Shown here in pieces: positions 1 to 64,000 of a stretch of DNA of 64,000 nucleotides. Numbering within the stretch: the first letter of the stretch is position 1; every line of letters starts with the position of its first letter. Below the pieces are notes generated by a model, which ran no database searches, was not told where the DNA came from, and saw only the letters and a list, made by a program, of their open reading frames with translations. Source of the stretch: Cupriavidus respiraculi (lineage in GTDB: Bacteria > Pseudomonadota > Gammaproteobacteria > Burkholderiales > Burkholderiaceae); assembly GCF_914271545.1 (NCBI RefSeq), contig NZ_CAJZAH010000002.1, forward strand, positions 372,001-436,000. The letters run 5' to 3'. Position numbers and translations under genes: made by a program.

Positions 1-724
1 CCGGCTTGTCGTCGATCGGGTCGGGGTGGATCTGCAGCACCGTATCGCGCTTCTCCAGCAGGTGGCGCCGCAGGATGGCGCCCAGCGCCTTGCCGTCGCG
101 GGCTTCCAGCGCACGGACCATTTCCTCGTGATCGTGCACCGCGCGATCCCACTTCTCCGTCTGGTGGTTGGAGCGAAAGCGCAGCGCCTTCAGGCGCCGG
201 TTGATCGCCTGGTAAGTCTGGCGCAGCACCGTGTTGCGCGCGGCCGCGTTGATGCGGTCGTGGATCTCCTGGTTGCGGCTGTAGTAGCCCGGCAGATCGT
301 TCTGCACGCGGCAGGCCAGCATCGCGTAATGCAGCGCCTTGATCTCGGCCAGCTCGGCCGGGGTGATGCGCTCGCAGGCCAGCTCCCCTGAGAAGGCTTC
401 CAGGCCGCTCATCAGCTCGAAGGTTTCCCAGATCTCGGCCTCCGTCATGCGCGAGACGCTGGCGCCCCGGTTCGGGGAGATCTCGATCAGCCCCTCCGCG
501 GCCAGCACCTTGAACGCCTCGCGCAGCGGGGTGCGCGAGATGCCCAGCTTTTCGCACAGCTCGCGCTCGTTGAGCTTGACGCCCTGCGCCAGCACGCCCT
601 CCACGATGAACTTGCGCAGGTGCTCGACCACGGTGTCGTGCAGTCGCTGGCGCTCGACGCGCGGCAGCACCGCCGCCCCGGCGGCGACGGGCGGAACCAC
701 GCCGCCATCGAATGAATTTTGCAT
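1..724 (-). CDS. GntR-family (FCD/FadR-type) transcriptional regulator, 3' end outside window
   Basis: DNA-binding repressor or activator of the FadR subfamily, probably controlling the divergent genes from 931. About 241 residues are visible from the ATG at 724 and the reading frame runs off the left edge. An N-terminal winged helix-turn-helix (about residues 28-90) contains LNERELCEKLGISRTPLREA, the GntR signature. It is followed by a helical FCD-like ligand domain with ERITPAELAEIKALHYAM and an RNQEIHDRI stretch typical of the metal/ligand pocket. The start codon lies inside a 13-bp element (716-728) that recurs at 863-875, so self-regulation is likely. The effector is unknown; the neighbours suggest a hydroxy acid or glyoxylate-type metabolite. 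Confidence 0.88.
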   Translation of the reverse strand, partial: MQNSFDGGVVPPVAAGAAVLPRVERQRLHDTVVEHLRKFIVEGVLAQGVKLNERELCEKLGISRTPLREAFKVLAAEGLIEISPNRGASVSRMTEAEIWETFELMSGLEAFSGELACERITPAELAEIKALHYAMLACRVQNDLPGYYSRNQEIHDRINAAARNTVLRQTYQAINRRLKALRFRSNHQTEKWDRAVHDHEEMVRALEARDGKALGAILRRHLLEKRDTVLQIHPDPIDDKP

Positions 725-728
725 GCAA
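716..728. promoter_or_regulatory. Candidate GntR operator copy 1
   Basis: ATTTTGCATGCAA overlaps the first codons of the gntR gene (start codon 722-724). A copy differing at one base lies at 863-875. The core TTGCATGCAA is nearly palindromic, as expected for a dimeric GntR regulator. Function is inferred from the repetition and position only. Confidence 0.45.
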
Positions 729-862
729 ACGTCCTCAACCCTGGGATTGACCTTATTCTACTTCACGCCCGCGAGCTCGCGTGTGGCCGCTCGCTGCCCG
801 GGTAAACACTGGCGTCCGCGGTGCAATTTCGCCTTTTTCGCATGCTCTCCCTCTGCTACAGT

Positions 863-875
863 ATTTTGCATTCAA
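863..875. promoter_or_regulatory. Candidate GntR operator copy 2
   Basis: ATTTTGCATTCAA matches the element at 716-728 in 12 of 13 positions and lies 56 bp upstream of the aminotransferase start at 931. It sits in an AT-rich patch within the 206-bp divergent gap, where the promoter of the metabolic operon should be. I could not fix a convincing -35 box. Confidence 0.45.
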
Positions 876-930
876 TATCCAAACGACCAAACGAGCGTCG
901 TTTGCCGACCACAACGAGAGGGGACACTGC

Positions 931-2151
931 ATGCTCACTTTGGACTTCCACCCTGCCGGCCGCCACTTCCTCCAGATTCCGGGGCCGAGCCCGGTGCCCG
1001 ACCGCATCCTGCGCGCGATGAGCTATCCGACCATCGACCACCGCGGCCGCGAGTTCGGCGCGCTGGGCCGCAAGGTGCTGGCCGATATCAAGAAGATCTT
1101 CAAGACCGAGCATCCCGTCATCATCTATCCGGCCTCGGGCACCGGCGCCTGGGAAGCGGCGCTGAGCAACACGCTGAGCCCCGGCGACGCCGTGCTGATG
1201 TTCGAGACCGGCCACTTCGCCACGCTGTGGAAGAAGATGGCGGAATCGCTGGGCCTGAAGCCCGAGTTCCTCGGCCTGCCCGGCATCGAAGGCTGGCGCC
1301 GCGGCGTGCAGCCCGACATGATCGAAGCACGGCTGCGCGAAGACACCGGCCATGCGATCAAGGCCGTGTGCGTGGTCCATAACGAAACGTCGACCGGCGT
1401 CACCTCCAATATCGCGGCCGTGCGCCGCGCCATCGATGCCGCCGGCCATCCGGCGCTGCTGCTGGTCGACAGCATCTCCGGGCTGGGTTCGGCCGACTAC
1501 CGCCACGATGAGTGGGGCGTGGACGTGACGGTCTCTGGCTCGCAGAAGGGCCTGATGCTGCCGCCGGGCATCAGCTTCAACGCGATCTCGCCCAAGGCCA
1601 TCGCCGCCAGCAAGCAGGCGAAGCTGCCGCGCGCCTTCTGGGGCTGGGACGAGATCATCGAATCGAACAAGAACGGCTACTGGCCCTATACGCCCAGCAC
1701 CAACCTGCTCTACGGCCTGTCCGAGGCGCTCGACATGATCCTCGGGGAAGGGCTCGACAACGTGTTCGCGCGGCACCAGCGCCTGGCCGAAGCCACCCGC
1801 CGCGCGGTCCGCGCCTGGGGCCTGGAGATCCAGTGCGCCGATCCCGCGGTGTACAGCCCGGTGCTGACGGGCGTGATGATGCCGGAGGGCGTCGACGCCG
1901 ACGCGGTGCGCCAGCGCATCTACGAGCGCTTCGACATGTCGCTGGGCCAGGCGCTGGGCAAGATGCGCGGCAAGATGTTCCGCATCGGCCATCTCGGCGA
2001 CTGCAACGACCTGACGCTGATGGCGACGCTCGCCGGCTGCGAGATGGGGCTGAAGATCTCCGGCGTGGCGCTGGCCGGCAGCGGCGTGACCGCCGCGATG
2101 GACTATCTGGCCTCGCACACCGATACGCCGGTGCTCAAGGCGGCTGCCTGA
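931..2151 (+). CDS. Class V aminotransferase, serine/alanine-glyoxylate type
   Basis: PLP-dependent aminotransferase of 406 residues, the usual length for the serine-glyoxylate/alanine-glyoxylate family. It starts IPGPSPVPDRILRAM near residues 16-30, the family N-terminal signature. The PLP-binding lysine is K206 in SGSQKGLMLPPG, with the preceding LLVDSISGLG strand holding the pyridine-binding aspartate (D180). The ATG at 931 follows GAGAGGGG at the right distance; an upstream in-frame extension is GC-poor in family matches and is not used. It is the first gene after the divergent GntR regulator, ahead of a 2-hydroxyacid dehydrogenase and a TctCBA importer. A plausible role is amination of glyoxylate or another 2-oxo acid made by that dehydrogenase; substrate not determined. 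Confidence 0.9.
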   Translation: MLTLDFHPAGRHFLQIPGPSPVPDRILRAMSYPTIDHRGREFGALGRKVLADIKKIFKTEHPVIIYPASGTGAWEAALSNTLSPGDAVLMFETGHFATLWKKMAESLGLKPEFLGLPGIEGWRRGVQPDMIEARLREDTGHAIKAVCVVHNETSTGVTSNIAAVRRAIDAAGHPALLLVDSISGLGSADYRHDEWGVDVTVSGSQKGLMLPPGISFNAISPKAIAASKQAKLPRAFWGWDEIIESNKNGYWPYTPSTNLLYGLSEALDMILGEGLDNVFARHQRLAEATRRAVRAWGLEIQCADPAVYSPVLTGVMMPEGVDADAVRQRIYERFDMSLGQALGKMRGKMFRIGHLGDCNDLTLMATLAGCEMGLKISGVALAGSGVTAAMDYLASHTDTPVLKAAA

Positions 2152-2297
2152 CGCGCCATCCATCCGGCGCTCGGGCGTACGGGCAAGCGCCCGCCTCCGC
2201 CCCCAACGGCGCCCGTCCTTCTCGGGACAAGGGCGGCACCGTGCGGTTGTCCGCGGCGAATCCGCCGCGGCGATCTTCCCAGCTTCAGTAGAACACC

Positions 2298-5200
2298 ATG
2301 ACGAACTCATCCCCGAGCTTGCTGGTCAAGCCCATTCATCTGGTGCCCTCGCAAAGCGGGGCGTCGACGCCGCTGGCCACGCGGCTGCGCAAGGAACTGC
2401 GCGGCGATGTGTTCTTCGACCGTGCCGCGCGGGGCCGCTATGCCACCGACGCTTCGATCTACCAGATCATGCCCATCGGCGTGGCCGTGCCGCGCGACCA
2501 GGACGACCTGTTGCTGGCCCTGGAGATCGCCCGCGACCTCGGCGCGCCGGTGCTGGCGCGCGGTGCCGGCACCAGCCAGTGCGGCCAGACCGTGGGCGAG
2601 GCGCTGGTGATCGACAACAGCAAGTGGCTCAACAACGTGATCGCGTTCGATGCCCAGGCCCGCACGGTCACCGTCGAGCCCGGCATCGTGCTGGACCACC
2701 TGAACGCCTGGCTCAAGCCGCACGGCCTGTGGTTCCCGGTCGACGTCTCGACCAGCGCGCAATGCACGATCGGCGGCATGGCGGGCAACAACTCCTGCGG
2801 CTCCCGCTCGATCGAGTACGGCAACATGGTCCACAACGTGCTCGCCATCGACGCGGTGCTCGCCGACGGCACGCGCTGCCATTTCGGCTCGCTGAAGGCG
2901 CCGCCGAAGGACACCCGCGTGGAGGGCCTGCTGCACGGCCTGCGGCGCATCGCCACGCGCGAGAGCGACGAGATCCAGCGCAACGTGCCGAAGGTGCTGC
3001 GCCGGGTCGCCGGCTACAACATCGATCTGTTCGACTGCCAGAATCCGCGCGCCTATACCGACGACGGCTACGCCAACCTGTCGCACATCCTGGTCGGCTC
3101 CGAAGGCACGCTGGCCTACAGCCGGCAGATCACGCTCAAGCTCGCGCCCCTGCCCGAGCACAAGGTGCTGGGCGTGGTGAATTTCCCCACCTTCTACCAG
3201 GCGATGGCGATGACCCAGCACATCGTCAAGCTGCAGCCGGTGGCGGTGGAGCTGGTCGATCGCACCATGATCGACCTGTCGATGGAGAACCCGTCGTTCC
3301 GCCCCGTGATCGAGCGGGCGCTGACCGGCGAGCCGCAGGCCATCCTGCTGGTCGAGTTCGCGGGCGAAGACCATGCCGCGCTGCTGCGCCGCCTCGACGA
3401 GCTGGCCGAACTGATGGGCGACCTCGGCCTGCCGGGCTCGGTGGTCAAGATGGCCGACGCCAAGGCGCAGAAGGCGCTGTGGGATGTGCGCAAGGCCGGC
3501 CTGAACATCATGATGAGCATGAAGGGCGACGGCAAGCCGGTGTCCTTCATCGAGGACTGCGCGGTGCCGCTGGAGCATCTGGCCGAGTACACCCGCCGCC
3601 TCACCGAGGTCTTCCACAAGCACGAGACCGAGGGCACCTGGTATGCGCACGCGAGCGTCGGCACGCTGCACGTGCGTCCCATCCTCGACATGCGCCGCGA
3701 CGGCGCGGTGCGCATGCGCGAGATCGCCGAGGAAGCCTCGGCGCTGGTGCGCGAGTACAAGGGCGCCTACTCCGGCGAGCATGGCGACGGCCTGTGCCGG
3801 GGCGAATGGGTGGCCTGGCAGTACGGTCCGCGCATCAATGCCGCCTTCGCGGAAATCAAGGCGCTGTTCGATCCCGACAACCGCTTCAACCCCGACAAGA
3901 TCGTGCGCCCCCCGAAAATGGACGCGCGCGAGAACTTCCGCTTCGCTCCCGGCTACGAGGCCCTGCCCATCCGCCCCGCGCTGGACTGGTCCGCGTGGAA
4001 CGTCAGGCGCGACCCGCTGACCGGCGAGGAGACCCCGCCCGGCACCGGCACGGACAGGACAGGCGGCCTCGCCGCCGCCGTCGAGATGTGCAACAACAAC
4101 GGCCACTGCCGCAAGTTCGATGCGGGCACCATGTGCCCGAGCTATCGCGTGACCAAGGACGAGCAGCACCTGACGCGGGGGCGCGCCAACACGCTGCGGC
4201 TGGCGGTGTCGGGCCAGCTCGGCGAGGAGGGGCTGGCGAGCGAGGACGTCAAGGCGGTGCTGGACCTGTGCGTCTCCTGCAAGGGCTGCAAGCGCGACTG
4301 CCCCACCGGCGTCGACATGGCGAAGATGAAGATCGAGGCGCGCCACGCGTGGGCACAGCGGCACGGCACCACGCTGCGCGAGCGCATGGTGGCCTTCATG
4401 CCGCGCTACGCGCCCTTCGCCAGCCGCATGCCGGCGCTGTTCGCCCTGGCCGACAACATCCCGGGCGTCTCGGCGCTGGTCAAGCGCGCGCTGGGCTTCG
4501 CGCCGCAGCGGCCCCTGCCGCGCTTCCGCTCCGCGTTCCTGTCCAGCGTGAAGGCTCCGGCCACCACGGCGACGGCACAAGGCAAGGAAGTGCTGCTGTT
4601 CGTCGACACCTTCAGCAACTACATGGAACCCGAAAACGCCCAGGCCGCGCAGCAGGTGCTCGAGGCGGCGGGCTACACGGTGCACTTCAACACCCGCGCC
4701 GGCGAACGTCCGCTGTGCTGCGGCCGCACGCTGCTGGCCGCCGGGCTGGTCGACGAGGCGAAGCAGGAAGCCCGGCGGATGCTCGACGCCTTCCGGCCAT
4801 ATGTCGAGCGCGGCGTGCCGGTGGTCGGGCTGGAGCCCTCGTGCCTGCTGTCGCTGCGGGACGAGTTCCTCAACTACGGTTATGGCGACGAAGCGGCGCG
4901 GCTGTCGGCGAACGCCTTCCTGTTCGAGGAATTCCTGGTGCGCGAACACAAGGCCGGACGCCTCGCGCTGGACCTGAAGCCGCTCGCCACGGGCGAAGCG
5001 CTGGTGCACGGCCATTGCCACCAGAAAGCCTTCGATGCCTTTACCCCGGTGCAGACGGTGCTGGGCTGGATCCCCGGCCTGAAGGTCTCGCCGATCGAAT
5101 CGTCGTGCTGCGGCATGGCGGGCAGCTTCGGCTACGAGGCCGAGCACTACGAGGCCTCGCGCGCGATGGCGGAGCTGTCGCTGCTGCCCGCGGTGCGCAA

Positions 5201-5348
5201 GCGCGCCGCCGGTGCGCTGGTGGTCGCGGATGGCACCAGCTGCCGCCACCAGATCCGCGACGGCGCCGATGCCGAACCGGTGCATGTCGCCCGCGTGCTG
5301 GCGACCTCGCTCTCGGGCGTCGGGCAGGCGGCCGGCGTCGATCCGTAG
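2298..5348 (+). CDS. FAD/4Fe-4S D-2-hydroxyacid dehydrogenase, YdiJ-like (GlcD-GlcF fusion)
   Basis: Large flavoprotein of 1016 residues that oxidises a D-2-hydroxy acid and passes electrons through Fe-S clusters. An FAD-binding PCMH domain (about residues 50-270; RGAGTSQCGQTVG, GNNSCGSRSIEYGN) is followed by the FAD-linked oxidase C-terminal domain (about 280-540; EHGDGLCRGEW). A Fe-S region holds CVSCKGCKRDCP near 657-668, and two CCG motifs (LCCGR near 806, SCCGMAGSFGYE near 936) complete the GlcF-like half. Length and order match E. coli YdiJ, reported as a D-2-hydroxyglutarate dehydrogenase, but glycolate or D-lactate are equally open. It lies 146 bp after the aminotransferase and before TctC, so it probably acts on the acid imported by TctCBA. 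Confidence 0.88.
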   Translation: MTNSSPSLLVKPIHLVPSQSGASTPLATRLRKELRGDVFFDRAARGRYATDASIYQIMPIGVAVPRDQDDLLLALEIARDLGAPVLARGAGTSQCGQTVGEALVIDNSKWLNNVIAFDAQARTVTVEPGIVLDHLNAWLKPHGLWFPVDVSTSAQCTIGGMAGNNSCGSRSIEYGNMVHNVLAIDAVLADGTRCHFGSLKAPPKDTRVEGLLHGLRRIATRESDEIQRNVPKVLRRVAGYNIDLFDCQNPRAYTDDGYANLSHILVGSEGTLAYSRQITLKLAPLPEHKVLGVVNFPTFYQAMAMTQHIVKLQPVAVELVDRTMIDLSMENPSFRPVIERALTGEPQAILLVEFAGEDHAALLRRLDELAELMGDLGLPGSVVKMADAKAQKALWDVRKAGLNIMMSMKGDGKPVSFIEDCAVPLEHLAEYTRRLTEVFHKHETEGTWYAHASVGTLHVRPILDMRRDGAVRMREIAEEASALVREYKGAYSGEHGDGLCRGEWVAWQYGPRINAAFAEIKALFDPDNRFNPDKIVRPPKMDARENFRFAPGYEALPIRPALDWSAWNVRRDPLTGEETPPGTGTDRTGGLAAAVEMCNNNGHCRKFDAGTMCPSYRVTKDEQHLTRGRANTLRLAVSGQLGEEGLASEDVKAVLDLCVSCKGCKRDCPTGVDMAKMKIEARHAWAQRHGTTLRERMVAFMPRYAPFASRMPALFALADNIPGVSALVKRALGFAPQRPLPRFRSAFLSSVKAPATTATAQGKEVLLFVDTFSNYMEPENAQAAQQVLEAAGYTVHFNTRAGERPLCCGRTLLAAGLVDEAKQEARRMLDAFRPYVERGVPVVGLEPSCLLSLRDEFLNYGYGDEAARLSANAFLFEEFLVREHKAGRLALDLKPLATGEALVHGHCHQKAFDAFTPVQTVLGWIPGLKVSPIESSCCGMAGSFGYEAEHYEASRAMAELSLLPAVRKRAAGALVVADGTSCRHQIRDGADAEPVHVARVLATSLSGVGQAAGVDP

Positions 5349-5531
5349 CGGCGGCGGCCCGAGCGGTTCAACGGTTTCTGCAGTTCGTGTTCACAAGGCG
5401 CCGGCGGGGCATCGCCCCCGGACAGAGCGCCAGAAACGCCCCTTCGCCTCGGCCGATGCGCCGCCCGAAGGGGAATATTCGGCCACGTGCCCCAAGGCAT
5501 GGGCTTGGTGAGTATCCAAAGGAGACAGGCA

Positions 5532-6536
5532 ATGCAACAGCAACACAAGACGTGGAAGACGCTGGCCATCGCGGTGGGCGCCAATGCCCTGATGAGCGCG
5601 GGTGCGCTGGCATGGGAGCCCACCAAGCCGGTGGAGCTGGTGGTGCCGTTCAGCGCGGGCGGCGCCTCCGACCAGATGGCGCGCTCGATCCAGGGCATCA
5701 TCGCCAAGCACAAGCTGATGAGCCAGCCCATCATCGTCGTCAACAAGGCCGGCGCCAGCGGCGCCGAGGGGCTGATGGACACCAAGGCCTCGCAGGGCAA
5801 TCCGCACAAGCTGCTGGTCACGTCCTCGGCCCTCTACACGGTGCCCATGGTCAGCCAGCTGCCCTTCAGCTGGCGCGACCTGACGCCGGTGGCGCTGGTG
5901 GCGCAGGACGAATTCGTGCTGTGGACCAACGCGGCATCGCCGTCCAAGACCGTCACCGAGTTCATCAACGCGGCTAAGGCCAACGCGGGCAAGGTCAAGA
6001 TGGGTGGCACCAGCTCCAAGCGCGAGGACCAGATCATCACCACGCTGGTCCAGAAGAAGACCGGCACCAAGTTCATCTACGTGCCGTACAAGGGCGGCGG
6101 CGAGGCGGCCACCCAGCTCTCCGGCCAGCATATCGACGCCAACGTCAACAACCCCAGCGAATCGGTCAGCCAGTGGCGCGCGGGCGAACACCGCGCGCTG
6201 TGCGTGTTCGCGCCCGAACGCATGAGCTACACGGTCAAGGTCACGCAGCAGCAGAGCTGGCATGACGTGCCGACCTGCAAGGAACAGGGGCTGGACGTGC
6301 AATACCAGATGCTGCGCGTGTTCATGATGCCGGGCGGCGTGACGCCGGACCAGCAGAAGTACTACGTGGACCTGATGCAGAAGGTCGTGGCCACGCCCGA
6401 GTGGAAGGAATACCTCGAGAAGAACGCGCTGAAGAACGACTTCCTGGTCGGCAAGCCGCTCACCGACTTCCTGACCAAGGACGAGAACTCGCATCGCGAC
6501 ATCGTGCGGGAAGCCGGCTTCTCGGCCGCGCGCTGA
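5532..6536 (+). CDS. tctC: Bug/TctC periplasmic solute-binding protein
   Basis: Periplasmic receptor of a tripartite tricarboxylate transporter, 334 residues. A signal peptide occupies about residues 1-25 (KTWKTLAIAVGANALMSAGALA). The mature part starts with KPVELVVPFSAGGASDQMAR, the Bug-family ligand loop, and later has YVPYKGGGEAATQLSGQHID. The ATG at 5532 is chosen because AAAGGAGAC lies just upstream; a start at 5487 would put 15 unlikely residues before the signal peptide. tctB and tctA follow directly, so this is a complete transporter, unlike the two orphan Bug proteins elsewhere in the window. The ligand is probably a carboxylate oxidised by the preceding dehydrogenase. Confidence 0.92.
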   Translation: MQQQHKTWKTLAIAVGANALMSAGALAWEPTKPVELVVPFSAGGASDQMARSIQGIIAKHKLMSQPIIVVNKAGASGAEGLMDTKASQGNPHKLLVTSSALYTVPMVSQLPFSWRDLTPVALVAQDEFVLWTNAASPSKTVTEFINAAKANAGKVKMGGTSSKREDQIITTLVQKKTGTKFIYVPYKGGGEAATQLSGQHIDANVNNPSESVSQWRAGEHRALCVFAPERMSYTVKVTQQQSWHDVPTCKEQGLDVQYQMLRVFMMPGGVTPDQQKYYVDLMQKVVATPEWKEYLEKNALKNDFLVGKPLTDFLTKDENSHRDIVREAGFSAAR

Positions 6537-6606
6537 ACCGCTCGTCCCGCCGCGCCCGCATGACGGGCCGGCGGGCTTCCAAGGAACCTGCGCAGGAGAC
6601 GTCTTC

Positions 6607-7113
6607 ATGGACGCGAAGCATGACGAGGTATCCACCACCGGCGGCGTCTCCGTACGGACGGTGGAGATTGTGGTGGCCATCTGCCTGCTCTCGCTGGCGA
6701 TGGTGGTGATCTGGAGCAACTACCGCATCGGCGCCGGCTGGGCGCCGGACGGCCCCGAGGCCGGCTATTTCCCGCTGCGCATCGGCGTGATCATCCTGGT
6801 CTGCAGCCTGGCGGTCGCATGGCAGGCATGGCGCACCAGCGAGCACGAGACGTTCGTCTCGTGGCAGCAGTTCAAGCAGGTGTGCGTCATCTTGCTGCCG
6901 CTGTCGGTCTATGTGGCACTGATCGGCTTCCTGGGCATCTACGTGGCCTCGGCCATCTTCATGACCGGCTTCATGATCGCCGTCGGCAAGGCCGCCTGGT
7001 GGCGCGCCGTGCTGATCGGGGTCGGTGTCAACGCGGTGCTGTTCTGGATCTTCGAGATCCAGTTCCGCGTGCCGCTGCCCAAGGGTCCGCTCGAAGCGGC
7101 CTTCGGCTACTAG
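6607..7113 (+). CDS. tctB: TctB small membrane subunit of tripartite tricarboxylate transporter
   Basis: Small inner-membrane subunit of 168 residues. I see about four hydrophobic segments (near residues 18-37, 55-75, 90-110 and 118-150) and the family motif APDGPEAGYFPLRIG in the first periplasmic loop. It is preceded by CAGGAGA at a normal distance. Its TAG stop is part of the ribosome-binding site of tctA (TAGGAGAC), so the two are translationally coupled. Confidence 0.9.
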   Translation: MDAKHDEVSTTGGVSVRTVEIVVAICLLSLAMVVIWSNYRIGAGWAPDGPEAGYFPLRIGVIILVCSLAVAWQAWRTSEHETFVSWQQFKQVCVILLPLSVYVALIGFLGIYVASAIFMTGFMIAVGKAAWWRAVLIGVGVNAVLFWIFEIQFRVPLPKGPLEAAFGY

Positions 7114-7123
7114 GAGACACGCG

Positions 7124-8635
7124 ATGGAAGAAATGAATGCCCTGATGGGCGGCTTCGCGGTGGCCATGTCCTGGCACAACGTCGGGCTGATGTTCGTCGG
7201 CATCCTGCTGGGCATCGTGGTCGGCGTGCTGCCCGGCCTGGGCGGACCGAACGGCGTGGCGATCCTGCTGCCGCTGACGTTCTCGATGGAGCCGACCTCG
7301 GCCATCATCATGCTGTCCTGCATCTACTGGGGCGCACTGTTCGGCGGGGCCATCACCTCGATCCTGTTCAATATCCCGGGCGAGGCGTGGTCGGTGGCCA
7401 CCACGTTCGACGGCTATCCAATGGCCCAGCGCGGCGAGGCCGGCCGGGCGCTGACCTCGGCCTTCACCGGCTCGTGCCTGGGTGCGATGGCCGGCGTGCT
7501 GCTGATCACCTTCCTGGCGCCGCTGGTCGCCAAGTTCGCGCTGCGCTTCGGCCCGCCGGAGTTCTTCGCGGTCTACCTGCTCACCTTCTGCAGCTTCATC
7601 GGCATGGGCAAGGAATCCAAGCCCAAGATCCTGATCGCGATGTGCATCGGCTTCGCGCTGGCGGCCGTCGGCATGGACACCGTGTCCGGCACGCTGCGGA
7701 TGACCTTCGGCTCGCACGAACTGCTGCGCGGCATCGACTTCCTGGTGGCGGTGATCGGCCTGTTCGGCATCAGCGAGATCCTGATGACGATGGAGGAAGG
7801 CGTGGCCTTCCGCGGCAAGCAGGCACGCATCGACCTGAAGGTGGTGATGAAGACCTGGGCCGAAATGCCCCGCTACTGGCTCACCGTGCTGCGCTCGTCG
7901 GTCATCGGCTGCTGGCTCGGCATCACGCCGGGCGGCGCGACCGCGGCTTCGTTCATGGGCTACGGCGTGGCCAAGCGCATGGGGCGCGACCCGGAGTCGT
8001 TCGGCAAGGGCAATGTGGAAGGGGTGATCGCGCCGGAAACGGCCGCGCACGCCGCCGGCACCAGCGCGCTGCTGCCGATGCTGGCGCTGGGCATTCCCGG
8101 CTCGGCCACCGCCGCGGTGCTGCTCGGCGGCCTGATGATCTGGGGCCTGCAGCCCGGCCCGCTGCTGTTCGCCGAACAGGGCCCGTTCGTGTGGGGCCTG
8201 ATCGCCAGCATGTACCTGGGCAATATCGTCGGCCTGATCGTGGTGCTGTCGACGGTGCCGCTGTTCGCCGCGATCCTGCGCATTCCGTTCTCGATCATCG
8301 CCCCGCTGATCCTGGTGATCTGCGCCATCGGCGCGTACACCGTGCACGGCGCGCTGTTCGATGTGTGGCTGATGCTGGGCTTCGGCGTGATCGGCTACGT
8401 GCTCAAGAAGCTGGGCTATCCGCTGGCGCCGCTGGTGCTGGCGCTGGTGCTCGGCGACCGGGCCGAGGACGCCTTCCGGCAGACCATGCTGGTGTCCTCC
8501 GGCGCGCTCGACGTGTTCTGGTCCAACGGACTGGTCGGCACCATCATGGGCCTGGCGATCTTCGTGCTGGTGTGGCCGCTGCTGAGCGACCTGCGCACCC
8601 GCATGCGGGCACGGACCGAGCGGCGCGCGGCCTGA
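7124..8635 (+). CDS. tctA: TctA large membrane subunit of tripartite tricarboxylate transporter
   Basis: Large permease subunit of 503 residues with about 11-12 predicted membrane segments. Conserved TctA stretches include GVLPGLGGPNGVAILLPLTF near residues 27-46 and ITPGGATAASFMGYG in the second half, a pseudo-repeat of the first. It drives ion-coupled uptake of the carboxylate delivered by TctC. The ATG at 7124 lies 10 bp after the tctB stop with AGGAGA between, which fixes the start; the longer in-frame extension into tctB is not real. It ends the operon that began at 931. Confidence 0.93.
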   Translation: MEEMNALMGGFAVAMSWHNVGLMFVGILLGIVVGVLPGLGGPNGVAILLPLTFSMEPTSAIIMLSCIYWGALFGGAITSILFNIPGEAWSVATTFDGYPMAQRGEAGRALTSAFTGSCLGAMAGVLLITFLAPLVAKFALRFGPPEFFAVYLLTFCSFIGMGKESKPKILIAMCIGFALAAVGMDTVSGTLRMTFGSHELLRGIDFLVAVIGLFGISEILMTMEEGVAFRGKQARIDLKVVMKTWAEMPRYWLTVLRSSVIGCWLGITPGGATAASFMGYGVAKRMGRDPESFGKGNVEGVIAPETAAHAAGTSALLPMLALGIPGSATAAVLLGGLMIWGLQPGPLLFAEQGPFVWGLIASMYLGNIVGLIVVLSTVPLFAAILRIPFSIIAPLILVICAIGAYTVHGALFDVWLMLGFGVIGYVLKKLGYPLAPLVLALVLGDRAEDAFRQTMLVSSGALDVFWSNGLVGTIMGLAIFVLVWPLLSDLRTRMRARTERRAA

Positions 8636-8742
8636 AGCCCGGCGCCTGACGGGCACGGGGAGAAGAACCCAGGGGAGCGGGAAGCAAGCCGCGGGACAAC
8701 AGCGACGGCAGTGAGGACAGAGGCGCGGATTCCAGCGCCCGC

Positions 8743-8807
8743 GACTCGAAAGGGCACCAGCCGCTACAATGCCGGCTTGGCTGCGATGCCCTTTCGAGTC
8801 TTTTTTT
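8743..8807 (+). terminator. Rho-independent terminator with 14-bp stem and 30-nt loop, before pyrD
   Basis: GACTCGAAAGGGCA (8743-8756) is perfectly complementary to TGCCCTTTCGAGTC (8787-8800), which is followed by seven T residues (8801-8807). This should stop read-through from the tct operon. The 30-nt loop carries a possible pyrD promoter, so the pyrD transcript itself would lack the left arm and escape termination. Confidence 0.65.
8765..8770 (+). promoter_or_regulatory. Possible pyrD -10 box inside terminator loop
   Basis: TACAAT matches five of six consensus bases. A weak -35 (GCGACT, 8741-8746) lies 18 bp upstream, overlapping the left arm of the terminator. Transcription would start near 8777, about 109 bp before the pyrD start codon. 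Confidence 0.4.
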
Positions 8808-8885
8808 GCCCTGCACGCGGATGCCGCGCGGTCCGTACCGCGCCTTCCCCGGGCCTGCCTTCCCCCGATCCCACTCCACGCCAAC

Positions 8886-9920
8886 GTGTTCAACGCGCTC
8901 TATCCCCTGTTTCGCCCCGCCCTGTTCTCCATGGACGCGGAGGATGCCCACCATTTCACGCTGAACAACCTGCGCCGCGCACAGCGCCTGGGACTGGCGG
9001 GCTGCCTCGGCAACCGGATCGCCGAGGATCCCCGCACCGTGATGGGAATCCGCTTTCCCAACCCGGTGGGGCTCGCGGCGGGGCTGGACAAGGATGGCGC
9101 CTATATCGACGCGCTGGCCGCCTTCGGCTTCGGCTTTATCGAAGTGGGCACGGTCACCCCGCGCGCCCAGCCCGGCAACCCGCGTCCGCGCATGTTCCGG
9201 CTGCCCGAGGCCGATGCGCTGATCAACCGCATGGGCTTCAACAACGGCGGCGTGGATGCCTTCGTCGCCAACGTCACCGCTTCGCGCTGGAAAGCCGAGG
9301 GCGGCGTGCTGGGGCTGAATATCGGCAAGAACGCCGATACGCCGATCGAGCGCGCGGTGGACGACTACCTGTATTGCCTCGAACGCGTCTATCCCCACGC
9401 GAGCTATGTCACGGTCAATATTTCCTCGCCCAACACCAAGAACCTGCGGCAGCTGCAGGGCGCCAGCGAGCTGGACCATCTGCTGTCGACGCTGAAGACC
9501 GCCCAGCAGCGGCTGGCGGACCAGCACCGGCGCTACGTGCCGCTGGCGCTGAAGATCGCCCCGGACCTGGACGCCGACCAGATCGGCAATATCGGCGACG
9601 CGCTGGTGCGGCACGGCATCGACGGGGTGATCGCGACCAACACCACGATCTCGCGCGACGCGGTCAAGGGCCTGCGCCATGCCGAGGAAGCCGGCGGGCT
9701 GTCGGGTCGGCCGGTGTTCGAGGCGTCGACCCGCGTCGTCGAGGGCCTGCGCGCGGTGATCGGCGAGGCGCTGCCGATCATCGGCGTGGGCGGCATCTTC
9801 GGCGGTGCCGACGCCCGCGCCAAGATCGACGCCGGCGCGCAGCTGGTGCAGGTCTACAGCGGGCTGATCTACCGCGGCCCGGCGCTGGTCGCCGAATGCG
9901 CGGCCGCGCTGCGCCGCTGA
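8886..9920 (+). CDS. pyrD: Dihydroorotate dehydrogenase (quinone), class 2
   Basis: Fourth step of pyrimidine synthesis: oxidises dihydroorotate to orotate with FMN, passing electrons to quinone at the membrane. With the GTG at 8886 the protein has 344 residues, the normal class 2 length, and begins [21 protein letters not shown], the family membrane-associating N-terminus. An earlier ATG at 8769 would add 39 unmatched residues and lies within a terminator loop. Visible motifs are [38 protein letters not shown] with the class 2 catalytic serine, NTTISRD, and [19 protein letters not shown] for the FMN phosphate. A typical stand-alone gene here. Confidence 0.93.
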
Positions 9921-9977
9921 CCCACCGCCCCGTCGATCCGCACTTCCCTTCCACCACTCCTGGACGACAACCACACC

Positions 9978-11036
9978 ATGGAAACCATCCGTCTCGGCCA
10001 AAGCGACCTGCAGGTCTCGCGCATCTGCCTCGGCACCATGACGTTCGGCGAACAGAACACCGAAGCCGAAGGCCACCAGCAGCTGGACTACGCCTTCTCG
10101 CGCGGCATCAATTTCATCGACACGGCCGAGATGTATCCGGTCAAGCCGCGCGCCGAGACGTATGGCCAGACCGAGCGCATCGTCGGCACCTGGCTCAAGC
10201 GGCAGCAGCGCGACCGCGTGGTGCTGGCCACCAAGGTCGCCGGCCCGGCCCGCATGCCGTGGATCCGCGACGGCGGCGACCTCACGCCGGCCAGCATCCG
10301 CGCCGCGGTGGACGATTCGCTGGCGCGCCTGCAGACGGACTATATCGACCTGTACCAGATCCACTGGCCCGCCCGCAACGCGCCGATCTTCGGCCAGAAG
10401 AGCTTCGATCCCGCCCGCGAGCGCGAATGCACCAGCATCCAGGCGCAGCTCGAAGCGATGGGCGAGCTGGTTCGCGCCGGCAAGATCCGCTACGTCGGCG
10501 TCTCGAACGAAACGCCCTGGGGCATCGCCGAGTTCGTCAAGCAGGCCGAACTGCACGGCCTGCCGCGCATCGCCACCGTGCAGAACCCGTACAACCTGGT
10601 GAACCGCAGCTTCGAGCAGGGGCTGGACGAGGCGTGCTTCCGCACCGACGTGAGCCTGCTCGTCTACAGCCCGCTCGCCTTCGGCCAGCTCACCGGCAAG
10701 TACCTCAAGGGCGACGCCGCCGAGCCGACCTTCGATACCGCCGCGACCGGGCGCCTGAACCGCTTCTCGCCCGACTGGAGCCCGCGCTACATGCGCGCGG
10801 ACACGCTGCGCGCCTCGGCACAGTACGTCGCGCTGGCGCGCGAGGCCGGCATGTCGCCCGCCACGCTGGCCCTGGCGTGGTGCTATTCGCGCTGGTTCGC
10901 AGCCAGCACCATCGTTGGCGCGACCAGCGTCGAACAGCTGCGCGAGGACATCGACGCGTGGCAGGTGCGACTGCCGCAGGACGTGATCGACGGCATCGAA
11001 CGCATTCACACCCGCATCAACAACCCCGCGCAGTAA
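9978..11036 (+). CDS. Aldo/keto reductase, Tas-like
   Basis: NADP(H)-dependent aldo/keto reductase of 352 residues, close in length to E. coli Tas (346). The catalytic tetrad is visible as D48 and Y53 (NFIDTAEMYP), K86 (VVLATKVAG) and H129 (YIDLYQIHWP). The cofactor end has STIVGATSVEQLRED. The order SDLQVSRICLGTMTFGEQN at the N-terminus is typical of this family. It starts 57 bp after pyrD and may share its transcript, but no functional link is evident. Natural substrate unknown. Confidence 0.88.
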   Translation: METIRLGQSDLQVSRICLGTMTFGEQNTEAEGHQQLDYAFSRGINFIDTAEMYPVKPRAETYGQTERIVGTWLKRQQRDRVVLATKVAGPARMPWIRDGGDLTPASIRAAVDDSLARLQTDYIDLYQIHWPARNAPIFGQKSFDPARERECTSIQAQLEAMGELVRAGKIRYVGVSNETPWGIAEFVKQAELHGLPRIATVQNPYNLVNRSFEQGLDEACFRTDVSLLVYSPLAFGQLTGKYLKGDAAEPTFDTAATGRLNRFSPDWSPRYMRADTLRASAQYVALAREAGMSPATLALAWCYSRWFAASTIVGATSVEQLREDIDAWQVRLPQDVIDGIERIHTRINNPAQ

Positions 11037-11183
11037 GCCCCTCGGCGCGGCCGTTCGCCGCACGCCGGTCCGCACCGCAACAGTGCGGACCGGCGCCGGA
11101 CAGTGGTATCCTCGCGGCCTTGCCGCCGCCCGCGATCACACCGGCCGGGGCACCGAGACCAACAAGTTGGGGGACATCCGACA

Positions 11184-12155
11184 ATGAAATCGCTGAAGCC
11201 AACCACCAGGACCCTGCTGGCCGCCGCCGTCGCGCTGGCCACCACCTACGGCGCCGCCGTGCAGGCGCAGACCGTGAAGGTGCTGTCCATCGTCGACCAC
11301 CCGGCGCTCGACGCCATCCGCGACGGCGTGCGCGCCGAACTGAAGTCGGCGGGCTACGACGCCGACAAGAACCTGAAGTGGGAGTACCAGAGCGCGCAGG
11401 GCAACACCGGCACCGCGGCGCAGATCGCCCGCAAGTTCGTCGGCGACCAGCCCAACGCCATCGTCGCCATCGCCACGCCCGCCGCGCAGGCCGTGGTGGC
11501 CGCCACCAAGAGCGTGCCGGTGGTCTACTCCGGCGTGACCGACCCGGTTGCGGCGCAACTGGTCAAGGGCTGGACGCCCAGCGGCACCAACGTGACCGGC
11601 GTCTCCGACAAGCTGCCGCTGGACAAGCAGATCGCCCTGATCAAGCGCGTCGTGCCCAAGGCCAAGACGGTCGGCATGGTCTACAACCCCGGCGAGGCCA
11701 ACTCGGTCGTCGTGGTCAAGGAACTGAAGACGCTGCTGGCCAAGGAAGGCATGACGCTGAAGGAAGCCGCCGCGCCGCGCACGGTCGACATCGGACCGGC
11801 CGCCCGCAGCCTCGCCGGCAAGGTGGACGTGATCTACACCAATACCGACAACAACGTCGTGTCGGCCTACGAGGCGCTGGTCAAGGTGGCCAACGAATCG
11901 AAGCTGCCGCTGGTGGCGGCCGATACCGACAGCGTCAAGCGCGGCGCGATCGCGGCGCTGGGCATCAACTACGGCGATCTCGGCCATCAGACCGGCAAGC
12001 TCGTGGTGCGCATCCTGAAGGGCGAAAAGCCCGGTGCCATTGCTTCGGAAACCAGCGACAAGCTCGAGCTGTTCGTCAATCCGGGCGCCGCCGAGAAGCA
12101 GGGCGTGACCCTGTCGCAGGACCTGCTCAAGGACGCCAAGCAGGTCATCAAGTAA
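11184..12155 (+). CDS. ABC transporter substrate-binding protein, TrpX/ABC_sub_bind type
   Basis: Periplasmic binding protein of 323 residues. The signal peptide covers about residues 1-28, ending AAVQAQ. The mature start TVKVLSIVDHPALDAIRDGV is characteristic of the ABC_sub_bind family, with EYQSAQGNTGTAAQIARKF following. It is encoded immediately before its own permease and ATPase. Relatives in Gram-positives are linked to tryptophan uptake, but in betaproteobacteria the substrate is not established. The mRNA between this gene and the permease can form a hairpin (12162-12197), a common way to give the binding protein a higher dose. Confidence 0.85.
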   Translation: MKSLKPTTRTLLAAAVALATTYGAAVQAQTVKVLSIVDHPALDAIRDGVRAELKSAGYDADKNLKWEYQSAQGNTGTAAQIARKFVGDQPNAIVAIATPAAQAVVAATKSVPVVYSGVTDPVAAQLVKGWTPSGTNVTGVSDKLPLDKQIALIKRVVPKAKTVGMVYNPGEANSVVVVKELKTLLAKEGMTLKEAAAPRTVDIGPAARSLAGKVDVIYTNTDNNVVSAYEALVKVANESKLPLVAADTDSVKRGAIAALGINYGDLGHQTGKLVVRILKGEKPGAIASETSDKLELFVNPGAAEKQGVTLSQDLLKDAKQVIK

Positions 12156-12161
12156 GTTGAA

Positions 12162-12197
12162 CGGACGGGCTGCCGCGCGGCGGCCCGCCGCCGTCCG
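12162..12197 (+). repeat. Intercistronic inverted repeat
   Basis: CGGACGG (12162-12168) pairs with CCGTCCG (12191-12197) around a GC-rich loop that can pair further. There is no T tract, so it more likely stabilises the upstream mRNA or attenuates than terminates. Confidence 0.4.
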
Positions 12198-12290
12198 GCC
12201 GGCTCCGATCGCTCGCTGCGCGCGCCACCGGTCCGCCATGCCCCGGCGGCAGGACCGAACGCCGCCCCGCCCCAGCCACAGGATTTCCCC

Positions 12291-13184
12291 ATGTCCCTCT
12301 TCTCCCTGATGGGCGCGCTAGAGATCGGGCTGATCTTCAGCCTCGTCGCGCTCGGGGTGCTGATTTCCTTCCGCATCCTCAACTTCCCCGACCTGACCGT
12401 CGATGGCAGCTTCCCGCTGGGCGGCGCCGTCGCCGCCACGCTGATCGCCGCGGGACAGGACCCGTTCCTGGCCACCGCCGTGGCCATCGTCGCGGGCTGC
12501 ATCGCGGGCCTGATCACCGGCTGGCTCAATGTCCGGCTCAAGATCATGGATCTGCTGGCCAGCATCCTGATGATGATCGCGCTGTATTCGATCAACCTGC
12601 GCGTGATGGGCCGGCCCAATGTGCCGCTGATCACCGAGCCCACCATCTTCACCATCCTGCAGCCCGAATGGCTGCCCGACTATCTGCTGCGCCCCGCGCT
12701 GCTGCTCGTGGTGGTGATCGCCGCCAAGCTGGGGCTGGACTGGTTCTTCGCCTCGCAGCGCGGCCTCGCGATGCGCGCCACGGGCGCCAACCCGCGCATG
12801 GCCCGCTCGCAGGGCATCGCCACCGGCCGCGCCACGCTCGCCGGCATGGCGCTGTCGAACGGGCTGGTCGCGCTGGCCGGCGCGCTGTTCGCGCAGACCC
12901 AGGGCGGCGCGGATATCTCGATGGGCATCGGCACCATCGTGATCGGCCTGGCGGCCGTGATCATCGGCGAAACCATCCTGCCCGCGCGACGGCTGGTGCT
13001 GACCACGCTGGCCGTGGTGCTCGGCGCCATCCTCTACCGCTTCTTTATCGCGCTCGCGCTCAACAGCGACTTCATCGGGCTCAAGGCCCAGGACCTGAAC
13101 CTGGTCACCGCCCTGCTGGTGACCGTGGCGCTGGTGCTGCCCGCCACGCGCAAGAAGCTGTTCGGCCGCAAGGGAGGTGCCTGA
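12291..13184 (+). CDS. ABC transporter permease, TrpY/branched-chain type
   Basis: Inner-membrane permease of 297 residues with about eight hydrophobic segments. It belongs to the BPD_transp_2 fold (LivH/RbsC-like); NFPDLTVDGSFPLGGAV near residues 31-47 is the family signature, and RGLAMRATGANPRMARSQGI is the cytoplasmic loop that contacts the ATPase. The C-terminus has RKKLFGRKGGA. Its stop overlaps the ribosome-binding region of the ATPase gene. Works with the binding protein at 11184 and the ATPase at 13186. Confidence 0.87.
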   Translation: MSLFSLMGALEIGLIFSLVALGVLISFRILNFPDLTVDGSFPLGGAVAATLIAAGQDPFLATAVAIVAGCIAGLITGWLNVRLKIMDLLASILMMIALYSINLRVMGRPNVPLITEPTIFTILQPEWLPDYLLRPALLLVVVIAAKLGLDWFFASQRGLAMRATGANPRMARSQGIATGRATLAGMALSNGLVALAGALFAQTQGGADISMGIGTIVIGLAAVIIGETILPARRLVLTTLAVVLGAILYRFFIALALNSDFIGLKAQDLNLVTALLVTVALVLPATRKKLFGRKGGA

Positions 13185-13185
13185 C

Positions 13186-13980
13186 ATGCTGCGCGCACAA
13201 GACCTGAAACTGACGTTCAATCCCGGCACGCCGATCGAGACGCGCGCGCTGCGCGGCCTGAGCCTGGAGATTCCCACGGGCCAGTTCGTCGCCGTGATCG
13301 GCTCCAACGGGGCCGGCAAATCGACGTTCCTGAACGCCGTCAGCGGCGACCAGATGGTGGACGCGGGCAGCATCACCATCGACGACACCGACGTAACGCG
13401 CCAGCCCGCATGGGATCGCGCCCACCTGGTGGCCCGCGTGTTCCAGGACCCAATGGCCGGCACCTGCGAGGCGCTGACCATCGAGGAGAACATGGCGCTG
13501 GCGATGGCGCGCGGCACCCGCCGCGGCTTCCGTCCGGCACTGAACCGGGCCTCGCGCGAGCTCTTCCGCGACAAGCTGCGCCTGCTGAACCTCGGCCTCG
13601 AAAACCGCCTCACCGACCGTATCGGACTGCTGTCGGGTGGCCAGCGCCAGGCCGTCAGCCTGCTGATGGCATCGCTGCAACCGTCGCGTATCCTGCTGCT
13701 GGACGAACACACCGCCGCGCTCGACCCCAAGACGGCGGCGTTCGTGCTGGAACTGACGGCCCGCATCGTCGAGGAAAGCCAGCTCACGACGATGATGGTC
13801 ACCCACAGCATGCGGCAGGCGCTGGACTACGGCACCCGCACGGTGATGCTGCATCAGGGCCAGGTGGTGCTGGATGTATCGGGCGAGCAGCGCAAGGGGC
13901 TCGATGTGCCCGACCTGCTGCGCATGTTCGAGCAGACGCGGCACGAACAGCTGGATGACGATGCGCTGTTGCTGAGCTGA
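13186..13980 (+). CDS. ABC transporter ATP-binding protein, TrpZ-like
   Basis: ATPase of 264 residues that powers the importer. Walker A is GSNGAGKST (near residue 44), the signature LLSGGQRQAV (near 150), and Walker B is RILLLDEHTAALDP, with His rather than the common Pro after the catalytic Glu, as in TrpZ-type relatives; the switch His is in MVTHSM. The ATG at 13186 is preferred over a GTG at 13177 because GGGAGG lies at 13172-13177. It starts one base after the permease stop and closes the three-gene operon, which ends at the terminator at 14017. Confidence 0.9.
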   Translation: MLRAQDLKLTFNPGTPIETRALRGLSLEIPTGQFVAVIGSNGAGKSTFLNAVSGDQMVDAGSITIDDTDVTRQPAWDRAHLVARVFQDPMAGTCEALTIEENMALAMARGTRRGFRPALNRASRELFRDKLRLLNLGLENRLTDRIGLLSGGQRQAVSLLMASLQPSRILLLDEHTAALDPKTAAFVLELTARIVEESQLTTMMVTHSMRQALDYGTRTVMLHQGQVVLDVSGEQRKGLDVPDLLRMFEQTRHEQLDDDALLLS

Positions 13981-14016
13981 TCTGAGCTGCCTCAGGCGTC
14001 GGCGCCTGGCGCCCGA

Positions 14017-14053
14017 AGGCCGAGTCCCCTCGCAGGGGCTCGGCCTTTTTCTT
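14017..14053 (+). terminator. Rho-independent terminator after the ABC transporter operon
   Basis: AGGCCGAG followed by CCCCT pairs with AGGGG and CTCGGCCT around a three-base loop, then TTTTTCTTT. Strong stem with U tract, 37 bp downstream of the ATPase stop. Confidence 0.85.
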
Positions 14054-14211
14054 TGGCGGCCGGTCTCCGGTATCGGAGGCGCTGAAGTGCGTTCCAGATC
14101 CCGAATTCGATAGTGCGGCAACTTTGACGGAATACCGCGTGCGGAACCGCAGGCAACCTTGCGGCTTCGGTGCCTTACGCACCGCTCTCCCCACCCTTCT
14201 ATCGCCAGCTC

Positions 14212-15186
14212 ATGACCAACGAATGCGATGCCTCATACAAGCTGCTCTTCTCCACGCCCGAATTTGTCCGGGCACTGATACGAGGCTTTGTTCCTCACCC
14301 ATGGGTGCAAAGTCTGAACTACGGGACGCTGGAAAAAGTGGCCTGCCACTACGTCACCGACGACCTGCGCCAGCGTGCCAGCGATGTGGTGTGGCGTGCG
14401 AAGGTGGGTGAAGAATGGATCTATCTGTACCTGCTGATCGAGTTCCAGAGCACCGTGGACCAACATATGGCGCTAAGGATGAACGGCTATCTCACCCTGC
14501 TTTACCAGGACCTGCTGCGCGCCTGCGAGGCGCCGCGCGACCGCCTGTTGCCACCGGTGCTGCCTATCGTCTTCTACACCGGAAACCGGAAATGGACGGC
14601 GGCCACCGATACCGCCGCGCTGATTGCGCAGATGCCCGACGTGGTCGCAAAATATCAGCCGCGGCTGTCGTATCTCCTGATCGACTGCAGCCAGTATCGG
14701 AAAGCCGATCTGCTGGAGATGAACAACCTCGTGGCTTGCGTCATCGGGCTCGAACATCCCGCCAGCGAGAAGATGTTCTCCCGGCTGATCTCTCAGCTGA
14801 GGCGGATGATCGGCAGCAACGTTCCGCTCAAGGAGATTGCAGTCCGCTGGCTTCGCGGCCTCGCTACACGGCAAAGCAGGGTTGCATCGGTACCACGTGT
14901 GTTGACGGATAAAGCGCTAACTGAACTGGGAGATTTCAAGATGACTTGGGCAGAATGCTTTGACGAGGCAAGACGGAAGTCCAGGCAGGCCGGCCTGCGC
15001 GAAGGCATCCGCGAAGGCATGCGCAAGGGTGAAGCCATGGCGTTGCGCAAGCTGCTGGTTCGCCGCTTCGGGGACTTGCCCCCGGAAATCGCGGGCCGGA
15101 TCGATGCGGCCGCGCAAGAGCAGATCGACCGGTGGATGGACCGCGTGTTCTACTCGGACAGTCTGGCGGAGATCTTCCGCGACTGA
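14212..15186 (+). CDS. Rpn-family recombination-promoting nuclease / putative transposase (PD-(D/E)XK)
   Basis: Protein of 324 residues related to E. coli Rpn (YhgA-like, formerly transposase_31) nucleases. The N-terminus has DASYKLLFSTPEFVRALIRG. The nuclease core is visible as SDVVWRAK (Asp) and YLYLLIEFQST (Glu-x-Gln), matching the D...E-x-Q catalytic pattern of the family. The C-terminal part (RQAGLREGIREGMRKGEA) is the polar helical segment common in Rpn proteins. The ATG at 14212 starts at the usual distance before the core; a GTG at 14170 would add 14 residues. It stands alone between two metabolic clusters with an own terminator upstream. Family members cleave DNA and promote RecA-independent recombination in E. 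coli; no terminal inverted repeats are seen, so it is not an insertion sequence. Confidence 0.82.
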   Translation: MTNECDASYKLLFSTPEFVRALIRGFVPHPWVQSLNYGTLEKVACHYVTDDLRQRASDVVWRAKVGEEWIYLYLLIEFQSTVDQHMALRMNGYLTLLYQDLLRACEAPRDRLLPPVLPIVFYTGNRKWTAATDTAALIAQMPDVVAKYQPRLSYLLIDCSQYRKADLLEMNNLVACVIGLEHPASEKMFSRLISQLRRMIGSNVPLKEIAVRWLRGLATRQSRVASVPRVLTDKALTELGDFKMTWAECFDEARRKSRQAGLREGIREGMRKGEAMALRKLLVRRFGDLPPEIAGRIDAAAQEQIDRWMDRVFYSDSLAEIFRD

Positions 15187-15226
15187 TGCGTCGCGGGGCT
15201 GGCTATGGCGGGCAATCGGTGTCCGC

Positions 15227-15505
15227 CTATTTCGCCTGCCCCGCCTTTCTTAGCCAGACGATCATCTGGTCGGTGATCGCGCTGGCGGAGAAGGAACAGC
15301 TGTCCTGAGCGAACACCGCGGACATCTGCAGACGACGCAGCAGGTCGTCCAGCGCCGCCCCGTAGGGAGGCGGCAGTACCAGCGACTCGGCGGCCTGGCG
15401 CCACGACTGGACGAAGCCGTTGGTGTCGACTCCGCCCGCGACATAGGCGTCCAGGCTCTCTTGCATGCGCGCAAGGATCGCGCCGTTGGATTGGGTATCG
15501 CTCAT
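15227..15505 (-). CDS. Unknown 92-residue protein at the end of the lut operon
   Basis: I do not recognise this protein. It starts with the ATG at 15505, overlapping the lutB stop by four bases (ATGA), so it is translationally coupled and almost certainly real. It is mostly helical (ARMQESLDAYVAGGVDTNGF, WRQAAESL, DDLLRRLQMS, ITDQMIVWLRKAG), with one Cys and no signal peptide or membrane segment. It sits where many organisms have lutC (LUD domain, about 220 residues), but shows no LUD motif. It could be an accessory or assembly factor for the LutAB complex. Confidence 0.7.
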   Translation of the reverse strand: MSDTQSNGAILARMQESLDAYVAGGVDTNGFVQSWRQAAESLVLPPPYGAALDDLLRRLQMSAVFAQDSCSFSASAITDQMIVWLRKAGQAK

Positions 15506-16914
15506 GGGCGGGCCCGCCTTTCCTTGTAGAGATCGCGGAAGGTCCGCCCGGCCGGCGCCGGCATGTCGCGCGTATCGGTCCACCCCTTGCCGGCCATCGG
15601 CAGCTTCGCAATCAGATTGTCGCCGCCCCCCATCCGCGCGAGCAGGCGGGCGCCGATCCGCGTCGCAAACGCGTACAGGCCCGGCCGCCTGGCGGCATAG
15701 GCCCATACGCTCAGGCCGAAGCGCTCGCCCCAGGGCCGCAGGCCCCGCTCCATCTGCTTCTCGCGCAGCTTGCGCAGCAGGTCGGACAGGGGAATGGACG
15801 CGGGGCAGACGCGATTGCACTCGCCGCACATCGTCGCCGCCTGCGGCAGGTCGATCGCATTGGACAGGCCCACATAGCTCGGCGTCAGCACGCTGCCCAT
15901 CGGGCCGGGATAGACCCACCCATAGGCGTGGCCGCCAATCTTCTGGTACACCGGGCAGTGGTTCATGCACGCGCCGCAGCGGATGCAGCGCAGCATCTCC
16001 TGGAAGTCGCCGCCAATCAGTCCCGTGCGGCCGCCATCGACCAGCACGAAGTACATATGCTCGGGTCCATCGCGCTCGCCCTCGGCGCGCGGCCCCGTCA
16101 GCAGCGAGAAATAGTTCGAGATGGCCTGGCCCGTGGCCGAGCGCGGCAGCAGCCGCATCACGGTGGCGAGGTCCTCCAGCGTCGGCAGCACTTTCTCGAT
16201 ACCGGTCACGGCCACATGCACGCGCGGCATCACGGTGCACATGCCCTCGTTGCCCTCGTTGGTGACGACCGCCACCGAGCCTGTCTCGGCGATGATGAAG
16301 TTGCCGCCCGTCACCCCCATGTCCGCGGACAGGAACTCGGGCCGCAGCACCTCCCGCGCTTCGCGGGTCATGTCCGGGATTTCGGTAAGCCTGGGCTTGT
16401 GGTGGACCTTGGCGAACAGGTCGGCGATCTCTTCCTTGTCCTTGTGCACCACCGGGGCAATGATGTGCGAGGGGGGCTCGGCATCGTTGATCTGCAGGAT
16501 GTACTCGCCCAGATCCGTTTCGACGCTCTGCACACCCATTTCGCCGAGCACCTGGTTCAGGCGCATTTCCTCGGTGACCATGGACTTGCTCTTGATCACC
16601 TTCTTCACGCCGTGCTTCTGCGCGATCTCGGCCACCAGCCGGGCGGCGTCGGCGGTGGTCTCCGCGAACAGCACCGTGGCGCCGCGCCGCGTGGCGTTCT
16701 CCTCGAAGGTGGCGAGCCACACGTCGAGGTTCTCCAGCGCGCGGTTGCGGCGCTCCTTCAGCGCTTCCCGCGTGGCGTCGAAATCGATGTCGCGAATCGC
16801 CTCGGCCCTGGCCGTGACGAATTTGGTGGACAGCTTCTTCAGGTTCTGCTGGAGGCGCTGGTCTGCCAGTTTCTGGCCGGCACGCGCCTTGAATTCCATG
16901 CTGTGTACTTGCAT
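15502..16914 (-). CDS. lutB: LutB-like lactate utilisation iron-sulfur protein
   Basis: Fe-S protein of 470 residues (B. subtilis LutB 476), part of the L-lactate oxidation complex that yields pyruvate. A LUD domain fills about residues 60-300 (KSMVTEEMRLNQVL, GVTGGNFIIAETGSVAVVTN). Two 4Fe-4S motifs follow: CIRCGACMNHCPVY and CGECNRVCPASIPL. The C-terminal DUF3390-like tail contains KGWTDTRDMPAPAGRTFRDLY. The ATG at 16914 has GAAGGGA upstream, 17 bp after lutA. A 92-residue gene overlaps its stop. Confidence 0.9.
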   Translation of the reverse strand: MQVHSMEFKARAGQKLADQRLQQNLKKLSTKFVTARAEAIRDIDFDATREALKERRNRALENLDVWLATFEENATRRGATVLFAETTADAARLVAEIAQKHGVKKVIKSKSMVTEEMRLNQVLGEMGVQSVETDLGEYILQINDAEPPSHIIAPVVHKDKEEIADLFAKVHHKPRLTEIPDMTREAREVLRPEFLSADMGVTGGNFIIAETGSVAVVTNEGNEGMCTVMPRVHVAVTGIEKVLPTLEDLATVMRLLPRSATGQAISNYFSLLTGPRAEGERDGPEHMYFVLVDGGRTGLIGGDFQEMLRCIRCGACMNHCPVYQKIGGHAYGWVYPGPMGSVLTPSYVGLSNAIDLPQAATMCGECNRVCPASIPLSDLLRKLREKQMERGLRPWGERFGLSVWAYAARRPGLYAFATRIGARLLARMGGGDNLIAKLPMAGKGWTDTRDMPAPAGRTFRDLYKERRARP

Positions 16915-16931
16915 GTGGTTCCCTTCGGCGT

Positions 16932-17657
16932 TCAGGCGTCGCCCGCCAGCACCTGCGCGATATGCAGCACGCGCGTCTGCGTATCGCCGGTACGGCGCAG
17001 GCGGCCTTCGATATTGAGGATGCAGCCCAGATCGCCCAGCACGACGGCGTCCGCCCCGCTGGCCTTGATGTTGGCGCACTTCTCGTCGACGATCGCCGTC
17101 GAGATATTGCCGTACTTGACCGAGAACGTGCCGCCGAACCCGCAGCAGGCCTCGCAGTCCTTCATCTCCGTCAATTGCACGCCGGGCAAGCGCGACAGCA
17201 GCGCGCGGGGCTGCTGCTTGACGCCCAGTTCGCGCAGCCCCGAGCAGGAGTCGTGATAGGTCACATGACCGCTGAAGGCGGAGTCGACGGCCTCGATCTT
17301 CGCGACGTTGGCCAGGAAGTCGGTCAGCTCGAACACCCGCGCGCGCAGGCGCTCGAAACGGCCGTTGAGCTCCGGATCGTCGCGCAGCAGGTCGCCGTAG
17401 TGTCCGACGATCATGCCGCCGCAGGAGCCGGACGGCACCACGACGTAGTCGAACATCTCGAATTCGCGCAGGAATTTCTCCGCCAGATCGCGGGCCGCGG
17501 CGCGTTCGCCGGAGTTGTAGGCGGGCTGGCCGCAGCACGTCTGCGCCTCGGGGACCATCACCTCATAGCCGGCGTTCTCGAGCAGCTTCAGCACCGAGAA
17601 GCCAATCTCCGGACGCATGATGTCCACCAGGCATGTGACAAACAGACCAACTCGCAT
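16932..17657 (-). CDS. lutA: LutA-like CCG-domain protein of lactate utilisation
   Basis: Protein of 241 residues with two cysteine-rich CCG domains: TCCGQPAYNSGE near residue 43 and ACCGFGGTFSVKYG near 185, plus the SCGG motif in the first half. These bind a non-cubane Fe-S cluster in this family (relatives of GlcF and heterodisulfide reductase HdrB). The ATG at 17657 (MRVGLFVTCLVD) is preceded by GGAAAGG; an earlier in-frame ATG would add seven residues. First gene of a minus-strand operon with lutB, divergent from an IclR regulator. Confidence 0.9.
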   Translation of the reverse strand: MRVGLFVTCLVDIMRPEIGFSVLKLLENAGYEVMVPEAQTCCGQPAYNSGERAAARDLAEKFLREFEMFDYVVVPSGSCGGMIVGHYGDLLRDDPELNGRFERLRARVFELTDFLANVAKIEAVDSAFSGHVTYHDSCSGLRELGVKQQPRALLSRLPGVQLTEMKDCEACCGFGGTFSVKYGNISTAIVDEKCANIKASGADAVVLGDLGCILNIEGRLRRTGDTQTRVLHIAQVLAGDA

Positions 17658-17753
17658 CGCTAACCTTTCCAGACCCAAACCCCGAGATTATGCGCCCGCC
17701 GCAACGCGTTCGCGGAATAAACGGCTCAGCCTGCGCATGAAATCGGCTAATGA

Positions 17754-17773
17754 CCTGCGGGGCGCCCCGCAGG
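17754..17773. promoter_or_regulatory. 20-bp perfect palindrome in lutA-iclR divergent gap
   Basis: CCTGCGGGGC is followed directly by its reverse complement GCCCCGCAGG, 97 bp before lutA and 128 bp before iclR. It may be an operator or simply a chance GC palindrome; there is no T tract. Confidence 0.35.
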
Positions 17774-17835
17774 CTGGCTGTGTTCCAGCGCACGCAGCAA
17801 ACGCGCTCGCCTGCCCCATCATGGCGTTTCAGCTA

Positions 17836-17863
17836 TTGAAATTTTCACAATGCGAGATAGAAT
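17836..17863 (+). promoter_or_regulatory. Promoter of the iclR gene with internal operator-like element
   Basis: TTGAAA (17836-17841) and TAGAAT (17858-17863) are 16 bp apart and each match five of six consensus bases, 39 bp before the start codon. The spacer contains TTTCACAATGCGAGA, an imperfect inverted repeat that fits IclR self-repression. A similar AT-rich block occurs at 31131-31153. Confidence 0.6.
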
Positions 17864-17901
17864 CAGGCAATCGCTTAATTTGCCGCACGGCAACATTTCC
17901 C

Positions 17902-18687
17902 ATGGCAGAGGTAGAGAAGGAACCTGGCAAGACGTCGATCCAGGTCATCGAGCGCATGATGACGCTGCTCGATGCGCTGGCCGAACACGCCGATCCCGTC
18001 AGCCTGAAAGAGTTGTCGCAGTCCACCGGGCTGCATCCCTCCACGGCGCACCGCATCCTCAACGATATGGTGGCGTGCCGTTTCGTGGATCGCTCGGACC
18101 CCGGCAGCTACCGGCTCGGCATGCGGCTGCTGGAACTGGGCAACCTGGTCAAGGCGCGGCTGTCGGTGCGCGACGCGGCGCTGGCGCCGATGCGGGCCCT
18201 GCACCGCGTGACCGGCCAGACCGTAAACCTGTCGGTGCGCCAGGGCGACGAGATCGTCTATATCGAACGCGCCTACAGCGAGCGCTCGGGCATGCAGGTC
18301 GTGCGCGCCATCGGCGGCCGCGCGCCGCTGCATCTGACGTCGGTGGGCAAGCTGTTCCTCGCCGCCGATGAAGTGGCGCGGGTGCGCAACTACGCGACCC
18401 GCACGGGCCTCGCCGGCCATACCCGCACGTCGATCACCGAACTGACCAAGCTCGAACGCGAACTGAACTGGGTCCGCACCAACGGCTATGCGCGGGACAA
18501 CGAAGAGCTGGAGCTGGGCGTGCGCTGCATCGCCGCCGGCATTTACGACGACTCGCGCCGGCTGGTGGCCGGCCTGTCGCTGTCCGCGCCGGCCGACCGG
18601 CTGCAGGACAGCTGGCTGCAGAACCTGAAGGACACCGCGCTGCAGATTTCGCGCGGCATGGGCTACAGCGCCGAACCCGGCGCCTGA
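17902..18687 (+). CDS. IclR-family transcriptional regulator of the lut region
   Basis: Regulator of 261 residues. The N-terminal winged helix-turn-helix is about residues 13-75 (SLKELSQSTGLHPSTAHRIL). The IclR effector domain follows, with APLHLTSVGKLFLA and ELELGVRCIAAGIYDD, the conserved ligand-pocket stretch near the C-terminus. It is divergent from lutA and 154 bp ahead of an FAD-linked 2-hydroxyacid dehydrogenase, so it probably responds to lactate, glycolate or a related acid. The ATG at 17902 lies 39 bp after the promoter; earlier in-frame starts would precede that promoter. Confidence 0.9.
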   Translation: MAEVEKEPGKTSIQVIERMMTLLDALAEHADPVSLKELSQSTGLHPSTAHRILNDMVACRFVDRSDPGSYRLGMRLLELGNLVKARLSVRDAALAPMRALHRVTGQTVNLSVRQGDEIVYIERAYSERSGMQVVRAIGGRAPLHLTSVGKLFLAADEVARVRNYATRTGLAGHTRTSITELTKLERELNWVRTNGYARDNEELELGVRCIAAGIYDDSRRLVAGLSLSAPADRLQDSWLQNLKDTALQISRGMGYSAEPGA

Positions 18688-18841
18688 GCGATCCGGCGCG
18701 CCCGCGTTGCGGGCGTCCCCTTCCCCGCTGGTGCGGGAATCCGCATTCTTTCCCTCACGGGCGCCGCTATGCGCGCCGCCAGCCCGGCCGGCCCGTGATC
18801 CGACAATCCCTGCCCGCGGCAGGTCTGCCACTCGATACATC

Positions 18842-20254
18842 ATGCAAGCTTCCAATTTCCTCCCCCGCCTGGTCGAAGCCCTCGGACCCGACGTGGTCGC
18901 CACCGGCGCGGACGAAGTCGCTCCCTGGCTGTCCGACTGGCGGGGACTGTATCGCGGCAACGCCCAGGCGGTGGTGCGTCCGCGCACCACGGAAGAGGTG
19001 TCGCGCTGCCTGGCGCTGTGCCAGGAGGCCGCCGTGCCGGTGGTACCCCGCGGCGGCAACACCGGCCTGTGCGGCGGGGCCGCGCCGGACAGCAATACGG
19101 CCAACGTGGTGCTGAGCCTGGATCGCATGAACGCGATCCGCTCGATCGACACGATCGCCAACACCATGGTCGCCGAGGCGGGCTGCATTCTGGGCAATCT
19201 CCGGCGCGCGGCAGAGGACGCGGCGCGCCTGTTGCCGTTGAGCCTGGCGGCCGAGGACTCCTGCCAGATCGGCGGCAATCTGGCGACCAACGCCGGCGGC
19301 GTCAACGTCGTGCGCTACGGCATGACGCGCGAACTGGTGCTCGGCATCGAAGCCGTGCTGCCGAGCGGCGAGGTGTTCCATGGCCTGCGCACGCTGCGCA
19401 AGGACAATACCGGCTACGACCTGAAGCAGTTGCTGATCGGCTCCGAGGGCACGCTGGGCGTGATTACCGCCGCCGCGCTGCGGCTGTTCCCGCGCACCGA
19501 CAAGCGCTGCGTGGTGCTGGCCGCGGTGGAGTCGCCCCGCCAGGCGCTGGAACTGTTCGAGCTGCTGTTTGCGCAGTGCGGCGCCCGCCTGCAGGCGTTC
19601 GAGTTCTTCACCGGCGATTGCCTGGACCTGGTCCTCGCCCACGCCGAGGGCGTGCAGGAACCCTTCGCGCAGCGCTATCCCGCCTACGTGCTGATGGAAC
19701 TGGCCGACACGGCCGACGAGGCGGCGCTCAACGCGCTGCTGGAAGACGCCATGGGCCAGGCGCTGGAGCGCGAACTGTGCCTGGACGCAGCGGTGTCCGC
19801 GTCGATGGCGCAACTGCAGGGCATGTGGAAGCTGCGCGAGGAAATCTCCGAGGCGCAGCGCGCCGACGGTCCGCACCTGAAACACGATATTTCGCTGCCC
19901 ATCGAGCAGATCCCGGCGTTCATGGCCTCCATGCAGACCCGACTGGAGCGTCTGGACCCGTCGATCCGGCCCTTCATCTTCGGCCACTTCGGTGACGGCA
20001 ATCTGCACTACAACCTCTCGCGCCCGGCCAATGCCGAACGCGACTGGGCACAGGCGCACGGCGAGGCCGTCACGGCCGAGGTGCTCGACGAGGTCATGCG
20101 CTACGGCGGCAGCATCAGCGCGGAGCACGGCATCGGTCAGCTCAAGCGCGAGTACTTCCAGCGCTACAAGGACCCGCTGGAGCTGCGCATGATGGCCGGC
20201 ATCAAACAGTTGCTGGACCCGGCCGGCATCATGAATCCGGGCAAGCTGCTGTAA
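18842..20254 (+). CDS. FAD-binding oxidoreductase, GlcD/D-2-hydroxyacid dehydrogenase type
   Basis: Flavoprotein of 470 residues that oxidises a D-2-hydroxy acid. The FAD-binding domain (about 38-215) shows VVPRGGNTGLCGGAAPD and GGNLATNAGGVNVVRYGMTR. The C-terminal substrate domain has GHFGDGNLHYNLS and ISAEHGIGQLKREYF, the motifs holding the active-site metal/His in D-lactate and D-2-hydroxyglutarate dehydrogenases. It lacks Fe-S domains, unlike the 1016-residue enzyme at 2298. It follows the IclR gene and is divergent from lutAB; joint control could let the cell use both lactate isomers, but this is inference. Ends at a bidirectional terminator. Confidence 0.88.
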   Translation: MQASNFLPRLVEALGPDVVATGADEVAPWLSDWRGLYRGNAQAVVRPRTTEEVSRCLALCQEAAVPVVPRGGNTGLCGGAAPDSNTANVVLSLDRMNAIRSIDTIANTMVAEAGCILGNLRRAAEDAARLLPLSLAAEDSCQIGGNLATNAGGVNVVRYGMTRELVLGIEAVLPSGEVFHGLRTLRKDNTGYDLKQLLIGSEGTLGVITAAALRLFPRTDKRCVVLAAVESPRQALELFELLFAQCGARLQAFEFFTGDCLDLVLAHAEGVQEPFAQRYPAYVLMELADTADEAALNALLEDAMGQALERELCLDAAVSASMAQLQGMWKLREEISEAQRADGPHLKHDISLPIEQIPAFMASMQTRLERLDPSIRPFIFGHFGDGNLHYNLSRPANAERDWAQAHGEAVTAEVLDEVMRYGGSISAEHGIGQLKREYFQRYKDPLELRMMAGIKQLLDPAGIMNPGKLL

Positions 20255-20274
20255 GGGGCGGCGCGGAAAAGAAA

Positions 20275-20305
20275 AAAGCCCGGCAGTCCAGACTGCCGGG
20301 CTTTG
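20275..20305. terminator. Bidirectional rho-independent terminator
   Basis: AGCCCGGCAGTC (20277-20288) and GACTGCCGGGCT (20291-20302) form a 12-bp stem with a two-base loop. It has TTTG on the plus side and a run of A (T on the minus strand) before it, so it serves both the dehydrogenase at 18842 and the convergent endopeptidase gene. Confidence 0.85.
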
Positions 20306-20341
20306 TTGTCCCAGGTCGTTCCGCGCTTGCGCGCGTGGCGA

Positions 20342-21520
20342 TCAGATGCCGCGCGCCTGCTGCGAAGTGAGCACGTAGTGCGGCGAGGCGGGACCTTGCG
20401 TCAGGTTGGGCGACGACGGAAACGGACGCGAGTCGTGCGACGGCGAATGTTCCAGCCAGTCCTTGACGCGGTTCGCATCGGCGAAGCGCGAGAGCTTGCC
20501 GGCCGAGTCCAGGAACACCATCACCACATTGCGGCCGTGCACCTTGGCCTGCATCACCAGGCACTGTCCCGCCTCGGAGATGAAGCCGGTCTTCTGCAGG
20601 CCGATTTCCCAGTTGCCGCCGCGCACCAGGCGATTGGTGCTGACGTAATGCTGGGTGCGGCCCAGCACGTTGACCTCATGCTCGGTCTGCGTCGAGAACG
20701 CCCGGATGATCGGGTTGCGGTAGGCGGCATTGACCATGCGCACCAGGTCCACCGCGCTCGACACGTTGCTGCTCGACAGGCCACTCGAATCGACGAAGTG
20801 GCTGTCGTTCATGCCGAGTTCGCGCGCCTTGCGGTTCATCGCCTGCACGAACGCCGGCAGACCGCCCGGATAGTGGCGGCCCAGCGCCGAGGCGGCGCGG
20901 TTCTCCGACGACATCAGCGCCAGCAGCAGCATCTCCTCGCGTGTCAGCTGGGTGCCGAAGCGCAGCCGCGAACCGCTGTGCTTCTCGGTGTCGCGATCTT
21001 CCTCGGTAATGGTCAACACCTCGTCCAGCGGCAGGCGCGCGTCCATCACCACCAGCGCCGTCATCAACTTGGTGATCGAGGCGATCGGCAGGACCGCGGC
21101 GGAATTCTTCTGGAACAGCACTTCGTTCGTGTTCTGGTCCATCACCAGGGCCACGCTGGAGCGCAGCGCCAGCGCGTCGGCGGTGTCGCGCAGCCCGAGG
21201 GCTTCACCCAGAGACGGCTTCGACGGCGCGAACGACGCGCGCACAGGCGCCGCGTGGCGGCTGGCCACCGCCTGGCGCTTGCCACCCTTCAACACGACGA
21301 CCTTGCGGGACGACTTGGAGGAGGCCTTGGCCTCCTTCACGGATTTCTTTTGGACCTTTACGACCTTTTCGGTCTTTTTGCCGGCTTTTGCCGACGATTT
21401 CTTGGCTGCTTCAGCAGCCGGCGATGCCATCAGCGACACGGAGACCAGCATGGTCACCGCCATCGAGCGAAAGGGCATCGAGCCGAAGAATCTTGAGAAT
21501 GGGGAATCAGACCGGGACAT
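20342..21520 (-). CDS. pbpG: D-alanyl-D-alanine endopeptidase, PBP7-type (peptidase S11)
   Basis: Periplasmic penicillin-binding enzyme that cuts peptidoglycan cross-links. It has 392 residues: a signal peptide (about 1-38, ending PAAEAA), a Lys/Ser-rich linker (39-95) that is longer than in E. coli PBP7, then the S11 domain. The three active-site motifs are S148-I-T-K151, S205-E-N207 and K310-T-G312. The lysine-rich linker may bind the anionic wall. The ATG at 21520 is the only start giving a proper signal sequence. A promoter with TTGCTA and TACACT lies 32 bp upstream. Confidence 0.9.
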   Translation of the reverse strand: MSRSDSPFSRFFGSMPFRSMAVTMLVSVSLMASPAAEAAKKSSAKAGKKTEKVVKVQKKSVKEAKASSKSSRKVVVLKGGKRQAVASRHAAPVRASFAPSKPSLGEALGLRDTADALALRSSVALVMDQNTNEVLFQKNSAAVLPIASITKLMTALVVMDARLPLDEVLTITEEDRDTEKHSGSRLRFGTQLTREEMLLLALMSSENRAASALGRHYPGGLPAFVQAMNRKARELGMNDSHFVDSSGLSSSNVSSAVDLVRMVNAAYRNPIIRAFSTQTEHEVNVLGRTQHYVSTNRLVRGGNWEIGLQKTGFISEAGQCLVMQAKVHGRNVVMVFLDSAGKLSRFADANRVKDWLEHSPSHDSRPFPSSPNLTQGPASPHYVLTSQQARGI

Positions 21521-21835
21521 GATTCATTCAGCGCGCATCTGGAATGGCGCCAGTGTAGGAAAAAAAGAAATTGTTAGCAAGATTAATGACTTACGAAGCC
21601 TTATTAAAGTTCGCCTGTCAGTGCATTTCGTCATGCAAAAAATAAAGCGGCTAAATCACATTCCGATCTTGCGTCCCCTGAACGAGTCCGCGCCACCGAG
21701 GCGCTACCCGCTCCTTCGCCAGCTAACGGCGCAGCGGGGCAAAGCTGAAGTCGGGATTAGCCCTAACCCCTTGCTTCCGCGGGCCTCCAGGGTCAACGCG
21801 CGACCCCGCGGTTTGGTTCACCTGAGCGGCGCAGT
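21521..21835. other. Gap holding the pbpG promoter; no gene seen
   Basis: The part next to pbpG (21552-21660) is clearly AT-rich and carries the promoter; the remainder up to the thioesterase stop shows no gene, RNA or strong repeat that I can support. Confidence 0.5.
21552..21580 (-). promoter_or_regulatory. Promoter of pbpG
   Basis: On the minus strand TTGCTA (21580-21575) and TACACT (21557-21552) are 17 bp apart, each matching four of six consensus bases, in an AT-rich patch 32 bp before the start codon. Confidence 0.55.
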
Positions 21836-22285
21836 TCATTCCGCCGCCTGCGCCTCTGCCACCAGAGGCATCAGCGCGCGCCGCAATGGCGCCGGCAACG
21901 GCACAGGGCGGCGCGAGTGCCGGTCCACATACACGTGGACGAAGTGCCCCTGCGCCGCGGCGGTCTGCTCGTCGTTGCGGAACAGCCCGACCTCATAGCG
22001 CACGCTCGTATTGCCGACGCGGGCGACGCGCAGACCGGCCACCACCGTATCGGGAAAGCTAAGCGAGCCAAAGTAGTTGCACTGCGTCTCGATCACCAGC
22101 CCGATGGTCTCGCCCGCCTCCGGGTCAAGCACGCCCTGCTCGATCAGATATCGATTCACCACCGTGTCGAAATAACTGTAGTAGACAACGTTGTTGACAT
22201 GGCCATAGACGTCGTTGTCGGCCCAGCGTGTGGTGATTTTGTCGAAGTGTCGATAGGACGAGCGCGTGTCCGGTTGCTGTTTCAT
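21836..22285 (-). CDS. Hotdog-fold acyl-CoA thioesterase (YbgC/4-hydroxybenzoyl-CoA type)
   Basis: Cytoplasmic thioesterase of 149 residues. The motif RWADNDVYGHVNNVVYYSYFD (residues 20-40) is the 4HBT signature, with D25 as the likely catalytic Asp. It hydrolyses acyl-CoA, but the chain specificity cannot be read. Length fits the family (130-150). It lies 44 bp downstream of nothing on the same transcript except the EamA transporter, with which it may be co-transcribed. Confidence 0.85.
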   Translation of the reverse strand: MKQQPDTRSSYRHFDKITTRWADNDVYGHVNNVVYYSYFDTVVNRYLIEQGVLDPEAGETIGLVIETQCNYFGSLSFPDTVVAGLRVARVGNTSVRYEVGLFRNDEQTAAAQGHFVHVYVDRHSRRPVPLPAPLRRALMPLVAEAQAAE

Positions 22286-22329
22286 GGCGTCGGGTTTTCA
22301 AGAAAATGGGAACGAGGCGCCGGTCCGAT

Positions 22330-23253
22330 TTACCGGCGCATTACGAGAGCCACACCGGCGACGGCAACCACCATGCCGAGCGCGGCCAACGGCGGAAACC
22401 GTTCGCCGAACAGCGCCCATGCCATCACGGCCGTCGTCGGCGGCGTCAGGTACATCAGGCTGGACACCTTGGTGGCCGCGCCCTTGCGGATCAGCAGGAA
22501 CAGCAGGGAAATGGCGCCGATGGACAGCGCCAGGACGGACCACAGCAAAGCGCCGATCATCTCCGCGTTCCACTCGACCTGCCGCGTCTCGTACAGATAC
22601 ATGAAGGGCAGACAGGCCAGCGCCGCGGCTGCGAACTGAATCAGCGAGCCCATGCGCAGATCGAACATCGGGCAATACCGCTTCTGGTACAGGGTGCCGA
22701 CGGTGATCGACAGGAGCGCGCCCAGCGTCAGCGCAAGGCCGATTGGGGAGGCGGCACCACCGGACATCTTGTTGGCGACCACCAGCGCAACGCCCGCGAC
22801 GCCCAGCAGCAGGCCGGCCCACTGGGAGGCCACCAGCCGCTCGCCCATGCGGGCGGAAGCAAGCGCGGTCAGTACGGGCTGCATGCCGACGATCAGCGCG
22901 GTCATGCCGGCCGGCATCCCCAGCTTGATGGCTGCCCACACGCCGCCCAGATATCCGGCCTGGAGGAACAACCCCGCGATGGCGATGTGGCCGACTTGGC
23001 GCCAGTCCGTGCGGCCGGCGCGCCGCGGCAACGGCACGCGCGCCAGCGCGACGAAAGGCGCCATGACCACCAGCACGCCGGCGAAGCGCAGAAACAGAAA
23101 AGTCATCGGCTCGGCGTGGGGCATGCCGTACTTGGCCACGATAAAGCCGGTGCTCCATATCAGCACGAACAGCCAGGGCATCGACGCCAGCCAGAGCGCG
23201 CGGGCGCCAGTGGCGCGGACGGTGTGGCCGGGGGCCGTCATGCCGGGGCCCAT
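22330..23253 (-). CDS. EamA/DMT-family transporter
   Basis: Inner-membrane protein of 307 residues with ten predicted helices in two EamA repeats (about 30-160 and 175-305). Typical stretches are LIWSTGFIVAKYGMPHAEPM in helix 1 and SSLMYLTPPTTAVMAWALFG near the end of the second repeat. Such proteins export metabolites or amino acids; the substrate is unknown. Start at 23253 is uncertain: ATG at 23241 is equally possible. The thioesterase gene follows 44 bp downstream. Confidence 0.85.
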   Translation of the reverse strand: MGPGMTAPGHTVRATGARALWLASMPWLFVLIWSTGFIVAKYGMPHAEPMTFLFLRFAGVLVVMAPFVALARVPLPRRAGRTDWRQVGHIAIAGLFLQAGYLGGVWAAIKLGMPAGMTALIVGMQPVLTALASARMGERLVASQWAGLLLGVAGVALVVANKMSGGAASPIGLALTLGALLSITVGTLYQKRYCPMFDLRMGSLIQFAAAALACLPFMYLYETRQVEWNAEMIGALLWSVLALSIGAISLLFLLIRKGAATKVSSLMYLTPPTTAVMAWALFGERFPPLAALGMVVAVAGVALVMRR

Positions 23254-23460
23254 GTGCCGGTGACGGCCGCGGCGACGTGTTCGCTAGTGGCGGGAAGGGG
23301 CATCATCTGGGATGGAGGAAAAGGACGGAAAGGACGGCCGCCGCGCCTTCGGGAGCGACCCGCGATACTAGCACTGGCGCACGATTCGCTTTGGCCGCCG
23401 CCCGGGAGTGCGCGCCAGATAACAGTTTGCGGTTTCTTGATGGGTGTTTACCCTGCTTTG

Positions 23461-23477
23461 TTTGTGCGATGCACAAA
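23461..23477. promoter_or_regulatory. Palindromic candidate operator at phaP
   Basis: TTTGTGC and GCACAAA flank GAT in a perfect inverted repeat, five bases upstream of the phaP -35 box. PhaR, the PHB-responsive repressor, is known to bind at the phaP promoter in Cupriavidus, so this is a candidate site. Confidence 0.5.
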
Positions 23478-23482
23478 ACCCC

Positions 23483-23510
23483 TTGACAGGCAAACTCAGG
23501 CCCCTAGAAT
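23483..23510 (+). promoter_or_regulatory. Sigma-70 promoter of phaP
   Basis: TTGACA (perfect -35) at 23483-23488 and TAGAAT at 23505-23510 with a 16-bp spacer. Transcription would start near 23517, giving a leader of about 150 nt. Confidence 0.75.
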
Positions 23511-23667
23511 AGGCCTTGTTGCGACGCACCATTCACCGTTTCGGTGACGCCGCAGACACCAATCACGCCTGGGCTTGGCTGACGCAACGATGGGAGACCA
23601 CCGTCACGGCTTCGACATCTAGGCGGCTTAATTTGCTCGAACTCGACGTCATTCAATGGAGACTCGC

Positions 23668-24246
23668 ATGTCCTTTACCCCGGAACAAGTTGCAGCGGCT
23701 CAAAAGGCCAACCTCGAAACCCTGTTCGGCCTGACCACCAAGGCGTTCGAAGGCGTCGAAAAGCTGGTCGAACTGAACCTGCAAGTCGTCAAGACCACCC
23801 TGGCGGAGAACGTTGATCACGCCAAGCGCGTGCTGTCCGCCAAGGACGCGCAGGAAGTCATGGCCCTGCAGGTTTCGCTGATCCAGCCGGCCGCCGAAAA
23901 GGCCGTGGCCTATAGCCGCCACATCTACGAAATCGCCGCCGACACGCAGTCGGAATTCACCCGCGTCGCCGAAGCTCAACTGTCGGAAAGCACGAAGAAC
24001 GTGCAGTCGATGGTCGAGAACATGGCCAAGAACGCCCCCGCCGGTTCGGAATCGACCGTAGCGATCGTCAAGTCGGCCATCACCGCCGCCAACAACGCCT
24101 ACGAATCGGTCCAGAAGGCGACCAAGCAAGCCGTGGAAATCGCCGAAACGAACTTCCAGGCTGCTGCCACCGCCGCCACCAGCGCCGCGCAACAAGCCAG
24201 CGCCCAGGCATCCCGCTCGACCCGCAAGGCCGCTCCCGCGGTCTGA
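23668..24246 (+). CDS. phaP: Phasin, polyhydroxyalkanoate granule surface protein
   Basis: Small amphipathic protein coating polyhydroxybutyrate granules. With the ATG at 23668 it has 192 residues, as I recall for C. necator PhaP1, and it starts [20 protein letters not shown], almost the same as that protein; the block [18 protein letters not shown] also matches. It is all helical with an Ala/Ser-rich tail ([15 protein letters not shown]). GGAGA lies just upstream; the earlier in-frame ATG at 23656 has no such site. Strong own promoter, candidate PhaR operator and a terminator make it a single-gene unit, and it neighbours the genes that make acetyl-CoA, the PHB precursor. Confidence 0.95.
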
Positions 24247-24293
24247 AGGAAAGCGCGGTAAGGACGTCCCAAGGACGTCCTGCAATACCCGAA

Positions 24294-24316
24294 AGCCCGG
24301 CTCTGCCGGGCTTTTT
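24294..24316 (+). terminator. Rho-independent terminator of phaP
   Basis: GCCCGGC and GCCGGGC flank TCT and are followed by TTTTT, 48 bp after the phaP stop. The A run before it could also serve the other strand. Confidence 0.88.
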
Positions 24317-24420
24317 CGTTTCCGCCGCGCCCTACCTGCAAGCGCGATTTCGTGCGCGCGGGTGGATCCTGGCGATTAATTGCATCCCTCTCCGCCCATG
24401 AACGGCAGCCAACAATGAGA

Positions 24421-24447
24421 AAGGCCCGCCGGACAGGCGGGCCTTCT
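24421..24447. terminator. Terminator hairpin downstream of lpdA
   Basis: AAGGCCCGCC (24421-24430) and GGCGGGCCTT (24436-24445) form a 10-bp stem with a five-base loop. On the minus strand, 40 bp after the lpdA stop, it is followed by TTCTCATT, a weak U tract. Confidence 0.7.
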
Positions 24448-24484
24448 CGTGGCGTTCCGGCTTGCCTCTCGGCAACCGCTCCGG

Positions 24485-26302
24485 TCAGCGCTTGCGCGGC
24501 GGCGGCACGTCCGTGCAGACGCCCTCGTAGATCTCCGCAGCCATGCCGATCGACTCGCCCAGCGTGGGATGCGGGTGGATGGTCTTGCCGATATCCACCG
24601 CGTCCGCGCCCATCTCGATCGCCAGGCATACCTCGCCGATCAGGTCGCCGGCATGCGTGCCGACGATGCCGCCCCCGATGATGCGGTGCGTCTCTTCGTC
24701 GAAGAGCAGCTTGGTGAAGCCCTCGTCGCGGCCGTTGGCGATGGCGCGGCCCGAGGCGGCCCACGGGAACACGCCCTTGCCGTACTTGATGCCCTCGGCC
24801 TTGCATTGCTCCTCGGTCAGGCCCGCCCAGGCCACTTCCGGATCGGTGTAGGCCACCGACGGAATCTGCTTCGCGTCGAAGTACGCCTTCTCGCCGTGCG
24901 CGGCTTCGGCCGCCACATGGCCCTCGTGCACGGCCTTGTGGGCGAGCATCGGCTGGCCGACGATATCGCCGATCGCAAAGATGTGCGGCACATTGGTGCG
25001 CATCTGCTTGTCGACCTCGATAAAGCCGCGGTCGGTCACCGCCACGCCTGCCTTCTCCGCGCCGATGCGCTTGCCGTTGGGCGCGCGGCCGACGGACACC
25101 AGCACCATGTCGTAGCGCTCCGCCTCGGCGGGCGCCTGCTCGCCTTCGAACCTGACATAGATGCCATCGGGCTTGGCTTCCACGCCCACGGTGCGGGTTT
25201 TCAGCATCACTTTGTTGAAGCGATGCTTGTTCATCTTCTCCCACACCTTGACGAGGTCGCGGTCCGCGCCCTGCATCAGGCCATCGAGCATTTCCACCAC
25301 GTCGATGCTCGCGCCCAGCGTGCTGTACACCGTGGCCATTTCCAGGCCGATGATGCCGCCGCCGATGACCAGCAGTTTCTTGGGCACCTCGGGCAGTTCC
25401 AGCGCGCCGGTCGAATCGACGATGCGCGGGTCCTCCGGGATGAACGGCAGCTTCACCGCCTGGCTGCCGGCCGCGATGATCGCCTTCTCGAAGCGGATCA
25501 CCGTCTTCTTGCCATTGGTGCCCTTGCCGTCGCCCTCGGTTTCCTGCACTTCCATGTGGTGCGGATCGAGGAAGGTGCCGATGCCGCGCACGACCTGCAC
25601 CTTGCGGGCGCGGGCCATGCCGCCCAGGCCGCCGGTCAGCTTGCCGACCACCGATTCCTTGTACTTGCGCAGGCCGTCCAGATCGATCTTCGCTTCGCCG
25701 AAGACGATGCCGTGCGCGGCCAGCGCGCGGGCCTCGTCGATGACGGCGGCGTTGTGCAGCAGCGCCTTCGACGGAATGCAGCCCACGTTCAGGCAAACCC
25801 CGCCGAGCGACGCATAGCGCTCGACCAGCACGGTCTGCATGCCCAGGTCGGCGCTGCGGAAGGCGGCGGAGTAGCCGCCGGGGCCGGCGCCCAGCACGAG
25901 CATCTCGCACTGGATATCGGCGGCGCCGGCGTGCGTGGCCGCGGCCGGCGCGGCGGCCGGCGCGGGAGCCGGTGCGGGAGCCGGGGCAGCCGCGGCCGGA
26001 GCCGGAGCCGGCGCGGCGGCCGGAGCGGCAGCGGGGGCCGGCGCAGGGGCCGCGCTGGCGCCCTGCTGCGATTCCACGGTGCAGATCAGAGCGCCCTTGG
26101 CGACCTTGTCGCCGACCTTGACCGCCACCGCAACCACCTTGCCGGCGGCGCTCGACGGCACGTCCATGCTGGCCTTGTCGGATTCCAGCACGATCAGCGA
26201 CTGTTCCTCCTCGACCGTATCGCCCGGCTTGACCAGTACCTCGATCACTTCCACCGCGTCGAAATCGCCGATATCCGGCACCTTGACTTCGATCACACTC
26301 AT
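24485..26302 (-). CDS. lpdA: Dihydrolipoyl dehydrogenase (E3) with N-terminal lipoyl domain
   Basis: FAD enzyme that reoxidises dihydrolipoyl groups of the pyruvate dehydrogenase complex with NAD+. It has 605 residues, longer than the usual 470, because a lipoyl domain (1-78, lipoylated lysine K43 in ESDKASM) and an Ala/Pro linker (80-125) precede the E3 fold. This layout matches C. necator PdhL. The FAD site is [15 protein letters not shown], the redox-active disulfide C170-LNVG-C175, the NAD site [15 protein letters not shown], and the C-terminal His-Glu pair lies in IHPHPTLGE. Last gene of aceE-aceF-lpdA; 64 bp after aceF. Confidence 0.95.
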
Positions 26303-26366
26303 GCTTTGCTCCTCTGCCCGCGGCCGCCATCACTGGCCGCGGTGTCGTTGTTCGGGGGCCCGGCGC

Positions 26367-28037
26367 TTACAGCAGGATGCGGCGGAAGTCCGCCAGCAAC
26401 TGCGCGAAGTAGGTGTTGAAGCGAGCCGCCTCGGCTCCGTCGAGCACGCGGTGATCCCACGACAGCGACAGCGGCAGCGTCAGGCGCGGCACGAACTGCT
26501 TGCCGTCCCACACGGGCTTCTGATACGACTTGCAGACGCCCATGATGGCCACTTCCGGCGCATTGATGATGGGCGTGAAGTACGTCCCGCCCAGGCCGCC
26601 CAGCGACGAGATCGAGAAGCAGCCGCCCTGCATCTGGTCGGGCTTGAGCTTGCCGTCGCGCGCCAGCTTGGCCAGTTCGCTCATTTCCTGCGCGATCTCG
26701 ATCACGCCCTTCTTGTCGGCGTCCTTGATCACGGGCACGACCAGGCCATTCGGCGTGTCGGCGGCGAAGCCGATGTTGAAATACTTCTTCAGCACCAGAT
26801 TGTCGCCGTCGAGCGAGGCGTTGAAGTTGGGGAATTTCTTCAGCGCGGCGACGGTGGCCTTGATCATGAAGGCCAGCATCGTGACCTTGACGCCCTGCTT
26901 CTCGTATTCCTTGTTCAGCTGCACACGGAAGGCTTCCAGCTCGGTGATGTCGGCCTCGTCGTGGTTCGTGACGTGGGGAATCATCACCCAGTTGCGGTGC
27001 AGGTTGGCGCCCGAGATCTTCTTGATGCGCGACAGGGGCTTGCTTTCCACCTCGCCGTAGCGGGTGAAATCCACCTTCGGCCAGGGCAGCAGATTCAGCT
27101 CGCCACCGCCCGCGGGTGTGCCGGCGGCCTGCGAGGGCGCGGCGGCCTGGCCGCTCATCACGCTCTTCACATAGCGCTGCACGTCGTCCTGCAGGATGCG
27201 GCCCTTGGGACCGGTGCCGGGCACGCGCGAGACATCCACGCCGAGATCGCGGGCGAACTTGCGGACCGAGGGGCTGGCATGCGCGGCCTTGCCCGTCACG
27301 CCGGCGGGCGCAGCGGCGGGCGCGGGTGCGGCCGTCGGAGCCGGAGCCGGCGCGGGTGCCTGGGCGGCGGCCGGCGCAGGCGCAGCAGCGGGCGCGGGTG
27401 CCGGTGCGGGTGCCGAAGCCGCCGGCGCGGCGCCGGCGCCTTCGAGCAGCAGGATCAGCGTGCCTTCGGCGACGTTGTCACCGACCTTGACCTTGATTTC
27501 CTTGACCACGCCCGCGGCGGGGGACGGCACGTCCATCGTGGCCTTGTCGGATTCCAGCGTGATCAGCGCATCCTCGGCGTTGACCGTATCGCCCGGCTTC
27601 ACATGGATCTCGATCACCGGCACCCCGTCGTAGTCCCCGATATCGGGCACCTTGACCTCGACCGTGCCACCGCCGCCGGCGGCCGGCGCGCTGGCCGGCG
27701 CGGGTGCCGGTGCCGGGGCCGCAGCGGCGGGAGCCGGCGCGGGCGAAGGCGAAGGCGCCGGAGCGGCGGCCGGTGCGGGAGCGGGAGCGGCGGCGCCCGC
27801 CGGCTCCAGCATGACCAGCACCGAGCCCTCGGACACGTTGTCGCCCACCTTGATGCGGACTTCCTTGACGGTGCCGGCCTGCGGCGACGGCACGTCCATG
27901 GTCGCCTTGTCCGACTCCAGGGTCACCAGCGCGTCCTCCGCGTCGATGGTGTCGCCGGGCTTCACATGGACTTCGATGACCGGTACGGCGTCGTAGTCGC
28001 CGATATCCGGCACCTTGATTTCAATCGCTTGACTCAT
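26367..28037 (-). CDS. aceF: Pyruvate dehydrogenase E2, dihydrolipoyllysine acetyltransferase
   Basis: Core of the pyruvate dehydrogenase complex; transfers acetyl from lipoyl to CoA. It has 556 residues: two lipoyl domains (about 1-80 with K44 in ESDKATM, and about 118-195), each followed by a long Ala/Pro linker, an E1/E3-binding domain near 255-292 ([20 protein letters not shown]), and the acyltransferase domain with [17 protein letters not shown] near the C-terminus holding the catalytic His. The two lipoyl domains and the one in lpdA are closely alike. It is 163 bp after aceE, with an intercistronic hairpin. Confidence 0.95.
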
Positions 28038-28153
28038 TCAGTGTCTCCTGGTCAGGCCGGCACGCGCACAAGAACGCCAGCGCCGAGAGTAACCTCGGCG
28101 CCCGCTTCTGTCACGCCGCCGCGCCGCGGACGCGCCGGGCAAGCCCGGGGCGC

Positions 28154-28178
28154 CCGGGCGCGGCATCGCCGCGCCTGG
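28154..28178 (-). repeat. Intercistronic hairpin between aceE and aceF
   Basis: CCGGGCGCGGC and GCCGCGCCTGG flank ATC (10 of 11 pairs). There is no U tract, so it is more likely an mRNA stability or processing element than a terminator. Confidence 0.45.
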
Positions 28179-28200
28179 GGGTTCGCGCAGTGCAGCCGGA

Positions 28201-30891
28201 TCAGACCGACATCGGGTTCGGCTTGTTGGGATCGAGGTTGTACTTCTTGATCGCCTCGGCGACCTTGTCGCGGCCGATCGCGCCCTCGTCGGCCAGCGCC
28301 TTCAGCGCGGCCAGCGTGACCCAATGGCGGTCCACCTCGAAGAAGTGACGCAGCTTCTCGCGGGTATCCGAGCGGCCGAAGCCGTCGGTGCCGAGCACCA
28401 CGTAGCGGCGCGGCACGAAGGGACGGATCTGCTCGGCGAAGGCGCGCACGTAGTCGGTCGAGGCGATCACTGGACCGCGCACCGACTTCAGGCTCTTCGT
28501 CACGTGCGATTCGCGCGGCGTCTCGGTCGGGTGCAGCAGGTTCCAGCGCTCGGCGTCCTGGCCTTCGCGGGCCAGTTCCGTGAAGCTCGGGCAGCTCCAC
28601 AGGTCCGATTCCACGCCCCAGTCCTTCTTCAGCAGCTCGGCCGCGGCGATCACCTCGCGGAAGATCGTGCCCGAGCCCAGCAGCTGCACGCGCGGCGCAT
28701 TGCTGTTCTCCACGCCCTTGCGGAACGCGTACATGCCCTTGACGATGTCCTGCTCCACGCCAGCCGGCATGACCGGATGCTCGTAGTTCTCGTTCATCAC
28801 GGTCAGGTAGTAGTAGACGTCCTGCTGCTCCGCGTACATGCGGCGCAGGCCGTCCTGCACGATCACCGCCAGCTCGTACTGGAAGGTCGGGTCGTACGAG
28901 ATGCAGTTCGGGATCGCGGCATGGAACACGTGCGAATGGCCGTCCTCGTGCTGCAGGCCCTCGCCGTTCAGCGTCGTGCGGCCCGACGTGCCGCCCAGCA
29001 GGAAGCCGCGCGAGCGCATGTCGGCGGCGGCCCAGCACAGGTCGCCGATACGCTGGATGCCGAACATCGAGTAATAGATGTAGAACGGGATCATCTGCAC
29101 GCCGTGCGTCGAATACGACGTGGCGGCCGCGATCCAGTCGCACATGGCGCCGGCTTCGTTGATGCCTTCCTGCAGGACCTGGCCCGTCTCCGACTCCTTG
29201 TAGAACATGAGCTGGTCATGGTCTTCGGGAACGTACTTCTGGCCTTGCTGGTTCCAGATGCCGATCTGGCGGAACAGGCCTTCCATGCCGAACGTGCGCG
29301 ACTCGTCCGGCACGATGGGCACCACGTGCTTGCCGATCTGCTTGTCCTTGAGCAGCGTGTTCAGGATCCGCACGAACGCCATCGTGGTGGACACCTCGCG
29401 GCCCTCGCCGGTACCCTTGAGCAGCGCATCGAACGCGGACAGTTCGGGCACCTTCAGCGGCTCGGCCTTCTGGCGGCGGGTCGGCAGGTAGCCGCCCAGC
29501 TCCATGCGGCGGGCGCGCATGTATTCCAGTTCCTTCGAGCCTTCGGGGAAGGTGATGTACGGCACTTCCTCCAGCTTGTCGTCCGGCACCGGAATGTTGA
29601 ACTGATCGCGGAAGCGGCGGATCGCCTCCACCGGCATCTTCTTCTGCTGGTGGCTGATGTTCATGGCCTGGCCGGCATCGCCCATGCCATAGCCCTTGAT
29701 GGTCTTGGCCAGGATCAGCGTCGGCTGGCCCTTGTGCTCGCTGGCGGCCTTGTAGGCGGCGTAGATCTTGTGCGGATCGTGGCCGCCGCGGTTCAGGCGC
29801 CAGATGTCGTCGTCGGACCAGTCGGCGACCATGGCCTTCAGTTCCGGCGTATTGAAGAAGTGCTCGCGCACGTAGGCGCCGTCCTTGGCCTTGAAGGTCT
29901 GATATTCGCCGTCGACGGCTTCCATCATCCGCTTCATCAGCAGGCCCTTGGTGTCGCGCGCCAGCAGCTGGTCCCAGCGGCTGCCCCATACCACCTTGAT
30001 GACGTTCCAGCCCGAGCCGCGGAATTCCGACTCCAGTTCCTGGATGATCTTGCCGTTGCCGCGCACCGGACCGTCCAGGCGCTGCAGGTTGCAGTTGATG
30101 ACGAAGACCAGGTTGTCCAGCCGCTCGCGGCCGGCCATGCCGATCGCGCCCAGCGATTCCGGCTCGTCGGTCTCGCCGTCGCCGAGGAAGGCCCAGACCT
30201 TGCGCTCGCCGAGCTTGGCGATCAGGCCGCGGCTTTCCAGGTATTTCATGAAGCGGGCCTGATAGATCGCCATGATCGGGCCCAGGCCCATCGACACCGT
30301 CGGGAACTGCCAGAAGTCCGGCATCAGCCACGGGTGCGGATACGACGAGATGCCCTGGCCGTCCACTTCCTGGCGGAAATTGTCCAGCTGGTTCTCCGTC
30401 AGGCGGCCCAGCAGGAAGGCGCGCGAATACACGCCGGGGGCCGAGTGGCCCTGCACGAAGACCAGGTCGCCGCCGTGCTTGTCGGACGGGGCATGCCAGA
30501 AGTGGTTGTAGCCGACGTCGTAGAGGGTCGCGGCCGAGGCGTAGGACGAGATATGGCCGCCCACGTTGGTGTGCTTGTTGGCACGCAGCACCATCGCCAT
30601 CGCGTTCCAGCGCGAATACGAGCGGATGCGGTGCTCGATGTCCTGGTCGCCGGGAATGCGCGCCTGCTGCTCCACCGGGATCGTATTGATATACGGCGTC
30701 TCGGCGTGGAAGGGTTGCGTCACGCCATTCACGCGCGCGTACTCGATCTGCTTGTCGATCAGGAAGGCGGCGCGTTCGCTGCCTTCGGCGCCAAGCACGC
30801 CCTGCAGGGCTTCAAGCCATTCCTGGGTTTCCTGGGGATCGGCATCGTTGGCGCCGGCTGCGCCGAGGATCTGCTCTGGTACGGCTGACAT
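28201..30891 (-). CDS. aceE: Pyruvate dehydrogenase E1, homodimeric type
   Basis: Thiamine-diphosphate enzyme that decarboxylates pyruvate and acetylates lipoyl-E2. It has 896 residues, the normal length for the homodimeric E1. The thiamine site is GDGETDEPES (near residue 234) through NCNLQRLDGPVRGNG. Other family stretches are HTNVGGHISSYASAATLYD and TSGRTTLNGEGLQHEDGHSH. The ATG at 30891 has AGGAGA upstream. First gene of the minus-strand pdh operon; a promoter with a 200-nt leader is proposed at 31100-31128, with two AT-rich elements directly upstream. Confidence 0.96.
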   Translation of the reverse strand: MSAVPEQILGAAGANDADPQETQEWLEALQGVLGAEGSERAAFLIDKQIEYARVNGVTQPFHAETPYINTIPVEQQARIPGDQDIEHRIRSYSRWNAMAMVLRANKHTNVGGHISSYASAATLYDVGYNHFWHAPSDKHGGDLVFVQGHSAPGVYSRAFLLGRLTENQLDNFRQEVDGQGISSYPHPWLMPDFWQFPTVSMGLGPIMAIYQARFMKYLESRGLIAKLGERKVWAFLGDGETDEPESLGAIGMAGRERLDNLVFVINCNLQRLDGPVRGNGKIIQELESEFRGSGWNVIKVVWGSRWDQLLARDTKGLLMKRMMEAVDGEYQTFKAKDGAYVREHFFNTPELKAMVADWSDDDIWRLNRGGHDPHKIYAAYKAASEHKGQPTLILAKTIKGYGMGDAGQAMNISHQQKKMPVEAIRRFRDQFNIPVPDDKLEEVPYITFPEGSKELEYMRARRMELGGYLPTRRQKAEPLKVPELSAFDALLKGTGEGREVSTTMAFVRILNTLLKDKQIGKHVVPIVPDESRTFGMEGLFRQIGIWNQQGQKYVPEDHDQLMFYKESETGQVLQEGINEAGAMCDWIAAATSYSTHGVQMIPFYIYYSMFGIQRIGDLCWAAADMRSRGFLLGGTSGRTTLNGEGLQHEDGHSHVFHAAIPNCISYDPTFQYELAVIVQDGLRRMYAEQQDVYYYLTVMNENYEHPVMPAGVEQDIVKGMYAFRKGVENSNAPRVQLLGSGTIFREVIAAAELLKKDWGVESDLWSCPSFTELAREGQDAERWNLLHPTETPRESHVTKSLKSVRGPVIASTDYVRAFAEQIRPFVPRRYVVLGTDGFGRSDTREKLRHFFEVDRHWVTLAALKALADEGAIGRDKVAEAIKKYNLDPNKPNPMSV

Positions 30892-31099
30892 GACTGTCTC
30901 CTGTGAATTCCTGCACCGCAGCCACGCTCTGGCGTCGGGACGGGTGTGACGGTATGACTGGCGACGCGGCGCGGGGTGCCGGACATTTGGAGTCGGCCAG
31001 GGAAGGCCATCCCGGTCCGGGCCTGCGCTGCCGGCACCGTCCTGCTGGCGCAGGGATCGGCGGGCGCGGCTGTGCCGTCCGCGTTGTTGGGTCGCACCG

Positions 31100-31128
31100 A
31101 TTCTATGGAAGCACATTGAGCGGCACAA
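31100..31128 (-). promoter_or_regulatory. Candidate aceE promoter
   Basis: On the minus strand TTGTGC (31128-31123) and TAGAAT (31105-31100) lie 17 bp apart. The -10 is good and the -35 weak, which fits an activated promoter. The implied leader is about 200 nt. Confidence 0.5.
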
Positions 31129-31147
31129 GCGAAATTTTCAAATTGCG

Positions 31148-31166
31148 ATATGGTTTGTCACCATAT
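31148..31166. promoter_or_regulatory. 19-bp palindrome upstream of aceE promoter
   Basis: ATATGGT and ACCATAT flank TTGTC, a perfect inverted repeat about 20 bp upstream of the aceE -35 box. It could bind a dimeric regulator of aceE or of the divergent kinase gene. Confidence 0.45.
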
Positions 31167-31319
31167 GAAATAATGCGGCGACGCACCAAAGCCGCCCCCG
31201 CCGCCGCCGATAACGCCCCGGGGACGGCACCGCGCCGGACGATCCACATTGGCGCTTACCCGGAGCGACGCGGTGCAGCAATCCCGCTACACTGTTCGGT
31301 CAGTCGTCAATACCCATCC

Positions 31320-33950
31320 ATGCCGTTCCTTCAACGCCTTCTCAAGCGCCTGCCCGGGCTGCGCTCCGCGATTCTTCCCGCCACCGTTGCGGAGACATCC
31401 CGGTCCGCGAACGCCACGCATCCGACCCAGGGCGGCTCCGCGGCCATGGACGGCATCACGCCGCTGGACTCGCTCGACGGGCTGGGCGCCGGCGACGACG
31501 GCACCGGGGAGGAGGCGGCGGCCTTCAACGGCCCGCCGCGCGGCCTGTGGTGGCTGCGCTGGCGCAACCTGGTCGCGACCAGCTGGTTCATGTTCATCCC
31601 CCTGGTCGCGATCGTGCTGTTTACCGCGGCCATGGGCGTCATCCTGTGGTCGCTGCACGAGACGGAGCGCCAGCAGCAGCATGACGCGCTGTACCGCGAC
31701 GCGGCATGGGCGCAGCAGCGCGTGCGGCTGTCCCTGCTGAGCAACCAGGATCAGCTTGCCTCGCTGGCGCGCGACATCGCCGCCGCGCAGCTGGACCAGA
31801 ACGCCTACCGCACGGCCGCGCAGGAAATCCTGCGCGAGAACCCCGAGATCGTCTTCGTCAACTGGCTCGACGCCACGCGCCGCGCGCGCTGGTCGCTGCC
31901 CTCCACCTCCGAATTCGCCAGCCGGCTGCGCGAGACACAGGACCAGCCCCTCGAGCCCGAAGTGCTCGACACGTTCGATACCGCCCGCGAAACGCAGCGC
32001 GTGGTGTATTCCCGCCCCATCGTCAACGAGCGCGGCGACAGCTTCATGCTGCTGCAGGTGCCGATCGTGCGGGACAACGAATTTCTCGGCACGCTCGGCG
32101 CGCTCTACTCGATCAACGGCATCCTGACCCACCTGCTGCCGCCCGAGCTCACCGAGCGCTACCGCTTCTCGCTGATCGACAAGAACAACCAGCTGCGCGC
32201 CAGCACCTCGCTGCGCCCGGTGCCGGCCACCGCGCTGTCGTACGAAGTCCTGCTCGATCCGCCGGGGCACTCGCTGTCGCTGCGCGCCGATGCCTATCCG
32301 CCCGCGTCCAACCTGCCGAACAACATGCTGCTGTGGCTGGTGGTGGGGCTGTCGTGCTTCCTGCTGTGGAGCCTGTGGAGCATGTGGCGCCATACCAGCC
32401 GGCGCTCCGAGGCGCAGCGCGCGCTGCTGGCCGAGACCTCGTTCCGGCGCGCGATGGAAAACTCGATGCTGATCGGCCTGCGCGCGCTGAACCTGAATGG
32501 CCGCATCACCTATGTGAACCCCGCCTTCTGCCGCATGACCGGCTGGCAGGAGCACGAACTGGTGGGCCGCGTGCCGCCCTTCCCCTACTGGCCGCCCAAC
32601 GACCAGCGCGAGATGCAGCGCCAGATCGACCTGACCCTGCAGGGCAAGTCGCCGGCCAGCGGCTACGAGATGCGCGTGATGCGCCGCGACGGCACCAGCT
32701 TCTTCGCCCGCATGTACGTCTCGCCGCTGATCGACAGCCGCGGCCGCCATACCGGCTGGATGAGCTCGATGACGGACATCACCGAGCCCAAGCGCGCCCG
32801 CGAGGAACTGGCCGCGGCGCACGACCGCTTCACCACCGTGCTGGAGAGCCTGGACGCCGCGGTGTCGGTGCTGGCCACCGACAAGCCCGAGCTGTTGTTC
32901 GCCAACCGCTACTACCGCCAACTGTTCGGCTGGGAGGCCGAGGGTCACCTGAAGCTGGCCGGCGGCGACGTCGACCAGGAACAGGTCACCAGCGACCACA
33001 CCGACTTCGTCGACGCCTATGCCGGCCTGCCGGCCTCCGAGCTGATGCCCTATGCGTCGGACGCACGGGAGATCTTCGTGCCCGACATGCAGAAGTGGTT
33101 CGAAGTCCGGCGCCGCTATATCCAGTGGGTCGACGGCCACCTCGCGCAGATGCAGATCGCCACCGACATCACCGTGCGCAAGGCCGCCGAGGAAATGGCG
33201 CGCCAGCACGAGGAACGCCTGCAGTTCACCAGCCGCCTGACCACCATGGGCGAGATGGCCTCGTCGCTGGCGCACGAGCTGAACCAGCCGCTGGCCGCCA
33301 TCAACAACTACTGCATGGGCGCGGTGGCACGGCTGCGCTCCGGCCGCAGCACGCCCGAGGACCTGGTTCCGATCCTGGAGAAGACTTCGGCGCAGGCGGT
33401 GCGGGCCGGCACCATCATCAGCCGCATCCGGGGTTTCGTGAAACGCAGCCAGCCGCAGCGGCGCGAGGCCTCGCTGCACGAGATCGTGGCCGACGCGGTG
33501 GGCCTGGCCGACCTGGAAGCGGCACGCCGCCGGGTGACCATCCTGACCCGGCTGCCCGCGCCCCCGCTGTCGCTTTACGTCGACCCCGTGCTGATCGAGC
33601 AGGTGCTGGTCAACCTGCTGAAGAACGCGGTGGAAGCCATGGCCGGGCTGCCGGCCATGCGCGCCACGGGCGTCGTCAGGCTGCACGCGCGCATCGAGCC
33701 CGGCGAACTCGGGCAGACCATCCGCATCGATGTGATCGACCAGGGCCCGGGCGTGGACGAGGACACCAAGGAGCGGCTGTTCGAGCCGTTCTTCAGCACC
33801 AAGTCCGACGGCATGGGCATGGGGCTGAATATCTGCCGCTCGATCATCGAATCGCACCAGGGCCGCCTGTGGGTCGAAAACAATGCCGACGGCATCGGCT
33901 GTACGTTTAAAATCCTGCTGCCGTTGCAGCCGGAGACGGCGGAACAGTAG
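31320..33950 (+). CDS. Two-component sensor histidine kinase with two PAS domains (FixL/DctB-like)
   Basis: Membrane-bound kinase of 876 residues. Two membrane segments (about 83-110 and 335-356) enclose a periplasmic or extracytoplasmic sensor domain of about 220 residues. Two PAS domains follow (about 375-495, 505-625; the first has MENSMLIGLRALNLNGRITY), then the H-box SLAHELNQPLAAINNY with phosphorylated H652, and the ATPase domain with NLLKNAVEAM, DQGPGVDE and GMGMGLNICRSIIE. The ATG at 31320 is chosen as the first start with a compact N-terminus. A FixJ-type regulator follows 136 bp on. Being divergent from aceE it may sense a carboxylate or redox cue of pyruvate metabolism. Confidence 0.88.
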   Translation: MPFLQRLLKRLPGLRSAILPATVAETSRSANATHPTQGGSAAMDGITPLDSLDGLGAGDDGTGEEAAAFNGPPRGLWWLRWRNLVATSWFMFIPLVAIVLFTAAMGVILWSLHETERQQQHDALYRDAAWAQQRVRLSLLSNQDQLASLARDIAAAQLDQNAYRTAAQEILRENPEIVFVNWLDATRRARWSLPSTSEFASRLRETQDQPLEPEVLDTFDTARETQRVVYSRPIVNERGDSFMLLQVPIVRDNEFLGTLGALYSINGILTHLLPPELTERYRFSLIDKNNQLRASTSLRPVPATALSYEVLLDPPGHSLSLRADAYPPASNLPNNMLLWLVVGLSCFLLWSLWSMWRHTSRRSEAQRALLAETSFRRAMENSMLIGLRALNLNGRITYVNPAFCRMTGWQEHELVGRVPPFPYWPPNDQREMQRQIDLTLQGKSPASGYEMRVMRRDGTSFFARMYVSPLIDSRGRHTGWMSSMTDITEPKRAREELAAAHDRFTTVLESLDAAVSVLATDKPELLFANRYYRQLFGWEAEGHLKLAGGDVDQEQVTSDHTDFVDAYAGLPASELMPYASDAREIFVPDMQKWFEVRRRYIQWVDGHLAQMQIATDITVRKAAEEMARQHEERLQFTSRLTTMGEMASSLAHELNQPLAAINNYCMGAVARLRSGRSTPEDLVPILEKTSAQAVRAGTIISRIRGFVKRSQPQRREASLHEIVADAVGLADLEAARRRVTILTRLPAPPLSLYVDPVLIEQVLVNLLKNAVEAMAGLPAMRATGVVRLHARIEPGELGQTIRIDVIDQGPGVDEDTKERLFEPFFSTKSDGMGMGLNICRSIIESHQGRLWVENNADGIGCTFKILLPLQPETAEQ

Positions 33951-34086
33951 GCCGCGCCCGGTTCGCCGGGCGGCCCCGATCACGATAGCCGCCACCGAGC
34001 GGCACCCGACCTTGGTGGCGTGCCCGCGGCGCGCGGACGCGGTTACACTAGCCGGGATTGCAGACGATGCAGCATCAGGAGACTTC

Positions 34087-34719
34087 ATGACCGTAGCGCC
34101 GAACCCCACACCCAATCGCGGCGAAACCGTGTTCATCGTCGACGACGATGAAGCCATGCGCGACTCGCTGACCTGGCTGCTGGAGGGCAATGGCTACCAG
34201 GTGCGCAGTTTCGCCAGCGCAGAGCAGTTCCTGTCGGCCTACGACGCCAGCCAGGTGGCCTGCGTGATCCTCGACGTCCGGATGCCCGGCATGAGCGGCC
34301 CGGAACTGCAGGAACGGATGATCGCCGAGAACATCAACATCCCCATCGTCTTCATCACCGGCCACGGCGACGTGCCGATGGCGGTCTCCACGATGAAGAA
34401 GGGCGCGATCGACTTCATCGAGAAGCCGTTCGACGAGTCCGAACTGCGCGCACTGGTCGAGCGCATGCTGCAGAAAGCCCGGGTGGACCACTCCGCCGCC
34501 CGCGAGCAGCGCGCCGCCAAGGACCTGCTGGGCAAGCTGACCACGCGCGAGCAGCAGGTGCTGGAGCGTATCGTGGCCGGACGGCTGAACAAGCAGATCG
34601 CCGACGACCTCGGCATCTCGATCAAGACGGTGGAGGCGCACCGCGCCAACATCATGGAAAAGCTCAACGTCAACACCGTGGCGGACCTGCTGCGCCTCGC
34701 GCTGTCGCGCAACAGCTGA
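34087..34719 (+). CDS. FixJ-type response regulator (receiver plus LuxR helix-turn-helix)
   Basis: DNA-binding response regulator of 210 residues, the partner of the kinase at 31320. The receiver domain (about 12-125) has acidic pair D20-D21, phosphoacceptor D63 in CVILDVRMPGMSG, Thr in FITGHGDVPMAV and Lys in FIEKPF. The LuxR/NarL-type helix-turn-helix is near 148-205 (LTTREQQVLERIVAGRLNKQ, KTVEAHRANIMEKL). Target genes are not identifiable directly; the pdh operon control region is a natural candidate. A strong GC hairpin follows the stop. Confidence 0.92.
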   Translation: MTVAPNPTPNRGETVFIVDDDEAMRDSLTWLLEGNGYQVRSFASAEQFLSAYDASQVACVILDVRMPGMSGPELQERMIAENINIPIVFITGHGDVPMAVSTMKKGAIDFIEKPFDESELRALVERMLQKARVDHSAAREQRAAKDLLGKLTTREQQVLERIVAGRLNKQIADDLGISIKTVEAHRANIMEKLNVNTVADLLRLALSRNS

Positions 34720-34727
34720 CCGCAACG

Positions 34728-34753
34728 ACCGCGGCGCCGCCCGGCGCCGCGGT
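34728..34753 (+). repeat. 12-bp perfect hairpin after the response regulator gene
   Basis: ACCGCGGCGCCG (34728-34739) and CGGCGCCGCGGT (34742-34753) form a very stable stem with almost no loop, starting 9 bp after the stop codon. There is no U tract; it could end transcription inefficiently or protect the 3' end. Confidence 0.5.
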
Positions 34754-34769
34754 GTGGGGCCGGCGCCCC

Positions 34770-34805
34770 GCGCCCCTTCCCGCGCCCCTTCCCGCGCCCC
34801 TTCCC
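34770..34805 (+). repeat. Three perfect 12-bp tandem repeats
   Basis: GCGCCCCTTCCC occurs three times in tandem at 34770-34781, 34782-34793 and 34794-34805, followed by a partial copy. It lies in the non-coding gap before folD and is a likely site of copy-number variation. Confidence 0.85.
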
Positions 34806-34971
34806 GTTCCCTCGCCGCTCCCCGGCGGCGCCGTCACCTCCGGCGTACCCCGCCATCCATCGGGCGCCCTCCCCTTATAATCTGACCTTTCCGGGTAACG
34901 CCCCCGCCCCGCACCCCGCGCGACGGCGCCCGCCCGTGTCCATTCATTCGCCGCTTCCTTTCGCCTCGCTC

Positions 34972-35823
34972 ATGTCCGCCCAACTCATCGACGGCAACGC
35001 CCTTGCCACCCAACTCCGCACCGAAGCCGCCCAGCGCGCCGCCCGCCTGACCGAGCGCGGCCACCAGCCCGGACTCGCCGTCGTCCTGGTCGGCGAAGAC
35101 CCGGCCAGCCAGGTCTATGTGCGCAACAAGGTCAAGGCGTGCGAGGACAACGGCTTCCATTCGTCGCTGGACCGCTATCCGGCCGACCTGTCCGAAGCCG
35201 ATCTGCTGGCGCGCATCGACGCGCTGAACCGCGACCCGAAGATCCACGGCATCCTGGTGCAGCTGCCGCTGCCCAAGCACATCGACAGCCACAAGGTGCT
35301 GGAAGCCATCGCGCCCGAGAAGGACGTGGACGGCTTCCACGTCGCCAACGCCGGCGCGCTGATGACCGGCGCCCCGCTGTTCCGCCCCTGCACGCCCTAT
35401 GGCTGCATGAAGATGCTCGAATCGATCGACTATCCGCTGCGCGGCGCCCGCGCGGTCGTCGTCGGCGCCTCGAACATCGTGGGCAAGCCGATGGCCATGC
35501 TGCTGCTGCAGGCCGGCGCCACGGTGACCATCTGCAACAGCAAGACCCGCGACCTGGCCGCGCACACGCGCGAGGCCGACGTGATCGTGGCCGCCGTGGG
35601 CCGCCGCAACATCATCACCGCCGACATGGTCAAACCCGGCGCGGTGGTGATCGACGTCGGCATGAACCGCGACGACAACGGCAAGCTCTGCGGCGACGTC
35701 GATTTCCAGGGCGTGAAGGAAGTCGCCGGCTATATCACGCCGGTACCCGGCGGCGTGGGGCCGATGACCATCACCATGCTGCTGGTCAACACGCTGGAAG
35801 CCGCCGAACGCGCCGCGGGCTGA
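34972..35823 (+). CDS. folD: Bifunctional methylenetetrahydrofolate dehydrogenase / cyclohydrolase
   Basis: Interconverts 5,10-methylene-, methenyl- and 10-formyl-tetrahydrofolate using NADP. It has 283 residues with the ATG at 34972 (E. coli 288); a GTG at 34936 would add 12 residues. Motifs are [19 protein letters not shown] with the catalytic Lys of the YxxxK pair, [37 protein letters not shown] for the nucleotide, and [20 protein letters not shown]. Cytoplasmic; single-carbon supply for purines and formyl-Met. Confidence 0.95.
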
Positions 35824-35936
35824 GCCGTTTTCCGGCACGCTCGCCGGAAAAGGACGCCAGCCACTGGAAAACCCGCCGGCCGCCCCGATGTGAACACCAT
35901 TGGGCCTTTGTTTTGCGCCAGACAACCGAGATCGCC

Positions 35937-38072
35937 ATGAACCAACCAGTCAACGCCGCCGCCGACGCCACCACCGCCACCGGTGCCAATCCGCTGCTGG
36001 ACTTCACCGACCTGCCGCGCTTTGCCGACATCCGGCCCGAACATATCGGCCCGGCGCTCGATACGCTGCTGGCCGACGCCCAGCGCGCGGTCGCGCAGGT
36101 CGCCGACCCGGCCACGCCGATCTCCTGGGCCACCGTGGTCGACGTGCTCGAGGCCGGCACCGAGCGGCTGGGCCGCGCCTGGGGCGTGGTTGGCCATCTG
36201 AGCTCGGTCGCCGATACGCCGGCGCTGCGCCAGGCGCATGCGGACAACCTGCCGCGCATGACCGAGTTCTGGTCCTCGCTCGGCCAGAACCTGGCCCTCT
36301 ACGAAAAGTACAAGGCCCTGGCCGACAGCCCTGAATACCAGACCCTGAGCGCGGCCCGCAAGCAATTGCTCGACAACGAGTTGCGCGGCTTCCGCCTCGG
36401 CGGCGCGGAGCTGCCCGAGGACAGCAAGCCGCGCTTCGCGGCGATCCAGGACGAACAGGCCCAGCTGTCCAAGGCCTTCTCCGACCACGTGCTGGACGCG
36501 ACCAACGGCTACGCGCTCTATATCGAGGACGGCGCCCGTCTGGCGGGCCTGCCGCAGGACGCCATCGACGCCGCCCGCGAAGCCGCGCAGAAGGACGAGC
36601 GCGCCGGCTGGAAATTCACACTGCATTTTCCGTCGTACTTCCCGGTGGTGCAGTACGCCGACGACCGCGCGCTGCGCCAGACCCTTTACGAAGCGAACGT
36701 GACACGCGCGTCCGAGCTCGGTCCGCAACACAGTCAGGGCAAGCCGGAGTGGGACAACACCGCCAATATGCGCGAGCAACTGGCGCTGCGCCAGGAAGAA
36801 GCGCGGATGCTCGGCTACGCCACGTTCGGCGAAGTCTCGCTGGTGCCCAAGATGGCCGAATCGCCGGCCGAGGTGCTGCGCTTTCTGGACGAACTCGCCG
36901 CCAAGGCGCGCCCGTACGCGGAACGCGACTGGACCGAACTGCAGCGGTTCGCGGCCGAGGAGCTGGGCATCGCGGCGCTCGCGCCGTGGGACATTGCCTA
37001 TGCCTCCGAGAAGCTGCGCGAGAAGCGCTATGCGTTCTCGGAAAACGAGGTCAAGCAATACTTCCCCGAGCCGCAGGTGCTCAAGGGCCTGTTCGGCGTG
37101 GTCGAGAAGCTGTTCTCGGTGCGCATCGAACCGGACCAGGCCCAGACGTGGCACAAGGACGTGCGCTTCTTCCGCGTGGTGTCCGCCGACGGCGAACTCA
37201 AGGCGCAGTTCTATATCGACCTGTATGCGCGCGAAGGCAAGCGCGGCGGCGCATGGATGGACGACGCGCGGGGCCGCAAGGAGCGTAGCGATGGCGCGGT
37301 GCAGACGCCGGTCGCCTACCTGACCTGCAACTTCTCGGCGCCGGTGGGCGACAAGCCGGCGCTGTTCACGCACGACGAGGTGATCACGCTGTTCCACGAG
37401 TTCGGCCATGGCCTGCACCATATGCTGACCCACGTGGGCGACCTGGGCGTGTCCGGCATCAACGGCGTCGAATGGGATGCGGTGGAGCTGCCGTCGCAGT
37501 TCATGGAGAACTTCTGCTGGGAATACGAGGTGCTGACGGGCATGACGGCCCATGTCGACTCCGGCGCGCCGCTGCCCCGGGCGCTGTTCGACAAGATGCT
37601 GGCCGCCAAGAATTTCCAGAACGGACTGATGACGCTGCGCCAGATCGTCTACTCCGCGTTCGACATGCACCTGCACACCGACTTCGACCCGCAGGGCGGA
37701 AAGTCGGTGCTCGACGTGTCCCGCGAGATCAACGACCGCGTCCACGTGATTCCGCAGCACCCGCTGTCGCGCTGGCCCAACACGTTCAGCCATATCTTCG
37801 CCGGCGGCTATGCGGCGGGCTACTACAGCTACAAGTGGGCCGAAGTACTGTCCGCCGACGTCTATGCCGCCTTCGAGGAAGCGGCGCAGCTCAGTGGCAG
37901 CGTGCTGGACAGCGAGACCGGGGCGCGCTTCCACCGCGAGATCCTGTCCGTCGGCGGCAGCCGCCCGGCCATGGAATCGTTCACCGCCTTCCGCGGCCGT
38001 CCGCCGCAGATCGACGCGCTGCTGCGGCATGGCGGCATGGCGGGCGGCGCGGCCGACGGGATGGCGGCATGA
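35937..38072 (+). CDS. prlC: Oligopeptidase A, M3 family zinc peptidase
   Basis: Cytoplasmic metallopeptidase of 711 residues (E. coli 680) that degrades short peptides, including cleaved signal peptides. The zinc motif HEFGH starts at H487 in FHEFGHGLHHMLTHVGD; the third ligand Glu lies about 25 residues on in VEWDAVELPSQFMENF. The C-terminus includes FSHIFAGGYAAGYYSYKWAE, typical of the family. The ATG at 35937 is at the end of a 113-bp gap after folD. Its stop overlaps the start of the exonuclease gene (ATGA). Confidence 0.94.
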   Translation: MNQPVNAAADATTATGANPLLDFTDLPRFADIRPEHIGPALDTLLADAQRAVAQVADPATPISWATVVDVLEAGTERLGRAWGVVGHLSSVADTPALRQAHADNLPRMTEFWSSLGQNLALYEKYKALADSPEYQTLSAARKQLLDNELRGFRLGGAELPEDSKPRFAAIQDEQAQLSKAFSDHVLDATNGYALYIEDGARLAGLPQDAIDAAREAAQKDERAGWKFTLHFPSYFPVVQYADDRALRQTLYEANVTRASELGPQHSQGKPEWDNTANMREQLALRQEEARMLGYATFGEVSLVPKMAESPAEVLRFLDELAAKARPYAERDWTELQRFAAEELGIAALAPWDIAYASEKLREKRYAFSENEVKQYFPEPQVLKGLFGVVEKLFSVRIEPDQAQTWHKDVRFFRVVSADGELKAQFYIDLYAREGKRGGAWMDDARGRKERSDGAVQTPVAYLTCNFSAPVGDKPALFTHDEVITLFHEFGHGLHHMLTHVGDLGVSGINGVEWDAVELPSQFMENFCWEYEVLTGMTAHVDSGAPLPRALFDKMLAAKNFQNGLMTLRQIVYSAFDMHLHTDFDPQGGKSVLDVSREINDRVHVIPQHPLSRWPNTFSHIFAGGYAAGYYSYKWAEVLSADVYAAFEEAAQLSGSVLDSETGARFHREILSVGGSRPAMESFTAFRGRPPQIDALLRHGGMAGGAADGMAA

Positions 38073-38923
38073 CGGATCTGCTGAGCGGGCTGCCGCCCGC
38101 GCTGCCCGCGCTGGCGCCTGCGACGCTGCGCATCGCCACCTGGAACGTCAATTCGCTGAAGGTGCGGCTGGCCCATGTGCTGGACTGGCTGATCGCGCAG
38201 GAAAAGGCCGACACGCCGATCGACGCGCTGTGCCTGCAGGAGCTGAAGCTGCCGGAGGACAAGTATCCGCTGGCCGAGCTGGAGAGCGCGGGCTTTCACA
38301 GCGTCTATATCGGCCAGAAGACCTACAACGGCGTGGCCATCCTCGCGCGCAACACCACGATGCCGCCGGCGGCCGACGTGGTGCGCAACATCCCCGGCTT
38401 CGAGGACGAGCAGCAGCGCGTGGTGGCCGCCACCTACGGCGATGTGCGGCTGGTATGCGCATACTTCCCCAATGGGCAGGCGCTGGATTCGGACAAGTTC
38501 GCCTACAAGCTCAGGTGGCTCGAAGCGATGACTTCGTGGCTGCGCGAGGAACTGGCGCGCTACCCCAAGCTGGCCCTGCTGGGCGACTTCAATATCGCGC
38601 CCGACGATCGCGACGTGCACGACCCCGCGAAGTGGGAAGGCCAGAACCTGGTCTCGCCGGCCGAGCGGGCGGCGTTCCAGGGGCTGCTGGAGCTTGGTCT
38701 CGCCGATGGATTCCGGCTGTTCGAGCAGCCCGAGAAGGCGTTCTCGTGGTGGGACTACCGGATGCTCGCGTTTCGCCGCAACGCGGGCCTGCGCATCGAC
38801 CATATCCTCTTGTCGGAGGCGCTGCGCCAGCGCTGCACCGGCTGCGTGATCGACCGCGAACCGCGCAAGTGGGAGCAGCCGTCGGACCATACGCCGGTGG
38901 TCGCGACCCTGCAGCTCGGCTGA
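38069..38923 (+). CDS. xthA: Exodeoxyribonuclease III, AP endonuclease
   Basis: DNA repair enzyme of 284 residues (E. coli 268) that cuts at abasic sites and trims 3' ends. Motifs in order: ATWNVNSLKVR, CLQELKLPEDKYP with the metal-binding Glu, YNGVAILAR, LLGDFNIAPDDRDVHDP with the catalytic Asp/Asn, FSWWDYR, LRIDHILLS and PSDHTPVVA with the active His. The family is exonuclease_3/ExoA-type. The start overlaps the prlC stop by four bases, indicating coupled translation. An N-terminal extension of about 20 residues precedes the catalytic fold. Confidence 0.92.
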   Translation: MTDLLSGLPPALPALAPATLRIATWNVNSLKVRLAHVLDWLIAQEKADTPIDALCLQELKLPEDKYPLAELESAGFHSVYIGQKTYNGVAILARNTTMPPAADVVRNIPGFEDEQQRVVAATYGDVRLVCAYFPNGQALDSDKFAYKLRWLEAMTSWLREELARYPKLALLGDFNIAPDDRDVHDPAKWEGQNLVSPAERAAFQGLLELGLADGFRLFEQPEKAFSWWDYRMLAFRRNAGLRIDHILLSEALRQRCTGCVIDREPRKWEQPSDHTPVVATLQLG

Positions 38924-39178
38924 CATCCGCCCGGCCGCCGCGCGGCCGGGATCCGGCCGCAAGCGGGTGACGCATCGCGCGCCTGTCCTGCCCCACGGCG
39001 GCCGCATCGCTTATCATGCCGGTCAGAGCTTCTTACCGACGCCGGCGCCACGTAGTGCCGGCGCATCCATGCACGCTCCCGCCATGCACATCGTCTCGCC
39101 TTTCGCCCAGCGCCACCGCGCGCCGGCTCCCGCACGACCCTCTCCCGAAACGGCACCCGCCCGCGGCGCGGTAAGCGC

Positions 39179-41074
39179 GTGGTGACCCCGCCCGCAACCG
39201 CCGGCCGCTGGTCGCGCCTGCTGCCCGCCTGGCGCGATCGCGTCAATGCCGCGACGCTGCGCGCCGACCTGCTGGCCGGCCTGCTGGGCGCGGTGCTGGT
39301 GCTGCCGCAGGGCGTAGCGTTCGCGACGCTGGCCGGGCTGCCGCCGCAGTACGGCATCTATACCGCCGTGGTGCCTTGCATCGTGGCCGCGCTGTTCGGC
39401 TCCAGCTGGCATGTCATGTCCGGCCCGACCAACGCCAATTCGCTCGCGCTGTTCGCCATGCTGAGCCCCATCGCGCTGGCCGGCAGCCCCGAATACATCA
39501 ACCTTGCGCTGGCGGTCACCGTGCTGGTCGGGCTGTTCCAGCTCGCGGTCGGCACGCTGCGGCTGGGCTCGCTCGCCAACTTCATTTCGCCGTCTGTGCT
39601 GCTCGGCTTTACCTGCGGCGCGGCCGCGCTGATCGCGCTGTACGCCCTCAAGGACCTGTTCGGCCTTGACGTGCCATCGGGCACTAGCGCCTTCGGCGTG
39701 CTGCTGCATCTGGCGCGCCACGTGGACACCATCCACTGGGGCGCGGTGGCGGTGGGCGCGGTGACGTTGATCGTTACCCTCGCCGTCAAGCGCATGTCCC
39801 GGCGGCTTCCCTTCATGCTGCTGGGGCTGCTTGCCGGTTATGCGGTCGCCCTGGCGCTCAATCACCTGGCCGGCGGGGGCGCGCACGTCGAGGTGATCGG
39901 CGCCATTCCGGCCGCCATTCCGCCGTTCCATGTGCCCGACATCGCGTGGCGCACCGTGCCGGACCTGCTGGGCATCGCTTCGGCCTTGACCATCGTCGCG
40001 CTGGGGCAATCGATCTCGATCGCCAAGGCCGTGGCGCTGCGCTCGGGGCAGCATATCGACGCCAACCGGGAATTCGTCGGCCAGGGCCTGAGCAATATCG
40101 CGGGCGGCTTCTTCTCGGCCTACGTCTCCTGCGGCTCGCTGAACCGTTCGATGCCGAACTTCGAGGCCGGGGCGCGCACGCCGCTGGCCAGCGTCTTCTC
40201 GGCGCTGCTGCTGGTTGCGCTGGTCGCGGTCAGCGCCCCGCTGCTGGCGCAGATCCCGCTGGCCGCGATCGCGGCCATGCTGCTGCTGGTGGCCTGGGGG
40301 CTGTTCGACTTCGCGCGGCTGCGCCGCATCGCAACGATCTCCCGCACCGAATTCGCCATCGCGCTGGGGACCTTCGTGGCCACGCTGGTGATCCGGCTCG
40401 AAATGGCCGTGCTGCTCGGAACCATCCTGTCGCTCGTGGCCTACCTGTACCGCACCGCGCGGCCTGCCGTGCGCAGCCTGGTGCCGGACGCGGACGATCC
40501 CGGCCGGCGCTTCACACCGCTGGACGAGCTGCGGCGCCCGCAGCCCGAATGCCCGCAACTGAAGCTGCTGCGCATGGAAGGCGCGATCTTCTTCGGCGCC
40601 GTGCAGCATGTCAGCGACCGCTTGCACGACGCACGCCGCGACCATCCCGGCCAGCTGCATCTGCTGGCGATGACCAAGAGCATGAACTTCATCGATCTGG
40701 CCGGCGCCGAGATGTGGGAGGCCGAACTGGCCGAGCGCCGCGCCGCGGGCGGCGACCTGTATTTCCACCGGCCGCGCACGCAGGTGCTGCAGACCTGGGA
40801 CCAGACCGGCTTTGCCGACAAGCTCGGCCAGGACCATATCTTCTCCACCAAGCGGCAGGCGCTACACACCATCGTGCGCCGGCTCGATCCCGACATCTGC
40901 GCGCGCTGCAACGTGCGCATCTTCGAGGAATGCGCGACCCAGCCGGGCGGCGTGCTCGCGCCCGCCGGCACGGCCGAGGCGGGCACGGCGGACACGGGCG
41001 AGCGCGCGCCGGGCACGGCAACGGCAGTCGCGGCAAGGCGCGAGACGCAGACGGAGAATCAGGGTGGGAACTGA
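39179..41074 (+). CDS. SulP-family inorganic anion transporter with STAS domain
   Basis: Membrane transporter of 631 residues, probably for sulfate or bicarbonate. About 10-14 helices cover residues 25-430, with the family stretches LPQGVAFATLAGLPPQYGIY and NIAGGFFSAYVSCGSLNRS. A cytoplasmic STAS domain follows (about 460-560; KLLRMEGAIFFGAVQHVSDR), then a cysteine-containing tail (DICARCNVRIFEECATQPGG) and a low-complexity Ala/Thr end. The start is a GTG at 39179 or 39182; no clear ribosome-binding site is seen. The 255-bp gap before it has a GC hairpin after xthA (38930-38950) but no other feature. Confidence 0.87.
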   Translation: MVTPPATAGRWSRLLPAWRDRVNAATLRADLLAGLLGAVLVLPQGVAFATLAGLPPQYGIYTAVVPCIVAALFGSSWHVMSGPTNANSLALFAMLSPIALAGSPEYINLALAVTVLVGLFQLAVGTLRLGSLANFISPSVLLGFTCGAAALIALYALKDLFGLDVPSGTSAFGVLLHLARHVDTIHWGAVAVGAVTLIVTLAVKRMSRRLPFMLLGLLAGYAVALALNHLAGGGAHVEVIGAIPAAIPPFHVPDIAWRTVPDLLGIASALTIVALGQSISIAKAVALRSGQHIDANREFVGQGLSNIAGGFFSAYVSCGSLNRSMPNFEAGARTPLASVFSALLLVALVAVSAPLLAQIPLAAIAAMLLLVAWGLFDFARLRRIATISRTEFAIALGTFVATLVIRLEMAVLLGTILSLVAYLYRTARPAVRSLVPDADDPGRRFTPLDELRRPQPECPQLKLLRMEGAIFFGAVQHVSDRLHDARRDHPGQLHLLAMTKSMNFIDLAGAEMWEAELAERRAAGGDLYFHRPRTQVLQTWDQTGFADKLGQDHIFSTKRQALHTIVRRLDPDICARCNVRIFEECATQPGGVLAPAGTAEAGTADTGERAPGTATAVAARRETQTENQGGN

Positions 41075-41129
41075 GGGTGGAGAAAAGCGGGTATCGAGGA
41101 GTGAGACGGAAGACGACGGACGGTGTAGC

Positions 41130-41153
41130 AAAAACGCCGGCATGAAACCGGCG
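41130..41153 (-). terminator. Terminator of the DUF1488 gene
   Basis: On the minus strand CGCCGG and CCGGCG flank a seven-base loop and are followed by TTTTT, 24 bp after the stop codon. SulP ends 55 bp away on the other strand. Confidence 0.75.
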
Positions 41154-41176
41154 CCAGATGCAGGCGATGCCTTGCC

Positions 41177-41440
41177 TTATACAGGCGCCACGTGGGCGCG
41201 TTTGACGACGACTGGTTGCTGCACGCCTTGTTCGATCAGGACCACCGCGGCGCGTTCGATCGTATCGCGGCCCGCGCGGAATGCTTCTTCGAGCGACAGC
41301 ACCTGGTCGGCACTGAAACCTTCCCACAACGCCTCGCGTGTCACCACGCAGGTCACCGGCTGACCATCGACGATCGCGTGGAACAGCAGGCCTTCGTTGT
41401 TGATGTCGTAGCGCTCTTGCTCTTGGAATTTGATATCCAT
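41177..41440 (-). CDS. DUF1488-family small protein
   Basis: Small cytoplasmic protein of 87 residues. It begins DIKFQEQERYDINNEGLLFH and contains VDGQPVTCVVTREALWEGFS, which fits DUF1488 in length and pattern (conserved start region and VxREAL). Function unknown. The ATG at 41440 is preceded by GGAGGG; a longer in-frame start (41512) has no such site. Confidence 0.78.
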   Translation of the reverse strand: MDIKFQEQERYDINNEGLLFHAIVDGQPVTCVVTREALWEGFSADQVLSLEEAFRAGRDTIERAAVVLIEQGVQQPVVVKRAHVAPV

Positions 41441-41655
41441 CGGTAAAGCCCTCCATTGCAAGTGATGGGGCATCCTAACATGGGTCGACCAAGTCGCGGC
41501 AATGCCCCGCACGCGGACCCGTCATCACCCTGACACTCCGGCGGTTCGCGAGTTCCCACGGCGCCCGTGGCCGGCGTAGCGCTCGCCACGGCATCGCGCC
41601 GGCAGCACCCGCGGACGGCTGGCGGTCTCTCTGCAGAAACGCGACCCGGCAACAT

Positions 41656-41683
41656 TTGACAAAAAGAAAAACGATGCTAGAAT
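41656..41683 (+). promoter_or_regulatory. Promoter of tRNA-Lys copy 1
   Basis: TTGACA (41656-41661) and TAGAAT (41678-41683) with a 16-bp spacer; 13 bp separate the -10 box from the tRNA start. Confidence 0.7.
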
Positions 41684-41696
41684 CTCGGACTTCGTT

Positions 41697-41772
41697 GGGG
41701 CGTTAGCTCAGTTGGTAGAGCAGCGGACTCTTAATCCGTAGGTCGAGTGTTCGAGTCACTCACGCCCCACCA
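41697..41772 (+). tRNA. tRNA-Lys (anticodon CTT), copy 1
   Basis: 76-nt cloverleaf with GGGGCGT pairing ACGCCCC, D-arm TAGCTCAGTTGGTAGAGCA, anticodon loop CTCTTAA (anticodon CTT, reading AAG), T-arm with TTCGAGTC, and encoded CCA. A second identical copy is at 43382-43457. Confidence 0.95.
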
Positions 41773-41782
41773 GCGAATTCGA

Positions 41783-41815
41783 AAGGCCGGAAGCAGAGAT
41801 GCTTCCGGCCTTTTT
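41783..41815 (+). terminator. Terminator of tRNA-Lys copy 1
   Basis: GGCCGGAAGC and GCTTCCGGCC flank a six-base loop and are followed by TTTTT. It starts 13 bp after the tRNA and ends 24 bp before the convergent deaminase stop. Confidence 0.88.
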
Positions 41816-41838
41816 CATTGCCATCTCGCCGCGCGGCT

Positions 41839-43215
41839 TCAGCGCGCCGCCTCGAACAACTCCCGCGCCAATTCCCGGTGCCGCACCAGCACCTGCGGCA
41901 GAGAGGCCGTCAGCAGTTCGCCAGCCCGCACTACCACCCGGCCGTTGATCACGCTGGTCGCGACCTTGCCGGGCGTGCAGAAGACCAGCGCCGCGACCGG
42001 GTCGTGGCCGGCGCCGGCATAGCCCACCGCGGACATGTCGAAGGCAACGAAGTCCGCCGACATGCCGGGGGCGAGGGCCCCGATATCGTCGCGGTTCAGC
42101 ACCCGCGCCCCGCCCAGCGTGGCGATCTCCAGCGCCTCGCGCGCGCTCATCGCCGCCGGGCCGTAGCCGACCCGCTGCAGCAGCATGGCCTGGCGTACCT
42201 CCCCCAGCATGTGCGCGCCGTCGTTGGACGCGCTGCCGTCCACGCCCAGGCCGACCGGCACGCCGGCGTCGCGCATCGCGCGCACCGGCGCGATGCCGGA
42301 CGCCAGCCGCATGTTCGAGCATGGGCAGTGGGCGACGCCGGTGCCGGTGCGCGCGAACAGCGCGATGCCCTCCTCGTCCAGCTTGACGCAGTGCGCGTGC
42401 CAGACGTCGTGCCCGACCCAGCCCAGGTCTTCGGCGTACTGCGCGGGCGTGAGGCCGAACGCCTCGCGCGAGTAAGCGACATCGTTGTCGTTCTCGGCCA
42501 GGTGTGTGTGCAGGGAGACGCCGTAGTGCCGCGCCAGCACGGCGGACTCCCGCATGAGGTCGCGCGAGACCGAGAACGGCGAGCAAGGCGCCAGCACGAT
42601 GCGCAGCATCGCGTGGCGGGAATCGTCGTGGTACTGCTCGATCAGCCGCTGGCTGTCCGCCAGGATCGCGGCCTCGTCCTCCACCACGGAGTCGGGAGGC
42701 AGGCCGCCCTTGGCGCGACCCACGCTCATCGAGCCGCGCGCGGCATGGAAGCGCATGCCCATCCGGGCCGCGGCCTCGATCGAGTCGTCCAGGCGCGCGC
42801 CGTTGGGGTACAGGTACAGGTGATCGCTGGTGGTGGTGCAGCCGGACAGCATCAGCTCGGCCATCGCCGTGCTCGTCGACACGCGGATCATCTCCGGCGT
42901 CAGGTGCGACCACAGCAGATAGAGCCCATTGAGCCACGCGAACAGCTCCGCATCCTGGGCCGCGGGCACCGCGCGGGTCAGGCTCTGGTACATATGGTGG
43001 TGGGTATTGACCAGGCCGGGGATCACCACATGGCCGCGCATGTCCAGCACCTGCGCACTGCCGTCGTCCATCCTGCGCCGATATGCCTCGGGCAACTCGG
43101 CGGTCGGCCCCACCCAGGCGATCGCCGGTCCCTCCGCCACCAGCGCGCCGCCGGGTATCTCGCGGCGGGCCGCATCCATGGTCACGAGTACGTCGGCGTT
43201 GGTCACGATCAGCAT
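41839..43215 (-). CDS. 8-oxoguanine deaminase-type amidohydrolase
   Basis: Zinc amidohydrolase of 458 residues. The metal site starts at H72-x-H74 in NTHHHMYQSLTRA, followed by CTTTSDHLYLYP, HTHLAEND, HAHCVKLDEEG and GVDGSASND. The block CPCSNMRLASGI with GLGVDGSASND is as I remember it for the 8-oxoguanine deaminases (Pseudomonas PA0142), distinct from plain guanine deaminase. It would convert 8-oxoguanine to urate, a nucleotide-pool or salvage step. The ATG at 43215 has AGGAGAC nine bases upstream; two earlier ATGs (43254, 43275) have none. It is enclosed by two tRNA-Lys copies on the other strand. Confidence 0.82.
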   Translation of the reverse strand: MLIVTNADVLVTMDAARREIPGGALVAEGPAIAWVGPTAELPEAYRRRMDDGSAQVLDMRGHVVIPGLVNTHHHMYQSLTRAVPAAQDAELFAWLNGLYLLWSHLTPEMIRVSTSTAMAELMLSGCTTTSDHLYLYPNGARLDDSIEAAARMGMRFHAARGSMSVGRAKGGLPPDSVVEDEAAILADSQRLIEQYHDDSRHAMLRIVLAPCSPFSVSRDLMRESAVLARHYGVSLHTHLAENDNDVAYSREAFGLTPAQYAEDLGWVGHDVWHAHCVKLDEEGIALFARTGTGVAHCPCSNMRLASGIAPVRAMRDAGVPVGLGVDGSASNDGAHMLGEVRQAMLLQRVGYGPAAMSAREALEIATLGGARVLNRDDIGALAPGMSADFVAFDMSAVGYAGAGHDPVAALVFCTPGKVATSVINGRVVVRAGELLTASLPQVLVRHRELARELFEAAR

Positions 43216-43339
43216 CACGGTGCGGGTCTCCTGCGCGGTTGGGATGGAGGACATGGCGGACACGGCCGCCGGCATTGTAGGGCGCCGCCGCGCGCCGCGG
43301 TCCGTCCGCGGCGGCATACCGCCTATTGTGGCGGGGGGC

Positions 43340-43368
43340 TTGCATTCATACTGCGGGCTGGGTAGAAT
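43340..43368 (+). promoter_or_regulatory. Promoter of tRNA-Lys copy 2
   Basis: TTGCAT (43340-43345) and TAGAAT (43363-43368), 17-bp spacer. The -10 box and 13-bp start distance match copy 1 exactly but the -35 does not. Confidence 0.6.
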
Positions 43369-43381
43369 CGCGGTCTTCGTT

Positions 43382-43457
43382 GGGGCGTTAGCTCAGTTGG
43401 TAGAGCAGCGGACTCTTAATCCGTAGGTCGAGTGTTCGAGTCACTCACGCCCCACCA
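43382..43457 (+). tRNA. tRNA-Lys (anticodon CTT), copy 2
   Basis: Identical over 76 nt to the tRNA at 41697-41772, including the encoded CCA. The flanks are also shared: TTCGTT before and AGCGAATTCGAAA after. Confidence 0.95.
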
Positions 43458-43469
43458 GCGAATTCGAAA

Positions 43470-43501
43470 AGCCGGAAGCAGAGATGCTTCCGGCTTTTTT
43501 T
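43470..43501 (+). terminator. Terminator of tRNA-Lys copy 2
   Basis: AGCCGGAAGC and GCTTCCGGCT flank AGAGAT, then TTTTTT. One base pair differs from copy 1 (A-T for G-C at the base of the stem), showing the stem is kept by compensation. Confidence 0.88.
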
Positions 43502-43721
43502 ATTGGTGCTTCCGGTCCGGCGCGCAGCAACGTGCGGCGGCGCGCGCGGCGCGCCGCTTCCCGGGGAAGATACCGATAGCCCGCGCGCCGCTTTCCGGGT
43601 TGAATGCCATCCAGGCTTATCGCGAAACATAGTTCCGCATTCCGGAACGCGGTCGCCGGTCAAAGGCAGTCCGACCGTGTGCGATAACGCCCTATCAAAA
43701 CAGCAGAAGATGGAGGCACCC

Positions 43722-44702
43722 TTGAAAGCAGTATTGAACGCGAGCGCAATGGCCGTGATGGCCCTGGCCGGTCTGACCCATGCCACGCTGTCGCATGCCC
43801 AGGCCTATCCCACCAAGCCGATCCGCCTGATCGTACCGTTCGCCGCGGGCGGCACCACGGACATCGTCGCGCGCGCCGTGTCGGACGCGCTGGGCCGCGA
43901 ACTCGGACAGCCGGTGGTGGTGGAAAACCGCGGCGGTGGCGGCGGCGCGATCGGCGCCGACGCGCTGGCCAAGTCGGCCCCGGACGGCTACGCGCTGGGC
44001 ATCGCGACCGTGAGCACGATGGCCACCAATCCGGCCACCAACCCGAAGAATCCCTACGACCCGCTCAAGGACTTCGCGCCGATCACCAACCTGGTCAACG
44101 TGCCTAACGTGCTGACCATCAATCCGCAGGTGCCGGCCAAGAACCTGAAGGAGTTCATCGCGCTGGTGAAGGCAACGCCGGGCAAGTACAGCTACGCGTC
44201 CGCCGGCAAGGGCAGCATCTCGCATCTGGACGGCGAGCTGTTCAAGCTCGTGACCAAGACCGACATGGTGCACGTGCCCTACCGCGGATCGGGTCCGGCA
44301 CTGAACGACACGCTGGCCGGCCAGGTCAGCGGCCAGTTCGACAACCTGCCCTCGTCGATGCCGCATATCCAGGCGGGCAAGCTGCGCGCGCTGGCGGTGG
44401 CCGCGCCCAAGCGCGTCGAGGGCCTGCCCGATGTGCCGACCTTCGCCGAGGAAGGCCTGAAGGACGTCAACAACATGGCCTGGTACGGCCTGGTCGCGCC
44501 GGCCAACACCCCGCCGGCGATCGTCGCGAAGGTGCATGACGCCGCCGTGAAGGCGCTGAAGGATCCGAACGTGCAGCGCCGCCTGAAGGACAGCGGCAGC
44601 TATACCGACGGCAACACGCCGCAGCAGTTCGCCGCGCAGATCAAGCGCGAGCTGGAATTGCGCAAGAAGATCGCGGTCGAGCAGAACATCACGCTGGAAT
44701 AA
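43722..44702 (+). CDS. Bug-family periplasmic solute-binding protein, orphan
   Basis: Binding protein of 326 residues if started at the TTG at 43722, which lies five bases after GGAGG; an ATG at 43710 gives four more residues but overlaps that ribosome-binding site. The signal peptide ends near residue 26 (LTHATLSHAQA). The mature part has KPIRLIVPFAAGGTTDIVAR and VHVPYRGSGPALNDTLAGQV, the Bug ligand motifs. There are no tctA/tctB genes beside it, so it may use a remote transporter or act as a sensor. A terminator follows. Confidence 0.9.
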   Translation: MKAVLNASAMAVMALAGLTHATLSHAQAYPTKPIRLIVPFAAGGTTDIVARAVSDALGRELGQPVVVENRGGGGGAIGADALAKSAPDGYALGIATVSTMATNPATNPKNPYDPLKDFAPITNLVNVPNVLTINPQVPAKNLKEFIALVKATPGKYSYASAGKGSISHLDGELFKLVTKTDMVHVPYRGSGPALNDTLAGQVSGQFDNLPSSMPHIQAGKLRALAVAAPKRVEGLPDVPTFAEEGLKDVNNMAWYGLVAPANTPPAIVAKVHDAAVKALKDPNVQRRLKDSGSYTDGNTPQQFAAQIKRELELRKKIAVEQNITLE

Positions 44703-45012
44703 GCCTCCGGCGAGTCCAGTGGAAGGGCAGGCTGCGCGCCTGCCCTTTTTCTTTCCAGGTTGCCACCCGGCGGCTTTGCCCCCCACAAGCCCGCCAAGCA
44801 AGCCCGCCATACTGACCGCAGCGCGCGCGCATCGTCCCCGCAGCACGGCTTCTTGATCTGACGCAAGGCAGCATGGCGCCCGGACGGTTTGAATTCTGGA
44901 ATGGAAAACTTTCACTACGGCGGGCGCGGCCACGGCGCTACAGTCGTAGCTTGTGCCATCCACCCAAGGACCGCGCGGCCATCGCGTGGTCTGCCAACCT
45001 GCGAGGACGACC
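44703..45012. other. Gap with terminator; no gene seen
   Basis: 310 bp. The first 50 bp contain the terminator of the Bug gene. The rest shows no gene, RNA or repeat I can support; the promoter of the repeat protein at 45013 should be here, but no clear hexamers are visible. Confidence 0.5.
44724..44752 (+). terminator. Terminator of the orphan Bug gene
   Basis: AAGGGCAGGC (44724-44733) pairs with GCCTGCCCTT (44739-44748) around five bases, followed by TTTTCTTT. Confidence 0.88.
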
Positions 45013-45345
45013 ATGCTCAAGACCACCCTGACCGCCGTGACCGCCGCCCTGGCCTTCGCCGCCGCCACCGGGGCGCATGCGCAGCGAAACCTGACCGACG
45101 GCGGCGACATTCACAGCGGCGCCCATAGCGGCAAGCCGGCGGACCCACACACCGATGGCGCGCGGGCCGGCAGGTTCGACCCGTACACGCAGGGAGCAAA
45201 CCAGTCCACCCGCTCCGATCTGGCACCGGCGGGCAAGGCGCGCGACCCGTACACCGAGGGCGCCAGGGCCGGCAAACCCGATCCCTATACCGACGGGGCG
45301 AAGGCGGGCAAGGCCGACCCCTATACGGACGGCGCCAAGAAGTAA
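45013..45345 (+). CDS. Small exported repeat protein, function unknown
   Basis: I do not recognise this 110-residue protein. A clear signal peptide (about 1-23, ending GAHAQ) is followed by a mature part made almost wholly of variants of a short unit: DPHTDGARAGR, DPYTQGAN, DPYTEGARAGK, DPYTDGAKAGK, DPYTDGAKK, with spacings of 11-25 residues. It is charged, Gly/Asp/Thr-rich, without Cys, and likely disordered and periplasmic. The Asp-x-Tyr-Thr-Asp-Gly pattern could bind Ca or another metal, but this is speculation. It lies 243 bp before the glutamate dehydrogenase gene. Confidence 0.75.
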   Translation: MLKTTLTAVTAALAFAAATGAHAQRNLTDGGDIHSGAHSGKPADPHTDGARAGRFDPYTQGANQSTRSDLAPAGKARDPYTEGARAGKPDPYTDGAKAGKADPYTDGAKK

Positions 45346-45588
45346 GACCGGCTCGTCCTTCCGTCCTTCCGCCCCTGCGGATTTGGCCTAAAGTAAGAGC
45401 GCGCACCGGCACCCCGGGCCGCGCGCCGGGCCTTCGCCGGACGCCGCGGGGCCGCTCGCCCCTCCCCCGCCCTTGCTCCATGGCCCGGGGGCAGCGGGGC
45501 GAGACAACGCCCACGCGGCAAGCAACTCGCGCCAGGCCCGCAAGCCGCCGGGCGCCACACCCGCCGGCCCGCCCAGGAAGGAGACATC

Positions 45589-48500
45589 ATGGAAGCGGAG
45601 ACGGTCGACAGAATGACGCGGCTGCTGGCCGAGCTGGTCGAGTACGCACGCGGGCGCCTGCCCTCCACCACCTTTGCCCTGGTCGAGCCCTTTCTGCGGC
45701 ACTACTACGACCTGACCGATATCGAGGAACTGCAGCGCCGCGAGATCGCGGACCTGTATGGCGCGGTCATGGCGCACTGGCAGACGGCGCAGCGCTTCGT
45801 GTCCGGCACCGCCCGCGTGCGGGTCTACAACCCCGACCTGGAACAACACGGCTGGCATTCGGACCATACGGTGGTCGAGATCGCCAACGACGACATGCCC
45901 TTCCTGGTCGACTCCGTCACCATGGAGATCAACCGGCACGGGCTGTCGCTGCATTCCGCCATCCATCCGGTGTTCCGGGTCTGGCGCGGCGCCGACGGCG
46001 CCATTGCCAAGGTCGCCCTCGGCGATCTGGGCGCGCAGCAGGATGGCGCGTCGCGGCTCGAATCCTTTATCCACTTCGAGGTGGACCGCTGCGGCGATCC
46101 GGCCCTGCTGGAAGCCCTGCGCAACGACATCGCCCGGGTGCTGGGCGACGTCCGCGCCGCGGTGGAAGACTGGCCGACGATGCTGGACATCGCGCGGGAG
46201 AGCATCGCGGACATGCGGCGGGGCCCCGCCGCCGCCGATCCGGAGACGGCAGAAGCGTGCGCCTTCCTGCAATGGCTGGTCGATGACCACTTCTGTTTCC
46301 TGGGACACCGCGACTACGAACTGGTGCAGCAGGACGACCGCTTCCTGCTGCGCGGCGTCGAAGGCTCCGGCGCGGGGCTGCTGCGCGAGGCGCGCCGCCC
46401 GCCCGATGCCGAAGCGCTGACGCCGCTGCCCGCGGCCGCGACCGCCATCATCGAAGGGGCATCGCCCATCTTCCTGACCAAGGCCAATTCGCGCGCCACC
46501 GTGCACCGGCCAGGCTATCTGGACTACATCGGCATCAAGCTGACCGACGCCAACGGCAAGCTGTTCGGCGAGCGCCGCTTCGTGGGGCTCTACACCTCCA
46601 CCGCCTACACGGTCTCCACGGCCGAGATTCCGCTGGTGCGGCGCAAATGCGCCAACATCCTCGCGCGCGCGGGCTTCCTGACCAAGGGGCATCTGTACAA
46701 GTCGCTGGTCACGATCCTGGAGCAATATCCGCGCGACGAGCTGTTCCAGGCCGACGAGGACCAGCTCTACGACATCGCCTTCGGCATCCTGCGCCTGCAG
46801 GAACACCAGCGCATCCGGCTGTTCGTGCGGCGCGACCGCTTCGACCGCTTCATCTCCTGCCTGGTGTTCGTGCCGCGCGACAAGTACAACACCGATCTGC
46901 GCCAGCGCATCCAGAAACTGCTGATGCAGGCGTTCCGCGGCACCAGCTGCGAATTCACGCCGCAGCTGTCCGAGTCGCCGCTGGCGCGCATCCAGCTCAC
47001 CGTGCGCGGCGAGCCGGGCACCATGCCCGACGTCGACACGCGCGAACTGGAGGAGCGCATCGTCGCGGCCACGCGGCGCTGGCAGGACGATCTGGCCGAG
47101 GCGCTGCTCGACCAGTCCGGCGAGGAGGACGGCAACCGCCTGCTGCGCCGCTACAGCGAGTCCTTCCCTGCCGGGTATCGCGAAGACTATCCCGCGCGCA
47201 CCGCGGTGCGGGACATTGCGCTGATGGAGCAGGCGCGGCAAGACCCGGGCGGTCTCGCGATGAACCTGTACCGGCCGATCGAGGCGCCGCCCGGGGCATT
47301 CCGCTTCAAGGTCTATCGCGCCGGAGAACCCATCGCACTGTCGTCCAGCCTGCCGATGCTCGAGCATCTGGGCGTGCGCGTGGACGAGGAGCGGCCCTAT
47401 CGCATCGAGCCCGGCGGCGCCGGGCCGGTGTGGATCCACGACTTCGGGCTGGAGATGGCCGATGCCGTCCCGGGCCAGCACCATGCCGCGGAGACGGTGC
47501 CGGACATCGAGCGCGCCAAGGTCCTGTTCGAAAACGCCTTCGCGCTCGCCTGGAACGGCGAGATCGAAAACGACGGCCTGAACCGGCTCGTGCTCGGCGC
47601 CGGCATCGCCGCGCGCGATGTCACCATCCTGCGCGCCTATGCGAAGTATCTGCGCCAGGTCGGCTCGACCTTCAGCGATGCCTATATCGAGCGCGCGCTG
47701 ACCGGCAACCCGGCCATCGCCGCCCAACTGGTGGCGTTGTTCGCCGCGCGTTTCGATCCCGCCGCCGATGCCGGCCGCGACGGTCGCTGCCAGCAGCTGC
47801 GCGAGGCCATCGCGGCCGCGCTCGAGCGCGTGCCCAACCTCGACGAGGATCGCATCCTGCGCCTGTTCCTCGGCGTTATCGACGCGACCACCCGCACCAA
47901 CTATTTCCGCCGGGACGCCGGGCAGCCACGGCCCTGCCTGTCGTTCAAGCTGGACCCGTCGAAGGTGGCGGGCCTGCCCGAGCCGCGGCCGATGTTCGAG
48001 ATCTGGGTCTATTCCCCGCGCGTCGAAGGCGTGCATCTGCGCGGCGGCCGCGTGGCGCGCGGCGGGCTGCGCTGGTCCGACCGGCGCGAGGACTTCCGCA
48101 CCGAGGTGCTGGGGCTGATGAAGGCCCAGATGGTCAAGAACACCGTGATCGTGCCGGTGGGCTCCAAGGGCGGCTTCGTGGTCAAGCGTCCGCCACCGGC
48201 AAGCGAGCGCGACGCCTGGCTGGAGGAAGGCGTGGCTTGCTACCAGACCTTCCTGCGCGGCCTGCTCGACGTTACGGACAACCGCTCCCCGTCCGGCATC
48301 GTGCCGCCGCCGGACGTGGTGCGCCACGATGACGACGACCCCTATCTGGTGGTAGCGGCCGACAAGGGCACGGCGAGCTTCTCCGACTACGCCAACGCCA
48401 TCTCGGCCGAGTACGGCTTCTGGCTGGAAGACGCCTTCGCCTCGGGCGGCTCGGTCGGCTACGACCACAAGAAGATGGCCATCACGGCGCGCGGCGCGTG

Positions 48501-50466
48501 GGAATCGGTCAAGCGCCATTTCCGCGAGATGGGCGTCGATATCCAGCGCACCGACTTCACCGTGGTGGGCATTGGCGACATGTCCGGCGACGTGTTCGGC
48601 AACGGCATGCTGCTGTCGCCCCATATCCGGCTGGTGGCGGCCTTCGACCACCGCCATGTCTTTCTCGATCCCTCGCCCGATCCCGCCGCGAGCCTGGCCG
48701 AGCGCCGGCGCCTGTTCGATCTTCCGCGCTCCAGCTGGGCCGACTACGACAGCGCGCTGATCTCGCCCGGCGGCGGCGTCTTTCCCCGCACCGCCAAGGT
48801 CATCGCGCTGACGCCGCAGGTGCAGGCGGCGCTGGGCACCGACGCCGCCGCGCTGTCCCCGGCCGAGCTGATCCACGCGATCCTGATGGCCCCGGTGGAT
48901 CTGCTCTACAACGGCGGCATCGGCACGTACGTCAAGGCCAGCCACGAGACGCACCAGCAGGTCGGCGACCGTACCAACGACGCGGTGCGGGTCGATGGCG
49001 CGCAACTGCGGTGCAAGGTGGTCGGCGAAGGGGGGAACCTGGGCTTCACGCAACTGGGCCGCATCGAATACGCGCGCCAGGGCGGGCGCATCTATACCGA
49101 TGCGATCGACAACTCGGCCGGCGTCGATTGCTCCGATCACGAGGTCAATATCAAGATCCTCCTGGGCCTGGTGGTGGCCGAAGGCGAGATGACCGGCAAG
49201 CAGCGCAACAAGCAGTTGGCCGAGATGACGGACGAGGTCGGCGAACTGGTGCTGCGCGACAACTACTACCAGACGCAGGCGCTGTCCACCGCCCGCCGGC
49301 TGGCTCCCGAGCTGCTCGATGCCGAGGGGCGCCTGATCCGCTGGCTCGAACGCGCGGGCCGGCTCAAGCGCGCCATCGAGTTCTTGCCCGCCGACGAGGA
49401 CATCGCGCTGCGCAAGGCCGCCGGCGAAGGCCTCACCTCGCCCGAGCGCGCCGTGCTGCTGGCGTACAGCAAGATGTGGTTGTACGACGCGGTGCTCGAT
49501 TCGGACCTGCCGGACGACCCGCTGGCGGCGCGGCTGCTGGCGGATTACTTTCCGCAGCCGCTGCGGGAGCGCCACGCCGGCGCCATGCAGCGCCATCCGC
49601 TGCGCCGCGAAATCGTCTCGACCCACCTGACCAATACGCTGGTCAACCGGATCGGGGCGACCTTCGTGCACCGGATGATGGAGGAAACCGACGCGCGGCC
49701 GGCGGACATCGTGCGCGCCTGCCTGGTGGCGCGCGACGTGTTCGGGCTGTCCGACCTGTGGGGCAGCATCGACCGGCTGGACAACCGCGTGCCGGACGAG
49801 GTGCAGGCGCGCATGTTCGGGGCGCTGGCGCGGCTGCTCGAAGGCGCCTGCCTGTGGCTGCTGCGCGAAGCCGCCAACGGCGGCGGCGCCGGCCCCTCCG
49901 CGGAGGACCGCGCGCGCTACACCGAGGCGGTACGGTGGCTGATGCCCGAGCTGCCCACCGTGCTCGGACCGGCGGAGGCGGCGGCGCTGGCCGAGCGCCG
50001 CCAGGCGCTGACCGGCGCCGGTGTGGACGATGCCCTGGCGCAGGCAGTGGCCGCCGGCGATCTGGCGGCGGCGGCGTTGGACATCGCCCAGGTGGCCGCC
50101 GGGTGCGGGCACGATCTGCCGGCGGTGGCGGGTGTGTATTTCGCGCTGGACACGCACCTGAGCCTGGGCTGGCTGCGCGAGCGGGCCATGGCGCTGCCCG
50201 CGGATACGCACTGGGACATGCTGGCGCGCACCACCGCACTGGACGACCTTGCCAGGCTCAAGCGCGCGCTGACCGTCAGCGTGCTGGCGCAGGCCGCCGA
50301 CGCCGGTTCGCCGCCCCGCATGCTCGAGGCATGGTGCCGGCAACGCCAGGCATCGCTCGAGCGCTTCTCGCAACTGCTGGCCGAACTGCGGGCGGCGGGG
50401 GCGACCGGGCTGTCGATGCTGTCGGTGGCGATCCGCGACATCGGCTTGCTGGAACGGGCGGGCTGA
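45589..50466 (+). CDS. gdhB: NAD-specific glutamate dehydrogenase, large (180 kDa) type
   Basis: Deaminates glutamate to 2-oxoglutarate and ammonia with NAD+. It has 1625 residues, the typical size of the GDH-180 family. The N-terminal regulatory region (about 1-700) carries ACT-like domains (PFLVDSVTMEINRHGLSLHS). The catalytic domain begins near 720; RWSDRREDFRTEVLGLMKAQ (near 827) and VPVGSKGGFVVKR with the active Lys (near 857) are diagnostic, followed by the NAD region (GIGDMSGDVFGNGMLLSPHI near 994) and EGGNLGFTQLGRIEYAR. The C-terminal domain is helical. GGAAGGAGA precedes the ATG. Monocistronic; a terminator hairpin lies 120 bp after the stop. Confidence 0.95.
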   Translation: MEAETVDRMTRLLAELVEYARGRLPSTTFALVEPFLRHYYDLTDIEELQRREIADLYGAVMAHWQTAQRFVSGTARVRVYNPDLEQHGWHSDHTVVEIANDDMPFLVDSVTMEINRHGLSLHSAIHPVFRVWRGADGAIAKVALGDLGAQQDGASRLESFIHFEVDRCGDPALLEALRNDIARVLGDVRAAVEDWPTMLDIARESIADMRRGPAAADPETAEACAFLQWLVDDHFCFLGHRDYELVQQDDRFLLRGVEGSGAGLLREARRPPDAEALTPLPAAATAIIEGASPIFLTKANSRATVHRPGYLDYIGIKLTDANGKLFGERRFVGLYTSTAYTVSTAEIPLVRRKCANILARAGFLTKGHLYKSLVTILEQYPRDELFQADEDQLYDIAFGILRLQEHQRIRLFVRRDRFDRFISCLVFVPRDKYNTDLRQRIQKLLMQAFRGTSCEFTPQLSESPLARIQLTVRGEPGTMPDVDTRELEERIVAATRRWQDDLAEALLDQSGEEDGNRLLRRYSESFPAGYREDYPARTAVRDIALMEQARQDPGGLAMNLYRPIEAPPGAFRFKVYRAGEPIALSSSLPMLEHLGVRVDEERPYRIEPGGAGPVWIHDFGLEMADAVPGQHHAAETVPDIERAKVLFENAFALAWNGEIENDGLNRLVLGAGIAARDVTILRAYAKYLRQVGSTFSDAYIERALTGNPAIAAQLVALFAARFDPAADAGRDGRCQQLREAIAAALERVPNLDEDRILRLFLGVIDATTRTNYFRRDAGQPRPCLSFKLDPSKVAGLPEPRPMFEIWVYSPRVEGVHLRGGRVARGGLRWSDRREDFRTEVLGLMKAQMVKNTVIVPVGSKGGFVVKRPPPASERDAWLEEGVACYQTFLRGLLDVTDNRSPSGIVPPPDVVRHDDDDPYLVVAADKGTASFSDYANAISAEYGFWLEDAFASGGSVGYDHKKMAITARGAWESVKRHFREMGVDIQRTDFTVVGIGDMSGDVFGNGMLLSPHIRLVAAFDHRHVFLDPSPDPAASLAERRRLFDLPRSSWADYDSALISPGGGVFPRTAKVIALTPQVQAALGTDAAALSPAELIHAILMAPVDLLYNGGIGTYVKASHETHQQVGDRTNDAVRVDGAQLRCKVVGEGGNLGFTQLGRIEYARQGGRIYTDAIDNSAGVDCSDHEVNIKILLGLVVAEGEMTGKQRNKQLAEMTDEVGELVLRDNYYQTQALSTARRLAPELLDAEGRLIRWLERAGRLKRAIEFLPADEDIALRKAAGEGLTSPERAVLLAYSKMWLYDAVLDSDLPDDPLAARLLADYFPQPLRERHAGAMQRHPLRREIVSTHLTNTLVNRIGATFVHRMMEETDARPADIVRACLVARDVFGLSDLWGSIDRLDNRVPDEVQARMFGALARLLEGACLWLLREAANGGGAGPSAEDRARYTEAVRWLMPELPTVLGPAEAAALAERRQALTGAGVDDALAQAVAAGDLAAAALDIAQVAAGCGHDLPAVAGVYFALDTHLSLGWLRERAMALPADTHWDMLARTTALDDLARLKRALTVSVLAQAADAGSPPRMLEAWCRQRQASLERFSQLLAELRAAGATGLSMLSVAIRDIGLLERAG

Positions 50467-50841
50467 CCCCTCGTTGGGAGGGGGCGGTCCGTTTCGCGCG
50501 CCCCTCCCTGCCTGCGGGGCCACCCGCCATATTGCGCCCCGGGCCCCGATTTCCCGCACGGCTTCGTTCCACGGTGGCATCCGCGCGTATGCGGTCCTGC
50601 CCGCATACGTCAATTTTTCCGACAGCGGCGTCCCCGCGGCCGAACGTGCGTGCGCGACCGCACGGAATGCCGGGGGCCGCCCCCTTAGATTCGTGCGTGC
50701 CGGGGCAAGCGAGTCCACGCCCCAATGTCCAGCGACGTTGTGTGGGCCCTGCTCCCCCGGGGATGCCGCGCATCGTCCGCGTCTGTGGCGCCGCGCGGGG
50801 CAGGCGGCGGTCAGGCTTTGCACGATACCGGAGAGTTACCC
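50467..50841. other. Gap with terminator; no gene seen
   Basis: 375 bp. It contains the hairpin at 50586 and an earlier GC stem (GGGAGGGG 50476-50483 with CCCCTCCC 50501-50508, no U tract). The last 230 bp before the GMC gene show no further feature; the in-frame upstream extension of that gene is not supported. Confidence 0.5.
50586..50618 (+). terminator. Rho-independent terminator of the glutamate dehydrogenase gene
   Basis: CGTATGCGG and CCGCATACG form a nine-base perfect stem with a six-base loop, followed by TCAATTTTT. Confidence 0.72.
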
Positions 50842-52512
50842 ATGGTCATGTGTTCCCCGTCGCGCGAGGCGACCCTGAGTGCGAGCGTCTGCATCGTCGG
50901 CTCGGGTCCGGCGGGCATTACCTGCGCCATGGAGCTGGCCAAGCGCGGCATCTCGGTGATCCTGGTGGAAAGCGGCGGCGACGGCTTCGAGAGCCAGGCA
51001 CAGGAAATGTGCGATGCCGAGATCGTCGATCAACGCCGCCATGCTCCCATGCAGGACGCCGTGCGGCGCGCGTTCGGCGGCACCTCGTGGCTGTGGGGCG
51101 GACGCTGCCTGCCCTTCGATCCGATCGACTTCGAGCCGCGCGACTACGCCCCCGGCACCGCCTGGCCGATTTCCTACGACGACCTGCTGCCGTACTACGA
51201 GATTGCCTGCGACTACGCCAACTGCGGCCGCCCCGCGTTCTCGCTGGAACGGCTGGAGGCCGCAACCGCCCGGCGCGCCATTACCGGCAACTTCCAGGCA
51301 GGCGAGGTGATCGCCTCGGACCTCGAACGCTGGAGCGGCGAGCCCAACTTCGCGCGGCGCTACCGCAAGTGGTTCCAGACCAATCCGAACGCGCGGCTGC
51401 TGCTGGAGTCCACGTGCGTGGCCATCGACCCCATACCCGGCACCGATCGCATCGGCAGCATCGTGGTGGCGCGCGGAGACGCCCGCACGCGCATCCATGC
51501 CGACCGCTTCGTGCTCGCGTGCGGCGGGCTCGAAGTCACCCGGCTGCTGCTGAACGTCAACGAGCGCCACGCCAACCGGCTCGGCAACCGGGGCGGCCAC
51601 CTCGGGCGCTACTACATGGGCCATATCTCCGGCAAGATCGCCAGCGTGCGCTTCCGGGCCGAGGCCAGGAAGACCGTCTACCACTTCGAGCGCGATCGCC
51701 AGGGCTTCTACGCACGGCGGCGCTTCACCGTGCCCGCGCAGGCGCAGCGCCAGCACCAGCTGCTGAACACCGCGATGTGGCTGGACAACCATCCGCCGGC
51801 GGACCCCGCGCACGGCAATGGCATCCTGTCTTTCGCCTACCTGGCGCTGTGCACACCCGGCATCAGCCGGCTGCTGACGGCGCCGGCCATCGCCAAGGCC
51901 GTGGCCAGCGCGCACGCCCGCAACGACCGCGGCGCGCATCTGCGCAACGTCGGCAAGGACCTGGCCAAGATCGCCACGTTCGTGCCACCCTTCGTCTATC
52001 GCCGCTATCTGGCGCGGCCGCGGCTGCCGGGATTCTTCCTGCCGAGCCCGAAGAACGTCTATGCGCTGCACTATCACGCCGAGCAGTTGCCGTCGGCGAA
52101 CAGCCGCGTGACGCTCGCCGACGCCCGCGACCGCTACGGCATGCGGCGCCTGAAGGTGGATCTGCAATACCAGCGCGCCGACGCCGAGTCGGTGGTGCGC
52201 TGCCACGAGCTGCTGGACAAGCACCTGCGCACCATTGGCGCCGGGCAGCTCGACTACTGGTTTCCGGAGGACCAACGCATCGATGCCGCCATGGCGCAGG
52301 CCGCCGATGGCTTTCATCAGATCGGGACCGCCCGCATGGCGGAGGACTGGCGTGGTGGCGTGGTGGACAGGCAGTGCCGGGTGTTCGGCACCGACAATCT
52401 GTTCGTCGCCAGCAGCGCCGTCTTCCCCTCTTCGGGACAGGCAAACCCGACTCTCACCATCCTGGCCTTGTCTGTGCGCATCGCAGACCATATCGCGGAA
52501 TCGCTGGCGTGA
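50842..52512 (+). CDS. GMC-family FAD oxidoreductase
   Basis: Flavoprotein of 556 residues in the glucose-methanol-choline family. The FAD site is CIVGSGPAGITCAMELAKRG (near 16-35) with VILVESGG; GGTSWLWGGRCLPFD follows near 85. The C-terminal GMC domain has GFHQIGTARM, with the conserved catalytic His, and VFGTDNLFVASSAVFPSSGQ then NPTLTILALSVRIADH. No signal peptide is visible. The ATG at 50842 has GGAGAG upstream. Next gene is an aldo/keto reductase 24 bp on, so both likely act on the same sugar or alcohol; the substrate is unknown. Confidence 0.85.
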   Translation: MVMCSPSREATLSASVCIVGSGPAGITCAMELAKRGISVILVESGGDGFESQAQEMCDAEIVDQRRHAPMQDAVRRAFGGTSWLWGGRCLPFDPIDFEPRDYAPGTAWPISYDDLLPYYEIACDYANCGRPAFSLERLEAATARRAITGNFQAGEVIASDLERWSGEPNFARRYRKWFQTNPNARLLLESTCVAIDPIPGTDRIGSIVVARGDARTRIHADRFVLACGGLEVTRLLLNVNERHANRLGNRGGHLGRYYMGHISGKIASVRFRAEARKTVYHFERDRQGFYARRRFTVPAQAQRQHQLLNTAMWLDNHPPADPAHGNGILSFAYLALCTPGISRLLTAPAIAKAVASAHARNDRGAHLRNVGKDLAKIATFVPPFVYRRYLARPRLPGFFLPSPKNVYALHYHAEQLPSANSRVTLADARDRYGMRRLKVDLQYQRADAESVVRCHELLDKHLRTIGAGQLDYWFPEDQRIDAAMAQAADGFHQIGTARMAEDWRGGVVDRQCRVFGTDNLFVASSAVFPSSGQANPTLTILALSVRIADHIAESLA

Positions 52513-52536
52513 TCCGCACCGAAAATGGAGTGTTGA

Positions 52537-53472
52537 ATGTCATCCCGATTGGGCTTCGGCTGCGCCCCCATCCTGGGCAGGGTGGGCAAGAAGGAATCGT
52601 TGCGCGCGTTGAGCGCCGCATACGCACACGGCATCACGCATTTCGATGTGGCCCGCTCCTATGGCTTCGGAGAGGCCGAAGCCTTGTTGGGCGAGTTTCT
52701 GGCGGACAAGCGTGGCAACGTCACCATCACGACCAAGTTCGGCATCGTGCCGCCGCGCAACAGCACCGCATTGAGCCTGGCCAAGGGCTTTGCGCGCCGC
52801 TGCATCAAGCGCATGCCTGGCGGCAGAGCCATGGTGCATGCCGTCTCCAAGGCGGCGCTGTCGCAGCGCAACTACGACGTCGCCTACGCGCGCACCTGTC
52901 TGGAGGCGTCGCTCAGGCACCTGCGCGTGGAGCAGGTCGACTACTACCTGATCCACGAACCCCCCAAGCCGGATGAGCTGACCGAAGAACTGCAGCGTTT
53001 TCTCGAAGACATGCAGGCCGCCGGCAAGATCCGCAAGTGGGGGCTGACCGCGGACACGCGCGAGATGCTGGAAACGCCGGTGGCGCGCGACGCGCAGGTC
53101 GTGCTGCAGGAGGCCAACCTGAACGTGCTGGACAACCTCACGCTGGACACGCCCGGCGACAAGGTGCGCTTCCTGTCGCGGCCCTACGGCGGCGGACCGG
53201 AAAGCCTCGTGGCGAGCGCCGAGCAGCAGGCGGTCCGGCAGGCCGTGCAGATGCTGGGCCTGGACGACCTGAATCACCACGAGATCTCGATGTTCTTCGC
53301 GTTGAGCCTGGCGGGCGATTCGGGCAAGGTCATCGCCTCGATGTTCTCGGAGAACCATATCCGCGAGAATGTCGCGCTGGCCGAGCGCTATGTGAGCGCG
53401 GCGGACCAGGCGCGCCAGCTTGCTCCGGCTATTCTTCGCAACGCGCACAGCGGCCAGCGCCAGCTCGCCTGA
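52537..53472 (+). CDS. Aldo/keto reductase paired with the GMC oxidoreductase
   Basis: Reductase of 311 residues with the complete tetrad D37, Y42 (HFDVARSYGFGEAEA), K67 (TITTKFGI) and H140 (DYYLIHEPP). It lacks the usual C-terminal NADP consensus (STVGATS-like) and instead has SLAGDSGKVIASMFSENHI, so cofactor use may differ. It has an insertion around residues 70-110 (RNSTALSLAKGFARRCIKRM). The start 24 bp after the GMC gene indicates one transcript. Possible aldose or lactone chemistry; not resolved. Confidence 0.82.
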   Translation: MSSRLGFGCAPILGRVGKKESLRALSAAYAHGITHFDVARSYGFGEAEALLGEFLADKRGNVTITTKFGIVPPRNSTALSLAKGFARRCIKRMPGGRAMVHAVSKAALSQRNYDVAYARTCLEASLRHLRVEQVDYYLIHEPPKPDELTEELQRFLEDMQAAGKIRKWGLTADTREMLETPVARDAQVVLQEANLNVLDNLTLDTPGDKVRFLSRPYGGGPESLVASAEQQAVRQAVQMLGLDDLNHHEISMFFALSLAGDSGKVIASMFSENHIRENVALAERYVSAADQARQLAPAILRNAHSGQRQLA

Positions 53473-53693
53473 GCGCGCCACGGCGGGCCGCGGCGGCCCA
53501 CCGGCGCACCTGGCCGGCCTGGCCGGCATGTCGACTCGCGCGGCCGGCGCGAGGGCCGTTGCGCCGCGCATCGCGCGGAAACGCACGCCCATCGCCTCTG
53601 CTTTCAGGTAGCGGGCGCCACGCCGCATCGGCGGCCGACCCACATGGCGGTTCGCTACGGGCGCTTTCGGCGACCCCACCTTTCCTCCCTTCG
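53473..53693. other. Non-coding stretch before the IclR control region
   Basis: GC-rich, with imperfect repeats of GGCCGGC around 53513-53530. I see no gene, no U-tract terminator and no clear promoter. The adjoining 53694-53804 holds the operators and promoter listed separately. Confidence 0.45.
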
Positions 53694-53710
53694 GTTTTAT
53701 CCCGCAAAAC
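53694..53710. promoter_or_regulatory. IclR operator candidate, copy 1
   Basis: GTTTTATCCCGCAAAAC: arms GTTTT and AAAAC separated by seven bases. The same sequence with one change recurs at 53766-53782, 72 bp downstream. Confidence 0.6.
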
Positions 53711-53726
53711 TTTGATGCGACGCAGA

Positions 53727-53755
53727 ATGACGCGTCACGGTGTGCCGTCTATAAC
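53727..53755 (+). promoter_or_regulatory. Promoter of the IclR gene and catabolic operon
   Basis: ATGACG (53727-53732) and TATAAC (53750-53755) with a 17-bp spacer; each is a fair match to consensus. It lies exactly between the two operator copies. GCCGT and ACGGC flank the -10 box as a short inverted repeat. Confidence 0.5.
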
Positions 53756-53765
53756 GGCATCTGCG

Positions 53766-53782
53766 GTTTTATCGCGCAAAAC
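53766..53782. promoter_or_regulatory. IclR operator candidate, copy 2
   Basis: GTTTTATCGCGCAAAAC, immediately downstream of the predicted transcription start and 22 bp before the start codon. Occupancy would block transcription, fitting self-repression. Confidence 0.6.
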
Positions 53783-53804
53783 ATCAAAGACGGAGACGGC
53801 ACGG

Positions 53805-54671
53805 ATGGCAGCCCCCGGTTCTTCCCTGCGCAAGGCCTGCCAATTGCTGCGGGCCTTGTCCGACCCGCGCAATACACGGCTCACCGATCTCGCGCTGGCG
53901 GCGGGCGTCGACAAGGCCTCCGCGCTGCGGCTGCTCGACACGCTGGCGAGCGAGGGGCTGGTCGAGCGCGACCCCGGCACCAAGGCGTACGCGCCGGGCC
54001 CCGAATGGCTGGTCTTGCGCGCCGCGACCGTGCGCCGCGTAGACCCGCGCCCGCTGGTGAGGCCCGCGCTGATCCGGCTGGCTCACGCGTTCGAGGACAC
54101 CGCGATCCTCTCGGTGCCAAGCGGCTGGGAGTCCATCTGTCTCGAACTGCGGCTGGGCAGCTTCCCCATCCGCGCCAATTACCTGGATATCGGCAGCCGC
54201 CGCCCGCTGGGCGTGGGCGCGGGCAGCCTCGCGCTGCTGGCCGCGCTGCCCGACGCCGAAGTCGAGGCGGTGCTGGACTGCGTGGCGCCCGCGCTCAAGC
54301 GCTATCCGCGGCTGTCGCGCGCCGCCCTGCTGCGCCATGTCCAGGCCACGCGCGAGCGCGGCTACGCGGTGCTGCTCGACGTCGTGGTGGAGCGCATGGG
54401 CGGCATCGCGATCGCGCTGCCCGGCCCCGACGGGCGCGCGCTGGGTGCCATCAGCATCGCGGCGCTGAACGAACGCATCACCGAACGCGAGTCCGCCATG
54501 GCGCGCGCGCTGCGGCGCGAGGCCGACGGCGTGGCCGCCGCGCTCGCGGCGCTGTCCTGCGGGGAGCCGGCCGCCCCCGCGCGCGGCGCGCGCCGCTCCG
54601 CCATGGCCGCCGCCGCTACCGGGTCCGCAACCGCATCGATCCCGACCACAACGACACCCAAGGAGGCATGA
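53805..54671 (+). CDS. IclR-family regulator of the catabolic operon
   Basis: Regulator of 288 residues. The helix-turn-helix is near 8-65 (LTDLALAAGVDKASALRLLD). The effector domain spans about 75-250 with SRRPLGVGAGSLALLAAL and GGIAIALPGPDGRALGAISI. A low-complexity Ala/Thr/Pro tail (about 255-288) is unusual. GGAGA lies eight bases before the ATG. The stop lies three bases before the next start, with AAGGAGG between, so it heads and probably controls the operon to 61857. It is only distantly like the IclR at 17902. Confidence 0.88.
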   Translation: MAAPGSSLRKACQLLRALSDPRNTRLTDLALAAGVDKASALRLLDTLASEGLVERDPGTKAYAPGPEWLVLRAATVRRVDPRPLVRPALIRLAHAFEDTAILSVPSGWESICLELRLGSFPIRANYLDIGSRRPLGVGAGSLALLAALPDAEVEAVLDCVAPALKRYPRLSRAALLRHVQATRERGYAVLLDVVVERMGGIAIALPGPDGRALGAISIAALNERITERESAMARALRREADGVAAALAALSCGEPAAPARGARRSAMAAAATGSATASIPTTTTPKEA

Positions 54672-54674
54672 CGC

Positions 54675-55730
54675 ATGCGCTGGCAACAACGTCCGGAAGG
54701 TTCCACCTGGGGCGACTTCGGCCCCGACGACCAACTCGGCCGGGTCAACCTGATCGGCCCCGAGCAGGTACTGAAGGGCGCCCGCGAGGTGCAGGCCGGG
54801 CTGAGCTTCTGCCTGTCGCTGCCGCTGGACTATCCGGGCGGCAACAAGCTCAATCCGCGCCGCCATCCGCCGGTGCTGCGCCCGACCTTCCGCGACGACC
54901 TGCCCTACGTCAACTTCCCGCTGGCCAAGGTCGATGCCGCGGCCACCGATGTCATCAGCGACGACCAGGTACTGCTCTCGCTGCAGTACTCGACGCAATG
55001 GGATTCGCTGGCCCACGTGGGCGCGCTGTTCGATGCCGATGGCGACGGCCGCGCCGAACGCGTCTACTACAACGGCTATCGCGCCAACGAGCATATCGTC
55101 GGCCCTGTGGACTACGCCGAGGACGATCACTTCGCCGCGCACGGCTGCGGCCACGAGCACAGCGAGGCGCGGGCGCTGGGCATCGAGAACTTCGCGGTCA
55201 AGGGCATGCAGGGGCGCGGCGTGCTGGTCGACCTGGCCCACGCGTTCGGCACCGACTTCCGCAATATCGGCTACGACGACCTGATGCGCGCGATGGAAGA
55301 ACAACGCGTGGAGGTGGAACCCGGCGACATGCTGCTGCTGCGGACCGGCTTCGCCGAGGTGGTGCTGTCGATGCACCGCGAGCCGGACGAGGCCGTGCTG
55401 CACCACAGCTGCAGCGCGCTGGACGGGCGCGACGACAGGCTGCTGCAATGGATCACCGACGCCGGCATCGCCGCGCTGATCGCCGACAACTATGCGGTGG
55501 AGCGCTATCCGGCGCGGCCGGCGCCCGCGGGCACACAGGGCCACCCGCTGCTGCCGCTGCACCACCATTGCCTGTTCAAGCTGGGCCTGCCGCTGGGGGA
55601 GCTGTGGTATCTGCACGACCTCGCGCAATGGCTGCGCGAGCATGGCCGCACGCGTTTCATGCTCACCGCGCCCCCGCTGCGCCTGCCCGGCGCGGTAGGC
55701 TCGCCCGCCACCCCGATCGCCACCGTCTGA
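54675..55730 (+). CDS. Cyclase-family (PF04199) metal hydrolase
   Basis: Hydrolase of 351 residues, longer than kynurenine formamidase (about 210). The metal region reads STQWDSLAHVG where the formamidase type has HxGTHxDxxxH, so the first His pair is altered as in the long cyclase subgroup. Later stretches are GRGVLVDLAHAFGTD, VEPGDMLLLRTGFAE and the His-rich PLLPLHHHCLFKLGLPLGE. Such enzymes hydrolyse amides or cyclic esters. It starts three bases after the IclR stop with AAGGAGG. First enzyme of the operon, presumably opening a ring or removing an N-acyl group. Confidence 0.82.
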   Translation: MRWQQRPEGSTWGDFGPDDQLGRVNLIGPEQVLKGAREVQAGLSFCLSLPLDYPGGNKLNPRRHPPVLRPTFRDDLPYVNFPLAKVDAAATDVISDDQVLLSLQYSTQWDSLAHVGALFDADGDGRAERVYYNGYRANEHIVGPVDYAEDDHFAAHGCGHEHSEARALGIENFAVKGMQGRGVLVDLAHAFGTDFRNIGYDDLMRAMEEQRVEVEPGDMLLLRTGFAEVVLSMHREPDEAVLHHSCSALDGRDDRLLQWITDAGIAALIADNYAVERYPARPAPAGTQGHPLLPLHHHCLFKLGLPLGELWYLHDLAQWLREHGRTRFMLTAPPLRLPGAVGSPATPIATV

Positions 55731-55759
55731 GCGGCGACGAACCACCGGAAGGAGACACC

Positions 55760-57022
55760 ATGACTTCGAGCCCTACCCTGCAACGACCCGCTCTGCGCCA
55801 CCGCCTCGCCCGCGGCCTGTGCCTCGGCGCCGCGCTGCTGTGCGCCACCGCGGCCGGCGCGCAGCCGAAGGCCGCCGCGGTATCCGACGACGTGGTCAAG
55901 TTCGGCCTGATCCTGGACATGAGCGGGCTGTACGCCGACGTGACCGGACGCGGCAGCGCCACCGCCGCGCAGATGGCGGTCGACGACTTCGGCGGCAAGG
56001 TACTGGGCAAGAAGATCGAGGTCGTGGTCGCCGATCACCAGAACAAGGCGGATATCGCGGCCAACAAGGCGCGCGAGTGGTTCGACACCGACCGTGTCGA
56101 CGCCATTCTCGACGTGGCCGCGTCGGCCCCCGCGCTGGCGGTGCTGGAGGTGGCCAAGCAGAAGAACCGCATCGTGGTGTTCTCCGGCCCCGGCACCGAG
56201 CGGCTGACCAACGACCTGTGCACGCCCCTCTCGGTACACTACGCCTACGACACCTACGCGCTGGCCAATACCACGGCGCGCGCGATGGTGCAGCGTGGCG
56301 GCAAGACGTGGTACTTCCTGACCGCCGACTACGCATTCGGCCATACGCTGCAGGAGTCGGCCACCACGGTGGTCAACGAGACCGGCGGCAAGGTCCTCGG
56401 CGCCGCGCGCCATCCGATCAACGCCAGCGACTTCGCCTCCTACCTGCTGCAGGCCCAGGCCAGCAAGGCGCAGGTGGTGGGCCTGGCCAACGCGGGCGGC
56501 GACGCGGTGAACGCCATCAAGGCAGCGCACGAGTTCGGCCTGACGCGCAACAACACGCAGAAGCTCGCCGGCCTGCTGCTTTACATCAACGACATCCACG
56601 CGATCGGACTGAAGACCGCGGCAGGGCTGGTGCTGACCGAGGCGTTCTACTGGGACATGAACGACCAGACGCGCGCCTGGTCGCGCCGCTACTTCGAGAA
56701 GATCAAGAAGATGCCGAACATGAGCCAGGCCGGGGTGTATTCGTCGGTGATGCACTACCTGAAGGCGGTGCAGGCGGCGGGCACCGACGAGACCGCCGCG
56801 GTGATGAAGCAGATGAAGGCCATGCCGATCAACGACTTCTTCGCGCGCAACGGCCGCATCCGTGAAGATGGACGAATGATCCACGACATGTACCTGTTCG
56901 AGGTGAAGTCCCCGGCGGAGTCCAAGCAACCATGGGACTACTACAAGCTGCTGGCCACGGTACCCGGGGACCAGGCGTTCACCCCCGTGGCGAAATCCAA
57001 GTGCCCGCTGCTCAAGCGCTGA
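55760..57022 (+). CDS. ABC-type branched-chain amino acid binding protein (LivK-like), orphan
   Basis: Periplasmic binding protein of 420 residues. The signal peptide ends near residue 34 (LLCATAAGAQ). The mature domain starts VVKFGLILDMSGLYADVTG, the Peripla_BP_6 signature, with VVVADHQNKADIAANKAREW and LTADYAFGHTLQESA further on. No Liv permease or ATPase is nearby, so it may borrow another transporter. AAGGAGAC precedes the ATG. Its presence in the operon suggests uptake of an amide or aromatic acid. Confidence 0.87.
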   Translation: MTSSPTLQRPALRHRLARGLCLGAALLCATAAGAQPKAAAVSDDVVKFGLILDMSGLYADVTGRGSATAAQMAVDDFGGKVLGKKIEVVVADHQNKADIAANKAREWFDTDRVDAILDVAASAPALAVLEVAKQKNRIVVFSGPGTERLTNDLCTPLSVHYAYDTYALANTTARAMVQRGGKTWYFLTADYAFGHTLQESATTVVNETGGKVLGAARHPINASDFASYLLQAQASKAQVVGLANAGGDAVNAIKAAHEFGLTRNNTQKLAGLLLYINDIHAIGLKTAAGLVLTEAFYWDMNDQTRAWSRRYFEKIKKMPNMSQAGVYSSVMHYLKAVQAAGTDETAAVMKQMKAMPINDFFARNGRIREDGRMIHDMYLFEVKSPAESKQPWDYYKLLATVPGDQAFTPVAKSKCPLLKR

Positions 57023-57038
57023 CCGCCGGAACCCGCGC

Positions 57039-58181
57039 ATGGCATCCATCGCTTATCTCCGCGGCACCGGCAATACGCGTTTCGGCCGCCTTCCGGGCAG
57101 CGCGCCGCTGCCGCTGATGGCCGAGGCCGCGGACGCCGCGCTGGCCGAAGCAGGCCTGGCGCGCGGCGACGTCGACGGCGTGCTGTGCGGGTACGCGACC
57201 ACGCTGCCGCACCTGATGCTGGCAGACCTGTTCTGCGAGTACGCGTCCCTGTCGCCCGCCTATGCGCACGGCATGGCCGCGGGCGGCGCCACCGGCGGCG
57301 CGATGGCGATGCTCGCGCGCGAACTGGTGCGCGGCGGACGCTGCGCCAACGTGCTGGTGGTAGCGGGCGAGAACCGCCTGTCGGGCCAGAGCCGCGACCA
57401 GTCGATCCAGACGCTGGCGCAGGTCGGCGAGCCGCATGTGGAGGTGCCCAACGGCGCGTCGGTGCCCGCCTACTACGCGCTGCTCGCGTCGCGTTATCTG
57501 ATGGAGGCCGGCATCGCGCGCGATGCGCTGGCCGACTTCGCCGTGCTGATGCGCGAGCATGCGCGCGGCCATCCCGACGCGCATCTGCGCGAGCCGCTCA
57601 ACGCGCAGGACGCCCGCGCCGCCAAGCCGGTGGCCTCGCCGCTGCTGCTGTCGGACTGCTGCCCGATCTCGGACGGCGCGGTGGCGGTCGTCGTCTCGGC
57701 GCAGCCGGGGCCGGGCCGGCCCGTGCGCCTGGCGGGGGCCGGGCAGGCGCACCGTCACCAGCACCTGTGCGCGATGGACAGCGTGATGGTCACCGGTGCC
57801 GGCGAGGCCGCCGCGCGGGCGCTCGGCGAGGCCGGCCGCACGGTGGATCAGATGGACTACCTGGCGATCTACGACTCCTTCACCATCACGCTGGTGATGC
57901 TGCTCGAGGAGCTCGGCGTCGCGCCGCGCGGCCGTGCGCATGCGCGCCTGCTCGCCGGGGACTTCGCGCGCGATGGCGCGATGCCGCTGAACACGCACGG
58001 CGGCCTGCTCGCCTTCGGCCACTCGGGCGTGGCCGGCGGGCTGATGCATCTGGCCGAAGCCGCGCGCCAGCTCGCCGGACTCGCCGGCCCCCGCCAGGTG
58101 GCACCGCGCCGGCGCGCCCTCTTCCACGCGGACGGCGGCGTGCTGTCGTCCCATGTCAGCCTGGTACTGGAGGCCGAATGA
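57039..58181 (+). CDS. SCP2-type thiolase-like protein lacking the nucleophilic cysteine (Ltp2-like)
   Basis: Thiolase-fold protein of 380 residues. The usual nucleophile block (CxSG) is replaced by AHGMAAGGATGGAMAML near residues 80-96, with no Cys. The C-terminus keeps NTHGGLLAFGHSGVAGGLMH, which carries the family His, and AIYDSFTITLVMLLEELG near 276 has a Tyr at the position of the catalytic Tyr proposed in Ltp2-type aldolases. It ends overlapping the DUF35 gene (ATGA), and such pairs form heterodimers acting on CoA thioesters. It may perform retro-aldol cleavage or condensation instead of thiolysis; the reaction is inferred. Confidence 0.75.
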   Translation: MASIAYLRGTGNTRFGRLPGSAPLPLMAEAADAALAEAGLARGDVDGVLCGYATTLPHLMLADLFCEYASLSPAYAHGMAAGGATGGAMAMLARELVRGGRCANVLVVAGENRLSGQSRDQSIQTLAQVGEPHVEVPNGASVPAYYALLASRYLMEAGIARDALADFAVLMREHARGHPDAHLREPLNAQDARAAKPVASPLLLSDCCPISDGAVAVVVSAQPGPGRPVRLAGAGQAHRHQHLCAMDSVMVTGAGEAAARALGEAGRTVDQMDYLAIYDSFTITLVMLLEELGVAPRGRAHARLLAGDFARDGAMPLNTHGGLLAFGHSGVAGGLMHLAEAARQLAGLAGPRQVAPRRRALFHADGGVLSSHVSLVLEAE

Positions 58182-58597
58182 CGAGCACAGCAACGCATGG
58201 CACAGGCGCTACAGCGCCAGGTCCGGCGACCGATGCCGCGACCGGTACGCATCCCTACACCGCCGGCCTTGCCGCGGGGCGCGTGCGCTACCAGCACTGC
58301 GAGGCTTGTGGCGCATGGCAACCGCTCGAGCGTCACGCTTGCCGCGCGTGCGGCGCCACCCGGCTGGCGTGGCGCGATGCCGGCGGACTGGCCACGGTCT
58401 ATGCCGTCACGGAAGTGGCGCGCGCGCCGACCGACGCCTTTCGCGCCCTGGCGCCGTACACGCTGGTGCTCGCCACGCTGGACGAAGGACCGCGCGTGAT
58501 GGGCCACGGCGAGCCGGGCCTGGCCATCGGCGATCGCGTGCGCGCCGGCTTCATGCGGCATGGCGAAGACACCCTGCTGCGCTTCCTGCGCGAGTAG
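58178..58597 (+). CDS. DUF35 / zinc-ribbon OB-fold protein, thiolase partner
   Basis: Protein of 139 residues with a zinc ribbon C41-x2-C44 ... C55-x2-C58 followed by an OB fold (ATVYAVTEVARAPTDAF, YTLVLATLDEGPRVMGHG). It is the standard partner of SCP2/Ltp2-type thiolases, often needed for their stability and acyl-CoA binding. Coupled by a four-base overlap to the thiolase. The Thr/Ala-rich first 25 residues look disordered. Confidence 0.85.
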   Translation: MTSTATHGTGATAPGPATDAATGTHPYTAGLAAGRVRYQHCEACGAWQPLERHACRACGATRLAWRDAGGLATVYAVTEVARAPTDAFRALAPYTLVLATLDEGPRVMGHGEPGLAIGDRVRAGFMRHGEDTLLRFLRE

Positions 58598-58675
58598 CCC
58601 GTCGCGACGCTTCCCCGGCCACGACGCGACGATGCGGCTGGCCGTCGCGCACGACCACAACAACGGAGACCCATC

Positions 58676-59680
58676 ATGCAACCGAACTTTCCGCGTCGGC
58701 GGGCGGCGCTCGCCCTGACGATTCCCTGCCTCTGGCTTGCCGGCGCGGCTGCCGTGCTCAGTCCCGCGCCCGCACTCGGCCAGACATGGCCGGACAAGCC
58801 GATCAAGCTGGTGGTGCCCTACCCGCCGGGTGGCCCCACCGACATCGTGGCGCGCGTGGTCGGGCAGAAGCTGGGCGACCGGCTGGGCCAGCCCGTGGTG
58901 GTGGAGAACCGGCCCGGCGCCGGCGGCAATATCGGCGCCGAGGCGGTAGCCAAGGCCGCGCCGGACGGCTACACCCTGCTGGTGGCCACCACCGCGCACG
59001 CGATCAACATGACCCTGTTCCGCAAGCCCGGCTACGACACCCGCAAGGACTTCGCGCCGGTCAGCCTGCTGACCCGGGGGCCACTGGTGCTGGTGACGGC
59101 CCCGTCGACGCCCGCCTCGACGGTGGCGGAGCTGATCGCGCTGGCCAAGGCCAAACCCGGCGCCGTCACGTTCGCCAGCTCGGGCAACGGCCAGTCCACC
59201 CACCTTGCCGCCGAGCTGTTCAACACGATGGCCGGCATCCGCATGACGCACGTGCCGTACAAGGGCAGCGCTCCCGCGCTGACCGACGTGATGGGCGGCC
59301 AGGCCACCGTGATGTTCGACACCATGCTGTCGGCCATGCCGTTCGTGCGCGACGGCAAGCTCAAGGCCCTGGCGGTCACCGGCGCGAGCCGCTCGCCCGC
59401 CGCCCCCGACGTGCCCACCGTCGCGCAGTCGGGACTGGCGGGCTACGAGGCCACGGCATGGAACGCGCTGCTGGCGCCGGCCGGCACGCCGCCCGCGGTG
59501 CTCGATGCCGTCGGCCAGGCGCTCAAGACCGTGCTGGACGACGGCGACGTGCGCGCCAGGTTCGCCACGCAAGGCTTCGCCGCCGAATGGACTGCCCCGC
59601 CGGCCACCGCCCGCTTCCTTGGCGACGAGATCGACAAATGGGCCAGGGTCGTCAAGGCGTCCGGCGCTACCATCGACTGA
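58676..59680 (+). CDS. Bug-family periplasmic solute-binding protein in the catabolic operon
   Basis: Binding protein of 334 residues. The signal peptide ends near residue 34 (SPAPALGQ). Mature motifs are [20 protein letters not shown] and [28 protein letters not shown] precedes the ATG. There are no tctA/tctB genes; with the LivK-like protein at 55760 the operon thus encodes two different orphan receptors. Likely ligand: an aromatic or aliphatic carboxylate. Confidence 0.9.
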
Positions 59681-59712
59681 CCCGCCCGTTTCGCACCACA
59701 AGGATCTTCACC

Positions 59713-61857
59713 ATGGAACCCACCCTGCAGGCGCTGCTCGCCCCGCGCTCCATCGCCGTGATCGGCGCGTCCGACCACATCCACAAGATCGGCGGCCGGC
59801 CCATCCACTACATGCTGAACCACGGCTACGCCGGCACCCTGTTCCCGGTCAATCCGCAACGCGACAGCATCCAGGGCCTGCCCGCCTATCCGTCGCTCGA
59901 CGCGCTGCCGGCCGTGCCGGAACTGGCGATCATCGTCGTCGCGGGAGACGCCGCGGTGCAGGCCGTGCGCGATTGCGCGCGGCTCGGTGTGGCGGCCGCC
60001 ATCGTGATCGCCTCCGGGTTCGGCGAAGCCGGCCCCGAGGGCAAGCGCCAACAGGACGAGATGGTGCGCGTGGCGGCCGCCGCGGGACTGCGGCTGGTCG
60101 GCCCGAACAGCCAGGGTCTGGCCAACTTCGGCAGCGGCACCATTGCCAGCTTCTCGACCATGTTCATCGAGGTGCCGCCGCGCGACGGCCCGGTGGCGGT
60201 GGTCAGCCAGAGCGGCGGGGTCAGCGCCATGGTCTATGGGCTGCTGCGCGGGCAAGGCATCGGCGTGCGGCACATGCATGCCACCGGCAACGAGGCCGAC
60301 ATCACCGTCAGCGAGCTCGCGCTCGCGGTCGCGCACGACGAGGACGTGCGGCTCATCCTGCTGTACCTGGAAAGCCTGACCGATCCCGCCGTGCTGGCCC
60401 TCGCCGCCGCCACCGCCCGCGCGCGCGGCGTCCCCATGGTCGCCGTCAAGGCCGGACGCACCGGCGCGGGACAGCGCGCCGCCGCCTCGCACACCGGCGC
60501 CATCGCCAACGAGGACCGCGCCGTGGACGCCTTCCTGCGGCACCACGGCATCTGGCGCGTGGATGACGCCCATGCGCTGGCACGCTGCGCCCCGCTGTAC
60601 CTGCGCGGGTGGCGCGCGGGCGGCCGGCGCCTCGTGGTGGTCAGCAATTCGGGCGCGAGCTGCGTGATGGCGGCGGACGCGGCCGATGCGCGTGGCCTCT
60701 CGATGGCCGCGCTGTCGGACGCCACGCAGGCCGCGCTGGCCGAGCGCCTGCCCGGCTTCGCCGCCACGGCCAATCCGGTCGACGTGACGGCCGCCCTGCT
60801 GACCAACAGCGCGCTGTTCGGCGACGTGCTGCCCGTGGTGGCGCAGGACCCGTCCACCGACATGGTGCTGCTCGATATTCCGGTGGCGGGCATGGGTTAC
60901 GACGTCGAGCGCTTCGCCCGCGATGCGGCATCGTTCGCCGATACCGCCGGCAAGCCCATCGCGGTGGCCGCCTGGCAGGACCTTGTCGCCGCGCCGTTCC
61001 GCGCGGCGGACGTGCCGACCTACGACAGCGCGGCCGATGCGCTGTCCGCCTTCAGCCAGCTCGTATCGCACCAGGCGCTGCTGGATCGGATACGGACGGA
61101 GCCGCCCGCGATGGCTTCGGCGGCGCCGTCGTCTTCAGAGTCCGCGCCGCGAAAGGCGCTCCGCGAGGAACTGGCCACGGCCACGCTGAGCGAGGCCGCC
61201 AGCCTCGCGCGGCTGGCGGAAGCCGGCGTGCCCGTGGTTGCGCACCGCCTCTGCCAGACGGCGGACGAAGCCGTGGCGGCGTGGCGCGAGCTCGGTGGCC
61301 CGGTGGCCGTCAAGGCCAGTTCCCCGCAGGTGCCGCACAAGAGCGAGCACGGGCTCGTGGCACTGCACTGCGACGATGCCGACACGGTGGCGCAGGCCTT
61401 CGACCGCCAGACCGCCATCCTGGCGGCGATGGGCGCCGACTGCGAAGGCGTGGTGGTCGCGCGCATGACGCGCGGGCAGCGCGAATGCATGGTCGGCGCG
61501 CATTGGGACCCCGTGTTCGGCCCCGTGGTGGTGGTCGGCGATGGCGGCAAGTACGTCGAGGTGTTGAACGACTCGGCGGTGCTGCTCGCGCCTTGCAGCG
61601 AGGACGCCGTCGTGCGCGAGCTTGCGGGCCTGCGCATCGCCCCGCTGCTGCGCGGCGTGCGGGGCGAGCCCGCCGTGGACATGGCCGCGCTGGCCCGCAT
61701 CGCGGTACTCGTGGGGCGGCTGATGCACGACGCCGGCGGCGCCATCCGGGCAATCGACCTGAACCCGGTAATGCTGAGCGCCGATGGCGCTGTGGTGGTG
61801 GACGGTCTGATGGAAGTGTCCGCCGAGCTTGCGCTGGAGCACGGGGCGCGCGTCTGA
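59713..61857 (+). CDS. Fused ADP-forming acyl-CoA synthetase (acetate-CoA ligase type)
   Basis: Enzyme of 714 residues that joins an acid to CoA with ATP, releasing ADP. The CoA-binding Rossmann domain is about 8-135 (SIAVIGASDHIHKIGG). The succinyl-CoA ligase-like domain has VVSQSGGVSAMVYGLL and ASHTGAIANEDRAVDAFL, with the His that is phosphorylated in the family. The ATP-grasp part is about 490-710 (GPVAVKASSPQVPHKSEHG, VVVGDGGKYVEVLND, AIDLNPVML). Start ATG at 59713. Probably activates the imported acid before the thiolase-like step; last gene of the operon, no terminator seen in the 243-bp gap. Confidence 0.88.
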   Translation: MEPTLQALLAPRSIAVIGASDHIHKIGGRPIHYMLNHGYAGTLFPVNPQRDSIQGLPAYPSLDALPAVPELAIIVVAGDAAVQAVRDCARLGVAAAIVIASGFGEAGPEGKRQQDEMVRVAAAAGLRLVGPNSQGLANFGSGTIASFSTMFIEVPPRDGPVAVVSQSGGVSAMVYGLLRGQGIGVRHMHATGNEADITVSELALAVAHDEDVRLILLYLESLTDPAVLALAAATARARGVPMVAVKAGRTGAGQRAAASHTGAIANEDRAVDAFLRHHGIWRVDDAHALARCAPLYLRGWRAGGRRLVVVSNSGASCVMAADAADARGLSMAALSDATQAALAERLPGFAATANPVDVTAALLTNSALFGDVLPVVAQDPSTDMVLLDIPVAGMGYDVERFARDAASFADTAGKPIAVAAWQDLVAAPFRAADVPTYDSAADALSAFSQLVSHQALLDRIRTEPPAMASAAPSSSESAPRKALREELATATLSEAASLARLAEAGVPVVAHRLCQTADEAVAAWRELGGPVAVKASSPQVPHKSEHGLVALHCDDADTVAQAFDRQTAILAAMGADCEGVVVARMTRGQRECMVGAHWDPVFGPVVVVGDGGKYVEVLNDSAVLLAPCSEDAVVRELAGLRIAPLLRGVRGEPAVDMAALARIAVLVGRLMHDAGGAIRAIDLNPVMLSADGAVVVDGLMEVSAELALEHGARV

Positions 61858-62100
61858 GGGCGGACTCTACGTCCGGACGCGGCCGGCATCCCGGCGGTTA
61901 CCCCGATCACTGCGCATCGGCGGTAGTTCTTTCCGGGGGTTGAAGAAATGGGAATCGCGATCCGGCGGGCGCGTGGCCGGTGAGCCGCGCCGGGTGGCCC
62001 CGGACCGTCCCACGGGCAGGGCAGGCCCCATGCCGGCGCCGTCGTCCGCGCTGGTATGGCGCTTGCCTTGTCCCGATGAGGTTCACCACCGGACACCACC

Positions 62101-62559
62101 ATGAAAATCCTGAAATTCACCTTGCTTACCGCACTGGCAGCCGCCACCGCACTGACCACCATGGCCAAGGTCAGGCGACAGGCAGCCGCCGAAGGCACCG
62201 GTTCCGTGTCGGGCTATGACGACGGCATGGAGGACAGCATGGCGTCGGGCACCGGCTCGTCGGGCTCGTCCTCCCGCATGGCGGGCGGTACCTCCGGCGG
62301 CAGCTCGTCCAACATGTCCCCCGGCATGGCCTCGACGCCGGGTGGGGGCGCCTCGTCGCCCTCGAGCGTCACGGTCACCAATGCCGGCATGCCGCCGGGC
62401 GGCGCCAGCTCTCCCGTCGTCGCGGGAATCGGGGGCGAAGACGGCGAACCGGCCACCGCGGATGTCACCGAAACCAGCAGCGTCGACGAGCCGCGGCCCA
62501 ATCTGCGCTCGGTAGGCACCTCGGGCAACTCGGGCGATACGGGCTCCCGCCAGTCGTGA
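62101..62559 (+). CDS. Small exported Ser/Gly-rich protein, unknown
   Basis: I do not recognise this 152-residue protein. A signal-like N-terminus (1-22, LLTALAAATALTTMA) precedes a Ser/Gly/Thr-rich low-complexity mature part with SGTGSSGSSSRMAGGTSGGS and MPPGGASSP repeats. No Cys. It is probably disordered and periplasmic. The start at 62101 has no strong Shine-Dalgarno, so coding status is likely but not certain. Confidence 0.55.
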   Translation: MKILKFTLLTALAAATALTTMAKVRRQAAAEGTGSVSGYDDGMEDSMASGTGSSGSSSRMAGGTSGGSSSNMSPGMASTPGGGASSPSSVTVTNAGMPPGGASSPVVAGIGGEDGEPATADVTETSSVDEPRPNLRSVGTSGNSGDTGSRQS

Positions 62560-62605
62560 CGCGAGCGCACGGACGCCGGCAGCGCCCCGGGACGACCGAT
62601 CGTTC

Positions 62606-62890
62606 CTAGCCGTCCGAAAACGGATCGATCGGCGTCCCGGCCGCGCTGGGCGCCTCGGTCAGGTCGAACTCGTCGCGCACCTTGTCCACCACCGCGCGGA
62701 TGGCCCGCTCGTAGCCCGCGGCGTTGCCGAACGCCTTCATGTCCCAGTTACGGCCGCGCGCATCGCGGGGATGCGGCTCGGGCTCGGGCACGCGGATCCG
62801 CGCGCCATCCTCGGCAATGTCTTCGATCTTGTGAATGCGCCGGCTCACTTCGTCCTGCAAGGCGCGGCGATTGCGTTCGCGCTTGGCCAT
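62606..62890 (-). CDS. Small conserved-looking protein, unknown
   Basis: 94-residue charged cytoplasmic protein; MAKRERNRRALQDEVSRRIH, then EPEPHPRDARGRNWDMKAF and YERAIRAVVDKVRDEFDL. Helical, no membrane segment. I see no family match. Its orientation is opposite to the flanking genes. The codon usage is normal for the window. Confidence 0.6.
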   Translation of the reverse strand: MAKRERNRRALQDEVSRRIHKIEDIAEDGARIRVPEPEPHPRDARGRNWDMKAFGNAAGYERAIRAVVDKVRDEFDLTEAPSAAGTPIDPFSDG

Positions 62891-63082
62891 CGGGCGGTCC
62901 TATGGAGGGAAACGTGGCCGATGCTAGCATCGCGAGCCGCAGCGGTCGACGACCGCGAAGGGATCTTTACCCCACCCTCAGGTGGGTTACAAGCGCCGCC
63001 GAATATTGAATACTTCGACTCAGAGAGATTGACCCCTCTCTGACATTTCCCGACGGCGGCCTGCGTGGCCGCCATTTTTTTT
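62891..63082 (+). ncRNA. Possible small RNA ending in a strong terminator
   Basis: Low-confidence call. A strong rho-independent terminator (63055-63082) on the plus strand has no plus-strand gene directly before it. Upstream lie stems TCAGAGAG/CTCTCTGA (63020-63027 and 63036-63043, loop ATTGACCC) and GGTGGG/CCCACC. The 5' end cannot be fixed, and I found no clear promoter; the start given is just the end of the flanking gene. Confidence 0.3.
63055..63082 (+). terminator. Strong rho-independent terminator
   Basis: GGCGGCC (63055-63061) and GGCCGCC (63067-63073) with loop TGCGT, followed by A and eight T residues. Very good plus-strand terminator. Confidence 0.85.
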
Positions 63083-63122
63083 GTGGGCTCTATTTCGGCT
63101 CACAGCCGTCGGCCAGAAATGA

Positions 63123-63320
63123 TCAGCAGCGACCCTTCTTCGCCTGGCCCGGCGGGCAGAACGATTCATTGCCGTATTGATCGACCCGGCAATTTCCTTT
63201 CTTCGCCTGTCCCGGCGGACAGCCGGGACCGTCGCCGCGATAGCCGTCGTCATATGGGGCGACGACACAGCCGGTAAGCAGCACGCCGCAGGTCATGCAA
63301 AGGGCAATCAAGGTTTTCAT
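63123..63320 (-). CDS. Small lipoprotein with two CPPGQAKKG repeats
   Basis: 65-residue protein with a lipoprotein signal: MKTLIALCMTCGVLLTGC, lipobox LTGC with the lipidated Cys at 18. The mature part carries CPPGQAKKGNC and, after about 20 residues, CPPGQAKKGRC. These four cysteines could form disulfides or bind metal. Function unknown. Divergent from the DUF2188 gene. The weak AGAAAG upstream is the only ribosome-site candidate. Confidence 0.7.
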   Translation of the reverse strand: MKTLIALCMTCGVLLTGCVVAPYDDGYRGDGPGCPPGQAKKGNCRVDQYGNESFCPPGQAKKGRC

Positions 63321-63519
63321 CTTTCTGGAAGTGTGGGTTGCAATTCCGCGAGGGTATCCCGCCTTATTCATCCGTCCTGTAAGAAGTTGTGACGTCGCCA
63401 TGCAAGCGATTAATCCTGTCAGACGCAGCCGGATAGCGGACGCAGTCCGTAAAGACCGAAAGTAGCAGTACCCAGCGTCATACGCGAAAGTCATAGCCAG
63501 GTAAATCACAGGAGGCGAT

Positions 63520-63747
63520 ATGTCACTACCCAATATCCACGTCGTTCCAACGGACAAGAATGGCTGGGCTGTCGAAGTCGAAGGAACGGATGGCGCCACC
63601 TCGCACTACCCTTCGCAGGAGGAAGCGATTGCCGCCGGCACCGAGAAGGCCAAGCAGGACCGCGTGGAGCTCTTTATCCACGGTCGCGACGGGCAGATCC
63701 GCGAGCGCAACAGCTTCGGCAACGATCCCGCGCGAAGCAAGGGATAG
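63520..63747 (+). CDS. DUF2188-family small protein
   Basis: 75-residue cytoplasmic protein fitting DUF2188: N-terminal NIHVVPTDKNGWAVEVEG and ATSHYPSQEEAIAAGTEKAK, ending VELFIHGRDGQIRERNSFGN. Function unknown. AGGAGG lies just before the ATG. The remaining 253 bp to the right edge contain nothing I can support. Confidence 0.8.
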   Translation: MSLPNIHVVPTDKNGWAVEVEGTDGATSHYPSQEEAIAAGTEKAKQDRVELFIHGRDGQIRERNSFGNDPARSKG

Positions 63748-64000
63748 GATCGCGACGGGATACCGGTCCTCTCCGCGATGGCCGGCACGACGCCGTAGAT
63801 GTCGCGACAACTTCCGCACGGAACGCCCGATAACGGGTTGTCGGGATGCTTCCGCAATGCGAGCAAATGGCGCACGGTGGTCCCATCGCGCCGTCGATGA
63901 ACCCTATGTGTGACGGTTTTGGGTTCGGACTTGTGTTATCCGCGCCGCCGCACTTTCCCATCGCACCAGACCGTCCGAACATTGCGGGGCCTTGCGCATG

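Follow-up and report, generated by a model that had tools for sequence, protein, structure and literature searches.

Gene content and layout of the locus

Within the window (the whole analysed stretch of 64,000 nucleotides from Cupriavidus respiraculi), a co-directional run of open frames on the + strand (53805-61857) comprises, in this order, iclR, cyc, livK, thl, the DUF35 gene, bug and the ligase gene (Table 1). All genes claimed in the earlier note were found at their place as open frames on this strand, and their Pfam families agree. According to the coordinates, the gaps from iclR through the ligase gene amount to 3, 29, 16, -4, 78 and 32 bases, with thl and the DUF35 gene overlapping by 4 bases. 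The genes are tightly spaced and share one direction, and in 28/28 orthologous loci they are again co-directional behind one iclR. The earlier view of one IclR-headed unit is supported, and we predict that the run is one tight catabolic operon.

Table 1. Features of the locus, with positions counted in the window
Feature	Position	Strand	Domains or remarks
Operator-like 17-bp near-palindrome, copy 1, GTTTTATCCCGCAAAAC	53694..53710	.	within 22-nt direct repeat
Operator-like 17-bp near-palindrome, copy 2, GTTTTATCGCGCAAAAC	53766..53782	.	within 22-nt direct repeat
IclR-family regulator	53805..54671	+	first gene of the predicted operon; PF09339 + PF01614 (HTH_IclR/IclR_C)
Cyc, cyclase-family metal-dependent esterase/lactonase-type hydrolase	54675..55730	+	PF04199 (Cyclase)
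LivK, branched-chain-amino-acid-type periplasmic binding protein	55760..57022	+	PF13458 (Peripla_BP_6)
Thl, Cys-less thiolase-fold aldolase candidate (YDSF, His328)	57039..58181	+	Thiolase_C_1/Thiolase_N
DUF35 partner, zinc ribbon + OB fold	58178..58597	+	PF12172 + PF01796 (zf-ChsH2 + OB_ChsH2_C)
Bug/TctC-type periplasmic receptor, optional	58676..59680	+	PF03401 (TctC)
ADP-forming acyl-CoA synthetase, fused alpha-beta	59713..61857	+	PF13380, PF13607, PF13549 (CoA_binding_2/Succ_CoA_lig/ATP-grasp_5)

The GMC oxidoreductase and aldo/keto reductase genes directly upstream were ruled out as operon members because none of the orthologous loci L032-L059 (28 in all) gave a match to either gene (E <= 1e-10, 35% coverage); the unit therefore starts at iclR. 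Scans of the sequence returned no promoter, and two terminators against 2.5 expected.

The exact near-palindrome pattern has two matches in the C. respiraculi genome, both upstream of this iclR, and the reversed control pattern has none. A conserved 17-bp near-palindrome precedes iclR in 28/28 orthologous loci, and a regulon search of the own genome at two mismatches added three further sites. The regulator itself scores far too low to pass the threshold for any of NCBIfam's named IclR equivalogs. Encoded first in the operon, IclR would act on the near-palindromes upstream of its own gene and so control both itself and the pathway; we infer this binding as well as its sign.

Conservation in related genomes

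As the earlier note had suggested, the operon was sought in other genomes. Among the 32 loci retrieved, 28 close orthologues were taken as the orthologous set. LivK, Thl, DUF35 and the ligase are each kept in all 28, Cyc is present in 27, and a bug gene lies between the DUF35 and ligase genes in 16/28. Because of this retention, the gene set is not a chance association. Thl was detected at E <= 1e-90 in 24/35 other Cupriavidus genomes, and its clade occurs in 34 of the 399 genomes sampled from the order (Burkholderiales), with another 11 genomes from the phylum. Across the distant loci, a CoA-activating gene lies at most about 10 kb from Thl in 38/43 cases, and a DUF35 gene falls within the retrieved stretch in 42/43.

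Two further neighbourhoods deserve mention. Genes for AtuA (acyclic terpene utilisation protein) lie no more than about 10 kb from Thl-DUF35 in 11/32 order loci from six families; the window operon contains none, and the single AtuA gene of its genome, which neighbours a bug gene on a different contig, gave no clue to the substrate. Homologues of Cyc adjoin muconolactone-isomerase genes, an observation that touches on one of the substrates considered below.

Active sites of the encoded enzymes

Thl lacks the nucleophilic Cys of SCP2-type thiolases (CxS/TG loop). Its place is taken by Gly83, near-invariant in 55 members, in a column where the own-genome paralogue in L160 and PDB 7yvy carry Cys. 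Close to the C terminus, the second catalytic Cys is likewise absent: Thl has Ala364 and the displayed family rows have Ala or Gly in the column where the paralogue has Cys. Tyr278 of the YDSF motif is kept in 55/55 members and aligns with Tyr294 of the Ltp2 motif YDHF. Since Thl has lost both catalytic cysteines and retained the aldolase tyrosine, its probable reaction is a CoA-dependent retro-aldol cleavage, in line with the CoA-dependent carbon-carbon bond enzyme that the earlier note had named. Thiolytic or PhlABC-like acyl transfer was ruled out, both cysteines being missing; PhlC uses such a Cys.

The steroid side-chain retro-aldolases Ltp2-ChsH2(DUF35) and Sal-Shy(DUF35) share with Thl the SCP2-thiolase fold, the lost nucleophilic Cys, the first Tyr of the YDxF/Y motif and an adjoining DUF35 gene. 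They differ in the third motif residue, which is Ser in Thl and not His or Cys. Neither full catalytic set is present: where Ltp2 has its second catalytic Tyr (Tyr344, PMC12329534) and Sal has Gln352, Thl has His328, and of the Sal dyad Tyr302-Cys304 it keeps the Tyr, Ser280 replacing the Cys. In the tree, built from one alignment with four PDB references and leaving out BbsB and TbSLP, the 19 sampled Thl family members form their own clade (UFBoot 100), and the group of Ltp2, Sal and 4u4e excludes them with support 89; after midpoint rooting, the value that FastTree printed at the family node was 0.29. Judged by sequence, Thl thus represents a clade of its own beside Ltp2/Sal, and the label "Ltp2-like" is apt for the fold and the nucleophile loss, whereas it fails for clade membership and catalytic residues. 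The four Cys of the DUF35 protein are near-invariant in 49 members, and the protein may form a complex with Thl; by its Pfam matches it has no hydratase domain, unlike the Ltp2/Sal-type partner systems.

For Cyc, residues R63, Q104, Q108, D110, H114, H296 and E309 match the active site of MGS0169 in register (7/7 in the alignment); PDB 5ibz is presumably MGS0169, given the matching residue numbers. The protein thus displays the PF04199 signature of esterases and trans-dienelactone hydrolase (tDLH), QxxxQxDxxxH plus pocket Arg, His and Glu, as established against MGS0169. It has Gln for both leading His of the amidohydrolase-type metal motif HxxxHxDxxxH known from isatin hydrolase and KynB. An ester or lactone is therefore a likelier substrate than a lactam, towards which the earlier note had leaned. 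By eye, signal peptides are visible in LivK and the Bug receptor and none in Cyc, which appears cytosolic; import would therefore precede hydrolysis, the reverse of the order first proposed. A structure model of Cyc (mean pLDDT 31) was discarded.

The ligase shows the CoA-binding, Succ-CoA-ligase-like and ATP-grasp domains and the conserved His of ADP-forming acyl-CoA synthetases, which agrees with the CoA activation proposed earlier. SHTG (259-262) and HKS (542-544) are near-invariant in 48 members, including H260 and H542, which we take to be catalytic. Its best PDB relative is 8wzu, a 4-hydroxybutyrate-CoA ligase, and its best NCBIfam match is acetate-CoA ligase alpha. Although the domains equal those of ADP-forming acetate-, 4-hydroxybutyrate- and 3-hydroxypropionate-CoA ligases, the scores stay far under the respective cut-offs (349 of 567, 328 of 1300 and 297 of 1300 bits). 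LivK matches PDB 3i09 at 1.1e-148 and has no adjoining permease gene, and the PDB relatives of the Bug receptor are Bug27 and a terephthalate-binding protein.

Proposed pathway and its alternatives

Starting from the gene content, the operon layout, the conserved upstream site, the loss of both thiolase cysteines and the esterase-type hydrolase site, all evident in the DNA itself, we infer each pathway reaction and the substrate. The reading we favour, with about even confidence, takes the operon to be a self-contained catabolic unit that degrades one carboxylic ester or lactone by way of CoA activation and then retro-aldol cleavage. The LivK-type and, if present, Bug-type receptors would capture the compound and pass it to permeases encoded elsewhere, and the cytosolic, metal-dependent Cyc would open it, yielding a beta-hydroxy acid. 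Once the ADP-forming synthetase had turned this acid into its CoA thioester, Thl, complexed with DUF35, would break the C2-C3 bond by retro-aldol chemistry, with Tyr278 as the base on the beta-hydroxyl and His328 and/or Ser280 as possible proton donor. The products would be acetyl-CoA (or propionyl-CoA) and an aldehyde or ketone.

The earlier statement that no such pathway is described proved too strong. Thiolase-fold retro-aldolases with DUF35 are described for steroid side chains, and in passages of PMC9195938 the ibuprofen ipf operon activates the acid with CoA before a two-gene thiolase-like enzyme releases an acyl-CoA. CoA activation followed by a thiolase-type enzyme encoded by two genes is thus common to ipf and the window operon. 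The ipf route (CoA ligase, dioxygenase, IpfDE) needs a ring dioxygenase step and, in the scheme described there, includes no hydrolase step, unlike the window operon. By family, IpfE is probably of the DUF35 type and the ipf ligase probably AMP-forming. The literature searched, covering few subscription journals, assigned the gene set no substrate, and the earlier note had put no name to the acid either. In the main text of PMC12543098, "cyclase" and "ADP-forming" do not occur, and the available parts of PMC11837543 and PMC9618137 name the acetovanillone/vanilloyl acetic acid enzymes VceA/VceB without a comparable family.

It is unlikely, in our estimate, that Thl-DUF35 performs another CoA-ester reaction, namely decarboxylation or hydrolytic retro-Claisen cleavage of a beta-keto acid, the start being a beta-keto/malonyl-type acid. 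The thiolase active-site His is kept (His328), the Cys-less TbSLP reportedly shows very slow decarboxylation of malonyl-CoA, and 4u4e, which shares YDSF, is labelled just "thiolase" in its PDB record; however, the Tyr published as essential for the retro-aldol reactions of Sal and Ltp2 is invariant in Thl, Sal is reported to lack malonyl-CoA decarboxylase activity, and we know of no precedent in the thiolase fold for a retro-Claisen reaction without the nucleophilic Cys. Equally doubtful is the view that one regulator governs two modules with only loose coupling between them, Cyc and LivK serving a hydrolysable compound and Thl-DUF35-ligase an acid of other origin. Such modules would fit one Cupriavidus (L144) in which the Cyc-LivK pair stays without Thl, and L148 and L151, where both genes occur (5 kb from each other in L151) and an orthologous Thl is missing; they would also fit the ligase without Cyc, common at 17/32 order loci. 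Yet throughout the orthologous set the genes are co-directional behind one iclR, with Cyc in 27/28 loci. Four more families of the order (f10, f19, f24 and f39), and L141 outside it, again have Cyc close to Thl, in different gene arrangements.

Very unlikely is an aryl-acid route, in which an aryl acid or arylpropanoid would be activated by the ligase and then lose acetyl- or propionyl-CoA through the action of Thl-DUF35. The ibuprofen scheme offers the model of a CoA ligase followed by a two-gene thiolase-type retro-aldolase (ipfDE), and the Bug receptor is similar to the terephthalate-binding protein; but the Pfam matches of the window operon include no ring oxygenase or hydratase, and Bug receptors are too diverse for naming a ligand.

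Returning to the ester or lactone reading, its most specific form is a long shot: in a lactone-opening retro-aldol pathway, the substrates could be muconolactone-type carboxymethyl-gamma-lactones, among them 4-alkyl muconolactones. By chemical reasoning, opening such a ring sets the new hydroxyl beta to the side-chain carboxylate, so that ligase and aldolase could yield acetyl-CoA and a 4-oxo acid straight away, and neither a hydratase nor a dehydrogenase would be needed. The 4-alkyl muconolactones block the usual isomerase route and are a dead end in aromatic catabolism; if true, this assignment would open a new way round it.

Coupling a ligase to a thiolase-like retro-aldolase follows the known logic of ibuprofen and steroid catabolism; the new part is the Thl clade and the gene combination. 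These results delineate a clade of thiolase-fold enzymes that lack the catalytic Cys, stand apart from the steroid aldolases and are usually encoded near DUF35 and a CoA-activating enzyme, and they provide enzymologists with a candidate retro-aldolase family with a defined partner for testing. Genes generally annotated as thiolase, OB-fold protein and cyclase would thereby receive a specific, testable role.

Organization, conservation and putative regulation of the operon

Based on gene coordinates and Pfam assignments, all genes of the catabolic operon proposed in an earlier note were found intact on the + strand of the window; the gene set thus stood, but the proposed start did not, as the true first gene is iclR at position 53805, one gene earlier. 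The order is iclR, the cyclase-family hydrolase Cyc, a LivK-type receptor, the thiolase-like protein Thl, its DUF35 neighbour, a Bug receptor and an ADP-forming ligase, with intergenic gaps of 3, 29, 16, −4, 78 and 32 bases. The −4 gap between Thl and DUF35 was also called in 21/28 related loci (L032-L059), where genes were called by our own script and starts are approximate. Judged by eye, both receptors start with a signal peptide, and none is visible on Cyc.

Coordinates of the operon and of further features.
Feature	Location	Strand	Remark
Operon, iclR through ligase	window 53805-61857	+	
tRNA gene	window 41697-41769		Rfam score equal to that of the next; 1.7 kb apart
tRNA gene	window 43382-43454		
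AtuA and AtuA-ferredoxin pair	L157:8483-11270		own genome; adjoins a Bug receptor gene
Cys-less thiolase-like gene and surroundings	L158:6525-9486		own genome
Cys-less thiolase-like gene and surroundings	L159:7847-9533		own genome
FAD-linked oxidase and D-2-hydroxyacid dehydrogenase between Thl and DUF35	L102:9266-14078		

By sequence kinship, the window belongs in or beside Cupriavidus. Among the 32 loci returned, 28 (L032-L059; 26 carry the label Cupriavidus, the other two Ralstonia sp. and Burkholderiaceae bacterium) are close orthologues with 79-87% identity, while the remaining four (L060-L063) are distant thiolases (26-34%). LivK, Thl, DUF35 and ligase are each retained in 28/28 close loci and Cyc in 27/28 (all except L053); the Bug gene lies between DUF35 and ligase in 16/28. 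Because of common descent, these 28 loci are not independent. Thl was detected at E ≤ 1e-90 in 24/35 other genomes of the genus, and in one genome lacking it at this threshold (G008, locus L144) Cyc and LivK are still adjacent.

Upstream of iclR lies a direct repeat of 22 bases with two copies of the near-palindrome GTTTTATCSCGCAAAAC, and the exact pattern occurs in the own genome at these two places only; three further sites there carry two mismatches, and the reversed control pattern gave none. With up to four mismatches allowed, 28/28 relatives carry the near-palindrome in the 250 bp that precede the called start of iclR, with 36 sites in the iclR-upstream stretches versus 2 in the other 568 kb. 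The majority sequence in the relatives is GTTTCATCCCGCAAAAC, at 26 to 178 bp from the called start. We infer that this element is the IclR operator.

Putative catalytic residues of Thl and Cyc

Pfam, PDB and fold searches group Thl with SCP2-type thiolases and DUF35-bound aldolases (structure model: mean pLDDT 81, pTM 0.87). A point against the aldolase reading is that, in the structural comparison, true thiolases scored at least as high as the steroid and bile-acid side-chain retro-aldolases Sal and Ltp2; therefore, the fold alone does not discriminate, and it is the residues that decide between an aldolase and a thiolase reading. In the joint alignment, Gly83 occupies the column of the nucleophilic Cys and Ala364 that of the second Cys. 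In CtSal, as described in PMC12329534, Tyr302 and Cys304 are essential, and thiolysis is stated to be ruled out by the Gly that replaces the nucleophilic Cys; TcLtp2 uses Tyr294 and Tyr344. Compared with these descriptions, Thl shares the common Tyr (Tyr278, counterpart of Tyr302 and Tyr294), but has Ser280 where CtSal and TcLtp2 have Cys and His, and His328 where they have Gln352 and Tyr344. The YDSF and GH motifs were present in 55/55 family members examined.

A 32-sequence tree was built from 19 members of the family, four references from the PDB, four paralogues encoded by the own genome and five further sequences. In it, the Thl family and the whole Cys-less group each received a UFBoot value of 100, and Ltp2, Sal and 4u4e grouped with four relatives (UFBoot 89), leaving the Thl family outside. 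FastTree agrees with this grouping, but the value that it printed for the family node was 0.29 after midpoint rooting. The own genome encodes two more Cys-less thiolase-like proteins (L158, L159), which cluster with 4u4e in the trees; by eye, their genes have a DUF35-like zinc-ribbon neighbour, and one lies beside CoA-transferase-like genes.

Cyc was assigned to PF04199, and its sole PDB relative by sequence at E ≤ 0.1 is 5ibz (3.5e-41), which we take to be the esterase MGS0169, since residue numbers match at an offset of 18. MGS0169 is described in PMC5341072 as a metal-stimulated esterase with the modified motif Gln127-Gln131-Asp133-His137 plus Arg87, His286 and Glu299, a motif also found in trans-dienelactone hydrolase; MGS0169 is more active as an esterase than in isatin hydrolysis by at least three orders. 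Q104, Q108, D110, H114, R63, H296 and E309 of Cyc are in register with these residues, and all seven are near-invariant among 49 homologues. A 62%-identical homologue (L146) has as neighbours genes encoding muconolactone isomerase, an alpha/beta hydrolase, a YCII protein, a short-chain fatty acid transporter and a thiolase in which both thiolase domains of Pfam are present. Taken together, the MGS0169-type active site and the muconolactone-isomerase neighbourhood make ester or lactone hydrolysis the likely activity of Cyc. Further homologues in L145, L150 and L153 (72, 59 and 55% identity) have clusters k50-k53 in common with L146; the Pfam assignments are those of L146, the other three being labelled by BLAST cluster. 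In these four loci, the PF04199 homologue is a candidate dienelactone/muconolactone hydrolase of another pathway.

Thl surroundings in distant relatives

Thl was found at 1e-85 in 34/399 genomes of the order and at 1e-80 in 12/398 of the phylum, own genome included, with genomes drawn evenly from larger groups and at most four candidates scored per genome. Surroundings were mapped for 32 of the 33 other order genomes (the remaining hit is on a 3.1-kb contig) and for all 11 others of the phylum; neighbours were counted within fetched stretches, mostly of 20 kb, at thresholds that we set. DUF35 lies near Thl in 31/32 order and 11/11 phylum loci, the single miss (L183) being cut at a contig end. 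The ligase is present in 25/32 order versus 2/11 phylum loci, whereas CoA-transferase III shows 2/32 versus 10/11, so that one or the other occurs in 27/32 and 11/11. Cyc was found in 10/32 order loci and 1/11 phylum loci, IclR in 13/32 and AtuA in 11/32 order loci; several order loci belong to the same families, Cyc occurring in four families besides that of the own genome and AtuA in six. No permease gene is present in the Cupriavidus operon, and a full LivKHMGF set lies within the same stretch in 7/32 order loci.

Gene order differs between loci, with, for example, Liv-Cyc-IclR-Thl-DUF35-ligase and divergent AtuA in L103, L107 and L177 and IclR-Thl-DUF35-AtuA-ligase-Liv in L094, and this reshuffling across distant loci speaks for a functional linkage of the operon genes.

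In the phylum family f88 (L138 by Pfam; L137, L139, L140 and L142 by shared BLAST clusters), Thl-DUF35 follows an epimerase, a PfkB kinase, a KDPG-type aldolase, a Cys-type thiolase paralogue and CoA-transferase III, with a sugar-type ABC transporter in L138, which suggests a sugar-acid-linked version of the system. In L178-L182, only a thiolase paralogue and a CoA-transferase were labelled besides Thl and DUF35, plus an acyl-CoA dehydrogenase in two. The FAD-linked oxidase and D-2-hydroxyacid dehydrogenase genes that separate Thl from DUF35 in L102 hint that a 2-hydroxy or 2-oxo acid is involved in this lineage.

Proposed pathway and relation to known systems

The ligase is of the fused ADP-forming type, its nearest PDB entry being a 4-hydroxybutyrate-CoA ligase; among NCBIfam models it matches the acetate-CoA ligase alpha subunit best, with all named models far below their cut-offs. 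LivK is near 3i09 (1.1e-148) and Bug near Bug27 and a terephthalate-binding protein, PDB relatives that name no ligand for either receptor.

For ibuprofen, a CoA ligase with a thiolase-type retro-aldolase is already described (PMC9195938); for steroids, retro-aldolases of the thiolase fold paired with DUF35 are known (PMC12329534). The operon's mode of action is probably similar. Because catalytic sets and clade differ, the operon is outside the tested steroid families Ltp2 and Sal. A literature search covering few subscription journals turned up no publication that treats this gene set, which is weak evidence that it is new.

In the likely course, the compound would be imported, an ester or lactone opened, the CoA thioester made and the product cut by a retro-aldol reaction. 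The operon contains no hydratase or dehydrogenase gene; therefore, the hydroxyl group would have to pre-exist or be produced by lactone opening. The own genome has one AtuA match, on another contig than the operon. In PMC4847356, AtuA is tentatively assigned as lyase for a tertiary beta-hydroxyacyl-CoA in terpene catabolism, and its repeated proximity to Thl would be compatible with branched or tertiary hydroxy acids.
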